NCBI GenBank assembly: GCA_947564525.1
Contig: CANOCK010000004.1
Location: forward strand, 1 to 43,348
Length of the DNA: 43,348 bases
Direction of reading: 5' to 3'
Source: an uncultured bacterium
GTDB taxonomy: Bacteria; Actinomycetota; Coriobacteriia; Coriobacteriales; Eggerthellaceae
Shown here in pieces: positions 1 to 43,348 of this stretch (positions are counted from its first letter, which is position 1; each line of letters starts with the position of its first letter). A program made the position numbers and the translations under genes. The notes under the pieces were generated by a model. That model saw only the letters and a list, made by a program, of their open reading frames with translations. It did no database searches and had not been told where the DNA came from.

Positions 1-2
1 GC

Positions 3-440
3 TATGGCAGCATCCCTGGCGTGACCGACCGCGACTACTACACCAACGGCTTCCACGTGCCGGTGTACTACGACATCTCCGCCTACGACAAGATCGCCCT
101 GGAGGCGCCCTACCACGCGCTCACCAACGGCGGCCACATCAGCTACATCGAGCTGGACGGCGATCCGTCGGACAACCTGGAGGCCTTCGAGAGCGTCATC
201 CGCTACATGAAGGACTGCGGCATGGGCTACGGCTCGGTCAACCATCCGGTCGACCGCGACCCGGTGTGCGGCTACAACGGCATCATCGAGGACGTGTGCC
301 CCAAGTGCGGCCGCAGCGAGCATGACGGCGTGGGCTTCGAGCGCATCCGCCGCATCACCGGCTACCTGGTGGGCACGCTGGACCGCTTCAACGACGCCAA
401 GCGCGCCGAGGAGTCCGACCGAGTCAAGCACCAGGTGTAG
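3..440 (+). CDS. nrdD: Anaerobic (class III) ribonucleoside-triphosphate reductase, C-terminal part
   Basis: The reading frame is open from the left edge, so this is the C-terminal ~145 residues of a larger protein. Class III reductases reduce ribonucleoside triphosphates to deoxy forms under anaerobiosis using a glycyl radical. The visible part carries cysteines of the C-terminal zinc site (VCGYNG, then VCPKCG) and the glycyl-radical segment RRITGYLVG near the C-terminus, with the radical glycine most likely encoded at 360-362. The end (RFNDAKRAEE...VKHQV) is typical of the family. The gene for its activating enzyme, nrdG, follows after 114 bp, as in most nrdDG operons. The assignment is secure; only the start is missing from the window. 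Confidence 0.95.
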   Translation, partial: YGSIPGVTDRDYYTNGFHVPVYYDISAYDKIALEAPYHALTNGGHISYIELDGDPSDNLEAFESVIRYMKDCGMGYGSVNHPVDRDPVCGYNGIIEDVCPKCGRSEHDGVGFERIRRITGYLVGTLDRFNDAKRAEESDRVKHQV

Positions 441-554
441 CCTGGGAGCCGTCGGCGGCGCGCCGTCGGGCGCCAGAGCTGTCGGGGCTGCTGGGAGCAG
501 CCTCGCTCGGGCGGCGCGTCGGCGGGGCTTTCGCAGAGGAGGCAGCCAGCGATC

Positions 555-1103
555 ATGGAAGACGCGAGGACCATACGGCTCTACGGTACGGTGGCCGATT
601 CCATCGTGGACGGGCCGGGGCTGCGCTTCGCGGTGTTCGTGCAAGGCTGCACCCATCGCTGCCCGGGCTGCCACAACCCCGAGAGCCAGCCAGCGGAAGG
701 CGGCACGGTCGCCCCCATCGCCGATGTGCTGGCCGAGGTCCGCGCCAACGGGCTCATCCGCGACGTGACCCTCTCGGGCGGCGAGCCCTTCGAGCAGCCG
801 GAGGCCTGCGCCGCCCTGGCTTGCGCTCTGAAGGCCGAGGGCTACGGGCTGTGGGCCTACACCGGCTACCTCTACGAGGACCTGGAGCGCCGCGCCCTCG
901 AGGAGCCCGCGGTGGCGGCGCTGCTGGGGGCTATCGACGTGCTGGTGGACGGCCCCTTCGTCGAGGCCCAGAAGTCCTACGCCCTGAAGTGGCGCGGCTC
1001 CGCCAATCAACGGCTGATAGACATCGGTCGAACCCGGTCCCAGGGGCAGGTGGTTTTGTGGTCGAATGAGCAGAGCGGGTGGGAGAAGCCGCCTTCGTGG
1101 TAA
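555..1103 (+). CDS. nrdG: Anaerobic ribonucleotide reductase activating protein (radical SAM)
   Basis: This 182-residue protein is the radical SAM activase that installs the glycyl radical on NrdD. The Fe-S cluster motif CxxxCxxC is present (C32, C36, C39: CTHRCPGCHNPE), followed by the SAM-binding TLSGGEPFEQ segment and the family-typical VDGPFVEAQ and KWRGSANQRLID motifs. Length matches the family. The start is supported by AGAGGAGG about 15 bases upstream of the ATG. The gene lies directly downstream of nrdD and is probably co-transcribed with it. The last ~30 residues are less conserved in appearance. The mscS-like gene follows after 45 bp and may share the transcript. Confidence 0.95.
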   Translation: MEDARTIRLYGTVADSIVDGPGLRFAVFVQGCTHRCPGCHNPESQPAEGGTVAPIADVLAEVRANGLIRDVTLSGGEPFEQPEACAALACALKAEGYGLWAYTGYLYEDLERRALEEPAVAALLGAIDVLVDGPFVEAQKSYALKWRGSANQRLIDIGRTRSQGQVVLWSNEQSGWEKPPSW

Positions 1104-1148
1104 GGTTCCCCCTAGGGCGAAGAGGCTATTCCGAGGAGGTGCGCGCCG

Positions 1149-2144
1149 TTGGACCCCGATGCCATCGCTGACGAGCTGCGCAAGCTCCTGGACGGCCTCT
1201 TCCATGTGAACTGGGTCGGCACCGCTGCGACCTGCGCCATCATCGTGGCCGTCACGGCCTTGGCGTCGTTTCTGATCACGCGGTTCATCCGCAGCATCAT
1301 GGGCAAGGGCAAGATCAAGCTGCCCCAGTCCACCATCTTCGTCAACGTGGTGCGCATCGTGGTGTGGACCATCGGCGTGAGCATCATCCTGGGCAGCTGC
1401 TTCAACATCAACGTAGGCGCCCTGTTCACGGCCTTGGGCATCGGCGGCATCGCCATCTCCCTGGGCTTCCAGGACACGCTGTCCAACCTCATCGGCGGCT
1501 TGCAGGTGAGCGTCACCGGCCTGGTGAAGCCGGGAGACCACATCACCGTGGGCGCCAACACCGGCGTGGTGCGGGACGTCACCTGGCGCCACACTTCCAT
1601 CGTCAACGGCGCCGGCCAGCTGATCGTCATACCGAACTCGGTCATCAACAACCAGGCGCTCGTGAAGCTGCGCCCGGTCAGCTACGTGAGCCTGCCGCTG
1701 TTCGTCACCACGGTGCCCGAGCAGGGTGGCCTGGACGCCGTGGCCACCGACATGGAGAACGCTGCCAACCAGGCGTTCCTCACGGCGGGCATCGCCATGA
1801 AGAAGCCGGCGGCGGTCACCTTCGACGGCATGGGGGAGGCCAGCTTCAAGGGCGCGCTCTCCTTCGCCGTGGCGGACAGCCGCCACGCCAGCCATGCGAC
1901 CGACCTGGCCATGCGCGCCATAGCTCCCTATGCCCACGAGCGCTTCTTCGTCGACGAGTACGACGTGCCGCCCGCGCCAGCGCCGGAGGAGCCCCCTGCG
2001 GAGCTGGCGGCTGCGGCAGCGAAGGGCCCTAAGCAGCGGTCCGAGCATGCGCGGCGCAAGACCCACCACCACTTCTGGTTCCAGCGCCACCGCTTCCAGC
2101 GCCGCCATCCCAAGAGGCGGCCCGGCCTGCGCCCGGGGAAGTAG
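1149..2144 (+). CDS. MscS-family small-conductance mechanosensitive channel
   Basis: This 331-residue membrane protein releases solutes when membrane tension rises during hypo-osmotic shock. Two to three transmembrane helices fill residues ~24-110; the pore-lining helix is the Gly/Ala-rich stretch around LFTALGIGGIAISLGFQ, followed by the MscS beta domain (GLVKPGDHITVG, VVRDVTWRHTSI, VIPNSVINNQ). The start is a TTG, chosen because GAGGAGGT lies 9 bases upstream and no better ATG exists. The C-terminus is unusual: after a Pro/Ala-rich linker it ends in a strongly basic His/Arg/Lys tail instead of continuing as the folded cage domain. It may be co-transcribed with nrdDG. The family call is firm; the effect of the tail is unknown. 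Confidence 0.93.
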   Translation: MDPDAIADELRKLLDGLFHVNWVGTAATCAIIVAVTALASFLITRFIRSIMGKGKIKLPQSTIFVNVVRIVVWTIGVSIILGSCFNINVGALFTALGIGGIAISLGFQDTLSNLIGGLQVSVTGLVKPGDHITVGANTGVVRDVTWRHTSIVNGAGQLIVIPNSVINNQALVKLRPVSYVSLPLFVTTVPEQGGLDAVATDMENAANQAFLTAGIAMKKPAAVTFDGMGEASFKGALSFAVADSRHASHATDLAMRAIAPYAHERFFVDEYDVPPAPAPEEPPAELAAAAAKGPKQRSEHARRKTHHHFWFQRHRFQRRHPKRRPGLRPGK

Positions 2145-2168
2145 CCGCCCGGTCGGGGCGTCCGGGCC

Positions 2169-2177
2169 TGCTATACT
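2169..2177 (+). promoter_or_regulatory. Extended -10 promoter for a leaderless kinase gene
   Basis: TGC-TATACT is an extended -10 element. Only seven bases separate it from the ATG at 2185, and no Shine-Dalgarno sequence is present, so transcription should start at or next to the start codon. No convincing -35 box is seen. Confidence 0.6.
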
Positions 2178-2184
2178 TACGCCC

Positions 2185-3606
2185 ATGACCCAGCAGACCA
2201 ACACCTCGGCTCCGGCCGCCGGCACCGCCCCGGCTGTCGAGCGCACCGCCAGCCCGGCCTCCGCCGCAGGCCAATCGAGCAGCGCTTCGGTGGCGCCGGC
2301 CATTGCGCCGCCGCGCCGCCAGCCCCACGTGCTCAGCTTGGAGGTGGCGGTCATCGTCATCGCCGTGCTCTCGGCGCTCGTGATGATCTGGACGGTGATC
2401 ATGCCCACCATCAACATGCCGATGCTCCTGGCGGCTGGCGTGCTGTTCACCGTGTCGGTGCTGGTGGCCATTCGGCTGCTGCTCGACCCAGACTCGGTGC
2501 GGGCCCGCCAGACCGACGCCATGCTCCAGCTGTCGAGCCAGACCCTGGACATCATGCAGCGCGGCCTCACCCAGGAGTCGGCCCAAGAGCTCTGCGAGCT
2601 GCTGCTGCCCAAGACGGCGGCCATTGCCGTGGCCATCACCGACACCGACTCCATCCTGGGCTACGCGGGCTTCCAGGAGCAGGAGAACCCGGCCGGCAGC
2701 ATCATCCGCACCCAGGCCACCCGCGACGTCATCGCCGATGGCAAGCCCCGGGTGCTGCGCTCTCCCGAGGAGATCGGCTTCAGCCAGGCCACCATCATCA
2801 AGGGCGCCATCATCATCCCGCTGAAGGTGGGTGAGCGCATCGAGGGCACCCTCAAGCTGTACTACCGCAAGACCGCCCGCATCACCGAGACCCAGAAGTC
2901 CATCGCCAGCGGCCTGGGCAAGCTGCTATCCACCCAGCTCGCCGCCGTGCAGCTGGAGGACCAGCGCAAGCTGGCCACCTCCATGGAGCTCAAGATGCTC
3001 CAGAGCCAGATCAACCCGCACTTCCTCTTCAACACCATCAACACCATCGCCTCGCTCATCCGCACCGACCCGCCCAAGGCCCGCACCCTGCTGCGGGAGT
3101 TCGCCATCTTCTACCGTCGCACCTTGGAGGACTCCACCGAGCGCATCATGCTCTCCCGCGAGTTCGAGCAGACCATGCGCTACTTCAGCTTCGAGGTGGC
3201 GCGCTTCGGCGAGGAGCGGCTGGCCCTGTTCGTGGGCGCCGACGAGGACCTGCAGGACATGATGGTGCCGCCCTTCATCATCCAGCCCCTGGTGGAGAAC
3301 GCGGTGCGCCACGCCATGCCCTCGGAAGGGCGCCTGAACATCTACATCGAGGCGGACGTGGAAGGCGACGACGTGCTGGTGGTGGTGCGCGATGACGGAG
3401 TGGGCATGGACCGTGAGACCTGCGAGGGCATCATGCACCCCGAGAGCTCCACGGGCATGGGCATCGCCGTGAAGAACGTCCACGACCGCATGCACGGCTT
3501 CTTCGGCCAGCGCGCCCAGATGGTGGTGGAGAGCACGCTCGGCGAGGGCACGACGGTGACGCTCGTGTTCCCCGACTGCGCCAAGAAGGCCGACGAGCTG
3601 CTGTAG
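2185..3606 (+). CDS. LytS-type sensor histidine kinase (orphan)
   Basis: This 473-residue membrane kinase has a Ser/Ala/Pro-rich N-terminus (1-48), two transmembrane helices (~51-72 and 78-99), a GAF-like sensor domain (~125-235, with KGAIIIPLKV), the His_kinase domain with the phospho-acceptor His279 in QINPHFLFNTINT, and a GHKL ATP-binding domain (PLVENAVRHAM, DDGVGM, STGMGIAVKNV). LytS-type kinases normally phosphorylate a LytTR response regulator, but none lies next to this gene. It has fewer transmembrane helices than classical LytS. The ATG at 2185 was chosen because the promoter lies directly upstream; the frame extends further 5' but that part overlaps the mscS-like gene. The signal sensed is unknown. 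Confidence 0.93.
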   Translation: MTQQTNTSAPAAGTAPAVERTASPASAAGQSSSASVAPAIAPPRRQPHVLSLEVAVIVIAVLSALVMIWTVIMPTINMPMLLAAGVLFTVSVLVAIRLLLDPDSVRARQTDAMLQLSSQTLDIMQRGLTQESAQELCELLLPKTAAIAVAITDTDSILGYAGFQEQENPAGSIIRTQATRDVIADGKPRVLRSPEEIGFSQATIIKGAIIIPLKVGERIEGTLKLYYRKTARITETQKSIASGLGKLLSTQLAAVQLEDQRKLATSMELKMLQSQINPHFLFNTINTIASLIRTDPPKARTLLREFAIFYRRTLEDSTERIMLSREFEQTMRYFSFEVARFGEERLALFVGADEDLQDMMVPPFIIQPLVENAVRHAMPSEGRLNIYIEADVEGDDVLVVVRDDGVGMDRETCEGIMHPESSTGMGIAVKNVHDRMHGFFGQRAQMVVESTLGEGTTVTLVFPDCAKKADELL

Positions 3607-3620
3607 GCCAAGGCCCGACC

Positions 3621-4922
3621 ATGGAACCCCGAACCCCCATAGCCATGGAGCTGCTGGCCCCGGCTGGCGGCATGGAGCAGCTGCGCGCCGCGGTGCGCTT
3701 CGGCGCCGACGCGGTGTACCTGGCGGCCGAACGGTTCGGCATGCGGGCCCGGGCGGCGAACTTCGCCATGGACGAGCTGCCCGCGGCGGTGGCCCTGGCC
3801 CACGAGGGCGGGGCGAAGGCGTACGTTACCTGCAACATCCTGATGCACGAGGCCGACATGGCCGCTCTGCCGCCCTACCTGCGCGCCCTGGAGGCGGCTG
3901 GGGTGGACGGTCTGATCGTGAGCGACCTAGGGGCCTTCGCCCTAGCGCGCGACCTGGTGCCGGGCATCCCTTTGCACGTGAGCACCCAGGCCAGCGTCGC
4001 CAACGCCGCCGCGGCTCGCCTGTGGCACGAGCTGGGGGCGCAGCGCATCGTCTGCGCTCGGGAGATGAGCCTGGCCGACATCGCCCGGCTGCGGGAGGCG
4101 ACGCCCCCGGAGCTCGAGCTGGAGGCGTTCGTGCACGGGGCCATGTGCATGGCGGTGTCGGGCCGCTGCCTCATCAGCTCCTACCTCACGGGGCGCAGCG
4201 GCAACAAGGGCCACTGCACCCAGCCCTGCCGCTGGGGCTATACCCTGGAGGAGGAGAAGCGGCCAGGCGTCCACTTCCCCGTGGAGGAGGACGGCCGCAG
4301 CACCTTCATCATGAACGCCCAGGACCTCTGCATGGTGGAGCACCTGCAGGCCCTAGCCGACGCGGGCGTGGCCTCGGTCAAGATCGAGGGGCGCAACAAG
4401 AAGGCGTTTTACGTGGCCAGCGTGGTGGGAGCCTATCGGCGGGTGCTGGACGGGGAGCCGGCGGCCCAGGTGGCGCCGGAGCTTCGCGCCGTGTCCCATC
4501 GGCCCTACGGCACCGGCTTCTACTTCGGCGAAGCGGCCCAGGCGACCGATTACGACGGCTACGAGCAGGAGTGCCTCCACGTGGCCGACGTGCTGGGCTG
4601 CGTGCCTTCTGCCGGCGCGGCCCGTACCTATATATATGTGCGCTGCCGCAACCGATTCAGCGAGGGGGAGGCCCTGGAGCTGCTCGCACCGGGCGGCGCA
4701 GCCCAGCCGCTGCCAGTGCGCAACCTGTGCTGGCTCCCCGACGCTCGGCCGGACGACTCCGAGCTGCCGCCCGCATCGGCCGTTGAGGCGGTGCCCGTGG
4801 CCAACCGCACCGAAGCGGTGTACCGCTTCGAGCTGGAGGGCTCCGCGGGGCGAGCTGTCGGCGGCACCTTCCTGCGCGCCCGTCGCTTCCGTCGCAGCAG
4901 CCGCTCCGGCGTGGCTGCCTGA
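3621..4922 (+). CDS. U32 family peptidase / tRNA hydroxylation-type protein
   Basis: This 433-residue protein belongs to the U32 family, whose characterised members (TrhP/RlhA type) act in hydroxylation of tRNA or 23S rRNA rather than as general proteases. It starts MELLAPAGG after an eight-residue extension and carries the U32 signature at ~165-205: AFVHGAMCMAVSGRC, SSYLTGRSGNKG and CTQPCRWGY, with cysteines that are cluster ligands in relatives. It lies 14 bp after the kinase gene, so probably the same transcript. No good Shine-Dalgarno precedes either ATG (3621 or 3645); 3645 gives the more usual N-terminus. Residues after ~330 form the variable C-terminal domain. Which U32 subfamily this is cannot be settled by eye. 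Confidence 0.9.
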   Translation: MEPRTPIAMELLAPAGGMEQLRAAVRFGADAVYLAAERFGMRARAANFAMDELPAAVALAHEGGAKAYVTCNILMHEADMAALPPYLRALEAAGVDGLIVSDLGAFALARDLVPGIPLHVSTQASVANAAAARLWHELGAQRIVCAREMSLADIARLREATPPELELEAFVHGAMCMAVSGRCLISSYLTGRSGNKGHCTQPCRWGYTLEEEKRPGVHFPVEEDGRSTFIMNAQDLCMVEHLQALADAGVASVKIEGRNKKAFYVASVVGAYRRVLDGEPAAQVAPELRAVSHRPYGTGFYFGEAAQATDYDGYEQECLHVADVLGCVPSAGAARTYIYVRCRNRFSEGEALELLAPGGAAQPLPVRNLCWLPDARPDDSELPPASAVEAVPVANRTEAVYRFELEGSAGRAVGGTFLRARRFRRSSRSGVAA

Positions 4923-5031
4923 CCCCGCCACCTGCGCCGTGGGCGCGTTCGCGATGCAGGGGATGGTCCCGCGGCGACCGCTCGGGCACGGCGCGTCGGT
5001 CGCTCCTCCTCCCGTGGCGACCCGCCCCGTC

Positions 5032-5051
5032 GTCCCGCCAGCATGCGGGAC
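5032..5051 (+). terminator. Possible terminator hairpin after the U32 gene
   Basis: GTCCCGC and GCGGGAC form a perfect 7-bp stem with a six-base loop, 110 bp after the U32 stop. A short CATTTCCCC follows instead of a real T-tract, so termination is uncertain. The rest of 4923-5104 shows nothing else. Confidence 0.3.
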
Positions 5052-5104
5052 CGGGCTCATTTCCCCGCGGGTTTCAGGTTTCCAGCGCCGGGGTGGGGCA
5101 ACCT

Positions 5105-5113
5105 TGCTATCAT
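5105..5113 (+). promoter_or_regulatory. Extended -10 promoter of the 98-residue protein
   Basis: TGC-TATCAT, an extended -10 element of the same form as those at 2169, 10025 and 35640. It would give a ~37-base leader before the ATG at 5157. No clear -35 box. Confidence 0.5.
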
Positions 5114-5156
5114 GGAGCCAATGTTTTAGACGGCTCGAACAGAAACGAGGTCACTT

Positions 5157-5453
5157 ATGGGCATGAAAGCAACCGAGGCGCTCGACGTAACCCTCGAAGA
5201 CCTGCCGATGTACCTGCGTGCCAACCATTCCGTCTACATGGACGTCAACGGCGCCGAGTACTATCTCACCGACGTGAACGACCGCTTCTGGCGCGCCCAG
5301 GATGTCGCACAGCTCAACGACAAGGGCCATTACGTCGACTGCAGCGAGCTGGTGCCCACCATCGGCGAGTTCATGGACGTCGCCTTCGTGGACGGCAAGG
5401 CCATCCCGGAGGTGTTCGAGTCGGCCACGTTCTATGCGAGCGTGAAGGAGTAG
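5157..5453 (+). CDS. Uncharacterised 98-residue protein
   Basis: I do not recognise a family. The protein is small, acidic and soluble, with no signal peptide or membrane segment; it reads like one compact alpha/beta domain (YYLTDVNDRFWRAQDVAQL, HYVDCSELVPTIGEF). It contains a single cysteine. The ATG is preceded by AACGAGG about 8 bases upstream; an alternative ATG lies two codons downstream. It has its own extended -10 promoter and a strong terminator behind it, so it is a monocistronic unit between the U32 gene and mrp. Codon use is like that of its neighbours, which supports a real gene. Function unknown. Confidence 0.8.
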   Translation: MGMKATEALDVTLEDLPMYLRANHSVYMDVNGAEYYLTDVNDRFWRAQDVAQLNDKGHYVDCSELVPTIGEFMDVAFVDGKAIPEVFESATFYASVKE

Positions 5454-5477
5454 CAAGGCTTTCCATCGGAAAACGGG

Positions 5478-5530
5478 GCAGAGCCCGCCATCGAGCCCGA
5501 GCTCGGCGGCGGCTCTGCTCTTTCTCATGC
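5478..5530 (+). terminator. Rho-independent terminator
   Basis: GCAGAGCCCGCC (5478-5489) pairs with GGCGGCTCTGC (5508-5518) with one bulged base, followed by the T-rich CTCTTTCTC. It ends the unit of the 98-residue gene. Confidence 0.75.
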
Positions 5531-5554
5531 TAGGGCGGAAACGGAGGATATCCC

Positions 5555-6403
5555 ATGGCAGAAGACACCGAAGAGTGCACCCATCAATGCTCCAGCTGCG
5601 GCGTCGCCGAGTGCGGTGACCGCACGGCGGCTGCAGCGCCCGCCAAGCTGGAGCCGAACAAGCGCTCTCGCATCAAGAAGGTCATCGGCGTGGTGTCCGG
5701 CAAGGGCGGCGTGGGCAAGTCCCTGGTGGCGGGCCTGCTCGCCTCCGAGCTGGCGCGCAAGGGGCACAAGGTGGCCATCCTGGACGCCGACGTGACGGGA
5801 CCGTCCATGCCGCGCTCCTTCGGCATCCATGCCACGGTCACCGCTGACGAGGATGGCATCAACCCTGTGGCCACGCCTTCGGGCATCGAGGTGATCTCGG
5901 TGAACCTCATGGTGCCCGAGGAGGACGTGCCCGTGGCATGGCGCGGCCCCGTGATCACGGGCATCCTGCGCCAGTTCTTCTCCGAGGTGAACTGGGGCGA
6001 CGTGGACTACATGCTCATCGACATGCCTCCGGGCACCTCCGACGTGTTCCTGACGGTGCTCCAGTCGCTGCCCGTGGACGGCATCGTCATGGTGTCGGCG
6101 CCCCAGGAGCTGGTCCAGATGATCGTGGGCAAGGCGGCCAACCTGACCAACCGCATGGAGGTGCCGACCCTGGGCCTCGTGGAGAACATGGCCTACTTCA
6201 AGTGCGACGACTGCGGCAAGCAGCACTACATCTTCGGCGAGCCGCAGGGTGCCCAGGTGGCCGAGCGCTACGGCATCGAGGCGGTGGCGACTCTGCCCAT
6301 GGACCCCGCCCTGGCGCGCTTGGTGGACGGCGGCAGGATCGAAGAATACGCAGTTGAGAGCGCCCTTGATCCCATTCTTGAGCAGATTGAGAAGGTTGGG
6401 TGA
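5555..6403 (+). CDS. Mrp/NBP35-family Fe-S cluster carrier ATPase
   Basis: This 282-residue P-loop ATPase (Mrp/ApbC family) is expected to bind and transfer Fe-S clusters to apoproteins in the cytosol. A deviant Walker A, SGKGGVGKS, lies at 48-56; the Mrp signature (LDADVTGPSMPR, DYMLIDMPPGTSD) follows; the C-terminal CxxC that holds the bridging cluster in the dimer is present (KCDDCGK, ~213). The N-terminus has four cysteines (C8, C12, C15, C20) in a short NBP35-like cluster motif. The start is set by GGAGG ~7 bases before the ATG. Such carriers are common in anaerobes with many Fe-S enzymes, such as the radical SAM proteins in this window. Confidence 0.93.
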   Translation: MAEDTEECTHQCSSCGVAECGDRTAAAAPAKLEPNKRSRIKKVIGVVSGKGGVGKSLVAGLLASELARKGHKVAILDADVTGPSMPRSFGIHATVTADEDGINPVATPSGIEVISVNLMVPEEDVPVAWRGPVITGILRQFFSEVNWGDVDYMLIDMPPGTSDVFLTVLQSLPVDGIVMVSAPQELVQMIVGKAANLTNRMEVPTLGLVENMAYFKCDDCGKQHYIFGEPQGAQVAERYGIEAVATLPMDPALARLVDGGRIEEYAVESALDPILEQIEKVG

Positions 6404-6407
6404 AAAG

Positions 6408-6437
6408 GTTTACGCATTCCGATATTTGTCGTACACT
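6408..6437 (+). promoter_or_regulatory. Promoter of the membrane protein gene
   Basis: TTTACG (6408-6413) and TACACT (6432-6437) are separated by 18 bp. They lie just after the mrp stop and support the ATG at 6478 over the in-frame GTG at 6400. Confidence 0.5.
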
Positions 6438-6477
6438 ACACACTAATTGTCCGCCGAACGAGAAAGAGAAACAGTCC

Positions 6478-7119
6478 ATGGCAGGCACGAACCAGTTTCC
6501 TCAGCAGCCTTCGGGCATGCCTCCGATGGGGCAGCCGACTATGAGCACCGGCCGCATTCCGGGCGGCATGCCGCCGACGGGCCGTCCTGGCGCGCCCATG
6601 TCCGGCCAGCAGCCCGAGAAAAAGAAGAAGAGCAAGAAGCCGCTCATCATCGTCATCATCGTCTTGCTGGTGGCCATCCTGGGCCTTGGCATCTGGTGGC
6701 TGCTGTTCGCCAACGGTGGCTGGCTCGACTCGAACGCCAAGTCCGGCCAGGCTCCCTATAAGACCAACGAGGAGGTTCAGGCTGAGCTGAATCGCCAGGT
6801 CGAGGAGGGTATGTTCAACATCTCCATCGCGAGCGTGGTGGAGTTCCCCGACGGCACCAGCCCCGGCACCGCTTACATCGAGAACATCCCGGGCAACCGC
6901 TACGACATGATGGTGGAGATCACACTGGACGACACCGGCGAGTCGGTCTACCAGTCGGGCGCCCTGGCTCCGGACAGCTACATCGACGACATCACCCTGA
7001 CGAAGGACCTCGACGCGGGCACCTACCCCTCGACGGCGACCTTCACCGCCTACGACCACGACTCCCACGAGGCGGTCGGCAAGGCGGCAGCCAAGGTGTC
7101 GCTGGTGGTGCGCAACTAG
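6478..7119 (+). CDS. Single-pass membrane protein with Pro/Gln-rich cytoplasmic tail
   Basis: I recognise no named family. The 213-residue protein has three parts: residues 1-50 are rich in Pro, Gln, Gly and Met (PQQPSGMPPMGQP and similar); a Lys-rich stop (EKKKKSKKP) leads into one transmembrane helix at ~57-80; and ~130 residues lie outside the cell, with beta-rich sequence (SVVEFPDGTSPGTAYIENIPG, AGTYPSTATFTAYDHDS). The positive charges before the helix predict N-in, C-out topology. The domain pattern resembles small cell-surface proteins of Coriobacteriia. Start chosen at ATG 6478, downstream of its own promoter and after the purine-rich AGAAAGAGAAA. A strong terminator follows, so it is a single-gene unit. 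Confidence 0.8.
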   Translation: MAGTNQFPQQPSGMPPMGQPTMSTGRIPGGMPPTGRPGAPMSGQQPEKKKKSKKPLIIVIIVLLVAILGLGIWWLLFANGGWLDSNAKSGQAPYKTNEEVQAELNRQVEEGMFNISIASVVEFPDGTSPGTAYIENIPGNRYDMMVEITLDDTGESVYQSGALAPDSYIDDITLTKDLDAGTYPSTATFTAYDHDSHEAVGKAAAKVSLVVRN

Positions 7120-7147
7120 CGACAAGCCCTCTTCGGCACGGATTCTC

Positions 7148-7195
7148 AGAGCCGCGGGAGCCTCGGAAGCGAGGGCTCCCGCGGCTCTCTTTTTG
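7148..7195 (+). terminator. Strong Rho-independent terminator
   Basis: AGAGCCGCGGGAGCC... pairs with ...GGCTCCCGCGGCTCT around a short GAAG loop, followed by CTTTTT. It is one of the strongest terminators in the window. From 7196 to 7370 I see nothing. Confidence 0.92.
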
Positions 7196-7370
7196 GCTCC
7201 AGGTCGCATGGGCGCGCTGGTCGGCGGGTCGGCAGGTTGCTGGGTGCGCGAACGGCGATGGGCCGAGCCTTGTGGCGCAGGCGCTTCGGCAGGCTCTGAC
7301 GCGCAGCGCGCTTGGGCGAGCGGCAGGGCCCTTGGCGGGTGGGCGCCCTTCCGGGTGGCGGGCGAAGGCC

Positions 7371-7967
7371 CTAGAAGGGCATCTGGGGGAGCTGCTTCAT
7401 CACGTCGGCCGCCTCGGCGCTGATCTCCACCACGTTGGCGCCAGGCTGGCTGGCTGCGGGAGCGCTGCTCGACACGGGAGCCTCCTCGACGGGCTTGACG
7501 AAGGGCTTCTCCATCACCTCCCAGGTCAGCACTGCGGCGACCTCTTGGTTGGGGCCGCGCAGGTCCAGGGCCTCATGGGCCACGGTGCGGTAGCCGCGCT
7601 GCTGGTAGAAGCGGCCCGAGGGCAGCGACGAGTCGAGGATGGCGCTGTAGTGGCCCTGGGCCACCTCGGCCTCCAACTGGTCCAGCAGCAGCGTGCCGTA
7701 GCCCTTGCGCTGGTAGGCGGGGTCGACGAAGATGCGGGTGAGGTGGCACCCATCGCAGGTGCCGGTGGCGATGGGCGTGCCGTTCAACAGGAGCAGGCGC
7801 ACCTTGCCGGCGCTGAGGTCGGCCATGATGCGCTCTGGGTCATGCCAGCCCAGGAACCAGCTCACCACCGGGGCGGGGTAGTAGAGCGGGTACACCTTCC
7901 CGATGGTCGCCTGGGTGATGGTGTAGACCGACCCCAGGTCGGCCAGCTCCGCCTTGCGGTACTCCAT
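7371..7967 (-). CDS. GNAT-family N-acetyltransferase
   Basis: This 198-residue protein has the GNAT fold of acetyl-CoA-dependent N-acyltransferases. The acetyl-CoA binding motif A is clear (LTRIFVDPAYQRKGYGTLLLDQLE, ~75-98), followed by a motif-B-like segment (LDSSLPSGRFYQQRGYRTV) where the FYQQRGY tyrosine is the usual general acid. The final ~50 residues (Pro/Ala/Ser-rich, ending EISAEAADVMKQLPQMPF) are an extension beyond the domain. The ATG is preceded by GGGAAGGGAC. It is transcribed alone, with an ABC exporter gene upstream on the same strand after a 93-bp gap that contains its own -10 box. The substrate cannot be predicted. Confidence 0.88.
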   Translation of the reverse strand: MEYRKAELADLGSVYTITQATIGKVYPLYYPAPVVSWFLGWHDPERIMADLSAGKVRLLLLNGTPIATGTCDGCHLTRIFVDPAYQRKGYGTLLLDQLEAEVAQGHYSAILDSSLPSGRFYQQRGYRTVAHEALDLRGPNQEVAAVLTWEVMEKPFVKPVEEAPVSSSAPAASQPGANVVEISAEAADVMKQLPQMPF

Positions 7968-7991
7968 GGCATGTCCCTTCCCGTACGTGTG

Positions 7992-8026
7992 CCCGCCGCT
8001 GCGGCGGGAGTCCGGGAACCATGATA
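7992..8026 (-). promoter_or_regulatory. -10 box and leader hairpin of the GNAT gene
   Basis: On the minus strand TATCAT (8026-8021) is a -10 box. Between it and the gene is a palindrome with 8-bp arms, CCCGCCGC-T-GCGGCGGG (7992-8008), which would fold in the leader RNA. Its role is unknown. Confidence 0.45.
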
Positions 8027-8060
8027 GCGCAGCCCGTCGGTAGAGGGGTGCCGCCTCGGC

Positions 8061-9866
<1,806 letters not shown>

Positions 9867-9895
9867 GGGCGGTCCTCTCGTCGGAGACACGACAA

Positions 9896-9925
9896 GAAGG
9901 CCGGAAGCGTGTGCCTCCGGCCTTC
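9896..9925 (-). terminator. Terminator behind tRNA-Ala
   Basis: On the minus strand GAAGGCCGGA pairs perfectly with TCCGGCCTTC (10-bp stem), followed by TTGTC. It lies directly after the tRNA 3' end; the T-tract is short. Confidence 0.65.
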
Positions 9926-9932
9926 GGAAAAT

Positions 9933-10008
9933 TGGTGGAGCATAGGGGGATCGAACCCCTGACCTCATGGCTGCCAGCCATGCGCTCTCCCAGCTGAGCT
10001 AATGCCCC
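9933..10008 (-). tRNA. tRNA-Ala (anticodon GGC)
   Basis: A 76-base tRNA with encoded CCA. The acceptor arm GGGGCAT pairs with ATGCTCC and contains the G3-U70 wobble pair that identifies alanine tRNAs. The D-arm (GCTCAGCTGGGAGAGC) and T-loop (GTTCGATC) are canonical. The anticodon stem CATGG/CCATG encloses the loop CTGGCAG, giving anticodon GGC. No duplicated 3' end that would mark an integrated element was seen nearby. Confidence 0.97.
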
Positions 10009-10024
10009 GAAAAGTGCGTAGACC

Positions 10025-10033
10025 ACTATAGCA
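10025..10033 (-). promoter_or_regulatory. Extended -10 promoter of tRNA-Ala
   Basis: On the minus strand TGC-TATAGT sits 17 bases before the mature tRNA 5' end. No good -35 box is present, which fits an extended -10 promoter. Confidence 0.6.
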
Positions 10034-10196
10034 TAAACCTCGGGATTGCAGCTGAGCTTTCTGAAGAAAATTTCGGATGCTTGGCTTGGGTGGCCGAGAG
10101 ATGGCTCGGGCGGCTCGGCGCGGCTGGGCTGCGGAAGGGCAGGATGGGCTAGCCTGATCGGCAAAGGCCCTTCTGGAGGGTTCGAGCGCCTGCCCT

Positions 10197-10460
10197 AAGG
10201 GGCCAGTGCGTCGGTCGGCGACAGCACCATGCCGCCTTCGTGGGCGCGCTCGGCCAGCTTCTTCTCAAGCCGGAGGAGGTTCTTGGAATCCTCGCCCCTT
10301 GGGTGCCTCCGAGCATCACGACGAAGGCTTCCACTGGCCATCGGTCGCTTTCGCTATCGGATCGGCCCCCGCGCGAGCGTAGACGATGAGGCCGTGGGCC
10401 TCGAGCGGCTCGGAGAGCTGCCCGAGGGCCTTCGGCTCGCCCATGAAGGTGGCAGGGTGG
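10197..10460 (-). pseudogene. Decayed gene fragment, frameshifted
   Basis: No intact gene is seen here, but codon-like minus-strand sequence continues across frames: MGEPKALGQLSEPLEAHGL...DGQWKP in one, then VEAFVVMLGG in a second, then EDSKNLLRLEKKLAERAHEG in a third, ending LSPTDALAP-stop at about 10197. At least two frameshifts (about 10280-10350) would be needed. I do not recognise the family. It could also be chance sequence in G+C-rich DNA. The rest of 10009-10940 shows no gene I can support. Confidence 0.35.
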
Positions 10461-10940
10461 CTGCAAGGGAGGGGCGGAAGGCGATGCTTGGCTGCTCTCT
10501 GCAGGCGAGCGAGGATGCGCTCAGGCCGTGCATGGATTGCGCGCTGAAGCCCTTGCCAGCACGGCGTTGGCGTGCTGGCGGACGGTGGGGCTCGTCCAAG
10601 GTGCAGTTCGGCGATCGCTGAACAACTGCCACGACGTGCCAGGCTTGCAGGACCCTCGGGGCTCAGCTGCGATGGCCCGTAAGGGCATCGCCAGCGGACG
10701 CCCTTTGAGGGGAGCGCCATTCGATGATGCCTCGTGCTCGACAACCGACGCGGGCGAATCGGCTAGCGCCGCTATGGGGCGGGTGCTCGCTCATCGTGGC
10801 TCCTGTCGGGCATGGGCATGCTTTGCAGGCAACCTGGTTCCTGCTTGCAGGGTTTCCAGCTCAGGGGCTCGGGTAGTGCTTTGCCGGGAGGCCAGGCTAT
10901 TGGATGCGCTGACGTCGCTGGGGTTGGGGCGTCGGGTTGC

Positions 10941-11080
10941 GCAGATTATTTCCGATTGTGCACGGCTCGGAGATGCGTTCTGGAGCTCCGGTTAAACCAC
11001 AAGGCCTATAATCCATTGGAAAGCTGCGCTAGGGTGGTCTGAAGGGTCTCTGAAGCAATGCACAAACGCAAATAATCTGC
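10941..11080. repeat. 140-bp imperfect inverted repeat
   Basis: GCAGATTATTTCCGATTGTG... (10941-10962) is matched in reverse complement by 11059-11080, 20 of 22 bases identical, with weaker complementarity further in. The arms are A+T-rich against a G+C-rich background. A TATAAT lies inside at 11007-11012. It looks like a small palindromic element, comparable in style but not clearly in sequence to the 180-bp element described below. Confidence 0.6.
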
Positions 11081-11142
11081 CGGAAGGTGCACTCAAGGCT
11101 GGCGCTGCGGCTCTGTCTGTGGCTGTGCCTGCTGCCTCGGCT

Positions 11143-11171
11143 TTGGCGTGCCGGGCGCTTTGGTCTATGAT
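11143..11171 (+). promoter_or_regulatory. Promoter of the PARG-like gene
   Basis: TTGGCG (11143-11148) and TATGAT (11166-11171) are separated by exactly 17 bp and lie 33 bp before the ATG. The arrangement is typical of a housekeeping sigma factor. Confidence 0.65.
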
Positions 11172-11203
11172 GGCGGGAAACCGCTTTCTCAAGGAGGACG
11201 ACC

Positions 11204-12052
11204 ATGGCCGACAGGGACGAACGACGGGTTGCAGCCCAGAAGCACAACGCGCTCATGAAGGGCGCCTTCTCGACCGAGACCGCGGCGACGGTGGCTGCGG
11301 CGCGCATCTATGAGGAGGGCGAGGGACGCGAGCTCGACCTGCCTGAGCCGCCATTCGAGGCCACGGAGACCTGCGTCACCACCAGCTTCGCCCCTGAGGC
11401 CCTGTACCGGGAGGCTCGCGGCAAGACGCTGGTGGTGGACCCGGCGGCCTTCTGCCGGCCTGGGGGCGCCTACGAGGACGGCTCCTTCGGCCCGGAGCAG
11501 ATCCTGTGCTCCCAGAGCAACCTCTACCAGGTGCTCTGCGGCATCAAGGAGAGCTTTCACGACGCCAACCGCGACTACCGCCGCGGCCAGCTGTTCACCG
11601 ACCGCTGCGCGTACCTGCCCGAGGTAGCGTTCTCCCGCGGCGGGGACGTGCGCCGTGCCGACGTGCTGGCCATCGCCGAGCCGCTGCGCGTGGCGGCCAT
11701 GGAGGCCCATCGCTCCGAGCGCGAGTGCGACGCCGAGCTGGCCAACCGCGTGGAGGCGCTGCTGCGCGTGGCGGCGGCCAACCAGTGCGAGACGCTGATC
11801 CTGGGAGCCTTCGCCTGCGGACGGCTGGGCTACGATGCGGGTCGGGTGGCCCAGCTCTTCCGCGCGTGGGTCGACGCGCATCCGGGCGCCATCGGCAAGC
11901 TGGTCTTCGCGGTGCCGCGAGCCTACTTCGACGCCTTCGACGCCCTGTTCGCCGCGCCGGTGGTGGAGGAGCCCGTTGCTCGGTCCGAAGGGGAGGAAGA
12001 GGAGCTAGGCTGGTCGCCGGAGGACCTGCCGGAGGGCGTCACCTTCCGCTAG
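11204..12052 (+). CDS. PARG-like macrodomain protein (TIGR02452 type)
   Basis: This 282-residue protein resembles the TIGR02452/DUF2263 family, related to bacterial poly(ADP-ribose) glycohydrolases that bind or hydrolyse ADP-ribose. The N-terminal cap (~1-75) is followed by a macrodomain with the loop FCRPGGAYEDGSFGPEQILC (84-102) and later ETLILGAFACGRLGYD. In active PARGs the corresponding motif is GGG...QEE; here it reads GGA...PEQ, so the catalytic glutamate position appears to hold Gln99. This may mean a binding-only protein. The C-terminal ~30 residues are acidic. The start has AAGGAGGA eight bases upstream and its own promoter; there is no partner toxin or ADP-ribosyltransferase next to it. 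Confidence 0.85.
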   Translation: MADRDERRVAAQKHNALMKGAFSTETAATVAAARIYEEGEGRELDLPEPPFEATETCVTTSFAPEALYREARGKTLVVDPAAFCRPGGAYEDGSFGPEQILCSQSNLYQVLCGIKESFHDANRDYRRGQLFTDRCAYLPEVAFSRGGDVRRADVLAIAEPLRVAAMEAHRSERECDAELANRVEALLRVAAANQCETLILGAFACGRLGYDAGRVAQLFRAWVDAHPGAIGKLVFAVPRAYFDAFDALFAAPVVEEPVARSEGEEEELGWSPEDLPEGVTFR

Positions 12053-12314
12053 GAGGGCCTGTGCGCCACGAGGGATCGGCGACGCCCAAGGCGATTCGAG
12101 GTGCGACGCTAGAGGGGCATCAGGTGGTTTCGTGTTCGTCGGGCCCAGGCCCAGGTCCAGGGGGCCAGGTGCATCCGGCTCTGTGCGCCCCGAGCCCAGG
12201 GGCCCCTAGAGCTGCCAATCCCATGCGCCCCGCCTCGATGCCGGGGCTGCTCGGTGCCCGAAGCTGCTCTCAGGCTGCGTCCAAGCCCACGCTCGCCCAG
12301 GTCGGGCGAGCGCC

Positions 12315-14549
12315 CTAGCCGACCACCTTCGAGCTCTCCACCTTCTCCACGTACCAGGCCATGAAGCGGGCGAGGGGCTTGCGCAGCACCAGCCCGATGA
12401 GCGCGGCTGGCACCAGGAACAGCAAGAGCTCGCCCATCTGCACCCAATACTGCGCCCCGGAAGCGCCGAACATGGCCTCGCGCATGGCGTTCACCACGTG
12501 GGTGGCTGGCAGCCAAGGGCTCAGCGCCTGGACGAACGGCGGCAGGATCTGCAGGGGGAAGGAGCCGCCGCAGCCCGTCACCTGGATGATCAGCAGCAGC
12601 ACCGCCATGGCCTTGCCGAGGTTCGCGAACGCCGCCACCAGCGCGTAGATGATGAAGGTGAACACCAGGCCCGCCACCCAGAAGCACAGCAGGAACAGCC
12701 CGACGTCCGCCACCTGCACCTGCAGGAACAGCAGGTTGCCCAGGGCGGCGAGGGTGGTCTGGGCCAGGGAGAGGAAGGCCATGACCCCGAAGCGGCCGAG
12801 GAACAGCGCATGGGGCGTCGGGTCGCTCACGCCCAGGTCGGCCCGCGCCCGAGCTGACACCGTGGGCTTCACCACCACGAGGATGAGCAGCGACCCGATG
12901 AACAGGGCCAGCGTGGTGTAGAGCGGCGCCATGGCCGAGCCGAAGTTGTCGGCGGGGAACACGGCGATGCGCTCCACGCCCACCGGGGCTGCCAGCGCCT
13001 TGGCCAGGGCCTGCACGTCGGCGCCGATCACCTGGCGCAGCTTCTCGGCGTCGCCACTGGCCAGGGCGTCGCTGATCTCGGCAGCCACCTCGTGCAGCTC
13101 AGCCGCTGCGGCGTTCAGGCGCTCGATCATCGGCCCGATGCGGTTGGCCGAGAAGGCCAGCAGGTTGCCTGCCGAGCCGAGCGAGGAGCCCAGGGCGTCG
13201 TCGGCGCTGCCGAGGTGCCCCTTGCCCGCCTCCAGGGCCGCGCCGAGCTCCGTGGCGTAGCGGCCGAGGTCGGCCAGGGCGGGCGCCACGTTGGCCTCGT
13301 AGTCGGCCTTGGCTGCGGCCAGGCCTTGCTTGGCCTCGTCGGCTAGGCGCTTCACCTCCTGGCGCTGGGCCTCGGCATCGGCGCTGCCTTGCTCGATGCG
13401 GGCTGCGGCCTCGCGCAGCCCCTCGCTCGCCTTGCCCATCAGGCCGATGGAGGCGCGCAGCTGGTCGATCAGGCTCTGCACCGCCGGCTGGTACTCCGGC
13501 GGCACCTGGGTCTTCAGGGCCTCCAGCTGGGCCACGGTGCCCTGGGCCGCTGCAGCTTGGCCGTCCACGGCATCAGCCTGGGCCCTCAGGCGCTCGGCGG
13601 CGCCCGTAGCCTGGCTGGAAGCGGCGTCGAACAGCTCGTCCGCCGCGGCCGCCACGGCGTCGAAGCTGGCGGCGCTGGCATCGAGGGCGCTGCCCAGCGC
13701 GTCCCCCGAGGCCCCGATGGCCTCGGCGATGCTGCCGGCCGCCGCCGCGCCTTCCGCGGCCAGGCCGCTCACCTGATTCACCTCGGCGTGGGCGGCGGAC
13801 ACCAGCTTGGCCGACTCGTCGCCCAGGTCGCGGGCGGCATCGATCAGCGAGCCGTAGAGGCCCAGCACCGCGGCCATGGACTCCATCTGGCCGGCCACTT
13901 CGTCGATGGAGCGGGCCATGGCGGCCACGCGCCCTTCGAGGCCCGAAGTGTCGGCGTAGTTGGACAGCGACTCGGCCACCCCCAGGGCGATCTCGGACAG
14001 CGTCTCGGCGAATACCTGGTTGACCTGGTAGGACACCGCATCAGCCCCCTGGTCGGTGATCTTCGGGGCGATGGCGCTCTTCTTCTCATTGGCGTAGTAG
14101 ATGATTTGGGCGTGCTCCACGCTGCCGGTGTAGAAGGTCAGCATGGCGCGGCTGAAGTCCTTCGGGATGACCACGGCGGCGTAGTAGCGCCCCGCCTTCG
14201 CACCGTCGATGGCGTCGGCTTCATCGGTGAAGGTCCAGTCTATCTGGTCGTTCGCGCGCAGGGCCGACACCACCTGCTCGCCGACGTTCACCCGCAGGGG
14301 CACCAGGTCGGACTCGTAGCCCTCGTCGGTGTTGGCCACGGCCACCGTCAGGTTGCCCGTATGGTCGAAGACGTTCCAGCAGGCCAGGATGTTGTACCAG
14401 GCGAAGATGGAGGGCATGGCTATCAACCCGATGGTGATCACCATGCTCACCACGTTGGCGAACAGGTGGCGCACGTCGCTGCGGCAGAGCCGCGCCATGA
14501 CTGAGAGGTTGCGCCGGGCGGCTTGGATGACGGGCTCCCAGCGGCTCAT
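12315..14549 (-). CDS. YhgE/Pip family membrane protein (second of a pair)
   Basis: This 744-residue protein belongs to the YhgE/Pip family, which includes the Lactococcus phage-infection protein and proteins implicated in surface secretion. An N-terminal transmembrane helix (~28-50, with SIFAWYNILACWNVFDHTGN) leads to an extracellular region with a long Ala-rich helical part (~200-480) likely to form coiled coils. The C-terminus is an ABC-2-type membrane domain with about five to six helices (~545-735). Its ATG overlaps the TGA of the upstream relative in ATGA, so the two are translationally coupled and may form a heteromeric complex. From 12053 to 12314 no gene is visible. Confidence 0.9.
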   Translation of the reverse strand: MSRWEPVIQAARRNLSVMARLCRSDVRHLFANVVSMVITIGLIAMPSIFAWYNILACWNVFDHTGNLTVAVANTDEGYESDLVPLRVNVGEQVVSALRANDQIDWTFTDEADAIDGAKAGRYYAAVVIPKDFSRAMLTFYTGSVEHAQIIYYANEKKSAIAPKITDQGADAVSYQVNQVFAETLSEIALGVAESLSNYADTSGLEGRVAAMARSIDEVAGQMESMAAVLGLYGSLIDAARDLGDESAKLVSAAHAEVNQVSGLAAEGAAAAGSIAEAIGASGDALGSALDASAASFDAVAAAADELFDAASSQATGAAERLRAQADAVDGQAAAAQGTVAQLEALKTQVPPEYQPAVQSLIDQLRASIGLMGKASEGLREAAARIEQGSADAEAQRQEVKRLADEAKQGLAAAKADYEANVAPALADLGRYATELGAALEAGKGHLGSADDALGSSLGSAGNLLAFSANRIGPMIERLNAAAAELHEVAAEISDALASGDAEKLRQVIGADVQALAKALAAPVGVERIAVFPADNFGSAMAPLYTTLALFIGSLLILVVVKPTVSARARADLGVSDPTPHALFLGRFGVMAFLSLAQTTLAALGNLLFLQVQVADVGLFLLCFWVAGLVFTFIIYALVAAFANLGKAMAVLLLIIQVTGCGGSFPLQILPPFVQALSPWLPATHVVNAMREAMFGASGAQYWVQMGELLLFLVPAALIGLVLRKPLARFMAWYVEKVESSKVVG

Positions 14550-17251
14550 GAGCGAACCCCTTCCTCGGCAGGGGCGGGGATCTTTGCGGCCTCGGGCGCT
14601 TCGACGTCGGCGTCGGCTTCCGCATCCGAGCGGCCCACAGCCCCCGCGTCATCGGCGCCCTCGCCCTCAGCCCGCACTGCCGCTCTCGCTCGCACCGACC
14701 CCTCGTCCGGCGCGCCCATGGCGTCCCGTCGGCGGTACAGCGCTCGCAGCTCGTCGTCGGGCAGCGCCTCCAGGCGCAGCTGGCGGTCAATGCTGTAGCG
14801 CAGGCTCTCCACCACGATCAGGAAGGCGATGATGGCCACCAGCCACCCGAGCCATACCGTCAGGGCCACCACCTTCTCGGTGGGGGTCACGGAGAACACC
14901 AGCACCAGCGCCGCCGGCACGGCCACCCCTGCCACCAGGGCGCCGCGGATCAGCCGTGGGTACAGCCGCTTGAACCGATCGTAGCGGCGCTGAATCTCGT
15001 CACGGTACTCGTCCTTGTCGGCCAGGGCGCGCACCACCTGGGAGAGCCGGTAGCGCCGCTGGGGCACCTCGACGTCCTCGCCGTTGAAGATGCCGCTCTG
15101 GCGCACCTGGCGCGCCACCATGCGGTTGACGTTGGCCAGCCGGGGGCGCAGGACGATGCCCAGGGCCATGGACACGGCGAAGAACAGCGCCAGCACGCCG
15201 AGGTCGCCGGTGTACTGGGCGCCGTAGAAGCCGCAGATGGCCTCGCGCATGGCGTTGATGCCGTAGGTGAAGGGCAGTGCCGGGTAGACCGTCTGGAAGA
15301 ACGGTGAGGTCATCTCGATGGGGTAGAGGCCGGTGGCGCCGGGGATCTGGGCGAACACCAGCACGATGCACAGCCCCTTGCCGACGTGCTGCAGCGTCAC
15401 CGACAGGGCGTAGATGATGCTCAGGTAGGCCAGCGACGCCACGATGGCCGCCGCGAACAGGGCCGGCGCGCTCACCGCCTGCACGCCGAGGGCCAGCACG
15501 CCCGCGCAGCAGATGATGGCCTGCAGGGTCACCATGACCGCCAGCAAGGCGAAGCGCCCCAGGTAGCGCTGGGTGATGGTCAGGTTGCGGATGCCCTCGG
15601 CGTCTACCTCCTGCTTCAGGATGACCATGAGCATGAACGCGCCGATCCAGAACGTGAGGTTCATGAACAGCGGCGCCATGGCCGAGCCGTAGGCGTTCAA
15701 CGGGTAGAGCTGCTCGGTGCGCAGCTGGGTGGGGGCGCCCATGAAGTCGGCGATGTCGGCGGCATCCAGGCGGTCCTCCCCGAAGGCCTGGGTGAGCGCG
15801 TCGGAGATGCTCAGGGCCTGCACGTCGCCCCGCACGGCGCCGATCTGCTGCTCGAGGCTGGCCAGCAGCCCGTCGGACTGGGCGAGGGCGTCGCGGGCGG
15901 CGCGCAGGGTGGTGTCCAGCTGGTCGAGCACGGGCGCAGCCTGGTCGACGAGGGCGCGCTCGCTGCCGACGGCGCTCGCCATGGCCGATGCCGTGGAGCT
16001 GAGCTGCCCCAGGCTGCTGCCGATGGTGGGCAGCGTGGTGCCGAACAGGGTGCTCGCGTAGCCCTGGGCCTCGGCCGAGGCGGTCTGGGCGGCGTCGTTG
16101 AAGGCGTTGCTGGCAGCGTCCACGGCGCTGGCGGTGGCGTCGATGTCGGCGCTGAGGGCCTGGAGGTTGGCGAGGGTGGTTCGGGCGGTGGCCGAGGTGG
16201 CCTCCAGCGAGGCGATGGCCTGTTGGACGACCTGCTTCTGGGCCGGGTCGTCGATGCCCTCCTCCAGGGCGCGCAGCTGGTCGATGGCGGCGTCGCACTG
16301 GTCGACGATGGCCTGGGCCTCGGCCACGGCAGAGCGCACGCTGCCCTGGGCTTCGTGGACGGCAGCCACCGCGTCGCCCACGGCCCCATTGGTCTTGGCG
16401 GCCATCTGCGAGAACGCCATGATGCTCTGGTTGACGGCGGGCAGCGCCACGGCGGAGAAGCGGTTGACGCCCTCCTGGAGCGAGGCGGTCAGGTCGGCGA
16501 TGGCCTCCAGGGCATCCGCCGCCTCGCCGATGCTGTCGCGTGCGCCGTCGAGCTTGCCCCGGGCCGCCTCGCTGCGCTCTAGGGCGGTGCCGGCCGCCTC
16601 GCCCATCTGGGCCAGGGCCGTCCGTCCCTCGGCGATGGCCTGCCCGGCCCCTTGCAGCTTGGCGGCGGCTCGGCTCTGGATGGCGCTCAGGTCGGCCGAG
16701 GACTCGGCCAGCGACTGGTCGATGGCGTCGGCCGCCGCCTTGCTCACCGTGGCCACGAAGGTGGAGTTGATGGTCTCGTCCAGGGTGCTGGCGCCGGTGT
16801 CGGTGATCTTGGGCGACACGGGCCCCAGCTTCTCGTTCACGTAGTACTGCAGCTCCGGCTTGGTGAAGCTGCCGGTGGTCAGGCTGAGCAGGTTGGCCGT
16901 GAAGTCCTCCGGTATGACGAAGGCGGCGTAGCTCTGGCCGGACCTCACCTGGGCCATGGCGTCCTCATAGTCGGTGAACTGCCAGCTCAACTGCGTGTTC
17001 TGCTGCAGCTGCTCGACGATCCGGTCGCCCAGGTCCAGCTCGCCGGTCAGCTCGCTCGACGCTCCGTCGTCCTGGTTGACCACGCAGACGCGCAGGTTGC
17101 CCGTCTGCTCGTAGGGGTTCCAGAAGCCGATGACGTTGTACCAGGTGTAGAGCGAGGGCAGCACCAGCAGGGCCACGACCACCACCAGGGCCGGCGGCAC
17201 CTTGAGCAGCCGCCGCACGTCGCGGACGAACACGCGCCCCACATTGCCCAT
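14546..17251 (-). CDS. YhgE/Pip family membrane protein (first of a pair)
   Basis: This 901-residue relative of the downstream protein has the same plan: a first helix (~20-40, LPSLYTWYNVIGFWNPYEQTGN), an extracellular domain with a very long Ala/Gln-rich coiled-coil stretch (~195-500), and an ABC-2-type domain (~540-730). It also carries an extra C-terminal part: a cytoplasmic segment, two more helices (~780-830) and a disordered acidic tail ending PAPAEEGVRS. The ATG at 17251 is preferred over the in-frame ATG at 17308 because GAGAAGGGGG lies just upstream and the usual YhgE N-terminus begins there. Promoter elements lie 50 bp upstream. Pairs like this are common in Coriobacteriia and Lactobacillales. 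Confidence 0.9.
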   Translation of the reverse strand: MGNVGRVFVRDVRRLLKVPPALVVVVALLVLPSLYTWYNVIGFWNPYEQTGNLRVCVVNQDDGASSELTGELDLGDRIVEQLQQNTQLSWQFTDYEDAMAQVRSGQSYAAFVIPEDFTANLLSLTTGSFTKPELQYYVNEKLGPVSPKITDTGASTLDETINSTFVATVSKAAADAIDQSLAESSADLSAIQSRAAAKLQGAGQAIAEGRTALAQMGEAAGTALERSEAARGKLDGARDSIGEAADALEAIADLTASLQEGVNRFSAVALPAVNQSIMAFSQMAAKTNGAVGDAVAAVHEAQGSVRSAVAEAQAIVDQCDAAIDQLRALEEGIDDPAQKQVVQQAIASLEATSATARTTLANLQALSADIDATASAVDAASNAFNDAAQTASAEAQGYASTLFGTTLPTIGSSLGQLSSTASAMASAVGSERALVDQAAPVLDQLDTTLRAARDALAQSDGLLASLEQQIGAVRGDVQALSISDALTQAFGEDRLDAADIADFMGAPTQLRTEQLYPLNAYGSAMAPLFMNLTFWIGAFMLMVILKQEVDAEGIRNLTITQRYLGRFALLAVMVTLQAIICCAGVLALGVQAVSAPALFAAAIVASLAYLSIIYALSVTLQHVGKGLCIVLVFAQIPGATGLYPIEMTSPFFQTVYPALPFTYGINAMREAICGFYGAQYTGDLGVLALFFAVSMALGIVLRPRLANVNRMVARQVRQSGIFNGEDVEVPQRRYRLSQVVRALADKDEYRDEIQRRYDRFKRLYPRLIRGALVAGVAVPAALVLVFSVTPTEKVVALTVWLGWLVAIIAFLIVVESLRYSIDRQLRLEALPDDELRALYRRRDAMGAPDEGSVRARAAVRAEGEGADDAGAVGRSDAEADADVEAPEAAKIPAPAEEGVRS

Positions 17252-17297
17252 GCCGGCTGCCCCCTTCTCTCGGCCAGGATTCGATCCAAGGGAAAAA

Positions 17298-17328
17298 TGA
17301 TACCGCAACCAGCCATCCTCCGCGTCAA
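17298..17328 (-). promoter_or_regulatory. Promoter of the YhgE pair
   Basis: On the minus strand TTGACG (17328-17323) and TATCAT (17303-17298) are separated by 19 bp, slightly long. It lies ~47 bp before the ATG at 17251. The stretch 17329-17555 contains G+C-rich inverted repeats but no gene or T-tract terminator. Confidence 0.5.
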
Positions 17329-17555
17329 CGGGAAGACTACGGCGGCCAGGCCCAAGGGCGCCGGCCCCTTAGCGCGGCGGCCTCTCCTGGAGGAGGCGCC
17401 GCAGCAAGAACAGGCAGAAGCGCGGGGGCGTGAGGACACCCCCCTGACGAGCCGACACTGCCCGCGAAAGCCCTCGTAGAAGCCGCGAAGCGCATTTTCA
17501 TGAGGGAGCCTCGCCTGGGGGAGCCTGGCAGCGCATCGCACCGCGCTCGGGGCGC

Positions 17556-18737
17556 TCAGAGCCCGCAGAGGCGGCAGGTCAGCAGCAGCACGGCCAGGAA
17601 GCCGGCGTTCAGCGTCGTGAACAGGACGAGGAAATGGCTCGTCCGCAGCTCTGGCAGGCCGTCCAGAGCCGGGAACACCTTCCGCACGCTCGAGAAGTGC
17701 TGTAGGGTTATCAGGCTGGCCAGCGACCCGACCAGGGTTCCGGCGCCGCCGACGTTCACGCCCGCGAGCAGGGCCGGCCAGTCGCTGGTGAAGTGCGACA
17801 GCAGCACCGCCGCCGGCACGTTGCTGATCACCTGACTCAGGCCTGCCGCGACCAGCAGCCCGTCGGCAGCCATGAGCCCGGTCAGCGCTTCGCTTAGGAA
17901 CGGCATGCGCGCCATGTTCCCTGCGAACACGAAGAAGCAGGCGAAGGTGAGCAGCAGCGGGTAGTCCACGGCTCTGAGCGCCCGCCGGTCCGTTCGGGCC
18001 AGTACCACGGCCACCGCCACCACGGTCACGCCGATGGGCACGATGCGCAGCACCGCCAGCACCGTCAGCCCCAGCAGCAGCCCGTAGGCCACCAGGCGCC
18101 GCCGGCCGAGGGGCTGCTTGGGCACGGGCTCCATCTTGGCGGGGGCGCTGTCGGGGGTGCGGGCGAGCAGGGCGCAGGCCAGCAGCACCAGGGCCGTGGC
18201 CACCAGGAACGGCACGGCCATCACCTGCACGAACTCCCCGAGGCCGATCCCGTAGCAAGAGTAAAGGTAGAGGTTCTGCGGGTTGCCGAAGGGCACGATC
18301 ATGCCGCAGAGGTTGGCAGCCAGCCCCTCCATGACGAACAGCGCGGCGATCTTGCGCCCCCAGCCGGCGCGGGCCAGCACCGTGGCCGAGAGCGGCAGCA
18401 TGATGATGAGCGCCAGGTCGTTGGTGGCCACCATGGACAGCGCGCCGGTGACGACCACCAGGGCCAAGGCCACGGACCGCAGGGTGCTGAATCTCTTGAT
18501 GGCCACGCGGGCCACCCGATCGAAGGCCCCCAGGTAGCGGAAGGCATTCGCCACAGCCAGCACGCAGAACAGGCAGCCGAGGGTCTTCCAGTCGAGGTAG
18601 CCCAGGTACTGCCCATCCGGGGGCACGACGGCCATGGTGGCCAAGGCGGCCACGGCCGCGATGGCCAGCACCGCATGCTCGCGCGCGAACCGGAGCGCCC
18701 GGCGCGCCAAGGCCGTGGTCTGTGGCTCGTTTCCCAT
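17556..18737 (-). CDS. SLC13/ArsB-like anion permease
   Basis: This 393-residue protein has ~10-11 transmembrane helices and resembles the ArsB/NhaD/SLC13 ion-transporter superfamily (CitMHS-type domain). Two halves each contain a re-entrant hairpin motif: VATNDLALIIMLPL with FGNPQNLY in the first, and SNVPAAVLLS with VGGAGTLVGSLASL in the second. Substrates in the superfamily include dicarboxylates, citrate, arsenite and Na+/H+; none can be assigned here, and no arsenic or citrate genes lie nearby. The ATG is eight bases from a -10 box with only a weak AGG between them, so translation is probably leaderless. It is transcribed alone. Confidence 0.85.
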   Translation of the reverse strand: MGNEPQTTALARRALRFAREHAVLAIAAVAALATMAVVPPDGQYLGYLDWKTLGCLFCVLAVANAFRYLGAFDRVARVAIKRFSTLRSVALALVVVTGALSMVATNDLALIIMLPLSATVLARAGWGRKIAALFVMEGLAANLCGMIVPFGNPQNLYLYSCYGIGLGEFVQVMAVPFLVATALVLLACALLARTPDSAPAKMEPVPKQPLGRRRLVAYGLLLGLTVLAVLRIVPIGVTVVAVAVVLARTDRRALRAVDYPLLLTFACFFVFAGNMARMPFLSEALTGLMAADGLLVAAGLSQVISNVPAAVLLSHFTSDWPALLAGVNVGGAGTLVGSLASLITLQHFSSVRKVFPALDGLPELRTSHFLVLFTTLNAGFLAVLLLTCRLCGL

Positions 18738-18745
18738 AGCTGCCT

Positions 18746-18751
18746 ATTATG
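18746..18751 (-). promoter_or_regulatory. -10 box of a likely leaderless permease gene
   Basis: CATAAT on the minus strand ends eight bases before the ATG at 18737, leaving room for at most one or two leader bases. Second leaderless-type arrangement in the window. Confidence 0.5.
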
Positions 18752-18871
18752 CACGGTCTGGCGGCCGCGACGGCTTGCGGGGCGGGCGCATCCGGCGTGG
18801 GACCGGGCGAGCAGCGGACGAGCTGCCTGCGCTGAGCGGTCGGCTGCTGGCCACCGGTCGCTGAGATTCCC

Positions 18872-18877
18872 TATAAT
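18872..18877 (+). promoter_or_regulatory. -10 box of the EamA transporter gene
   Basis: A perfect TATAAT, 34 bp before the ATG. The best -35 candidate, CTGGCC at 18847, is weak and spaced 19 bp. Confidence 0.55.
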
Positions 18878-18911
18878 CCTTCCTGACAGATCGCGTGAGG
18901 GAAGGGCTCCT

Positions 18912-19859
18912 ATGGCGCATCGACGACCTCAAGGCTCGTGGCTCGGCTACGGGTTCGCCATCGCCCAGGCGGTGCTCTACTCCATGATGGGCATCTTCGG
19001 CAAGCTCCTCTACGAGACGGGCCTGTCCGCCCAGGAGACGGTGCTCCTGCGCTACCTGGCCACCACCGTCATACTCGGGGTGGTGCTGCTGGCGTGGCGC
19101 AAGCACCGGCTGGTCAGCCGCGAGCCCATGGTCTACGTGCAGGCGGCGTTCTTCTTCGTCAGCACGTTGTTCTACTTCTTGGCCGTCGAGCGGCTGTCGG
19201 CGGGCATCGCCACGGTCATCTTCTACCTCTATCCGGTGCTGGTCGCCCTGCTCAGCCTCGTCGTGCTCCATGAGCGCTTCTCGGCGCCCACGGCCGTGGC
19301 CCTCGGGTTCGCCGTGGGCGGCCTTCTGCTGGTGTCGGGCGTGGCCGAGAGCGAGGTGGTGCTCGACGCCCTGGGCATCGTCTACGGCGCCATCTCCTGC
19401 GTGGCCTTCGCCGTCTACACCGTGCTGGTGCAGAAGGCTGGCCGCGCCGAGGACCCCTTCACGCTGACCTTCACCATATCGTGGACGAACCTGGTGGCTG
19501 CGGCGCTCATCTTCGCGCCGAGCGTGCCGACCATGCTGCGCCTGGATGGCGCCCAGCTCGGCCTCGGCAGCCTGCTGGCGGTGCTGTGCACCATCGCCCC
19601 CATGCTGCTCTACATCGTGGCCATCAAGCGCATCGGCGGCACCAGGACCGCCCTCATCGGCATCAGCCAGACGCCGTTCTCGCTGCTGTTCGCCTACTTG
19701 ATCCTGGGCGAGCAGCTCACGGTGCTGCAAGGAGCGGGCGCGGCGCTCATCGTGGTGGGCGTCGCCATCGTGACGGCGGCGCCGGCCAAGGGCGCGGACG
19801 AGCCGGAGGCGCCAGGAGGGCGGGAAGCGCAGGGAGCGGGCCCGAGGCGCGCGGCGTGA
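18912..19859 (+). CDS. EamA/DMT-family transporter
   Basis: This 315-residue protein has ten transmembrane helices arranged as two five-helix EamA repeats (~12-140 and ~155-290), the pattern of drug/metabolite transporters such as RhaT or YdcZ relatives. Typical motifs include LRYLATTVILGVVLL, SAGIATVIFYLYPVLVALLS and TRTALIGISQTPFSLLFAYLILGEQL. A short hydrophilic Pro/Gly/Ala tail ends the protein. The ATG at 18912 is chosen because GAGGGAAGGG lies upstream and the promoter maps 34 bp before it; the frame is open further upstream but there overlaps the promoter. The substrate is unknown. Transcribed alone. Confidence 0.92.
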   Translation: MAHRRPQGSWLGYGFAIAQAVLYSMMGIFGKLLYETGLSAQETVLLRYLATTVILGVVLLAWRKHRLVSREPMVYVQAAFFFVSTLFYFLAVERLSAGIATVIFYLYPVLVALLSLVVLHERFSAPTAVALGFAVGGLLLVSGVAESEVVLDALGIVYGAISCVAFAVYTVLVQKAGRAEDPFTLTFTISWTNLVAAALIFAPSVPTMLRLDGAQLGLGSLLAVLCTIAPMLLYIVAIKRIGGTRTALIGISQTPFSLLFAYLILGEQLTVLQGAGAALIVVGVAIVTAAPAKGADEPEAPGGREAQGAGPRRAA

Positions 19860-19995
19860 CGCGTCCTGCTGCCTCGCCTCGTGCACCTTCGCCCTCGAGC
19901 ATTGCCAAACGGTAATCGACGTGCAAGCTGCCGATAACCTGGGAATGCCATCATAGGGGCCAAGGACGTAGGAGCCCCTTCGGAAAGGAGTCCCC

Positions 19996-20079
19996 ATGTT
20001 GACCTTGGCTCTCGGCGCGATCCTCTTCGGCGTCATCTGCGCAGCCATGGCCGGCTGCGTGGCGGTGGCCCTCCTCTGA
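19996..20079 (+). CDS. 27-residue hydrophobic peptide, putative small membrane protein
   Basis: A very short frame with a strong, well-placed AAAGGAG five bases before the ATG. The product (MLTLALGAILFGVICAAMAG..., ending VAVALL) is hydrophobic throughout, long enough for one membrane helix, with small-residue patterns (Gly, Ala) that favour helix packing and two cysteines. It has no charged residues. It lies between the EamA gene and the DNA glycosylase gene, each with its own signals. It could be a small regulatory membrane protein, a type I toxin-like peptide or a leader peptide. No convincing promoter or antisense RNA was identified. The ribosome-binding site is the main evidence. Confidence 0.55.
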   Translation: MLTLALGAILFGVICAAMAGCVAVALL

Positions 20080-20122
20080 CAGGGCCCGCGGCGCGGCCTG
20101 GGCTCGGGTCGCGCCAGCCCGC

Positions 20123-20128
20123 TATAAT
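20123..20128 (+). promoter_or_regulatory. -10 box of the DNA glycosylase gene
   Basis: A perfect TATAAT 38 bp before the ATG at 20167; no clear -35 box. Confidence 0.55.
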
Positions 20129-20166
20129 GCGAAGCGCACGCCTCAGATGGAGGGAAGGAGCCGCCC

Positions 20167-20682
20167 ATGGCAGGCAGCCGCGGGGCCGAGCGCGTGGCCC
20201 ATCCGCTCGACCCGGTGTTCGACGAGCGCTCCCGGGTGCTGGTGCTGGGCACCATGCCCTCGCCGGCTTCCCGCGCGACGGGCTTCTACTACGGCCACCC
20301 GCAGAACCGCTTCTGGAAGGTGATGGCGGCGCTGTTCGACGAGCCGCTGCCCGCCACCAACGACGAGCGCCGGGACCTGGCCCTGCGCCATGGCATCGCG
20401 TTATGGGACGTGCTGGCGGAATGCTCCATCGAAGGCGCCTCCGACGGCTCCATCGGCGCTTGCGTGCCGAACGACCTGGCGCGCATCCTGGATCGCGCCC
20501 CCATCCGGGCCATCTTCTGCACGGGGGCGAAGGCTGCCGAGCTCTACGGCCGCCATTGCGAGGCTGCCGCGGGGCGCCCCTGCGTGCGACTGCCCTCCAC
20601 GAGCCCGGCCAACGCCAGCTTCTCCCTCGACCGGCTCGTCGAGGCCTATCGGGCCATCGTGCCCTTCGCCCTGGGCCGCTAG
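20167..20682 (+). CDS. Uracil-DNA glycosylase superfamily, DNA-deoxyinosine glycosylase type
   Basis: This 171-residue protein fits the Mug/hypoxanthine-DNA glycosylase branch (TIGR04274 type) of the uracil-DNA glycosylase superfamily, which removes deaminated bases from DNA. Motif 1 is LGTMPSPASRATGFYYGHPQNRFWKVM (27-53); the later motif is LPSTSPANA (142-150), with the family's terminal Ser/Asn-containing loop. CTGAKAAELY is the usual strand between them. The start has GGAGGGAAGGAG about 6 bases upstream. Its TAG stop shares the palindrome CTAG with the stop codon of telA on the other strand, so the two genes end tail to tail with a 4-bp overlap. Confidence 0.9.
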   Translation: MAGSRGAERVAHPLDPVFDERSRVLVLGTMPSPASRATGFYYGHPQNRFWKVMAALFDEPLPATNDERRDLALRHGIALWDVLAECSIEGASDGSIGACVPNDLARILDRAPIRAIFCTGAKAAELYGRHCEAAAGRPCVRLPSTSPANASFSLDRLVEAYRAIVPFALGR

Positions 20683-21836
20683 CCGCGCACCTGGAGCAGC
20701 TTCTCCTTCAGCTCCGCCTCCATCCGGCGGATCTCCAGCTCGGCCTCGGCGCGCTTGGCCCGGCCTTCGTCCTGGATCTTCATGACCTCGTCGAAGGTCT
20801 GGATTAGGCTCTCGTTGGTGGCGCGCAGCGTCTCCACGTCCACGATGCCCCGCTCGCTCTCGCGGGCCACCTCCACCGTGGAGGTCTTCAGCTTCTCGGC
20901 GTTCTTGCGCAAGAGCTCGTTGGTCATGTCCGTCACGGCGGACTGAGCGCGCAGGGCCGCTTCGTTGTTGGCCATGCCGAGCGCCAGCACCATCTGGCTC
21001 TTCCAGAGGGGGATGGTGTTCACCAGGGTGGTCTGGATCTTCTCGATCATGAGCATCTCGTTGCCCTGGACCAGGCGGATCTGCGGTGCCATCTGCATGG
21101 CGATGGTCCGGGTGAGGTCCAGGTCGGCCAGCTTCTTCTCGAAGCGGTTGCAGGAGGCCTCCAGCTTCTGCACCGCTTCGGCGTCCTCGGTGCGGCCGGT
21201 CCGCTTGGCCGTGGCCACTAGCTCCCGCAGCTCGCCGTCGCGCACCTCGGCCAGGCGCTTGCGGCCGGCCAGGAGGTACATGGTCAGCTCCTTGAAGTAG
21301 GTGAGGTTCAGCTCGTAGAGCTTGTCGAGCATGGCGGCATCCTTCATGAGGGTCACCTGGTGCCCCTCCAGGGCGCCGACGATCTTGTCCACGTTGGCTT
21401 GGGCCTTGTCGTAGCGCGCCTTCATGGCGACGATCTTGTTCGCCTGACGCTTGAACAGGCCGAACAGCCCCTTCTCCTCTTCGGCGTCGAAGCTCTTGAG
21501 CTCGATCACCACGTTGGCGATCAAATCCCCCGCCTCGCCGAGCTCCTGGGTGCGCACCTTGGCCAGCGCTGTCTCGGAGAAGTCGGCCATCTTCTTCTGG
21601 GCGCCGGCGCCGTACTGGAGCACCTGTTGGGAGTTGGCGATGTCGATCTGCTGGGAGAAGGCCTCCACCTGGGCGCGCTCCTCCTCGCTCAGGGAGTCCT
21701 CCAGGGCCGGAGCGCCCACGGCTTCGGCTTCGACGATGAGGGCCTCCACGGTGGGCTCGGGTTCGCTGGCCCCGAGGGGCTCCAAGGTGAGCTCGGGGAT
21801 GGGCGCGGCCGTGGTCTTGGACAGGTCGTCGGTCAT
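20679..21836 (-). CDS. Toxic anion resistance protein, TelA family
   Basis: This 385-residue, mostly helical soluble protein belongs to the TelA/YceH family (toxic anion resistance, linked to tellurite and envelope stress). Family features include LFGLFKRQANKIVAMKARYDKAQANVDKI, LYELNLTYFKELTMYLLAGRKRL and the C-terminal RLVQGNEMLMIEKIQTTLVNTIPLWKSQM block. The N-terminal ~45 residues are Pro/Glu-rich and disordered. The ATG overlaps the stop of the upstream xpaC-like gene in ATGA, so the pair is translationally coupled, matching the usual xpaC-telA operon. Its precise molecular function is not settled. No tellurite-specific genes (terC/D/Z) are in the window. Confidence 0.92.
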   Translation of the reverse strand: MTDDLSKTTAAPIPELTLEPLGASEPEPTVEALIVEAEAVGAPALEDSLSEEERAQVEAFSQQIDIANSQQVLQYGAGAQKKMADFSETALAKVRTQELGEAGDLIANVVIELKSFDAEEEKGLFGLFKRQANKIVAMKARYDKAQANVDKIVGALEGHQVTLMKDAAMLDKLYELNLTYFKELTMYLLAGRKRLAEVRDGELRELVATAKRTGRTEDAEAVQKLEASCNRFEKKLADLDLTRTIAMQMAPQIRLVQGNEMLMIEKIQTTLVNTIPLWKSQMVLALGMANNEAALRAQSAVTDMTNELLRKNAEKLKTSTVEVARESERGIVDVETLRATNESLIQTFDEVMKIQDEGRAKRAEAELEIRRMEAELKEKLLQVRG

Positions 21837-23155
21837 GGCTGGGTCCTTTCGTCGGGGTCGGCGGGATCGGCGGCGGGCCGGGCGGCTCCGGGCGCGTCGA
21901 AGGGGCTGTCGGTCAGGCCCTCCTGGGCCAACATGGCGTGGAGCACGGCGATGTCGGAGGACACGTCCAGCGACAGGTCGCGGAAGGTGTCGTCCAGCAG
22001 CTTCTCGTAGGCGCTGGCCAGCACGGCCAGGGTCTGCTCGATCTCCTGGCGCGAGCTGGCGATGTTCTCGCCTTGGACGGGCTGCTCCTCCAGCTCGTCA
22101 TAGGCGGCGAGCAGCTTCACGGTGGTGGGCAGGTAGTAGCCGGTCAGCCGCCCCAGCCGCTCCACGGCGGAGGGCTCGTCAGCGACGCGTTCCAGGATGC
22201 GGCCCACCAGGCCCTCGATGCGCGCGATCTGGGCGCTCAGGGCCTTGTCGTCGATGGCGGCATCCAGCTCGCGCAGCTGCTCGAGGTAGGAGCGTCCCTG
22301 GTCGAGGAAGGCCTGGGCCTCGGGCGGCAGCGCCCCGTGGGCGGCTTGGGCCCGGGCGCGCTCGCGGGCTTGGGCCTGCTGCTCCAGGGCTCGTTGGCGC
22401 TGGGCGCCCTGGGCCTGGCGGTACAGCTGGTAGGAGCCGTCGGTCACCATGAGGCAGGTGCCCTCGTCGTCGATGTGGCCCTGGGGCAGCAGCCCGTGGC
22501 GCAGCATCCGACGGGCCGAGGAGCGGGCCTGCTTCTCGGTGGACTGGGTCTGGGCGGCAAGCTCTCGGAAGGTGCACACCTCGCGCTCGCCGAACACGCG
22601 CCGGTAGGACCGCGCCCGCTGGGCGATGCCCAGGCGTCGCGCACCGGCTGCCGTCAGCCATGCGCACAGCGCCGTTGCCACGCCGGCCGCGCCCATCGCC
22701 AGCGCCCAGGGGGTCGCACCGAGGATGAGAGTGCCGGTGAGCATCAGCGCGGCGGCGCCGGCCGAGCCGAGGGCGCCCAGGCCGCCGAGGGCCGTCATGA
22801 CGGTGCCGCTGACGGTGAGGCCGACGGGCGAGCGGAAGCGCTTCTTGAGGGCGGCGGCGCGCTCGCGGGCCTGGGCACGGGCCAGGGTGCTCGGGGCCGT
22901 GCCTGGGCGGGCGGGGCGCACGGGGCGCCCGGTGGGCGGGGGAGGCGCCGGTGTGGTTGATGCGGCGGAGGGCCCTGGGGCGGCTGGCCCTTGGGCCGTG
23001 GCCTGGCGATGCTTCTCCACGGCTTGGCCGATGGCATCGCCCAGGGCGTCCCCGGCGCTGTCGATGCCCTTGACGACGCCTTGGACGAGCTGGGCGACCG
23101 ACTGGTCGATGGATCGGCAGAGCCGCTCGAAATCCTGTGGGGACATGCTTGGCAA
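21833..23155 (-). CDS. XpaC-like membrane protein partnered with TelA
   Basis: This ~440-residue protein looks like the XpaC/YceG-type family (5-bromo-4-chloroindolyl phosphate hydrolysis protein) found upstream of telA. It has an N-terminal helix (SPQDFERLCRSIDQSVAQLV), a Pro/Ala-rich linker (~50-95), one or two transmembrane helices (~115-175), a region resembling a winged helix (CTFRELAAQTQSTEKQARSSARRMLRHGLL), an Ala/Gln/Arg-rich coiled coil and the C-terminal helical domain (LLAAYDELEEQPVQGENI, YEKLLDDTFRDLSLDVSSDI) that is the family hallmark. The start is uncertain: TTG at 23155 has GGGAGGA at ideal distance; ATG at 23146 is the alternative. The frame is open to 23206, but that part overlaps a -10 box. 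Confidence 0.82.
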   Translation of the reverse strand: MPSMSPQDFERLCRSIDQSVAQLVQGVVKGIDSAGDALGDAIGQAVEKHRQATAQGPAAPGPSAASTTPAPPPPTGRPVRPARPGTAPSTLARAQARERAAALKKRFRSPVGLTVSGTVMTALGGLGALGSAGAAALMLTGTLILGATPWALAMGAAGVATALCAWLTAAGARRLGIAQRARSYRRVFGEREVCTFRELAAQTQSTEKQARSSARRMLRHGLLPQGHIDDEGTCLMVTDGSYQLYRQAQGAQRQRALEQQAQARERARAQAAHGALPPEAQAFLDQGRSYLEQLRELDAAIDDKALSAQIARIEGLVGRILERVADEPSAVERLGRLTGYYLPTTVKLLAAYDELEEQPVQGENIASSRQEIEQTLAVLASAYEKLLDDTFRDLSLDVSSDIAVLHAMLAQEGLTDSPFDAPGAARPAADPADPDERTQP

Positions 23156-23197
23156 CGGTTCCTCCCGGATGCCTTGGAGGTGCAGGTAGTCCCTCGA

Positions 23198-23203
23198 TTC
23201 TAC
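23198..23203 (-). promoter_or_regulatory. -10 box of the xpaC-telA operon
   Basis: TAGAAT on the minus strand, 42 bp before the TTG at 23155, between tex and this operon. No clear -35 box. Confidence 0.4.
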
Positions 23204-23215
23204 CACGTCAGGACG

Positions 23216-25348
23216 TCACCTCATGGACAGGGATATGCGCCCGCGCCCCTCGTCCACGGCGGTCACCCGCACTTTCACCACGTCGCCCACGGCCACCACC
23301 TCGCTCGGGTGCCGCACGAAGCGGTCCGCCATCTGGGACACGTGCACCAGGCCGTCCTGGTGCACGCCGATGTCCACGAAGGCCCCGAAGTCCACCACGT
23401 TGCGCACGGTGCCCGTGAGCTCCATGCCCTCCTTCAGATCGCCCATCTCCCGCACGGAGCGGCTGAGCACCACCGGTGGCGCGTCGTCGCGCGGGTCGCG
23501 CCCAGGCTTCTCCAGCTCGGCTACCATGTCCCGCAGCGTGGGCTCCCCCACGCCTAGCTCCTGGGCCAGGGCGCCCAGGTCGCCCAGGCGCTCGGCCAGG
23601 CCGCCCGCGCCCCCGGCGGCCACGGCCCCGGGGCCCAGCCCCGCGCGCTCCAGCACCGCCGTGGCCACCTTGTAGCTCTCGGGATGCACGCCGGTGGCGT
23701 CCAGCGGCTGGCGCCCGTCGCGGATGCGCAGGAAGCCGGCGCAGTTCTGGAACGCCTTGGGGCCCAGCTTCGGCACGGCCTTGAGCTCCGTGCGGCTGCG
23801 AAAGGGCCCGTGCTCCTCTCGGTAGGCCACGATGTTGCGGGCCACGGCCGGCCCGATGCCGGCCACGTAGCCGAGCAGGCTCGCGCTGGCGGTGTTGAGG
23901 TCCACGCCCACGGCGTTCACCACGCGCTCCACCACCCCGGCCAGGGCGCGGCCGAGCTCGGCCTGGTCGAGGTCGTGCTGGTACTGGCCCACGCCGATGG
24001 ACTGCGGGGGGATCTTCACCAGCTCTGCCAGAGGGTCTTGCAGCCGGCGCCCCAGGCTGAGCGCCCCGCGGGTGGTGACGTCCAGGCCGGGGTGCTCCTC
24101 GGTGGCCAGGGCCGAGGCGGAGTACACCGACGCGCCGGCCTCGTTGACCACGGTGCAGCCCAAGGGGCGGTGGAACCGCTCGATGAAGCCCTCCACCACC
24201 TCCTGGGCCTCGCGGCTGGCGGTGCCGTTGCCGATGACCACCACGTTGACGTCGTAGCGGTCCTCCAGCTCGGCCAGCACGCGCTCGGTCTCGGCCACCT
24301 GGCGCCGCGGCGGCGTGGGGTAGACGGTGCCGTGGTCCAGCAGCTTGCCGTACTCGTCCAGCACCGCCAGCTTGCAGCCGGTGCGGTAACCGGGGTCCAG
24401 GGCGATGATGCGCGCGCCCCGCACCGGCCGCTGGCGCAGGAGCGCCTCGGTGTTGCGGGCGAAGACGCCGATGGCCTCGGCTTGGGCCCGCTCGGTGAGC
24501 TCGGCGCGCATCTCGCGCTCCAGCGCGGGGGCGATGAGGCGCCGGTAGCTGTCGGCGATGGCGGCGCCGAGCGGCTCCGACCAGGGGCTGCGTCCCTTAA
24601 GGAACCGCCGTTCCAACCGGCTTCGGGCCTCGTCGCCATCCAGGCGCACCTGCACGCGCAGCGTCCCCTCCTTCTCGCCGCGGTTGGCGGCCAGCACCCG
24701 GTGGCCCGGGATGCGCCCCAGGCTCTCCGGCGGGCGGGGCGGCTCGGCCGGGTCCGGCTCCCCCATGGGCTCCGTGGCCAGCTGCCCGTGGCGCCGCGCG
24801 AGGGAGCGCAAGGCGCCCAGGGCCTCGGCGTCCTCGGCGATGACCTCGGCCACGATGTCCTGGGCGCCGGCCAGGGCATCGGCGGCGGTGGGGTAGGCCG
24901 AGCCCTCCTTGGCGAAGACCGCAGCCGCCACCAGGGGGTCGCCGTCGCGGCGGCCTTGGGCCATCATGCGCTGGGCCAGGGGCTCCAGGCCGGCTTCCCG
25001 CGCCTTCGACGCCCGGGTGGCGCGCTTCTTCCGAAAGGGCTTGTAGAGGTCCTCCACCCGCTGGAGCACCGTGGCCTCGGCGATCTTGGCGCGCAGGGCG
25101 TCATCGAGCTTGCCCTGCTCCTCGATGGATCGCAGCACCTCTTCCTTGCGGGCTTGGAGGCTGCGCAGGTAGGCCAGGCGGGCGTCGAGGTCGCGCAGCG
25201 TGGCGTCGTCGAGGCCGCCGGTGGCCTCCTTGCGGTAGCGCGCGATGAAGGGAATGGTGCACCCCTCGTCCAGCAGCGCCATCACGGCGGCCACCTGGCT
25301 CGGGTCCAGGCCCAGGTCGTGGGCTACGAGGGAAGGGATGTCCTCCAT
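23216..25348 (-). CDS. Tex, S1-domain RNA-binding transcription accessory protein
   Basis: This 710-residue protein matches Tex across its length: N-terminal helical domain (IPFIARYRKEATGGLDD), a YqgF/RNase H-like fold (ARIIALDPGYRTGCKLAVLD, VVVIGNGTASREAQE), the conserved VNEAGASVYSAS block, two helix-hairpin-helix motifs (LLGYVAGIGPAVARNIVAYRE, KAVPKLGPKAFQ) and a C-terminal S1 domain (LTGTVRNVVDFGAFVDIGVHQDGLVHVSQM). Tex binds RNA and affects transcription and gene expression broadly. The ATG at 25348 has AAGGAG six bases upstream; the open frame before it is low-complexity Pro/Arg sequence and is excluded. Transcribed alone. Confidence 0.95.
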   Translation of the reverse strand: MEDIPSLVAHDLGLDPSQVAAVMALLDEGCTIPFIARYRKEATGGLDDATLRDLDARLAYLRSLQARKEEVLRSIEEQGKLDDALRAKIAEATVLQRVEDLYKPFRKKRATRASKAREAGLEPLAQRMMAQGRRDGDPLVAAAVFAKEGSAYPTAADALAGAQDIVAEVIAEDAEALGALRSLARRHGQLATEPMGEPDPAEPPRPPESLGRIPGHRVLAANRGEKEGTLRVQVRLDGDEARSRLERRFLKGRSPWSEPLGAAIADSYRRLIAPALEREMRAELTERAQAEAIGVFARNTEALLRQRPVRGARIIALDPGYRTGCKLAVLDEYGKLLDHGTVYPTPPRRQVAETERVLAELEDRYDVNVVVIGNGTASREAQEVVEGFIERFHRPLGCTVVNEAGASVYSASALATEEHPGLDVTTRGALSLGRRLQDPLAELVKIPPQSIGVGQYQHDLDQAELGRALAGVVERVVNAVGVDLNTASASLLGYVAGIGPAVARNIVAYREEHGPFRSRTELKAVPKLGPKAFQNCAGFLRIRDGRQPLDATGVHPESYKVATAVLERAGLGPGAVAAGGAGGLAERLGDLGALAQELGVGEPTLRDMVAELEKPGRDPRDDAPPVVLSRSVREMGDLKEGMELTGTVRNVVDFGAFVDIGVHQDGLVHVSQMADRFVRHPSEVVAVGDVVKVRVTAVDEGRGRISLSMR

Positions 25349-25436
25349 GGATTGCTCCTTGTCGAAGATGGTTGCGCGGCAGGGTTCGGGTCCGCTGCTC
25401 GGTGCTCGGGTCGGCGCTGGGCCTGCCCGAGCTGGC

Positions 25437-25479
25437 GGGGCCGGCCCGGAGCCGCTTCGGACCGGCCCCGCAGTGCGGC
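25437..25479. repeat. G+C-rich hairpin in the tex leader
   Basis: GGGGCCGG (25437-25444) and CCGGCCCC (25472-25479) are perfect inverted repeats with further pairing inside (CGGAGCCGCTTCGG). It lies ~90 bp upstream of the tex start and could fold in its leader or end transcription from the permease side. Nothing else is visible in 25349-25604. Confidence 0.4.
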
Positions 25480-25604
25480 AAAGGGCCATTGTCCCAGAAA
25501 ACCGAGGGCCCGGCCAGGCCAGGTCGTGGCCAAGCCGGGCTGGGTCGGGTCGCGTCGGATCGGGTCCGTCCGCGTTGAGCCTTCTCCTGGAGAGGCCCCT
25601 TCCG

Positions 25605-26291
25605 CTAGAGCTCGCGCTGCTCGTAGAGCCGGGCCGCCAGAAGCGCGCTCGCCCCATAGAGCGCAAGCGCCACTACCGCGGCCACCGCCATAGCCATGGA
25701 CGGGCCGGCGCTGGCTAGCAGCTCGTCCACATCCAAGGTGCTCTCGCCGCCAAGAAGAACCATGCCGGCGGCCACCGCCAGCACCAGCACTACCGGCACC
25801 AGGCGCGTTCCGCTCGTCATGCCGAAGCGCATGACGAGCGGCAGCGTCACCGCTGACGTCAGCAGCACGACCAGCGCGGCCGCCATCCCAGCGGTCGCGA
25901 GCACCGGCAGGCCCGCTTCGTCCAGCGAGAGGCTCTCGGGCACGACGCCCGCTGGCAGCGCCTGGGCCACGGCCCCTATCAGGAGGCCGATGGCCAGGGA
26001 GAACGCTAGCGCACAGGCTGTGACCACGAGCATGCTGGCATAGCGGCCGTAGGCCACCTGACGCCGGCTCAACGGCAGCGTCAGCCGGAAGCGCTCCCAG
26101 CCGTTCCACTCGTCGTAGGCCGCGATGCTGAACAGGTACATGAACGGCACCATGGCGGCCATGCATCCCACGGCTGCCACCGTCATGCCCGACCCCACGG
26201 CGATGAACGCCGCTACGAACACGGTGATGCCCAGAAGCGCGGGGAACGAGTTGCGCGCGGTGATCAGGTCGGAGAACAGCATCGCCTTCAT
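25605..26291 (-). CDS. ABC-2-type transporter permease
   Basis: This 228-residue membrane protein has six predicted helices and is the permease half of a two-gene ABC-2 system. Recognisable features are the N-terminal ITARNSF and, between helices 2 and 3, AAYDEWNGWERFRLTLPLSRRQVAYGRY, a segment typical of permeases that pair with YtrB/BcrA-like ATPases. The ATG overlaps the TGA of the upstream ATPase gene in ATGA, so translation is coupled. It is the last gene of the GntR-ATPase-permease operon. The start at 26291 is clear; longer frames overlap the ATPase gene. The substrate is unknown; this operon type often responds to cell-envelope antibiotics. Confidence 0.88.
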   Translation of the reverse strand: MKAMLFSDLITARNSFPALLGITVFVAAFIAVGSGMTVAAVGCMAAMVPFMYLFSIAAYDEWNGWERFRLTLPLSRRQVAYGRYASMLVVTACALAFSLAIGLLIGAVAQALPAGVVPESLSLDEAGLPVLATAGMAAALVVLLTSAVTLPLVMRFGMTSGTRLVPVVLVLAVAAGMVLLGGESTLDVDELLASAGPSMAMAVAAVVALALYGASALLAARLYEQREL

Positions 26292-27172
26292 AGGGCCTCT
26301 CCCTTCAGCATGATGGTCATGTAGTCTTCGATGGAGGCGCGGTCCACCGCCACGTCGGGCAGCGCTCGGGCGCAGGCGAAGCGGTCGGGCACCAGCACGT
26401 CGACGGCCATCCCGCGGGGCAGCGCCCTCAGGCTGCCGGCGGCGAAGGCCCCGCTGGATGCCAGCCTCTCGAGGTCGGCCGTGCGGCACCGGGCGATGCC
26501 GGCGTCGTCGCAGATGGCGTCCTTCGGGGCGCTGAACGCCAGGCGCCCTTCGTCGATGCAGACCACCTCGTCGGCTATCTTTTCCAGGTCGGTGGTTATA
26601 TGGGTGGACATGAGGATGGCGTGGCCCTCCTCTTCCATGAAGCCGCGCAGCAGGTCCAGCACCTCGTCGCGGGCCAGCGGGTCCAGGCCGGCCGTCGCCT
26701 CGTCCAGTACCAGCAGATCGGGGCGGTGGGCCAGGGCGAAGGCCAGGGAGAGCTTCATGCCCATGCCGCGCGAGAGGCCCTTGACGGGCTTCTTGGGCGT
26801 CAGGCCGAACCGCTCGCACAGTCGCTCGAACTCGGTGGGGTCCCAGCATCGGTAGGCGGCCTTCCCCAGGTCGCCTACGTCGCGCACCCGCATGGTCACG
26901 GGGAAGGCGCAGGTGTCCAGCACCACGCCGATGCGCCGCTTGATGGCGACCAGGTCGGCGCCGGGGGCGTGTGGGTCGCAGCCCAGCAGCTCCACGGTGC
27001 CGGCGTCGAGGGCGGTCATCCCCAAGATGGCCTTGAGGGTGGTGGTCTTTCCCGAGCCGTTGGAGCCGATGAGCCCCACCACCGTGCCCGCGGGCACGGT
27101 GAGGGACAGGCCCTCCAGGGCGAAGCCGTCGTAGCGCTTGGCCAGCCCCTCCGCTCGTATGAGTCGTTCCAT
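26288..27172 (-). CDS. ABC transporter ATP-binding protein (YtrB/BcrA type)
   Basis: This 294-residue ATPase drives the adjacent permease. It has Walker A (GSNGSGKTT, ~36-44), a Q-loop region, a slightly degenerate signature (LSRGMGMKLSLAFALAH), Walker B (LLVLDEATAGLD) and the H-loop (MSTHITTDLE). The C-terminal ~80 residues are the variable extension typical of BcrA/YtrB-type ATPases. The start lies 21 bp after the GntR gene stop, and AAGGCTAGGACC provides a weak ribosome-binding site. It is in the operon controlled by the GntR regulator. Confidence 0.93.
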   Translation of the reverse strand: MERLIRAEGLAKRYDGFALEGLSLTVPAGTVVGLIGSNGSGKTTTLKAILGMTALDAGTVELLGCDPHAPGADLVAIKRRIGVVLDTCAFPVTMRVRDVGDLGKAAYRCWDPTEFERLCERFGLTPKKPVKGLSRGMGMKLSLAFALAHRPDLLVLDEATAGLDPLARDEVLDLLRGFMEEEGHAILMSTHITTDLEKIADEVVCIDEGRLAFSAPKDAICDDAGIARCRTADLERLASSGAFAAGSLRALPRGMAVDVLVPDRFACARALPDVAVDRASIEDYMTIMLKGEAL

Positions 27173-27193
27173 GATGGTCCTAGCCTTTCAGCG

Positions 27194-27565
27194 CTAGCCC
27201 TCCATCAGCAGGTCCAGCATCTCGTGCAGCTCCTGGGCGGTCAGGCCGGCCGCCTTCGCGTCGGCCACGGCCTGCCCGATCAGCTGCTCGACGTGCCGCA
27301 GGTGCTCTTCGCGCAGCAGCTCCAGGTTGCCGCCAGTCACGAACGTGCCCTTGCCCTGCACGGTGCTCACCAGGCCCGCCTTCTCCAGCTCGGCATAGGC
27401 GCGCTTGGTGGTGATCACGCTTATGCGCAGGTCGTTCGCCAAAGCACGGATGCTCGGAAGCAGCGTGCCCTCGGCCAGCTCGCCGGTCAGGATGGCCTCT
27501 CTCACCTGCTGGGCTATCTGCTCGTAGATGGGGGATGCGCTCGAGTTCGAAATGATTATCTCCAA
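27194..27565 (-). CDS. GntR-family regulator, YtrA subfamily
   Basis: This 123-residue regulator has an N-terminal winged helix-turn-helix (SPIYEQIAQQVREAILTGEL, LLPSIRALANDLRISVITTKRAYAELEKAGLV, GKGTFV) and a short C-terminal dimerisation helix pair, the layout of YtrA regulators that control ABC transporter operons. The start is a TTG at 27565: GGGAGGAG lies six bases upstream and the protein then has the usual YtrA length. The frame is open to 27640 but would overlap the leader. It heads the operon and is expected to repress its own promoter through the palindrome at 27642-27673; ligands are unknown. Confidence 0.92.
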   Translation of the reverse strand: MEIIISNSSASPIYEQIAQQVREAILTGELAEGTLLPSIRALANDLRISVITTKRAYAELEKAGLVSTVQGKGTFVTGGNLELLREEHLRHVEQLIGQAVADAKAAGLTAQELHEMLDLLMEG

Positions 27566-27641
27566 GGTGCTCCTCCCGCAGGGGCGCCCGGGGGCGCCCG
27601 CCGCTCGGTCGCTGCCGCCGGGCGTCCCCGGGGCAGCCATA

Positions 27642-27673
27642 GTGTATATACGCTACCTGTACACTATATACAC
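27642..27673. promoter_or_regulatory. Operator for the GntR/YtrA regulator
   Basis: GTGTATATA (27642-27650) and TATATACAC (27665-27673) form a perfect 9-bp inverted repeat with a 14-bp spacer that contains TGTACA. It overlaps the -10 region of the operon promoter, so binding would block transcription. YtrA-type operators are A+T-rich palindromes ending in GT...AC, in agreement. Confidence 0.75.
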
Positions 27674-27692
27674 ACCTATGCACACTCGTCAA
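27663..27692 (-). promoter_or_regulatory. Promoter of the GntR-ABC operon
   Basis: On the minus strand TTGACG (27692-27687) is followed after 18 bp by TATAGT (27668-27663). The -10 box lies inside the palindromic operator. From 27693 to 27945 no gene is visible. Confidence 0.65.
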
Positions 27693-27947
27693 GGGGCCGC
27701 TGCAGGCCGGTTGGGCGCGCGGGGGCCTCGCGTCGGAGCGGGCGCGGGGCGGGAGTTGCGCCCGGCTGGAACGATTGGGCGTGTGATGGGTGCGGCCAGG
27801 TGCAGCGCCGGGTGGGCTAGGATGGGAGGGGCTGCCTGGTCTGGCGACGCTACGTCAGGGTGGCATGCGGGATTGCCGCTCGGGAGAAGATGGGATGCCG
27901 AGGGCTCGCCCCGTCTGGGCGCGGTTCGCTGGAGGCGGGACGGGGAA

Positions 27948-28127
27948 GCCAAGTTTGGCGAGCTTTGACATAAAGTGCAGGCATCCAGGGACCCGAAAAG
28001 CCAAGTTTTGGGCGATTCGACATAAGATTCTGGGTCTTGCGACGGGTTTTTATGGCAAACCGGCAAAAACTTGGCTTTTCGAGGCGCCACGGCATCTTCG
28101 AATATGTCAAAGCTCGCCAAACTTGGC
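27948..28127. repeat. 180-bp four-module palindromic element, copy 1
   Basis: Four modules of the type GCCAAGTTT...TTTGACATAA: forward at 27948 and 28000, reverse ending at 28075 and 28127. The outer pair is a perfect 25-bp inverted repeat; the inner pair has a perfect 16-bp core (27994-28009 with 28066-28081) and then diverges. Distances between equivalent edges are 52, 76 and 52 bp. Intervening sequences are not shared with the other copies beyond the CGAAAA in front of modules. Confidence 0.9.
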
Positions 28128-28159
28128 CTTTCGTGGTCATGCGTGGGTCGTGTGGGTCG

Positions 28160-28225
28160 TGCGTCGAGGTGTGGTGCGAGAGGGGACGGTCGTGCGCCGA
28201 GATGCGGTGTGCGAAGGGACGGGCA
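28160..28225. repeat. Diverged 33-bp tandem repeat (2 units)
   Basis: Units 28160-28192 and 28193-28225 match at 25 of 33 positions. The 33-bp length keeps frame (11 codons), but no supported gene covers it. Confidence 0.5.
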
Positions 28226-28240
28226 TGCCCGTCCCTTCGC
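28211..28240. repeat. Perfect 30-bp palindrome
   Basis: GCGAAGGGACGGGCA is followed directly by its reverse complement, centred on GCATGC. There is no T-tract, so it is not a standard terminator; it may be a protein site or a cruciform. Confidence 0.6.
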
Positions 28241-28296
28241 GCGGGGCCGCCTTCCCTAGGATTGTCGTTGGGCCGGATGACGAGGAAGGAGACGGA

Positions 28297-28575
28297 ATGC
28301 CCGCGATGGAGAGCGTGCTGCAAGGCGACCCCGAGGCGGGCGAGGCCCTCGTCGCCCTGATGTCGGAGCGCGACGGGCTGCGCGAGTTCGGCGCACCGCC
28401 CTTTCTGTCTTTCCCTGGGCCGTCGAGGCTTCGGCTTGGCAAGGCTCCGCATCGTGAGGGGCCGTGCTTGCTGGGTGCCCTTTCTTGCCGATCGACGCTG
28501 CTCCCTTGGCAAAGGTCCCTTGGCTGCAGGCTCCGGATGGCGAGGCGCGGACGCTTGCGCTCGATTCGGCCTTAG
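28297..28575 (+). CDS. Possible short or decayed gene
   Basis: A 92-codon frame with a good AAGGAG five bases before the ATG. The first ~34 residues (MPAMESVLQGDPEAGEALVA...) have a gene-like composition, but the rest is Arg/Leu/Pro-rich and reads like non-coding sequence, so this may be a truncated or frameshifted remnant. Its TAG overlaps the stop codon of the convergent nuclease-like gene. I recognise no family. Confidence 0.3.
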   Translation: MPAMESVLQGDPEAGEALVALMSERDGLREFGAPPFLSFPGPSRLRLGKAPHREGPCLLGALSCRSTLLPWQRSLGCRLRMARRGRLRSIRP

Positions 28576-29621
28576 GCGAGGAACGGCTCGATGGGGAGGT
28601 GCAGCTGCTGGCGCAATCCTACCCTGCGCTCCCGCAGATTCTTTACGGCAGTGCGACGGCGCAGCCCTAAGGTCTTGCGGAGGGAGTCGGCGATGACGTC
28701 CGTTGCGGTAAGGCTGTCCAGCTCGTCGTTGGTCATGCCTATGACCGTGTAGCCCATGGCGATCAGGGCATTCGTGCGCCTGGAGTCGCTCAGGCGACTT
28801 GCCTCGCCCTGATGGAAGAGCTTGCTCTGGTACTCAAGGTCGACCTTCGCCCCTTCCCAGTACATGTCGCAGCGCAGCGATCTTCGGCCTGAAATCCGAC
28901 GCGCGTCCTCGCTTGCCTTCACTTCCTTGTTCATCTGGGGAACGCCTAGCCCATAGCCTCCATGGAAGGGCGGCAGGCTCAAGAGGATGGCGGCCTTGGT
29001 CTCCCTGGGGGACGCGGACCCGTCGGCGACGTATGCCAACGCTCGCATCGCCTTGGCGCTGCCGCTTAGCTGTTGGTTGGCGCTCAGGTACGAGCGCAGC
29101 TCTCCTATGCATGTGAGGGGCGTGGCGTTGAAGGTGGTGGGCCGCTCTTGGGTGGCGCATCGGTAGGTCCCGCACAGGTGGTAGCCTAGCTCGATGAGCT
29201 GGGCGTAGGTCAGCTCACTTGCCATCTGGGCAAATGCGAGGGGGGCGTTGGTCGTGTAGAGGCCGTCACCTAGGAGGACGAGCGACAAGGGCGGTAGGCG
29301 TTGGGTCGTGGAGTGAGAGACGATGCGGGATGACCGGGCGCTATGCCTCTTGCCTGCCTGGAGGACATGGATGGGCATGCTTGGGGTGGGGGCTTGAAGG
29401 TAGCTCAGCTGCCCGCACGCTCGATCGACATCGGCTTTGGTGGGCGGAACGATCGGCAGGGCGACGGTGTGCGTGGACCTTGGAACCCGCTTCGTTGCGG
29501 GAAGGCCGAAGAGCGCTTCGAGCGCTGAGCGGTGGCTCAGGCATACGGGGCGAGGCGCTCGTGGTCCTGTGGATGGGGCGCTTTCGGTCGCTGGGGTTGG
29601 GGTCGGCTTGCGGCTGGTCAT
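28572..29621 (-). CDS. Nuclease-like protein of unknown function (PD-(D/E)XK-like C-terminus)
   Basis: This 349-residue protein matches no family I can name with certainty. The C-terminal third looks like a DUF559/Vsr/AbiEi-type restriction-endonuclease fold: SLRCDMYWEGAKVDLEYQSKLFH gives D252, E263 and Q265 in the spacing D-x10-E-x-Q, followed by DSRRTNALIAMGYTVIGMT. The N-terminal part (LEALFGLPATKRVPRSTHTVALP, PLSLVLLGDGLYTTNAPLAF) lacks known motifs and may recognise a partner or DNA. The ATG at 29621 is chosen for GAGGGGAGA just upstream; the frame is open to 29705. It sits between two copies of the 180-bp element and looks like accessory DNA. A link to the repeats is only suggested by position. 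Confidence 0.72.
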   Translation of the reverse strand: MTSRKPTPTPATESAPSTGPRAPRPVCLSHRSALEALFGLPATKRVPRSTHTVALPIVPPTKADVDRACGQLSYLQAPTPSMPIHVLQAGKRHSARSSRIVSHSTTQRLPPLSLVLLGDGLYTTNAPLAFAQMASELTYAQLIELGYHLCGTYRCATQERPTTFNATPLTCIGELRSYLSANQQLSGSAKAMRALAYVADGSASPRETKAAILLSLPPFHGGYGLGVPQMNKEVKASEDARRISGRRSLRCDMYWEGAKVDLEYQSKLFHQGEASRLSDSRRTNALIAMGYTVIGMTNDELDSLTATDVIADSLRKTLGLRRRTAVKNLRERRVGLRQQLHLPIEPFLA

Positions 29622-29775
29622 GGGTCTCCCCTCTTCTCGGTGACGAATCAAGAGGATCTCGCGAGTTGCAGAGGAGAATGCCATCGACTCTGCGCGGACA
29701 GCCATATCATGCTTGAACCCACGCTGGCTCTTCTCTCGATGGTATCACTTGCCCAGCGGGTGGAGGGAAGGAAAA

Positions 29776-29955
29776 GCCAAGTTTGGCGAGCTTTGACATA
29801 TTCAAGGTTGTCTGGGTGCCTCGAAAAGTCAAGTTTTGGGCGATATGACATAAAAACGCGCATCAAGATTCAGATTCTTATGTCAAACCGGCAAAAACTT
29901 GGCTTCTCGACCCCTTGGCTGCTCCCACTTTATGTCAAAGCTCGCCAAACTTGGC
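29776..29955. repeat. 180-bp four-module palindromic element, copy 2
   Basis: Modules start at 29776 and 29828 (forward) and end at 29903 and 29955 (reverse), with 52/76/52 bp geometry. Outer arms extend to a perfect 31-bp inverted repeat (29770-29800 with 29931-29961). The inner arms (29821-29853, 29878-29910) match with several differences. Same module consensus as copy 1. Confidence 0.92.
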
Positions 29956-30003
29956 TTTTCCCTATCGTGGGGCGCCTAGTGCGCCGGTGGACAAGCGGCC
30001 GCC

Positions 30004-31482
30004 CTAGGCGCCCAGGGCTCGGGAGATGCGCTGGATGGCGAACTTCCCCGAGGTCACGGCGATGGGGAGGCCACCGGGGCTGGTGACCCACTGACCGGCC
30101 AGGTAGAGGCCATCGAGCCCCTTCGCCGTGCCCGGGCAGTCCACGGGCTTGACGCCGGGCACCGTCATGAATCCCATGTAGCTGCCATGGTAGGCGCCGC
30201 AGTAGCGCTCGTAGGTAAGGGGAGTCCAGCAGTCGAGCAGCTCCAGGCTCGGCGCCACCTCGGGCTGCAACGCCACCAGGGCGTCGGCGAAGGCCTGGGC
30301 CACCCGCGCCTTCTCGGCCCGGTACTCCTCTGGGCCGAGCGAGCTCCACCACTCGTACTCGGCGTCGCTCTGGGTGGCCGTCATCTGCACCAGCGACTTC
30401 CCCTCGGGCGCCCAGGACGGCTCGTGGTCGTAGGGGCGCGCGCTCACCCGCGTCACCGCGGTCTCGCCGATCGGGATGGGGTCGCAAGCCATGAGGGTGA
30501 TGACCGGCTCCACCAGCCCCTCGTCCACGAGGAAGGCTGCTTGGACGGCGCTCATCACCGGGTAGCGGTCGCGCTGCGCGTAGGCTTCGCGCCAGCTCTC
30601 GGGCATCAGCGCCTCGTCTATCAACCCGCCATAGAGCAGGCTCATGTCGGCGGCGAAGATGACGGCGTCGGCCCGCATCTCCTCGCCGCCCTCCAGCGCC
30701 ACGCCCACCGCACAGTCGCCCTCGCAGAGCACGCGCTGCACCGCGCGTCCCAGATGCAGCCGCCCTCCCAGCTCCTCCAGCCGCCGGGCCATGCGCTGGG
30801 CCATCTCCCGCGAGCCGCCCAGGGGCACCTGGCCGTTGCCCGAGGCCATGGTCGCGTAGGAGACCAGCAGGGCGTAGGCGGCGTACTCCTTGGGCATGTA
30901 ATCGCCGACGAGCATCCGAAGGAGAGGGCTCTCGAACCGCTGGGCCAGCTCGCCGACGCTCAGGCCGCCGTAGGCCTTCATCACCTTCGGCATCGAGCGC
31001 ATGCGCATCCCCAGCTTCAGGTAGTCGAGCGGTCCCATCATGTCCATGGGCTTTTCAGCGGGGATGTCGCAGCACTGGGCGTAGCGCACGTGCTTGATGA
31101 GCTTGCGCACCTCGTCGGCGTCGGCGGGCGAGAGCGCCACCAGCTCGCGCTCGGTGCGGTCCAGGTCATGCCAGAAGGTGGCCCGCTCGTCGCCGAGGCG
31201 TGCGGTGAAGAACTTGTCGTCTGGGGCGTAGGCCGTGCCCTCGTCGATGGCGCCGACGGTGCGCCACACCTCGTGCAGGTCGCTGCCGGGACGGCTGCCC
31301 GTCAGCCAGTGGATGCAGTTGTCGATGTGGCAGCCGCGCCGGTCCCAGCCGGTGCACTCGCCGCCAGCCACGACGTGCTTCTCGAACACATCCACCTCGA
31401 ACCCGGCCAATCGGCCGTAGATGCCAGCCGACAGGCCGGCGATGCCGCCGCCGATCACTGTGATGCGCTTCGTCATAGTCAT
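30004..31482 (-). CDS. FAD-dependent oxidoreductase, phytoene-desaturase/CrtI-like
   Basis: This 492-residue flavoprotein resembles the CrtI/retinol-saturase group. The N-terminal Rossmann motif is VIGGGIAGLSAGIYGRLAGFEVDVFEKH, with GGECTGWDRRGCHIDNCIHW next, a region typical of the family; the C-terminal FAD-binding segment is GLYLAGQWVTSPGGLPIAVTSGK. Middle segments (MPKEYAAYALL, VPLGGSREMAQRMARRLEELGG) fit substrate-binding. The start has GAGAAAGGC before ATG 31482; ATG 31476 is also possible. It lies 52 bp downstream of the TetR gene, on the same strand, so regulator and enzyme form an operon. The substrate is unknown; no carotenoid genes are near. Confidence 0.9.
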   Translation of the reverse strand: MTMTKRITVIGGGIAGLSAGIYGRLAGFEVDVFEKHVVAGGECTGWDRRGCHIDNCIHWLTGSRPGSDLHEVWRTVGAIDEGTAYAPDDKFFTARLGDERATFWHDLDRTERELVALSPADADEVRKLIKHVRYAQCCDIPAEKPMDMMGPLDYLKLGMRMRSMPKVMKAYGGLSVGELAQRFESPLLRMLVGDYMPKEYAAYALLVSYATMASGNGQVPLGGSREMAQRMARRLEELGGRLHLGRAVQRVLCEGDCAVGVALEGGEEMRADAVIFAADMSLLYGGLIDEALMPESWREAYAQRDRYPVMSAVQAAFLVDEGLVEPVITLMACDPIPIGETAVTRVSARPYDHEPSWAPEGKSLVQMTATQSDAEYEWWSSLGPEEYRAEKARVAQAFADALVALQPEVAPSLELLDCWTPLTYERYCGAYHGSYMGFMTVPGVKPVDCPGTAKGLDGLYLAGQWVTSPGGLPIAVTSGKFAIQRISRALGA

Positions 31483-31534
31483 GCCTTTCTCTCGTTGCCG
31501 ATACGCATGGCCGCGGCCTGGGCGCTCGGCTCGT

Positions 31535-32113
31535 CTAGGGGGCTGGGGGCAGCAGGATGCCCATCAGCCATGCGGGGTCCGGGGCTGCCATGCCCGGGTC
31601 GGAGGCCCATTGCTCCATCACGCCCTGGACGCTGGCCCAGAACGCCTGGGAGAGCCGGAGCGGGTCGCCGGGGCGGAACAGGCCCTCCTGCTGGCCTTGG
31701 CGGATGACCTCGGCAGAGCGCTGCACCTGGTCGATGCTCAGAGCCAGCTCTCTCACGGCCTCGGGCGCCCCCTCGCGACGTGCGCGACCCATCAGGGCGA
31801 ACAGCTGGGGAACCCAGGGCTCGGCCTCCGTGAGGCTGATGAGCTGGCTCAAGAACCCTTCGAAGTACTCCACCGGGCCTGGGGCGCCCATGGCCTGGGG
31901 CGCCTGGGTGCCCTCCACGCCGATGGAGACCAAGGCCAGGTAGAGGTCTTCCTTGGAGGGGAAATAGTGGAACATCAACCCGGTGCTCATCGCCGAGGCC
32001 TCGGCTATCTGGCTGATGGTGGTCTCGGCGTAGCCGCGGCGCACGAACAGGTCGAGGCCCGCCTTCAGGATCTGCCAACGTCGTCGCTCCTTCTGCTCCT
32101 TGCGCGTCTCCAT
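31535..32113 (-). CDS. TetR-family transcriptional regulator
   Basis: This 192-residue regulator has the N-terminal TetR helix-turn-helix (RRWQILKAGLDLFVRRGYAETTISQIAEASAMSTGLMFHYFPSKEDLYLALV, ~8-60) and a helical ligand-binding domain. The start at 32113 is supported by GGGAGGA seven bases upstream; a longer frame to 32209 would cover the promoter and is rejected. It is the first gene of an operon with the FAD oxidoreductase, and palindromes in its promoter suggest autoregulation. The inducer is unknown. Confidence 0.93.
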   Translation of the reverse strand: METRKEQKERRRWQILKAGLDLFVRRGYAETTISQIAEASAMSTGLMFHYFPSKEDLYLALVSIGVEGTQAPQAMGAPGPVEYFEGFLSQLISLTEAEPWVPQLFALMGRARREGAPEAVRELALSIDQVQRSAEVIRQGQQEGLFRPGDPLRLSQAFWASVQGVMEQWASDPGMAAPDPAWLMGILLPPAP

Positions 32114-32172
32114 GGAACCGTCCTCCCGGCTTCTGTCTTGGGGCGCCCCTCCTCGCTTGGGCATCCGATATG

Positions 32173-32209
32173 TTGAATTCATATTCAATGAAATTTCATT
32201 CAATGTCAA
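32173..32209 (-). promoter_or_regulatory. TetR operon promoter with palindromic operator
   Basis: On the minus strand a perfect -35 TTGACA (32209-32204) is followed by a 17-bp spacer that contains the 14-bp palindrome AATGAAATTTCATT (32187-32200), then a weak -10 (GAATAT). A second dyad, TTGAAT-N4-ATTCAA, spans 32173-32188. A regulator bound here would cover the core promoter. Confidence 0.7.
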
Positions 32210-32284
32210 GGAGCTGCCTGGGCGCCCTTTCCATCAATGGGCCAACAGCTTCACGATGCGGGCCCCTGCCGTTCGCTTGCGCCC

Positions 32285-32290
32285 TACAAT
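32285..32290 (+). promoter_or_regulatory. -10 box of the CDF transporter gene
   Basis: TACAAT, 25 bp before the ATG at 32316; no clear -35 box. Confidence 0.45.
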
Positions 32291-32315
32291 CGGGATGGGG
32301 AAAGGAGGCCTCAGG

Positions 32316-33458
32316 ATGGGCGCGATGGGCACGGGCGAGGCCGGGCGGCCCGACGGGGCCGCCGAGCGCGAGCGGGAGATAGTCAAGGGCAGCGCCATCG
32401 GCATCGCGGGCAACCTGGTGCTGGTGGCCTTCAAGCTGGTGGTGGGCTTCGCGTCCCACTCCATCGCCATCGTGCTCGACGGCGTGAACAATGCCACCGA
32501 CGCCCTGTCCTCGGTGGTCACCATCGTGGGCACGAAGCTGGCCGGCCGGCGCCCCGATGCGCGGCATCCCTTCGGCTACGGGCGCGTGGAGTACCTGACC
32601 TCGGTGGTCATTGCCGTCATCATCCTGGCGGCAGGGCTGATGTCGCTGAAGGAGTCGGTCGTGAAGGTCGTGCATCCTGGTGTGCCCAGCTATTCCGCCG
32701 TCACCATCGTCGTGATCGTGGTGGCCATCCTCGCCAAGGTGGCGCTGGGCCTCTGCTTCAAGCATTACGGCGACAAGACTCGCTGCGAGGCGCTGGTCGC
32801 GTCGGGCGTCGACTCCAACTACGACGCAGTGCTCTCCGCCGGCACGCTGATGGTGGCCCTGGCCCAGAACCTGTGGGGCGTCAACATCGACGGCGTGGTG
32901 GGCCTGGCCATATCGCTGGTGGTGTGCAAGGCCGGCATCGACGTGCTGCGGGACGCTCTGGGGCCCATCATCGGCCAGCCCGAGGATAAGGGGCTCGTGA
33001 GCGCCATCGAGCAGTACTCGCTGTCGTTTCCCGAGGTGGAAGCCGTGTGCGACATAGTGCTGGACGACTTCGGGCCGCATCGCACCCTCGGGCTCGTGCG
33101 GGTGGCGGTGCCCGACGACCTGACGGCGCGCCAGGTGGGCGTCGTCACGCGCCGCATCGCCGAGGGGCTGCAGCGCAAGTTCGGCGTTCTGGCCATGGTG
33201 GGCATCTGCGCCGAGAACACCACCGACGAGTTCGCCCCCATGGAGGCGACCCTGGCCCAGGTGGTGGCCCAGGAGCCGGCGGTGCTGCGCTCCCATGGCT
33301 TCTACGTGGATGGCCAGGCCAAGGTGTGCTACTTCGACCTGGTGGTGGACTTCGAAGCCGACGGGGAGGCGGTCGAGCAGGCGGTGGTGGGCGCCATGGG
33401 GGAGCGGTTCCCTGGCTACGCCTTCAATGTGCAAGTGGACGCCGACTACGAGCGCTGA
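32316..33458 (+). CDS. Cation diffusion facilitator (CDF) metal transporter
   Basis: This 380-residue protein is a CDF-family metal/proton antiporter. Six transmembrane helices fill ~30-225; the metal-site helices read DGVNNATDALSSVVT and VASGVDSNYDAVLS, giving NxxxD and DxxxD where zinc transporters such as YiiP have DxxxD and HxxxD. FGYGRVEYL is the conserved loop. Two cytoplasmic ferredoxin-like domains follow (~225-300 and ~305-380), the second an extra copy common in Gram-positive members. The ATG at 32316 has AAAGGAGG seven bases upstream. The substrate could be Mn, Fe or Zn; the site-A substitution argues against a classical zinc transporter. Confidence 0.92.
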   Translation: MGAMGTGEAGRPDGAAEREREIVKGSAIGIAGNLVLVAFKLVVGFASHSIAIVLDGVNNATDALSSVVTIVGTKLAGRRPDARHPFGYGRVEYLTSVVIAVIILAAGLMSLKESVVKVVHPGVPSYSAVTIVVIVVAILAKVALGLCFKHYGDKTRCEALVASGVDSNYDAVLSAGTLMVALAQNLWGVNIDGVVGLAISLVVCKAGIDVLRDALGPIIGQPEDKGLVSAIEQYSLSFPEVEAVCDIVLDDFGPHRTLGLVRVAVPDDLTARQVGVVTRRIAEGLQRKFGVLAMVGICAENTTDEFAPMEATLAQVVAQEPAVLRSHGFYVDGQAKVCYFDLVVDFEADGEAVEQAVVGAMGERFPGYAFNVQVDADYER

Positions 33459-33674
33459 GGAGGCGCGGGGCGGCCGCAGGCAGGGGCCGACGGCCCGATG
33501 GCGGCCCGTGCGGGCCCGGTGAGCGAGTCGATGGCGTGGGGCGGGCAGCTGCACTGGCCGTTCCGGTCCGACGGAGCTGCCGCTGCCAGCGTGGTTCCGC
33601 CGGCCGCACCGGCAGGGGCCGACGGGACTGTGCGCTCCGGGGATGGCGCGGGGCGGCCGCACCCCGCTTCGGCA
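33459..33674. repeat. G+C-rich intergenic DNA with internal repeats
   Basis: A ~25-bp block (CGGCCGCA..GGCAGGGGCCGACGG) occurs at 33471-33493 and 33601-33625, and GGCGCGGGGCGGCCGCA occurs at 33462-33478 and 33645-33661. No gene is supported here. Confidence 0.5.
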
Positions 33675-33680
33675 TAGAAT
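33675..33680 (+). promoter_or_regulatory. -10 box of the pyridoxal kinase gene
   Basis: TAGAAT ahead of a ~100-base leader. No -35 box is clear. Confidence 0.4.
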
Positions 33681-33783
33681 AGGGGAAGGGAAAGAAGCCG
33701 GCACGGCGCCGGGCGCCGCTTCGGGCGCCGTGGCGCGAGGGCTCGGAGGCTCGAGGGAGAGCTGCGGGGCGGAAGGGGATGCG

Positions 33784-34737
33784 ATGCAAAACCAGGCGAT
33801 GGAGGCCGCAGAAGGGTCGGAGGGCCGGGGCGCCCTCGAGGGAATGGCGAGGCCAGAGGCTCCTTCGCCCCGAGCGGCCTGCGGCGGTGCCGCGGGGGAG
33901 GGCAAGTCGGTGCTGCTCATCAGCGACCTGGCCGGCTACGGCAAGGTGGCGCTGGCGGCCATGATCCCGGTGCTGAGCGCCATGCGCCTGAACGTGTACA
34001 ACCTGCCCACGGCTCTGGTGTCCAATACGCTGGACTACGGCAAGTTCGACATCCTGGAGACCACCGGCTACATGCGCAACGCCCTGGCGGTATGGGACGA
34101 GCTGGGCTTCCGCTTCGACGCGGTGTTCGCGGGGTTCCTCTTCTCCGACGAGCAGAGCCGCCTGGTGGCCGACTACTGCCGCCGCAGCCGCGACGAGGGG
34201 CTACCGGTGTTCATCGACCCCATCATGGGGGACTGGGGCAGCCTCTACAACGGCGTGACCGAGGCCAACGTGGCCCATGCGCGCAAGCTCTGCGCCGTGG
34301 CCGACGTCATCATGCCCAACATGACCGAGGCCCAGTTCCTGTGCGACCGCTTCACCGGCCAGCGCTCGGTCACGGGCGCCCAGGCCGAGGCGTTGGTGGA
34401 GGGGCTGCGCGACCTGGGCGCCCGCAACGTGGTGGTCACCAGCATGGCCGTGGAGGGCCAGCCCTGCACCCTGGTGTGCGAGGAGGGCTCGACGGCGCCC
34501 GCGCTGCTGCCCTACGACGAGCTGCCGGTGCAGATGCCCGGCACCGGCGACATATTCTCCAGCGTGCTGATAGGCCATCAGATGAACGGATACGGCCTGG
34601 TGGAGAGCGTGCAAGCCGCCATGGACACCGTGGTGCGGCTGCTGGAGCGGTGCCTGGAGGTGCCCGACCGCTTCAAGGGCGTGCCCATCGAGCTGCACCT
34701 CGACGAGGTGCGCTTGGCGGCGCGCGCGGGCGCCTAG
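33784..34737 (+). CDS. Pyridoxal/pyridoxamine kinase
   Basis: This 317-residue ribokinase-fold protein phosphorylates pyridoxal, pyridoxine or pyridoxamine in the vitamin B6 salvage pathway. The core begins at ~40 (SVLLISDLAGYGKVALAAMIPVLSAM), continues with DPIMGDWGSLYNG and PNMTEAQFLC, and ends with the anion-hole/catalytic motif MPGTGDIFSSVLIGH, where the Asp of GTGD is the general base. The core length fits PdxY/PdxK. The N-terminal ~40 residues (Glu/Ala/Gly-rich) are an extension; ATG 33844 would remove some of it. Start 33784 is chosen for GGAAGGGG upstream. The radical SAM gene follows after 54 bp and may share the transcript. Confidence 0.92.
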   Translation: MQNQAMEAAEGSEGRGALEGMARPEAPSPRAACGGAAGEGKSVLLISDLAGYGKVALAAMIPVLSAMRLNVYNLPTALVSNTLDYGKFDILETTGYMRNALAVWDELGFRFDAVFAGFLFSDEQSRLVADYCRRSRDEGLPVFIDPIMGDWGSLYNGVTEANVAHARKLCAVADVIMPNMTEAQFLCDRFTGQRSVTGAQAEALVEGLRDLGARNVVVTSMAVEGQPCTLVCEEGSTAPALLPYDELPVQMPGTGDIFSSVLIGHQMNGYGLVESVQAAMDTVVRLLERCLEVPDRFKGVPIELHLDEVRLAARAGA

Positions 34738-34791
34738 GGCGCTCGGGGCGCTGGCGAGGAACGGGAAGCGAGGCCCGAGAAGGAGGCTGCC

Positions 34792-35406
34792 ATGGCCGAG
34801 GCCATGAACGTGCTCTACCCCATTGGGGACAAGCTCTACGTCAACCTGACGAACCGCTGCTCGTGCGACTGCACGTTCTGCCTGCGCAACGCCGCGGACG
34901 GCGCCCACGGCTCCGACACCTTGTGGCTCGTGCGCGAGCCGAGCTTCGAGGAGGTCATGGCGGCGTTCGACGACTACGCCATGGAGGACGTGACAGAGGT
35001 GGTCTTCTGCGGTTATGGCGAGCCCACCTGCGCCTTCGACCGGCTGGTGGCGGTGGCTCGGGCGGTGAAGGAGCGCTGGGGCAAGCCGGTGCGCGTGAAC
35101 ACCAACGGCCAGGGCTCGCTCATCTGCGGGCGCGACATAGCGCCGGAGCTGGAAGGGGTGGTGGACGCGCTGTCCATCAGCCTGAACACTCCCGACGCCG
35201 CCCGTTATCTGGAGCTGACCCGCAGCCGCTTCGGCGAGGAGGCCTTCCCGGCCATGCTGGACTTCGCCCGCCGGGCCCGCGCCTACGTCCCCGACGTGAC
35301 CCTGACCACCGTGGCCACCACCCTCTCGCCCGAGGAGGAGCAGGCCTGCCAGCGCCTCTGCGACGACCTGGGGGTGCGCTACCGCATCCGCCCCTGGGTG
35401 GACTAG
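34792..35406 (+). CDS. Radical SAM protein, TatD-linked type
   Basis: This 204-residue protein matches the short TatD-linked radical SAM family (TIGR04038 type). It begins YPIGDKLYVNLTNRC and carries the cluster motif CxxxCxxC (C23, C27, C30) inside CSCDCTFCLRN, the GE motif region CGYGEPTCAFDRL, and VRVNTNGQGSL. The whole protein is little more than the core SAM barrel; no accessory cluster domain is seen. The start is ATG 34792 with GAAGGAGG seven bases before it. No tatD gene is adjacent in this window, so the name refers to the family only. The reaction catalysed is unknown. Confidence 0.9.
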   Translation: MAEAMNVLYPIGDKLYVNLTNRCSCDCTFCLRNAADGAHGSDTLWLVREPSFEEVMAAFDDYAMEDVTEVVFCGYGEPTCAFDRLVAVARAVKERWGKPVRVNTNGQGSLICGRDIAPELEGVVDALSISLNTPDAARYLELTRSRFGEEAFPAMLDFARRARAYVPDVTLTTVATTLSPEEEQACQRLCDDLGVRYRIRPWVD

Positions 35407-35413
35407 GGCGGCC

Positions 35414-35443
35414 GCCCGGCTGCGGCTGGCGGCGCAGCCGGGC
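35414..35443 (+). terminator. G+C hairpin after the radical SAM gene
   Basis: GCCCGGCTGCG pairs perfectly with CGCAGCCGGGC (11-bp stem, eight-base loop), eight bases after the stop. No T-tract follows, so it may stabilise the mRNA end or assist Rho-dependent termination. Confidence 0.5.
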
Positions 35444-35617
35444 GCCGACCGGTCGCCGCACCTTGCGGCCGGCCCCGCCCTGGGTGCCTCCCGACCGTGC
35501 TGCCCTCGCCGTGGCCCCGTCCTGGCGGCGGCATGGCCTCGCCTTGCGGCACCAAGCCATCCTTCAGCCCCTTCTTCTCGCGGAAGAATCGCGGTTTGAC
35601 CTCGCCGTTCATTCCGA

Positions 35618-35648
35618 CTGAACATTTTTGTTCAGTGACTGCTACAAT
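35618..35648 (+). promoter_or_regulatory. Extended -10 promoter with palindromic operator
   Basis: TGC-TACAAT (35640-35648) is an extended -10. Seven-base arms CTGAACA and TGTTCAG (35618-35624, 35629-35635) separated by TTTT form a palindrome where the -35 box would lie. The arms resemble Gram-positive SOS boxes (GAAC...GTTC), but the spacing is six instead of four bases. Confidence 0.6.
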
Positions 35649-35681
35649 TCACTCCGAGGCACCGAAGAGGGGAGGGGCTCC

Positions 35682-36866
35682 ATGCTCCCGACGTACCAGC
35701 GGGCGATCGTCGACGTGATAGCCGCCCGCATCGCAGAGCCGCGCCGCTTTATCCAGATCGTGGTAGGCCCTCGGCAGACCGGCAAGACGACGGCGGTCCG
35801 ACAGGCCATGGAGCGGGTCGGCATCCCGGTCCGGTTCGCTCGGGCATCCCAGGACATCCCGAGCTCCCAGGATTGGCTGAGGCGGGAATGGGACGAGGCG
35901 CGCACGCTGGCCGCGCAGGGCCCTGCCCTCCTGGTCGTCGACGAGGTGCAGATGGTCCATCAGTGGTCAGCGGTGGTCAAGGCGCTGTGGGATGCCGACA
36001 CCGACCATTCGGCCGAGCTGGCCGTGGTGCTCACGGGCTCGCCTTCCCTGCTGCTCCAGAAGGGCATGCGCGAGTCCTTGACCGGCCGATTCGATGTCAT
36101 TCCGTGCCAGCAATGGTACTTCCGCGAGTGCGAGGAGGCCTTCGGCTTCTCCCTTGAGGACTACCTGTGCTTCGGGGGCTACCCGGGCGCGGCTTCGCTC
36201 AAGGGCGACAAGGAGCGCTGGCTCGACTACATGCAGGGCTCCATCATCGCGCCGAGCGTACTCAAGGACGTCGTGGCGCTCGACCGCGTGACCAAGCCGG
36301 CGCTCATGGAGGCGCTGTTCGCGCTCGGCTCGGCGTACTCTGCGCAGGAGGTGTCGTACCGGAAGCTGATGGGGCAGCTGGACGACGCCGGCAACGCCAC
36401 CACCATCGCGCACTACCTGTCCCTGCTCTCCGACGCGGGGCTGCTGACCGGGCTGCAGAAGTACTCGGAGAAGCTGATGAAGACCCGTGCGTCCTCTCCG
36501 CGGCTCATTACCCACGACACATCGCTGATGGTGGCCTCCTATGGACGCCGCCGGGACCTCCTGCTGAAGGAGCCGGACCTGCGCGGGCATCTGGTGGAGA
36601 GCGCGGTGGGCGCCTACCTGCTGAAGCGCGCCTCCGAGGAGCACTTCGAGGTGTTCTGGTGGCGCGAGGGCACGCGCGAGGTGGACTTCGTCGTGCAGGA
36701 CGGCACGGCGCGGACGGCCATCGAGGTGAAGGGCGGCCGGGTGAAGCGCCTGGGCGGCCTCGATGCCTTCGCGAAGGAGTTCCCTGGCTCCCATGGGCTC
36801 GTGGTCGGCTCGAGCGCAGCGCCGCTCGAGTCCTTCCTGCGGGGCGAGGTGCCGCTGTTCGCGTGA
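35682..36866 (+). CDS. AAA ATPase with DUF4143 domain
   Basis: This 394-residue protein belongs to the AAA_14/DUF4143 family, widespread in anaerobes and archaea and of unclear function. Walker A is GPRQTGKTT (29-37), Walker B LLVVDEVQ (83-90). After the ATPase domain, DYLCFGGYPGAA marks the family linker, and the C-terminal domain ends with a restriction-nuclease-like core (WWREGTREVDFVVQDG, then AIEVKGG), where D and E-x-K could form a PD-(D/E)XK site. The start at 35682 is set by GGGGAGGGG; the frame is open to 35628 but covers the promoter. It is monocistronic with its own operator-like palindrome, which suggests regulated expression. Confidence 0.9.
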   Translation: MLPTYQRAIVDVIAARIAEPRRFIQIVVGPRQTGKTTAVRQAMERVGIPVRFARASQDIPSSQDWLRREWDEARTLAAQGPALLVVDEVQMVHQWSAVVKALWDADTDHSAELAVVLTGSPSLLLQKGMRESLTGRFDVIPCQQWYFRECEEAFGFSLEDYLCFGGYPGAASLKGDKERWLDYMQGSIIAPSVLKDVVALDRVTKPALMEALFALGSAYSAQEVSYRKLMGQLDDAGNATTIAHYLSLLSDAGLLTGLQKYSEKLMKTRASSPRLITHDTSLMVASYGRRRDLLLKEPDLRGHLVESAVGAYLLKRASEEHFEVFWWREGTREVDFVVQDGTARTAIEVKGGRVKRLGGLDAFAKEFPGSHGLVVGSSAAPLESFLRGEVPLFA

Positions 36867-36982
36867 GGGTTGCTGGCGCTCCCGGCTGCCCTTCTCCGCT
36901 GCCCGCGTCGCTCGTGGCCGCGTCGCCCCGAGCTGCTGGGCGGCTGCGGCCTCTCGGCCGGCCTGCTCGGCGCCTGATGTCC

Positions 36983-36988
36983 TAGAAT
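36983..36988 (+). promoter_or_regulatory. -10 box of the HAD phosphatase gene
   Basis: TAGAAT followed by GGG, 33 bp before the TTG start; the same CTAGAATGGG string recurs at the promoter near 41301. Confidence 0.4.
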
Positions 36989-37021
36989 GGGACGGCAACC
37001 ATTCCCGCCCTCTCGAAAGGC

Positions 37022-37699
37022 TTGGACCCCACGGCACAGCTTCAGGGACGCACCATCGAAGGGGTGCTGTTCGACGCGGACGGCACGCTCATCGACACCT
37101 ACGACATCATCCTGCGCTCCATGCGCCACGTGGTCTGCGACGTGCATGGCCAGCAGCGCACCGACGAGGAGCTCATGGCCGGCGTCGGCACGCCCCTGCC
37201 GGCCCAGATGCGCGGCTTCGCCGGCGGCGACGAGGCGCTGGCCGCCGAGCTCACCCGCCGCTACCGCGAGCACAACGACGCCCTGCACGCCGACGGCATC
37301 GCCGCCTTCCCCGACACGCACCGCGCCTTGGAGCGCCTGCGGGACGCGGGCCTGGCCATGGGCGTGGTCACGTCGAAGCGCCACGAGATGGCGGCCCACG
37401 GCCTGGAGCTGGCGGGCATCGCCGGCTTCTTCCCCGTGCTCATCGGCTGCGACGACTGGCCCGAGTCCAAGCCCGACCCGGGCCCCGTGCTCCATGGCTG
37501 CGAGCGGCTGGGGCTGGCCCCGAGCGCGTGCCTGTACGTGGGCGACAGCCCCTACGACATCCGGGCGGGCAACGCCGCCGGCTGCCTGAGCGTCGCGGCG
37601 CTGTGGGGCATGTTCCCCGCCGCGGCTCTGGCCGCCGAGCGCCCGGCCCTGGAATGCTCCAGCCTCAGCGACCTGGCTGACGCCCTGCTCGGGGCGTGA
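37022..37699 (+). CDS. HAD-superfamily phosphatase (PpaX/Gph-like)
   Basis: This 225-residue phosphatase has all four HAD motifs: DADGT near the N-terminus (nucleophile Asp), VVTSKR (motif II), SKPDPGPV (motif III Lys) and YVGDSPYDIRAGNAAG (motif IV). The helical cap lies between motifs I and II, as in phosphoglycolate phosphatase and pyrophosphatase PpaX. The start is a TTG at 37022 with GAAAGG just before it. Its last 35 bp overlap the 3' end of the convergent acyltransferase gene on the other strand. The substrate is not predictable. Confidence 0.9.
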   Translation: MDPTAQLQGRTIEGVLFDADGTLIDTYDIILRSMRHVVCDVHGQQRTDEELMAGVGTPLPAQMRGFAGGDEALAAELTRRYREHNDALHADGIAAFPDTHRALERLRDAGLAMGVVTSKRHEMAAHGLELAGIAGFFPVLIGCDDWPESKPDPGPVLHGCERLGLAPSACLYVGDSPYDIRAGNAAGCLSVAALWGMFPAAALAAERPALECSSLSDLADALLGA

Positions 37700-38777
37700 C
37701 CGAGCCGTCCCCGCGGAGCGCGGCCTGGTCGGGCGGCCTATAGCCGAAGACGGTCCGCACCCCGGGCACGAAGCGCACTGCCCACGCCAGCCCGATGCTG
37801 AGGGCCAGGTCGACCCCCAAGGACACCGGCAGCACCACGGCCACGCCCAGCCCTGAGCTGGCCAGGTCCAGCAGCCACCACTTCAGGTGGTCGCCCGTCG
37901 CCAGGGTGATGGCGTGGAAGCAGAAGATGGCCAGGGTGTTGCGCCCGACCCAGCTCAGCGTCGCCTCGGCGCGCTGCGGCAGCCGCTCGAGCCCCTTGGC
38001 CAGGCTCGTCACCAGGCAGGCCGCGCCCACGCACCCCAGGCCGTCTAGCACCGGCTGGTGGTAGGTGGAGTTGCAGTACATGGGCTCCTCCAGCACGCCG
38101 CCCACCAGCGCCGCCATGTACAGGGCGCCCGCCATCTGCAGCGCCCGCCGCGCCCACGGCCGCCGGAGCACCTCGTAGCGCTTGAGCAGGTAGCCGCAGC
38201 AGATGAACCAGGCCGCGCACAGCGCCTGCTGGATGTCCCAGGGAAGGAAGAGCAGGCCGGCCGTGGTGGCGCCGACCAGGAACAGCGCGAAGGAGAGCGC
38301 CAGCGGCAGCCCCGGGCCGAGCTTGCCCGCTCGCAGGCACAGGCTGGCGAACAGCTGACCGAACAGCAAGCTGGGCAGGAACCACAGCACCCCGATGGCC
38401 TGGACGTCCGCCGCGTCGGCGAACAGGATGTGGTCGCGATAGGCTCCGGCGCCGTAGAAGAGCCCGAACAGGTGCTGCTCGATCCGGATCCCGTTGATGA
38501 GCAGGGCGCATGCCACCAGGCAAGCCGCCCCGCAGAAGGCGTAGGGCAGCAGGCACCGCTTGGCCAGCTTCGCCGCGCGGGCCCGGTCGAGGGGGCCCTT
38601 CAGGCAATAGCCGCTCAGCAGGAAGAACAGCGGCACGTGGAAGGAATCCATGAGGCGGAAGGCGGCGTCGGCCGCCGGGGAGGCCGACGCGAAGAACGCC
38701 GTGAAGTGGCCGACGATGATGGCGACGATCGCGATGGCCTTGGCCAGGTCTATCCAGGGAATGCGCTTTGTGGCCAC
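37665..38777 (-). CDS. Membrane acyltransferase (acyltransferase-3 / O-acetylase family)
   Basis: This 370-residue integral membrane protein has about ten helices and resembles the acyltransferase-3 family, near the fucose 4-O-acetylase (NolL/COG3594) branch that O-acetylates cell-surface sugars. Typical features are the N-terminal WIDLAKAIAIVAIIVGHF with the conserved His and SFHVPLFFLLSGYCLKGP. Later blocks include GVLWFLPSLLFGQLF and FCFHAITL. The start is GTG at 38777, with GGAAGGAGG at ideal distance; the upstream open frame is non-coding. The last 35 bp overlap the HAD gene tail to tail. The target glycan is unknown. Confidence 0.88.
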   Translation of the reverse strand: MATKRIPWIDLAKAIAIVAIIVGHFTAFFASASPAADAAFRLMDSFHVPLFFLLSGYCLKGPLDRARAAKLAKRCLLPYAFCGAACLVACALLINGIRIEQHLFGLFYGAGAYRDHILFADAADVQAIGVLWFLPSLLFGQLFASLCLRAGKLGPGLPLALSFALFLVGATTAGLLFLPWDIQQALCAAWFICCGYLLKRYEVLRRPWARRALQMAGALYMAALVGGVLEEPMYCNSTYHQPVLDGLGCVGAACLVTSLAKGLERLPQRAEATLSWVGRNTLAIFCFHAITLATGDHLKWWLLDLASSGLGVAVVLPVSLGVDLALSIGLAWAVRFVPGVRTVFGYRPPDQAALRGDGSVTPRAGRQPGR

Positions 38778-39000
38778 GAGCTCGGCCTCCTTCCCGGGTC
38801 GCCTTGGCCGCGTCGATTGGCGGCAACCATTCTCCCACTTGATGGCGGAAAAGTCAGGGGTGCGCGATCCAGGCGCCCCTGTCGGGCTGAGGGCAGCCGC
38901 GATTCTGCCCTGCAAGAGGAGCGGCCCGTCCATCTCGCGTCGCGTCCGGGGATGCCCAAGGGCCCTCCACCGGTGCGGGTTGGGCGTGGCGGTCTGGCGG

Positions 39001-39045
39001 GCAGTTATCAAATCGTGATTTGGCAAATCACGATTTGATAACTGC
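39001..39045. repeat. 45-bp perfect palindrome
   Basis: Two perfect 22-bp arms (39001-39022, 39024-39045; left arm begins GCAGTTATCAAATCG) around a single central G. It is A+T-rich in G+C-rich surroundings and has no T-tract on either side, so a plain terminator is unlikely. The outside flank 39046-39389 shows no gene I can support. Confidence 0.9.
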
Positions 39046-39426
39046 AAGGGCACGGCAGCACGGGACGGGATGGAGGGGCCAAGGGACTCTGCTCCGCGGC
39101 ATTGTCAGCTGGGCCGATCCTGGCTGCGACTCGAGTCTCAGCTACGGTGCGGCGTCTCAGCATCGAGCTTGCGCGGCCTGAGGATGCAACGCGTGCGATG
39201 CCGACATTTGATAGGCCGTCTTTTGCTTGCGACATGAGCTTGAGGTCGGGACATCTCGCCTGGCCGTCCCTGTGGCGGTGCGCTGGCGGTGGTTGGCTGG
39301 GGCCGAGAAACGCTCTGACGGCGCCTCTCTGACTAGGGCGTTAAGGCTTATAGTGCGTATTTCTTGGGCGTGAGCTGGTGATTTGGAGAGGGTAAGATAA
39401 ATTGGACACCGAGTTAAGGGTGAAAG

Positions 39427-39735
39427 GTGTTCGATATGACCCAAAAGAGGAAGCGGTACGACAAGCAGTTCAAGATAGCGGCGGCGAAGGCCGTCTTGAG
39501 CGGCGAAGTGAGAGTCGTCGACCTTGCGAAAGGGCTGGACATCAAGGATTCGACGCTCAGACGTTGGGCACAAGAGTACGAGGAAATGGGAGGGGCGGCA
39601 TTCCCCGGCAACGGCAGCCCTAAGGTCAGCAAAGGCTACGAGATCGTGAAGCTCAGGAAAAAAGTCGAGGAGCTCGAATTCGAGAACGAAATGCTAAAAG
39701 AATTCCGGGCCTTCTTGAGCCAAGACCATGCGTGA
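39427..39735 (+). CDS. IS3-family transposase OrfA
   Basis: This 102-residue protein has the helix-turn-helix of IS3 OrfA (KRYDKQFKIAAAKAVLSGEVRVVDLAKGLDIKDSTLRRWAQEY) that binds the element's ends, followed by a leucine-zipper-like coiled coil (IVKLRKKVEELEFENEMLKEF) for dimerisation. Its TGA overlaps the GTG of orfB in GTGA. In-phase CTA-AAA-G (39694-39700) near its end is a candidate -1 frameshift site that would produce the OrfAB transposase; the orfB frame is open across this region. Confidence 0.92.
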   Translation: MFDMTQKRKRYDKQFKIAAAKAVLSGEVRVVDLAKGLDIKDSTLRRWAQEYEEMGGAAFPGNGSPKVSKGYEIVKLRKKVEELEFENEMLKEFRAFLSQDHA

Positions 39736-40598
39736 GATGCGAGTTCCTCAAGGCGCATAGGGGCGAGTTTAGCTCCATCAGGAAGGCATGCAAGGTCCTC
39801 GAGGTCTCGAGATCCGAATGCTATGGCTATATCAAGCGTAGGAAATCGAATGCCCAGATAGAGCGCGAGGCATTGGAGGGGTTCGTCGTGGAGAAGCTCG
39901 AGCTCCACAAGGGTCGCTACGGCCATCGCCGCATCAACCGCGAGCTCAGGAAAGACGGCATCGTGGTCAGCGAGAGGCGCGTGCTGAGCGTCATGCGGAA
40001 GTCGGGGCTCCAGGCCAAGGGCGCTACGAGGAGGCGCCGCAGGGCGAAGGCGGTCGAGATGGGAGGTCCGCGCGTCAACCTCGTCGACCGCATATTCGAG
40101 GTGGATGCGCGCAACCGCCTCTGGGTGGGCGACATCACATGCATCGACGCCTCGGAAGGCTGGCTCTACCTAGCCGCCGTCATAGACGCATGGCATCGCG
40201 AGGTCGTCGGCTGGTCGATGCCTGCGCGCATCACCGAGAAGCTTGCCGTAGACGCCCTTGATCAGGCAGTAGGCAGAGAGGATCCCCCTGCCGACTTCAG
40301 CCTCGTGTTCCACGATGACCAGGGTGCCCAGTGCACATCCCGTGCATTCCAGCGCTGCCTGGAATCCCATGGGATAGCCCAGTCGATGTCGAGGCCCGGC
40401 AGCCCATGGGACAACGCGCTCGCCGAATCCTTCTTCAAGACCCTGAAGCGAGAGCTGGTGAGGGGAAAAGAATACAAGACGAGAGATGAGGCAAGGCAGG
40501 ATATCTTCAAGTACATCGAGCTCTATTACGACAGGCAAAGGATGCATTCCAGTATTGGCTACAATGCCCCTTGCGACTTAGAGCGCGATGCGGCCTGA
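39732..40598 (+). CDS. IS3-family transposase OrfB (DDE integrase)
   Basis: This 288-residue part is the catalytic domain of the transposase. The N-terminal HTH_21 region (HKGRYGHRRINRELRK) is followed by the rve integrase core with the DDE residues in VGDITCID, FHDDQGAQ and NALAESFFKTLKREL, then the C-terminal YYDRQRMHSSIGY-P motif. It looks intact, so the element may be active. It starts with GTG overlapping the orfA stop, one frame back, and is probably made mainly as an OrfAB fusion by frameshifting. Confidence 0.94.
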   Translation: MRCEFLKAHRGEFSSIRKACKVLEVSRSECYGYIKRRKSNAQIEREALEGFVVEKLELHKGRYGHRRINRELRKDGIVVSERRVLSVMRKSGLQAKGATRRRRRAKAVEMGGPRVNLVDRIFEVDARNRLWVGDITCIDASEGWLYLAAVIDAWHREVVGWSMPARITEKLAVDALDQAVGREDPPADFSLVFHDDQGAQCTSRAFQRCLESHGIAQSMSRPGSPWDNALAESFFKTLKRELVRGKEYKTRDEARQDIFKYIELYYDRQRMHSSIGYNAPCDLERDAA

Positions 40599-40654
40599 AG
40601 AATCTTAAATAATCGTCCAAGATATCTTGACCACTCCACCCAGCCGCCTCCTGC

Positions 40655-40706
40655 CACGTGAGACGGGTGAGACGGGGTCGGGTGCTTCGTCTCAAACCGT
40701 CCTGCG
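40655..40706 (+). repeat. Direct repeat R1 with hairpin
   Basis: Contains tandem GTGAGACGG followed by GGTCGGGTGCTTCGTCTCAA and, less well conserved, CCTGCG. TGAGACG and CGTCTCA can pair in a 7-bp stem. A near-identical copy is R2 at 40950-41004. Confidence 0.75.
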
Positions 40707-40766
40707 TCATCCTCCCGCCCCCTGTTCACGCCGGCCCGCCCGGTCGGCGCGCCACCCTGGCCGAAG

Positions 40767-40946
40767 GCCGAGTTCTGCCCGCTTTGACATAAGGGGAGCG
40801 CGGATGGGAGGCTGAGAGGCCAAGTTTGGCGAGCTTTGACATAAAAAGCTGCGCCGGGAGGGCCTGTGATATGTCGAATCGGGCGAAACTTGGCTTTTCG
40901 ACCCTCTTGGGTCGCTTGGCTTATGTCAAAGCGGACGAAACTTGGC
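40767..40946. repeat. 180-bp four-module palindromic element, copy 3
   Basis: Modules start at 40767 and 40819 (forward) and end at 40894 and 40946 (reverse), again 52/76/52 bp apart. This copy is more diverged: the outer arms match at 22 of 26 positions. The second module is the closest to the outer modules of copies 1 and 2. It lies between direct repeats R1 and R2. Confidence 0.88.
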
Positions 40947-40949
40947 TTT

Positions 40950-41004
40950 CACGTGAGACGGCACGTGAGACGGGGTCGGGTGCTTCGTCTCAAGTGGCCC
41001 TGCG
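40950..41004 (+). repeat. Direct repeat R2 with hairpin
   Basis: Same arrangement as R1: tandem CACGTGAGACGG, then GGTCGGGTGCTTCGTCTCAA, then CCTGCG after a short variable stretch. It starts four bases after the last module of copy 3. From 41005 to 41300 nothing else is visible. Confidence 0.75.
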
Positions 41005-41300
41005 CGGCTTGAAGCTGGCAGCTCCTGACCTGCTGGGTCGGCTCGGCTCCGAGCTGCAGGGACTGCCGGGCGGGGTGCCACGCGCAGTTCCGCAGCCGCC
41101 CTCGCGCCCACGGCGCCAGTGCTGCGGGCCTCCCAGCGAGGACTGTGCGAGCACGGCACCCCCGCCAGTCCTCCCGGTCGACGCCCCGCCCATTCGCTTG
41201 TCCACTCGCCAGCCCTCCCGGCCGACGTCTCGTCCGCCACCCCTCTCCACTCCTCACGCTAGCTGCAGCCTTGTCGGCAGCGTCTTCGCCGCGCGTCATC

Positions 41301-41306
41301 TAGAAT
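41301..41306 (+). promoter_or_regulatory. -10 box of the membrane protein gene
   Basis: TAGAAT followed by GGG, 81 bp before the ATG; same string as at 36983. No -35 box is clear. Confidence 0.4.
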
Positions 41307-41387
41307 GGGCGTGCGGGATGCCTGCGGGCGGCCGCGTGGGTCGGGAACGCGGGGCGAGGGAGCCCCTTGCCGTTGGGAGGTGCTGCC

Positions 41388-41987
41388 ATGGAGGAGGCTT
41401 CGGGGGCGCAGCCCACTGCGGCTCGGCCTTCCAGGGCGCCGGCCCTCCTCTGGGTCATCCCGATCGCCTTCGTGCTCGTCCTGGATGCCGCTTCGGCCCT
41501 GTTCGTCGCCTCCCTGCTCGCCGACCCGTCGGATTCCGGCCAAGAGGGCGCCGTGCTCGTTGCCACGATGCTGCTGGTCCTCGTCGCCTTCTTGCTCTCG
41601 CTGGCGAACCTCATCCAGTTCGTGGCCTTGAGCGCCCTCGACCGCCCGTGGCTTGCCGACTACGCGCGCAAGGCCGCGCTCGCGGTGAAGCTGGGCTTGG
41701 CTCCCTTCTTCCTGGGCGGTGGCATCCTCATGGTCCTCCTCATGTTCATCGCCCTGCATCCGGTGCTGGCCGTTGTTGGCTGGCTGCCGCTGCTCACGTT
41801 CGGGGTCGTGGGGTGGCTCATCATGCTGCCGGGGTCGCTGTGGGGCGTTGCCGCTGCCATCGCCCTCTGCCGCAGCGGGCGCATCGGCGGTCTGGAGTGC
41901 GCGGCCCACGTCATGCTGCAGCTGGTGTTCGTTGCGGACGTGGTGGATGCGGTGGTCCTGTTCGCGAGGGGCCGCTGGCGCCCCTAG
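41388..41987 (+). CDS. Four-helix integral membrane protein, unknown function
   Basis: I recognise no named family. The 199-residue protein has a short hydrophilic N-terminus (1-20) and about five hydrophobic segments: ~22-44, ~56-82, ~100-125, ~128-155 and possibly ~170-190. Loops are short, and there are no obvious catalytic motifs. The start at 41388 has GGGAGGT seven bases upstream; an ATG seven codons earlier lacks such a site. It has its own -10 box. Its TAG stop shares the palindrome CTAG with the stop of mnmA on the opposite strand, so transcription and translation converge with a 4-bp overlap. Confidence 0.8.
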   Translation: MEEASGAQPTAARPSRAPALLWVIPIAFVLVLDAASALFVASLLADPSDSGQEGAVLVATMLLVLVAFLLSLANLIQFVALSALDRPWLADYARKAALAVKLGLAPFFLGGGILMVLLMFIALHPVLAVVGWLPLLTFGVVGWLIMLPGSLWGVAAAIALCRSGRIGGLECAAHVMLQLVFVADVVDAVVLFARGRWRP

Positions 41988-43117
41988 GGCCGAGCCGTGG
42001 GAGCGTTGGGGCTCGGCGCGATCGTGCCGCCGGCCAGCACGCGGTCCCCGTCGTAGACGACCAGCGCCTGGCCCGCGGCGGCGAGGCGCTGGGACTCGTC
42101 GAACTCGACGGCCAGCGTGCCCGGCTCAGGCTGCCAGGCCGTGGCGGCTTGGGGCGCTTGGCGGTAATGGGTTTTGGCGGCAACCCGCAGGGGGCCCTCC
42201 AGCGTGGCGGCGGACACCAGGTTCACGTCGTGGGCGACCACCAGCCGTCCCATGGCCTCATCCGCCGGCCCTACCACCAGGGTGTTCGTCGCTGCGTCCT
42301 TGGCGCAGACGTAGAGCGGCTCGCGCGCTGCCACGCCGAGCCCCTTGCGCTGCCCGATGGTGTAGCGGGCGATGCCGTTGTGGACGCCCAGCACGGCGCC
42401 CCGGCCGTCCACTATGGGGCCAGGCTCCAAGGCGGGCTCCGACGCGCAGCCCGCCCCGCGCCCTTCGATGAAGGCCGCGTAGTCCCCATCGGGCACGAAG
42501 CATATGTCCTGGCTCTCGGGCCGGTCGGCGTTGGCGAGGCCGTGCTCGGCTGCGAGGGCCCTCACTTGCTCCTTCGTCAGCCCGCCCAGGGGCAGCAGCA
42601 GATGGGCCAGGTCATCTTGGCCCAGGCAGAACAGCACGTAGCTCTGGTCCTTGGCGCGGTCGGCCGCCTGGCGCAGCTGCCAGCGGCTGCCGTCGGCGCT
42701 GCGGGAGATGCGCGCGTAATGGCCGGTGGCCACGTAGTCCAGCCCCATCTCGCGCCGGAGCTGCTGCAGCCCGGCGATCTTCAGATGGCGGTTGCAGTCG
42801 ATGCAGGGGTTGGGGGTGCGCCCCTCCAGGTAGCTGCGGCAGAAGGGATCCACCACCTGGTCGAGGAAGCGCGCGGAGAAATCCACGGCGTGGTGCGGAA
42901 TGCCCAGCGCCTGGCAGGTCGCCCGGGCCGCCCGCAGGTCGTCCTGGGCCGCCTCGCGCGCCTCTGCCGGGATGCCGGCCCCTTCCGGCAGCAGCTCCAT
43001 GGTGACGCCGACCACGTCGTAGCCGGCTTCCACCAGCAGCGTCGCCATGGTCGAGCTGTCCACGCCGCCGCTCATGGCGGCGAGCACCGAGCCCCGGCCG
43101 CTGCCGAGCTGGCTCAC
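41984..43117 (-). CDS. mnmA: tRNA-specific 2-thiouridylase MnmA
   Basis: This 377-residue enzyme thiolates U34 of tRNAs for Lys, Glu and Gln, receiving sulfur from a cysteine desulfurase. The PP-loop ATP-binding motif AAMSGGVDSS lies at 13-22; the first catalytic cysteine is in RTPNPCIDCNRHLK and the second in ESQDICFVPDGDY, which form the transient disulfide/persulfide. The central GIARYTIGQRKGLGV and the C-terminal beta-barrel are typical. The start is a GTG at 43117 that overlaps the stop of the upstream gene in GTGA, indicating translational coupling. It ends tail to tail with the preceding membrane protein gene. Confidence 0.96.
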   Translation of the reverse strand: MSQLGSGRGSVLAAMSGGVDSSTMATLLVEAGYDVVGVTMELLPEGAGIPAEAREAAQDDLRAARATCQALGIPHHAVDFSARFLDQVVDPFCRSYLEGRTPNPCIDCNRHLKIAGLQQLRREMGLDYVATGHYARISRSADGSRWQLRQAADRAKDQSYVLFCLGQDDLAHLLLPLGGLTKEQVRALAAEHGLANADRPESQDICFVPDGDYAAFIEGRGAGCASEPALEPGPIVDGRGAVLGVHNGIARYTIGQRKGLGVAAREPLYVCAKDAATNTLVVGPADEAMGRLVVAHDVNLVSAATLEGPLRVAAKTHYRQAPQAATAWQPEPGTLAVEFDESQRLAAAGQALVVYDGDRVLAGGTIAPSPNAPTARP

Positions 43118-43348
43118 GGGCGCTCCCCGTCGCTCGCGGCGCCGCTGCGCGCGTCTTCCTCGAACGGAAAGACGCTCGGCGCGTGCGCGCGCTCGGCGCC
43201 CGCATCTGCACCTGCCGCCCAGGCGCCCTCGCCCGCTACGTCACCGCAGGCGGCCGTCCCCTCCTGGCCTGCAGCCTCAGCTGCCTCCCCGGCAGCCGCC
43301 TCCGCCACGGCCTCGACCGGGCTCTCGGCCCGCGTTGCCTGGCCGTCG
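43114..43348 (-). CDS. C-terminal end of a gene upstream of mnmA (partial)
   Basis: The frame is open from the right edge to its TGA at 43114-43116, which overlaps the mnmA start. The visible ~77 residues are Ala/Gly/Glu-rich (VAEAAAGEAAEAAGQEG...) and end SDGERP; they have no recognisable domain and look like a disordered tail. In many bacteria the gene before mnmA encodes the cysteine desulfurase or a NifU-like scaffold, and translational coupling would fit such a partner, but nothing in the visible part proves it. Confidence 0.6.
   Translation of the reverse strand, partial: DGQATRAESPVEAVAEAAAGEAAEAAGQEGTAACGDVAGEGAWAAGADAGAERAHAPSVFPFEEDARSGAASDGERP

Follow-up and report, generated by a model that had tools for sequence, protein, structure and literature searches.

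The window analysed here, the whole 43,348-nt stretch of DNA, carries three copies of a 180-bp element, each built of four 26-bp modules in the order forward, forward, reverse, reverse (++--) with start steps of 52/50/52. Copy 1 and all modules were located by a weight-matrix (PWM) scan, while copies 2 and 3 rest on the PWM scan together with a comparison with copy 1 and with a copy on contig C53, respectively. The features are as follows.

27948..28127, + strand: element copy 1, four modules, ++--
27948..27973, + strand: copy 1 module m1, GCCAAGTTTGGCGAGCTTTGACATAA
28000..28025, + strand: copy 1 module m2
28050..28075, - strand: copy 1 module m3
28102..28127, - strand: copy 1 module m4
29776..29955, - strand: element copy 2, four modules
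29776..29801, + strand: copy 2 module 1
29828..29853, + strand: copy 2 module 2
29878..29903, - strand: copy 2 module 3
29930..29955, - strand: copy 2 module 4
40767..40946, + strand: element copy 3, four modules
40767..40792, + strand: copy 3 module m1
40819..40844, + strand: copy 3 module m2
40869..40894, - strand: copy 3 module m3
40921..40946, - strand: copy 3 module m4

At a cut-off of 20 bits the weight matrix matched 12 modules in the window, whereas 60 shuffled windows yielded no match, and the window modules are therefore not due to chance. The original prediction of three copies with these coordinates, this order and this length was borne out by the PWM scan. A transposase gene with rve and HTH_21 domains (window 39732-40598) ends about 163 bp before copy 3.

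The source genome assembly (1.93 Mb in 175 contigs, 86% complete) contains 74 modules at up to three mismatches, which form about 20 intergenic clusters. Nearly all of these keep the ++-- order and the steps of 52/50/52. Exceptions are a step of 51 bp in the copies on C1 and C30, a step of 59 in the C67 copy, resulting from a 7-base poly-C expansion, and steps of 52/40/51 in the C124 copy, the centre of which is shortened by 10 bp. The copies on C25 and C45 have five modules (++---), with one additional 52-bp unit, and those on C120 and C22 have three, with one unit absent. Recombination between modules explains these gains and losses of a single 52-bp unit.

Copies 1 and 2, one of them reversed, share 82% identity across 187 bp. 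Copy 3 belongs to the main subfamily and is about 82% identical to the C53 copy across 521 bp, and most copies in the source genome are 70-90% alike, spacers included. The family is dispersed in both orientations, and spacers are common to copies of either orientation. The original prediction had described the inter-module sequences as largely unrelated and had named beforehand their similarity between copies as the outcome that would count against it; such similarity is what the source genome shows, and the description was wrong. Since the spacers are related among copies, common descent suffices for the fixed spacing within the source genome, and we conclude that the spacing there is mostly a product of descent, with no selection needed. 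The further expectation of conserved spacing with varying spacers holds in part: the spacers do vary more than the modules (mean pairwise identity 0.59-0.73 and 0.84-0.89, respectively, in 12 canonical-length copies, with modules ahead in every segment), yet they are related. Gaps per substitution are rarer in spacers (0.012-0.025) than in shared flanks (0.055), and this low indel ratio gives a hint of constraint.

Several copies have 0.5-2.3 kb of flank in common, and some were duplicated jointly with a surface-protein gene. Large proteins with Listeria-Bacteroides repeats (PF09479) form a multi-copy family beside several elements (contigs C2, C29, C45, C52, C53 and C134; for example L074:1-4599), and these neighbours have up to 2.3 kb in common at about 75-92% identity. 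A further 250 bp downstream is shared by the copies on C1, C4 (copy 3), C30, C45, C53, C124 and C134. In C52 and C120, a 150-bp block from this stretch immediately precedes m1, which suggests mosaic rearrangement of intergenic blocks.

Outside the source genome, 137 further genomes from the family were searched, one of them from the other member of the genus, and none held a convincing copy of the module. When 397 genomes from the order were scanned with a 78-bp half-element profile, matches came from G217, which belongs to another family (E = 4.6e-6), and from G063, which belongs to another genus (E = 8e-4, a value that alone is insufficient for a scan of 397 genomes). Both loci proved to be multi-module, with modules 51-52 bp apart and inverted partners. 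Module searches returned 15 matches in G217 and 10 in G063, compared to 0-1 in the other searched genomes and in the reversed-pattern control, and a two-module pattern matched only the source genome and G217 among the 397, with zero control matches. The profile search of this genome and its relatives that the original prediction had proposed was thus productive on both counts, with about 20 genomic clusters and diverged elements in G217 and G063. One orthologous element is common to G006, G062 and G067; it lies downstream of an nrdD-like gene, in place of which a transposase-like insertion precedes it in G067 (both names read from the translation). As a negative control, 13 loci taken from weak single matches showed no module architecture. 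The strict module gave single chance matches in unrelated phyla when compared with GTDB 220. A viral element was also considered and rejected, as pattern scans of viral contigs yielded chance matches only.

In all three groups (source genome, G217 and genus g6) the module is an imperfect palindrome of 23-26 bp (GCCA...TGRCA), with a self-complementarity of 10.6/22, 9.7/22 and 14.0/24, compared to about 5.6-6.1 in shuffles. Inspection of the module consensus, GCCAAGTTTNNNNNNNTTTGACATAA, for a GTAG or CGTC end tag found neither. The TTATGTCAAA within the module resembles the XerD arm; a Xer/dif or tyrosine-recombinase site was rejected because modules of relatives lack TTATGTCAAA. A coding reading, invited by third-position-like variation in the modules and by an open frame (PSFARFDI, or MSKLAKLG on the opposite strand), was likewise rejected: the 52-bp step cannot be divided by 3, both strands carry modules, and no consistent codon periodicity is seen in the spacers.

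All elements are intergenic, as judged with a simple codon-usage gene caller. The intervals in the source genome are convergent in 7 cases, tandem in 10 and divergent in none, and none of 13 further independent loci (G217 and genus g6) is divergent. Overall, divergent genes flank 0 of 30 loci and convergent genes 11; had one interval in four been divergent, finding no such locus would have a probability of about 2e-4, the true value being higher because six source-genome loci share a duplicated gene. Most elements outside the source genome lie 22-63 bp past a stop codon. The neighbouring genes are unrelated to each other and mostly housekeeping, with no common function.

The spacing of the modules differs between groups. 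Start steps are 51/33/51 and 40/34/40 in G217, and 32/30/32, 42/52, 52/42 and 41/30/43 in genus g6, while G063 also has the module orders +--- and +++-. Within an element the left and right arms match (52/52, 51/51, 43/43, 40/40, 34/32; equality P ~ 0.001). Distances between dyad centres cluster close to full turns of the helix (P ~ 0.007 against uniform; P = 0.058, above the 5% level, once the period is fitted), with R = 0.57 and a phase of 0.03 turn. The three groups contribute about 14 such distances, not all of them independent. Module centres are spaced near 3, 4 or 5 helical turns across groups with different modules. Selection on geometry, as originally predicted, is not needed in the source genome, where descent accounts for the spacing, but gains support from the relatives with their diverged modules, equal arms and near-whole-turn distances. 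Distant relatives show the four-module plan with blocks of other sequence, and this recurrence suggests that geometry matters beyond the source genome. Between the two models offered at the outset, protein sites on one DNA face are favoured by the whole-turn distances and the equal arms, with the reservation on the fitted period given above, while a nested RNA is disfavoured by weak covariation and by folds that are equally good on either strand.

Tentatively, we consider it possible that these chromosomal elements form a new class within the Coriobacteriia that inherits its geometry, namely four palindromic putative protein sites 3, 4 or 5 whole helical turns apart in a mirror-symmetric arrangement, read by a co-evolving protein complex. 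If this is true, the module sequence would turn over between genera while the geometry persists. REP-type clusters are as a rule loosely spaced, and what they do is disputed. The co-moving arm lengths and near-whole-turn spacings, found across bacteria whose module sequences differ, allow a direct test of whether such repeats are kept together by a protein complex on duplex DNA or by a single-strand hairpin.

We compared the element with known repeat classes, using the REP and BIME definitions of PMC2817692 and PMC3733652. Like REP/BIME, it consists of imperfect-palindrome units (20-40 bp there) that are extragenic and lie mostly behind gene ends, with a species-specific sequence and units in regular clusters (PMC2817692, PMC3733652); REPs also occupy tandem or convergent intervals (PMC3733652). 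Unlike REP/BIME, in which units alternate, it forms fixed mirror-symmetric tetrads (++--), its modules carry no GTAG or CGTC end tag, and no repeat-flanked RAYT gene was found in the 86% complete assembly. The family is also smaller (about 20 clusters and 74 modules, with 10-15 matches in G063/G217) than the more than 100 copies typical of REP/BIME, although REP families of 20-100 units or fewer exist as well (PMC3733652). With its palindromic units and its location the element works like REP/BIME, yet we do not file it as a member, as the other features differ. It looks like a new relative of these known repeats, and an unusually regular one. The earlier statement that no described element has this layout was overstated: the layout does differ, but REP/BIME is close in kind. 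From CRISPR, with its direct repeats, unique spacers and adjacent cas genes, the element is set apart by modules that invert midway and by spacers common to copies.

We propose, at a probability of about 0.5, that the element is a non-autonomous repeat of REP/BIME-like kind and that its modules serve as duplex protein sites, two-fold symmetric and on one helix face. The repeat probably represents a new REP/BIME-like class of Coriobacteriia and non-autonomous mobile DNA. The module would play the role of the REP unit, and four mirror-symmetric modules with centres near whole helical turns would constitute one element. Its copies would descend from a common ancestor, may have spread in both orientations as a non-autonomous element, and would persist mainly behind gene ends because they do least harm there. 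The modules may be conserved because a duplex-DNA-binding protein, which could be a nucleoid factor or the enzyme behind the spread, recognises them jointly on one helix face, presumably as a two-fold symmetric complex across the modules. The data establish the family and its copy number, symmetry, location and recurrence with diverged modules; mobility, this protein and any function for the host are what we infer. A search for a target-site duplication at the copies revealed no shared flanking direct repeat, the exact boundaries being uncertain, and modules lie beside neither of the two Y1-type transposase (Y1_Tnp) genes in the 86% complete assembly.

The strongest competing reading is a REPIN-like element, in which a single strand folds into a hairpin (m1 with m4, m2 with m3). 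The hairpin would be mobilised by an enzyme acting on single strands or, alternatively, would work at the RNA level, shielding or terminating transcripts at their 3' ends; we regard the two forms together as rather doubtful. REPINs likewise have inverted modules, a whole-element hairpin and dispersal in both orientations (PMC3116915), but they have two modules instead of four, and conservation of single-strand pairing is not clear-cut here, with weak covariation. All 16 full copies out-fold dinucleotide shuffles on both strands (z ~ -2.5 to -13), each strand giving a single hairpin that is long but imperfect. This folding is driven by the modules, whereas the spacers contribute little and are not complementary (P = 0.94-0.99). 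Both m1:m4 and m2:m3 pair slightly better within an element than between elements (P = 0.02-0.12), whereas m2:m4 does not; this lends weak support to a selected hairpin. In one G217 element the best partner of m1 is m3. Hairpin symmetry or quasi-palindrome correction could be the source of the equal arms, and the 3'-end position is that of transcribed REPs (PMC3733652). However, 2+3 and 2+1 module arrangements persist as well, and helical quantisation is not predicted by hairpins. An Rfam search of the window returned tRNA only, with no family match for the element. Intrinsic terminators were also rejected, as terminator-like sites around the copies are not above chance.

The element could also derive from a classical DDE transposon, as a MITE whose two ends, each bearing an outer and an inner site for the transposase, have come together without its gene. 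This origin seems unlikely to us, even though it would fit the ++-- order, the fixed spacing per end and the multiple copies in both orientations. MITEs and ERIC-type intergenic units (100-170 bp) are also short, non-coding, palindromic, intergenic and dispersed, but here neither a target-site duplication nor, among the module-bearing loci, a parent transposon was found, and the internal four-site phasing differs. Additionally, no longer copy with a transposase between the halves occurs among the module-bearing loci examined in this incomplete assembly, the rve-type gene before copy 3 is not enclosed by modules, and G063 has the orders +--- and +++-. The long common flanks and the spacing inherited within the genome could also mark neutral remnants of duplicated intergenic DNA that keep their geometry by descent alone; this we judge quite improbable, given that modules are conserved above spacers throughout and that other genera show this plan with modules that have diverged. 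Phased, palindromic sites might equally be operator clusters of a transcription factor, but a regulon is hard to reconcile with 0 of 30 loci being divergent, 11 being convergent and the neighbours being functionally unrelated, and we consider it very improbable. The REP/BIME-like duplex-site reading remains the one we prefer.

Other repeats were observed in this genome. A Y1_Tnp gene on contig C37 (1869-2198; L082) is RAYT-like (263 aa), and near it an unrelated GTGCAATTGG repeat occurs in three copies within about 30 bp. A 208-bp stretch with 94% identity is found at window 28188-28394 and at contig C1:22262-22470; it starts at a perfect palindrome, GAAGGGACGGGCATGCCCGTCCCTTC, and elements lie within about 1.5 kb at both places. 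A second repeat, GTGAGACGGGGTCGGGTGCTTCGTC(TCAC), is a hairpin with an 8-bp stem that is present in 33 genome copies and often adjoins the four-module element. It occurs on contigs C2, C3, C14, C19, C25, C29, C37, C53, C54, C63, C64, C67 and C163, and it stands on both sides of copy 3 (window 40667-40691 and 40965-40989).
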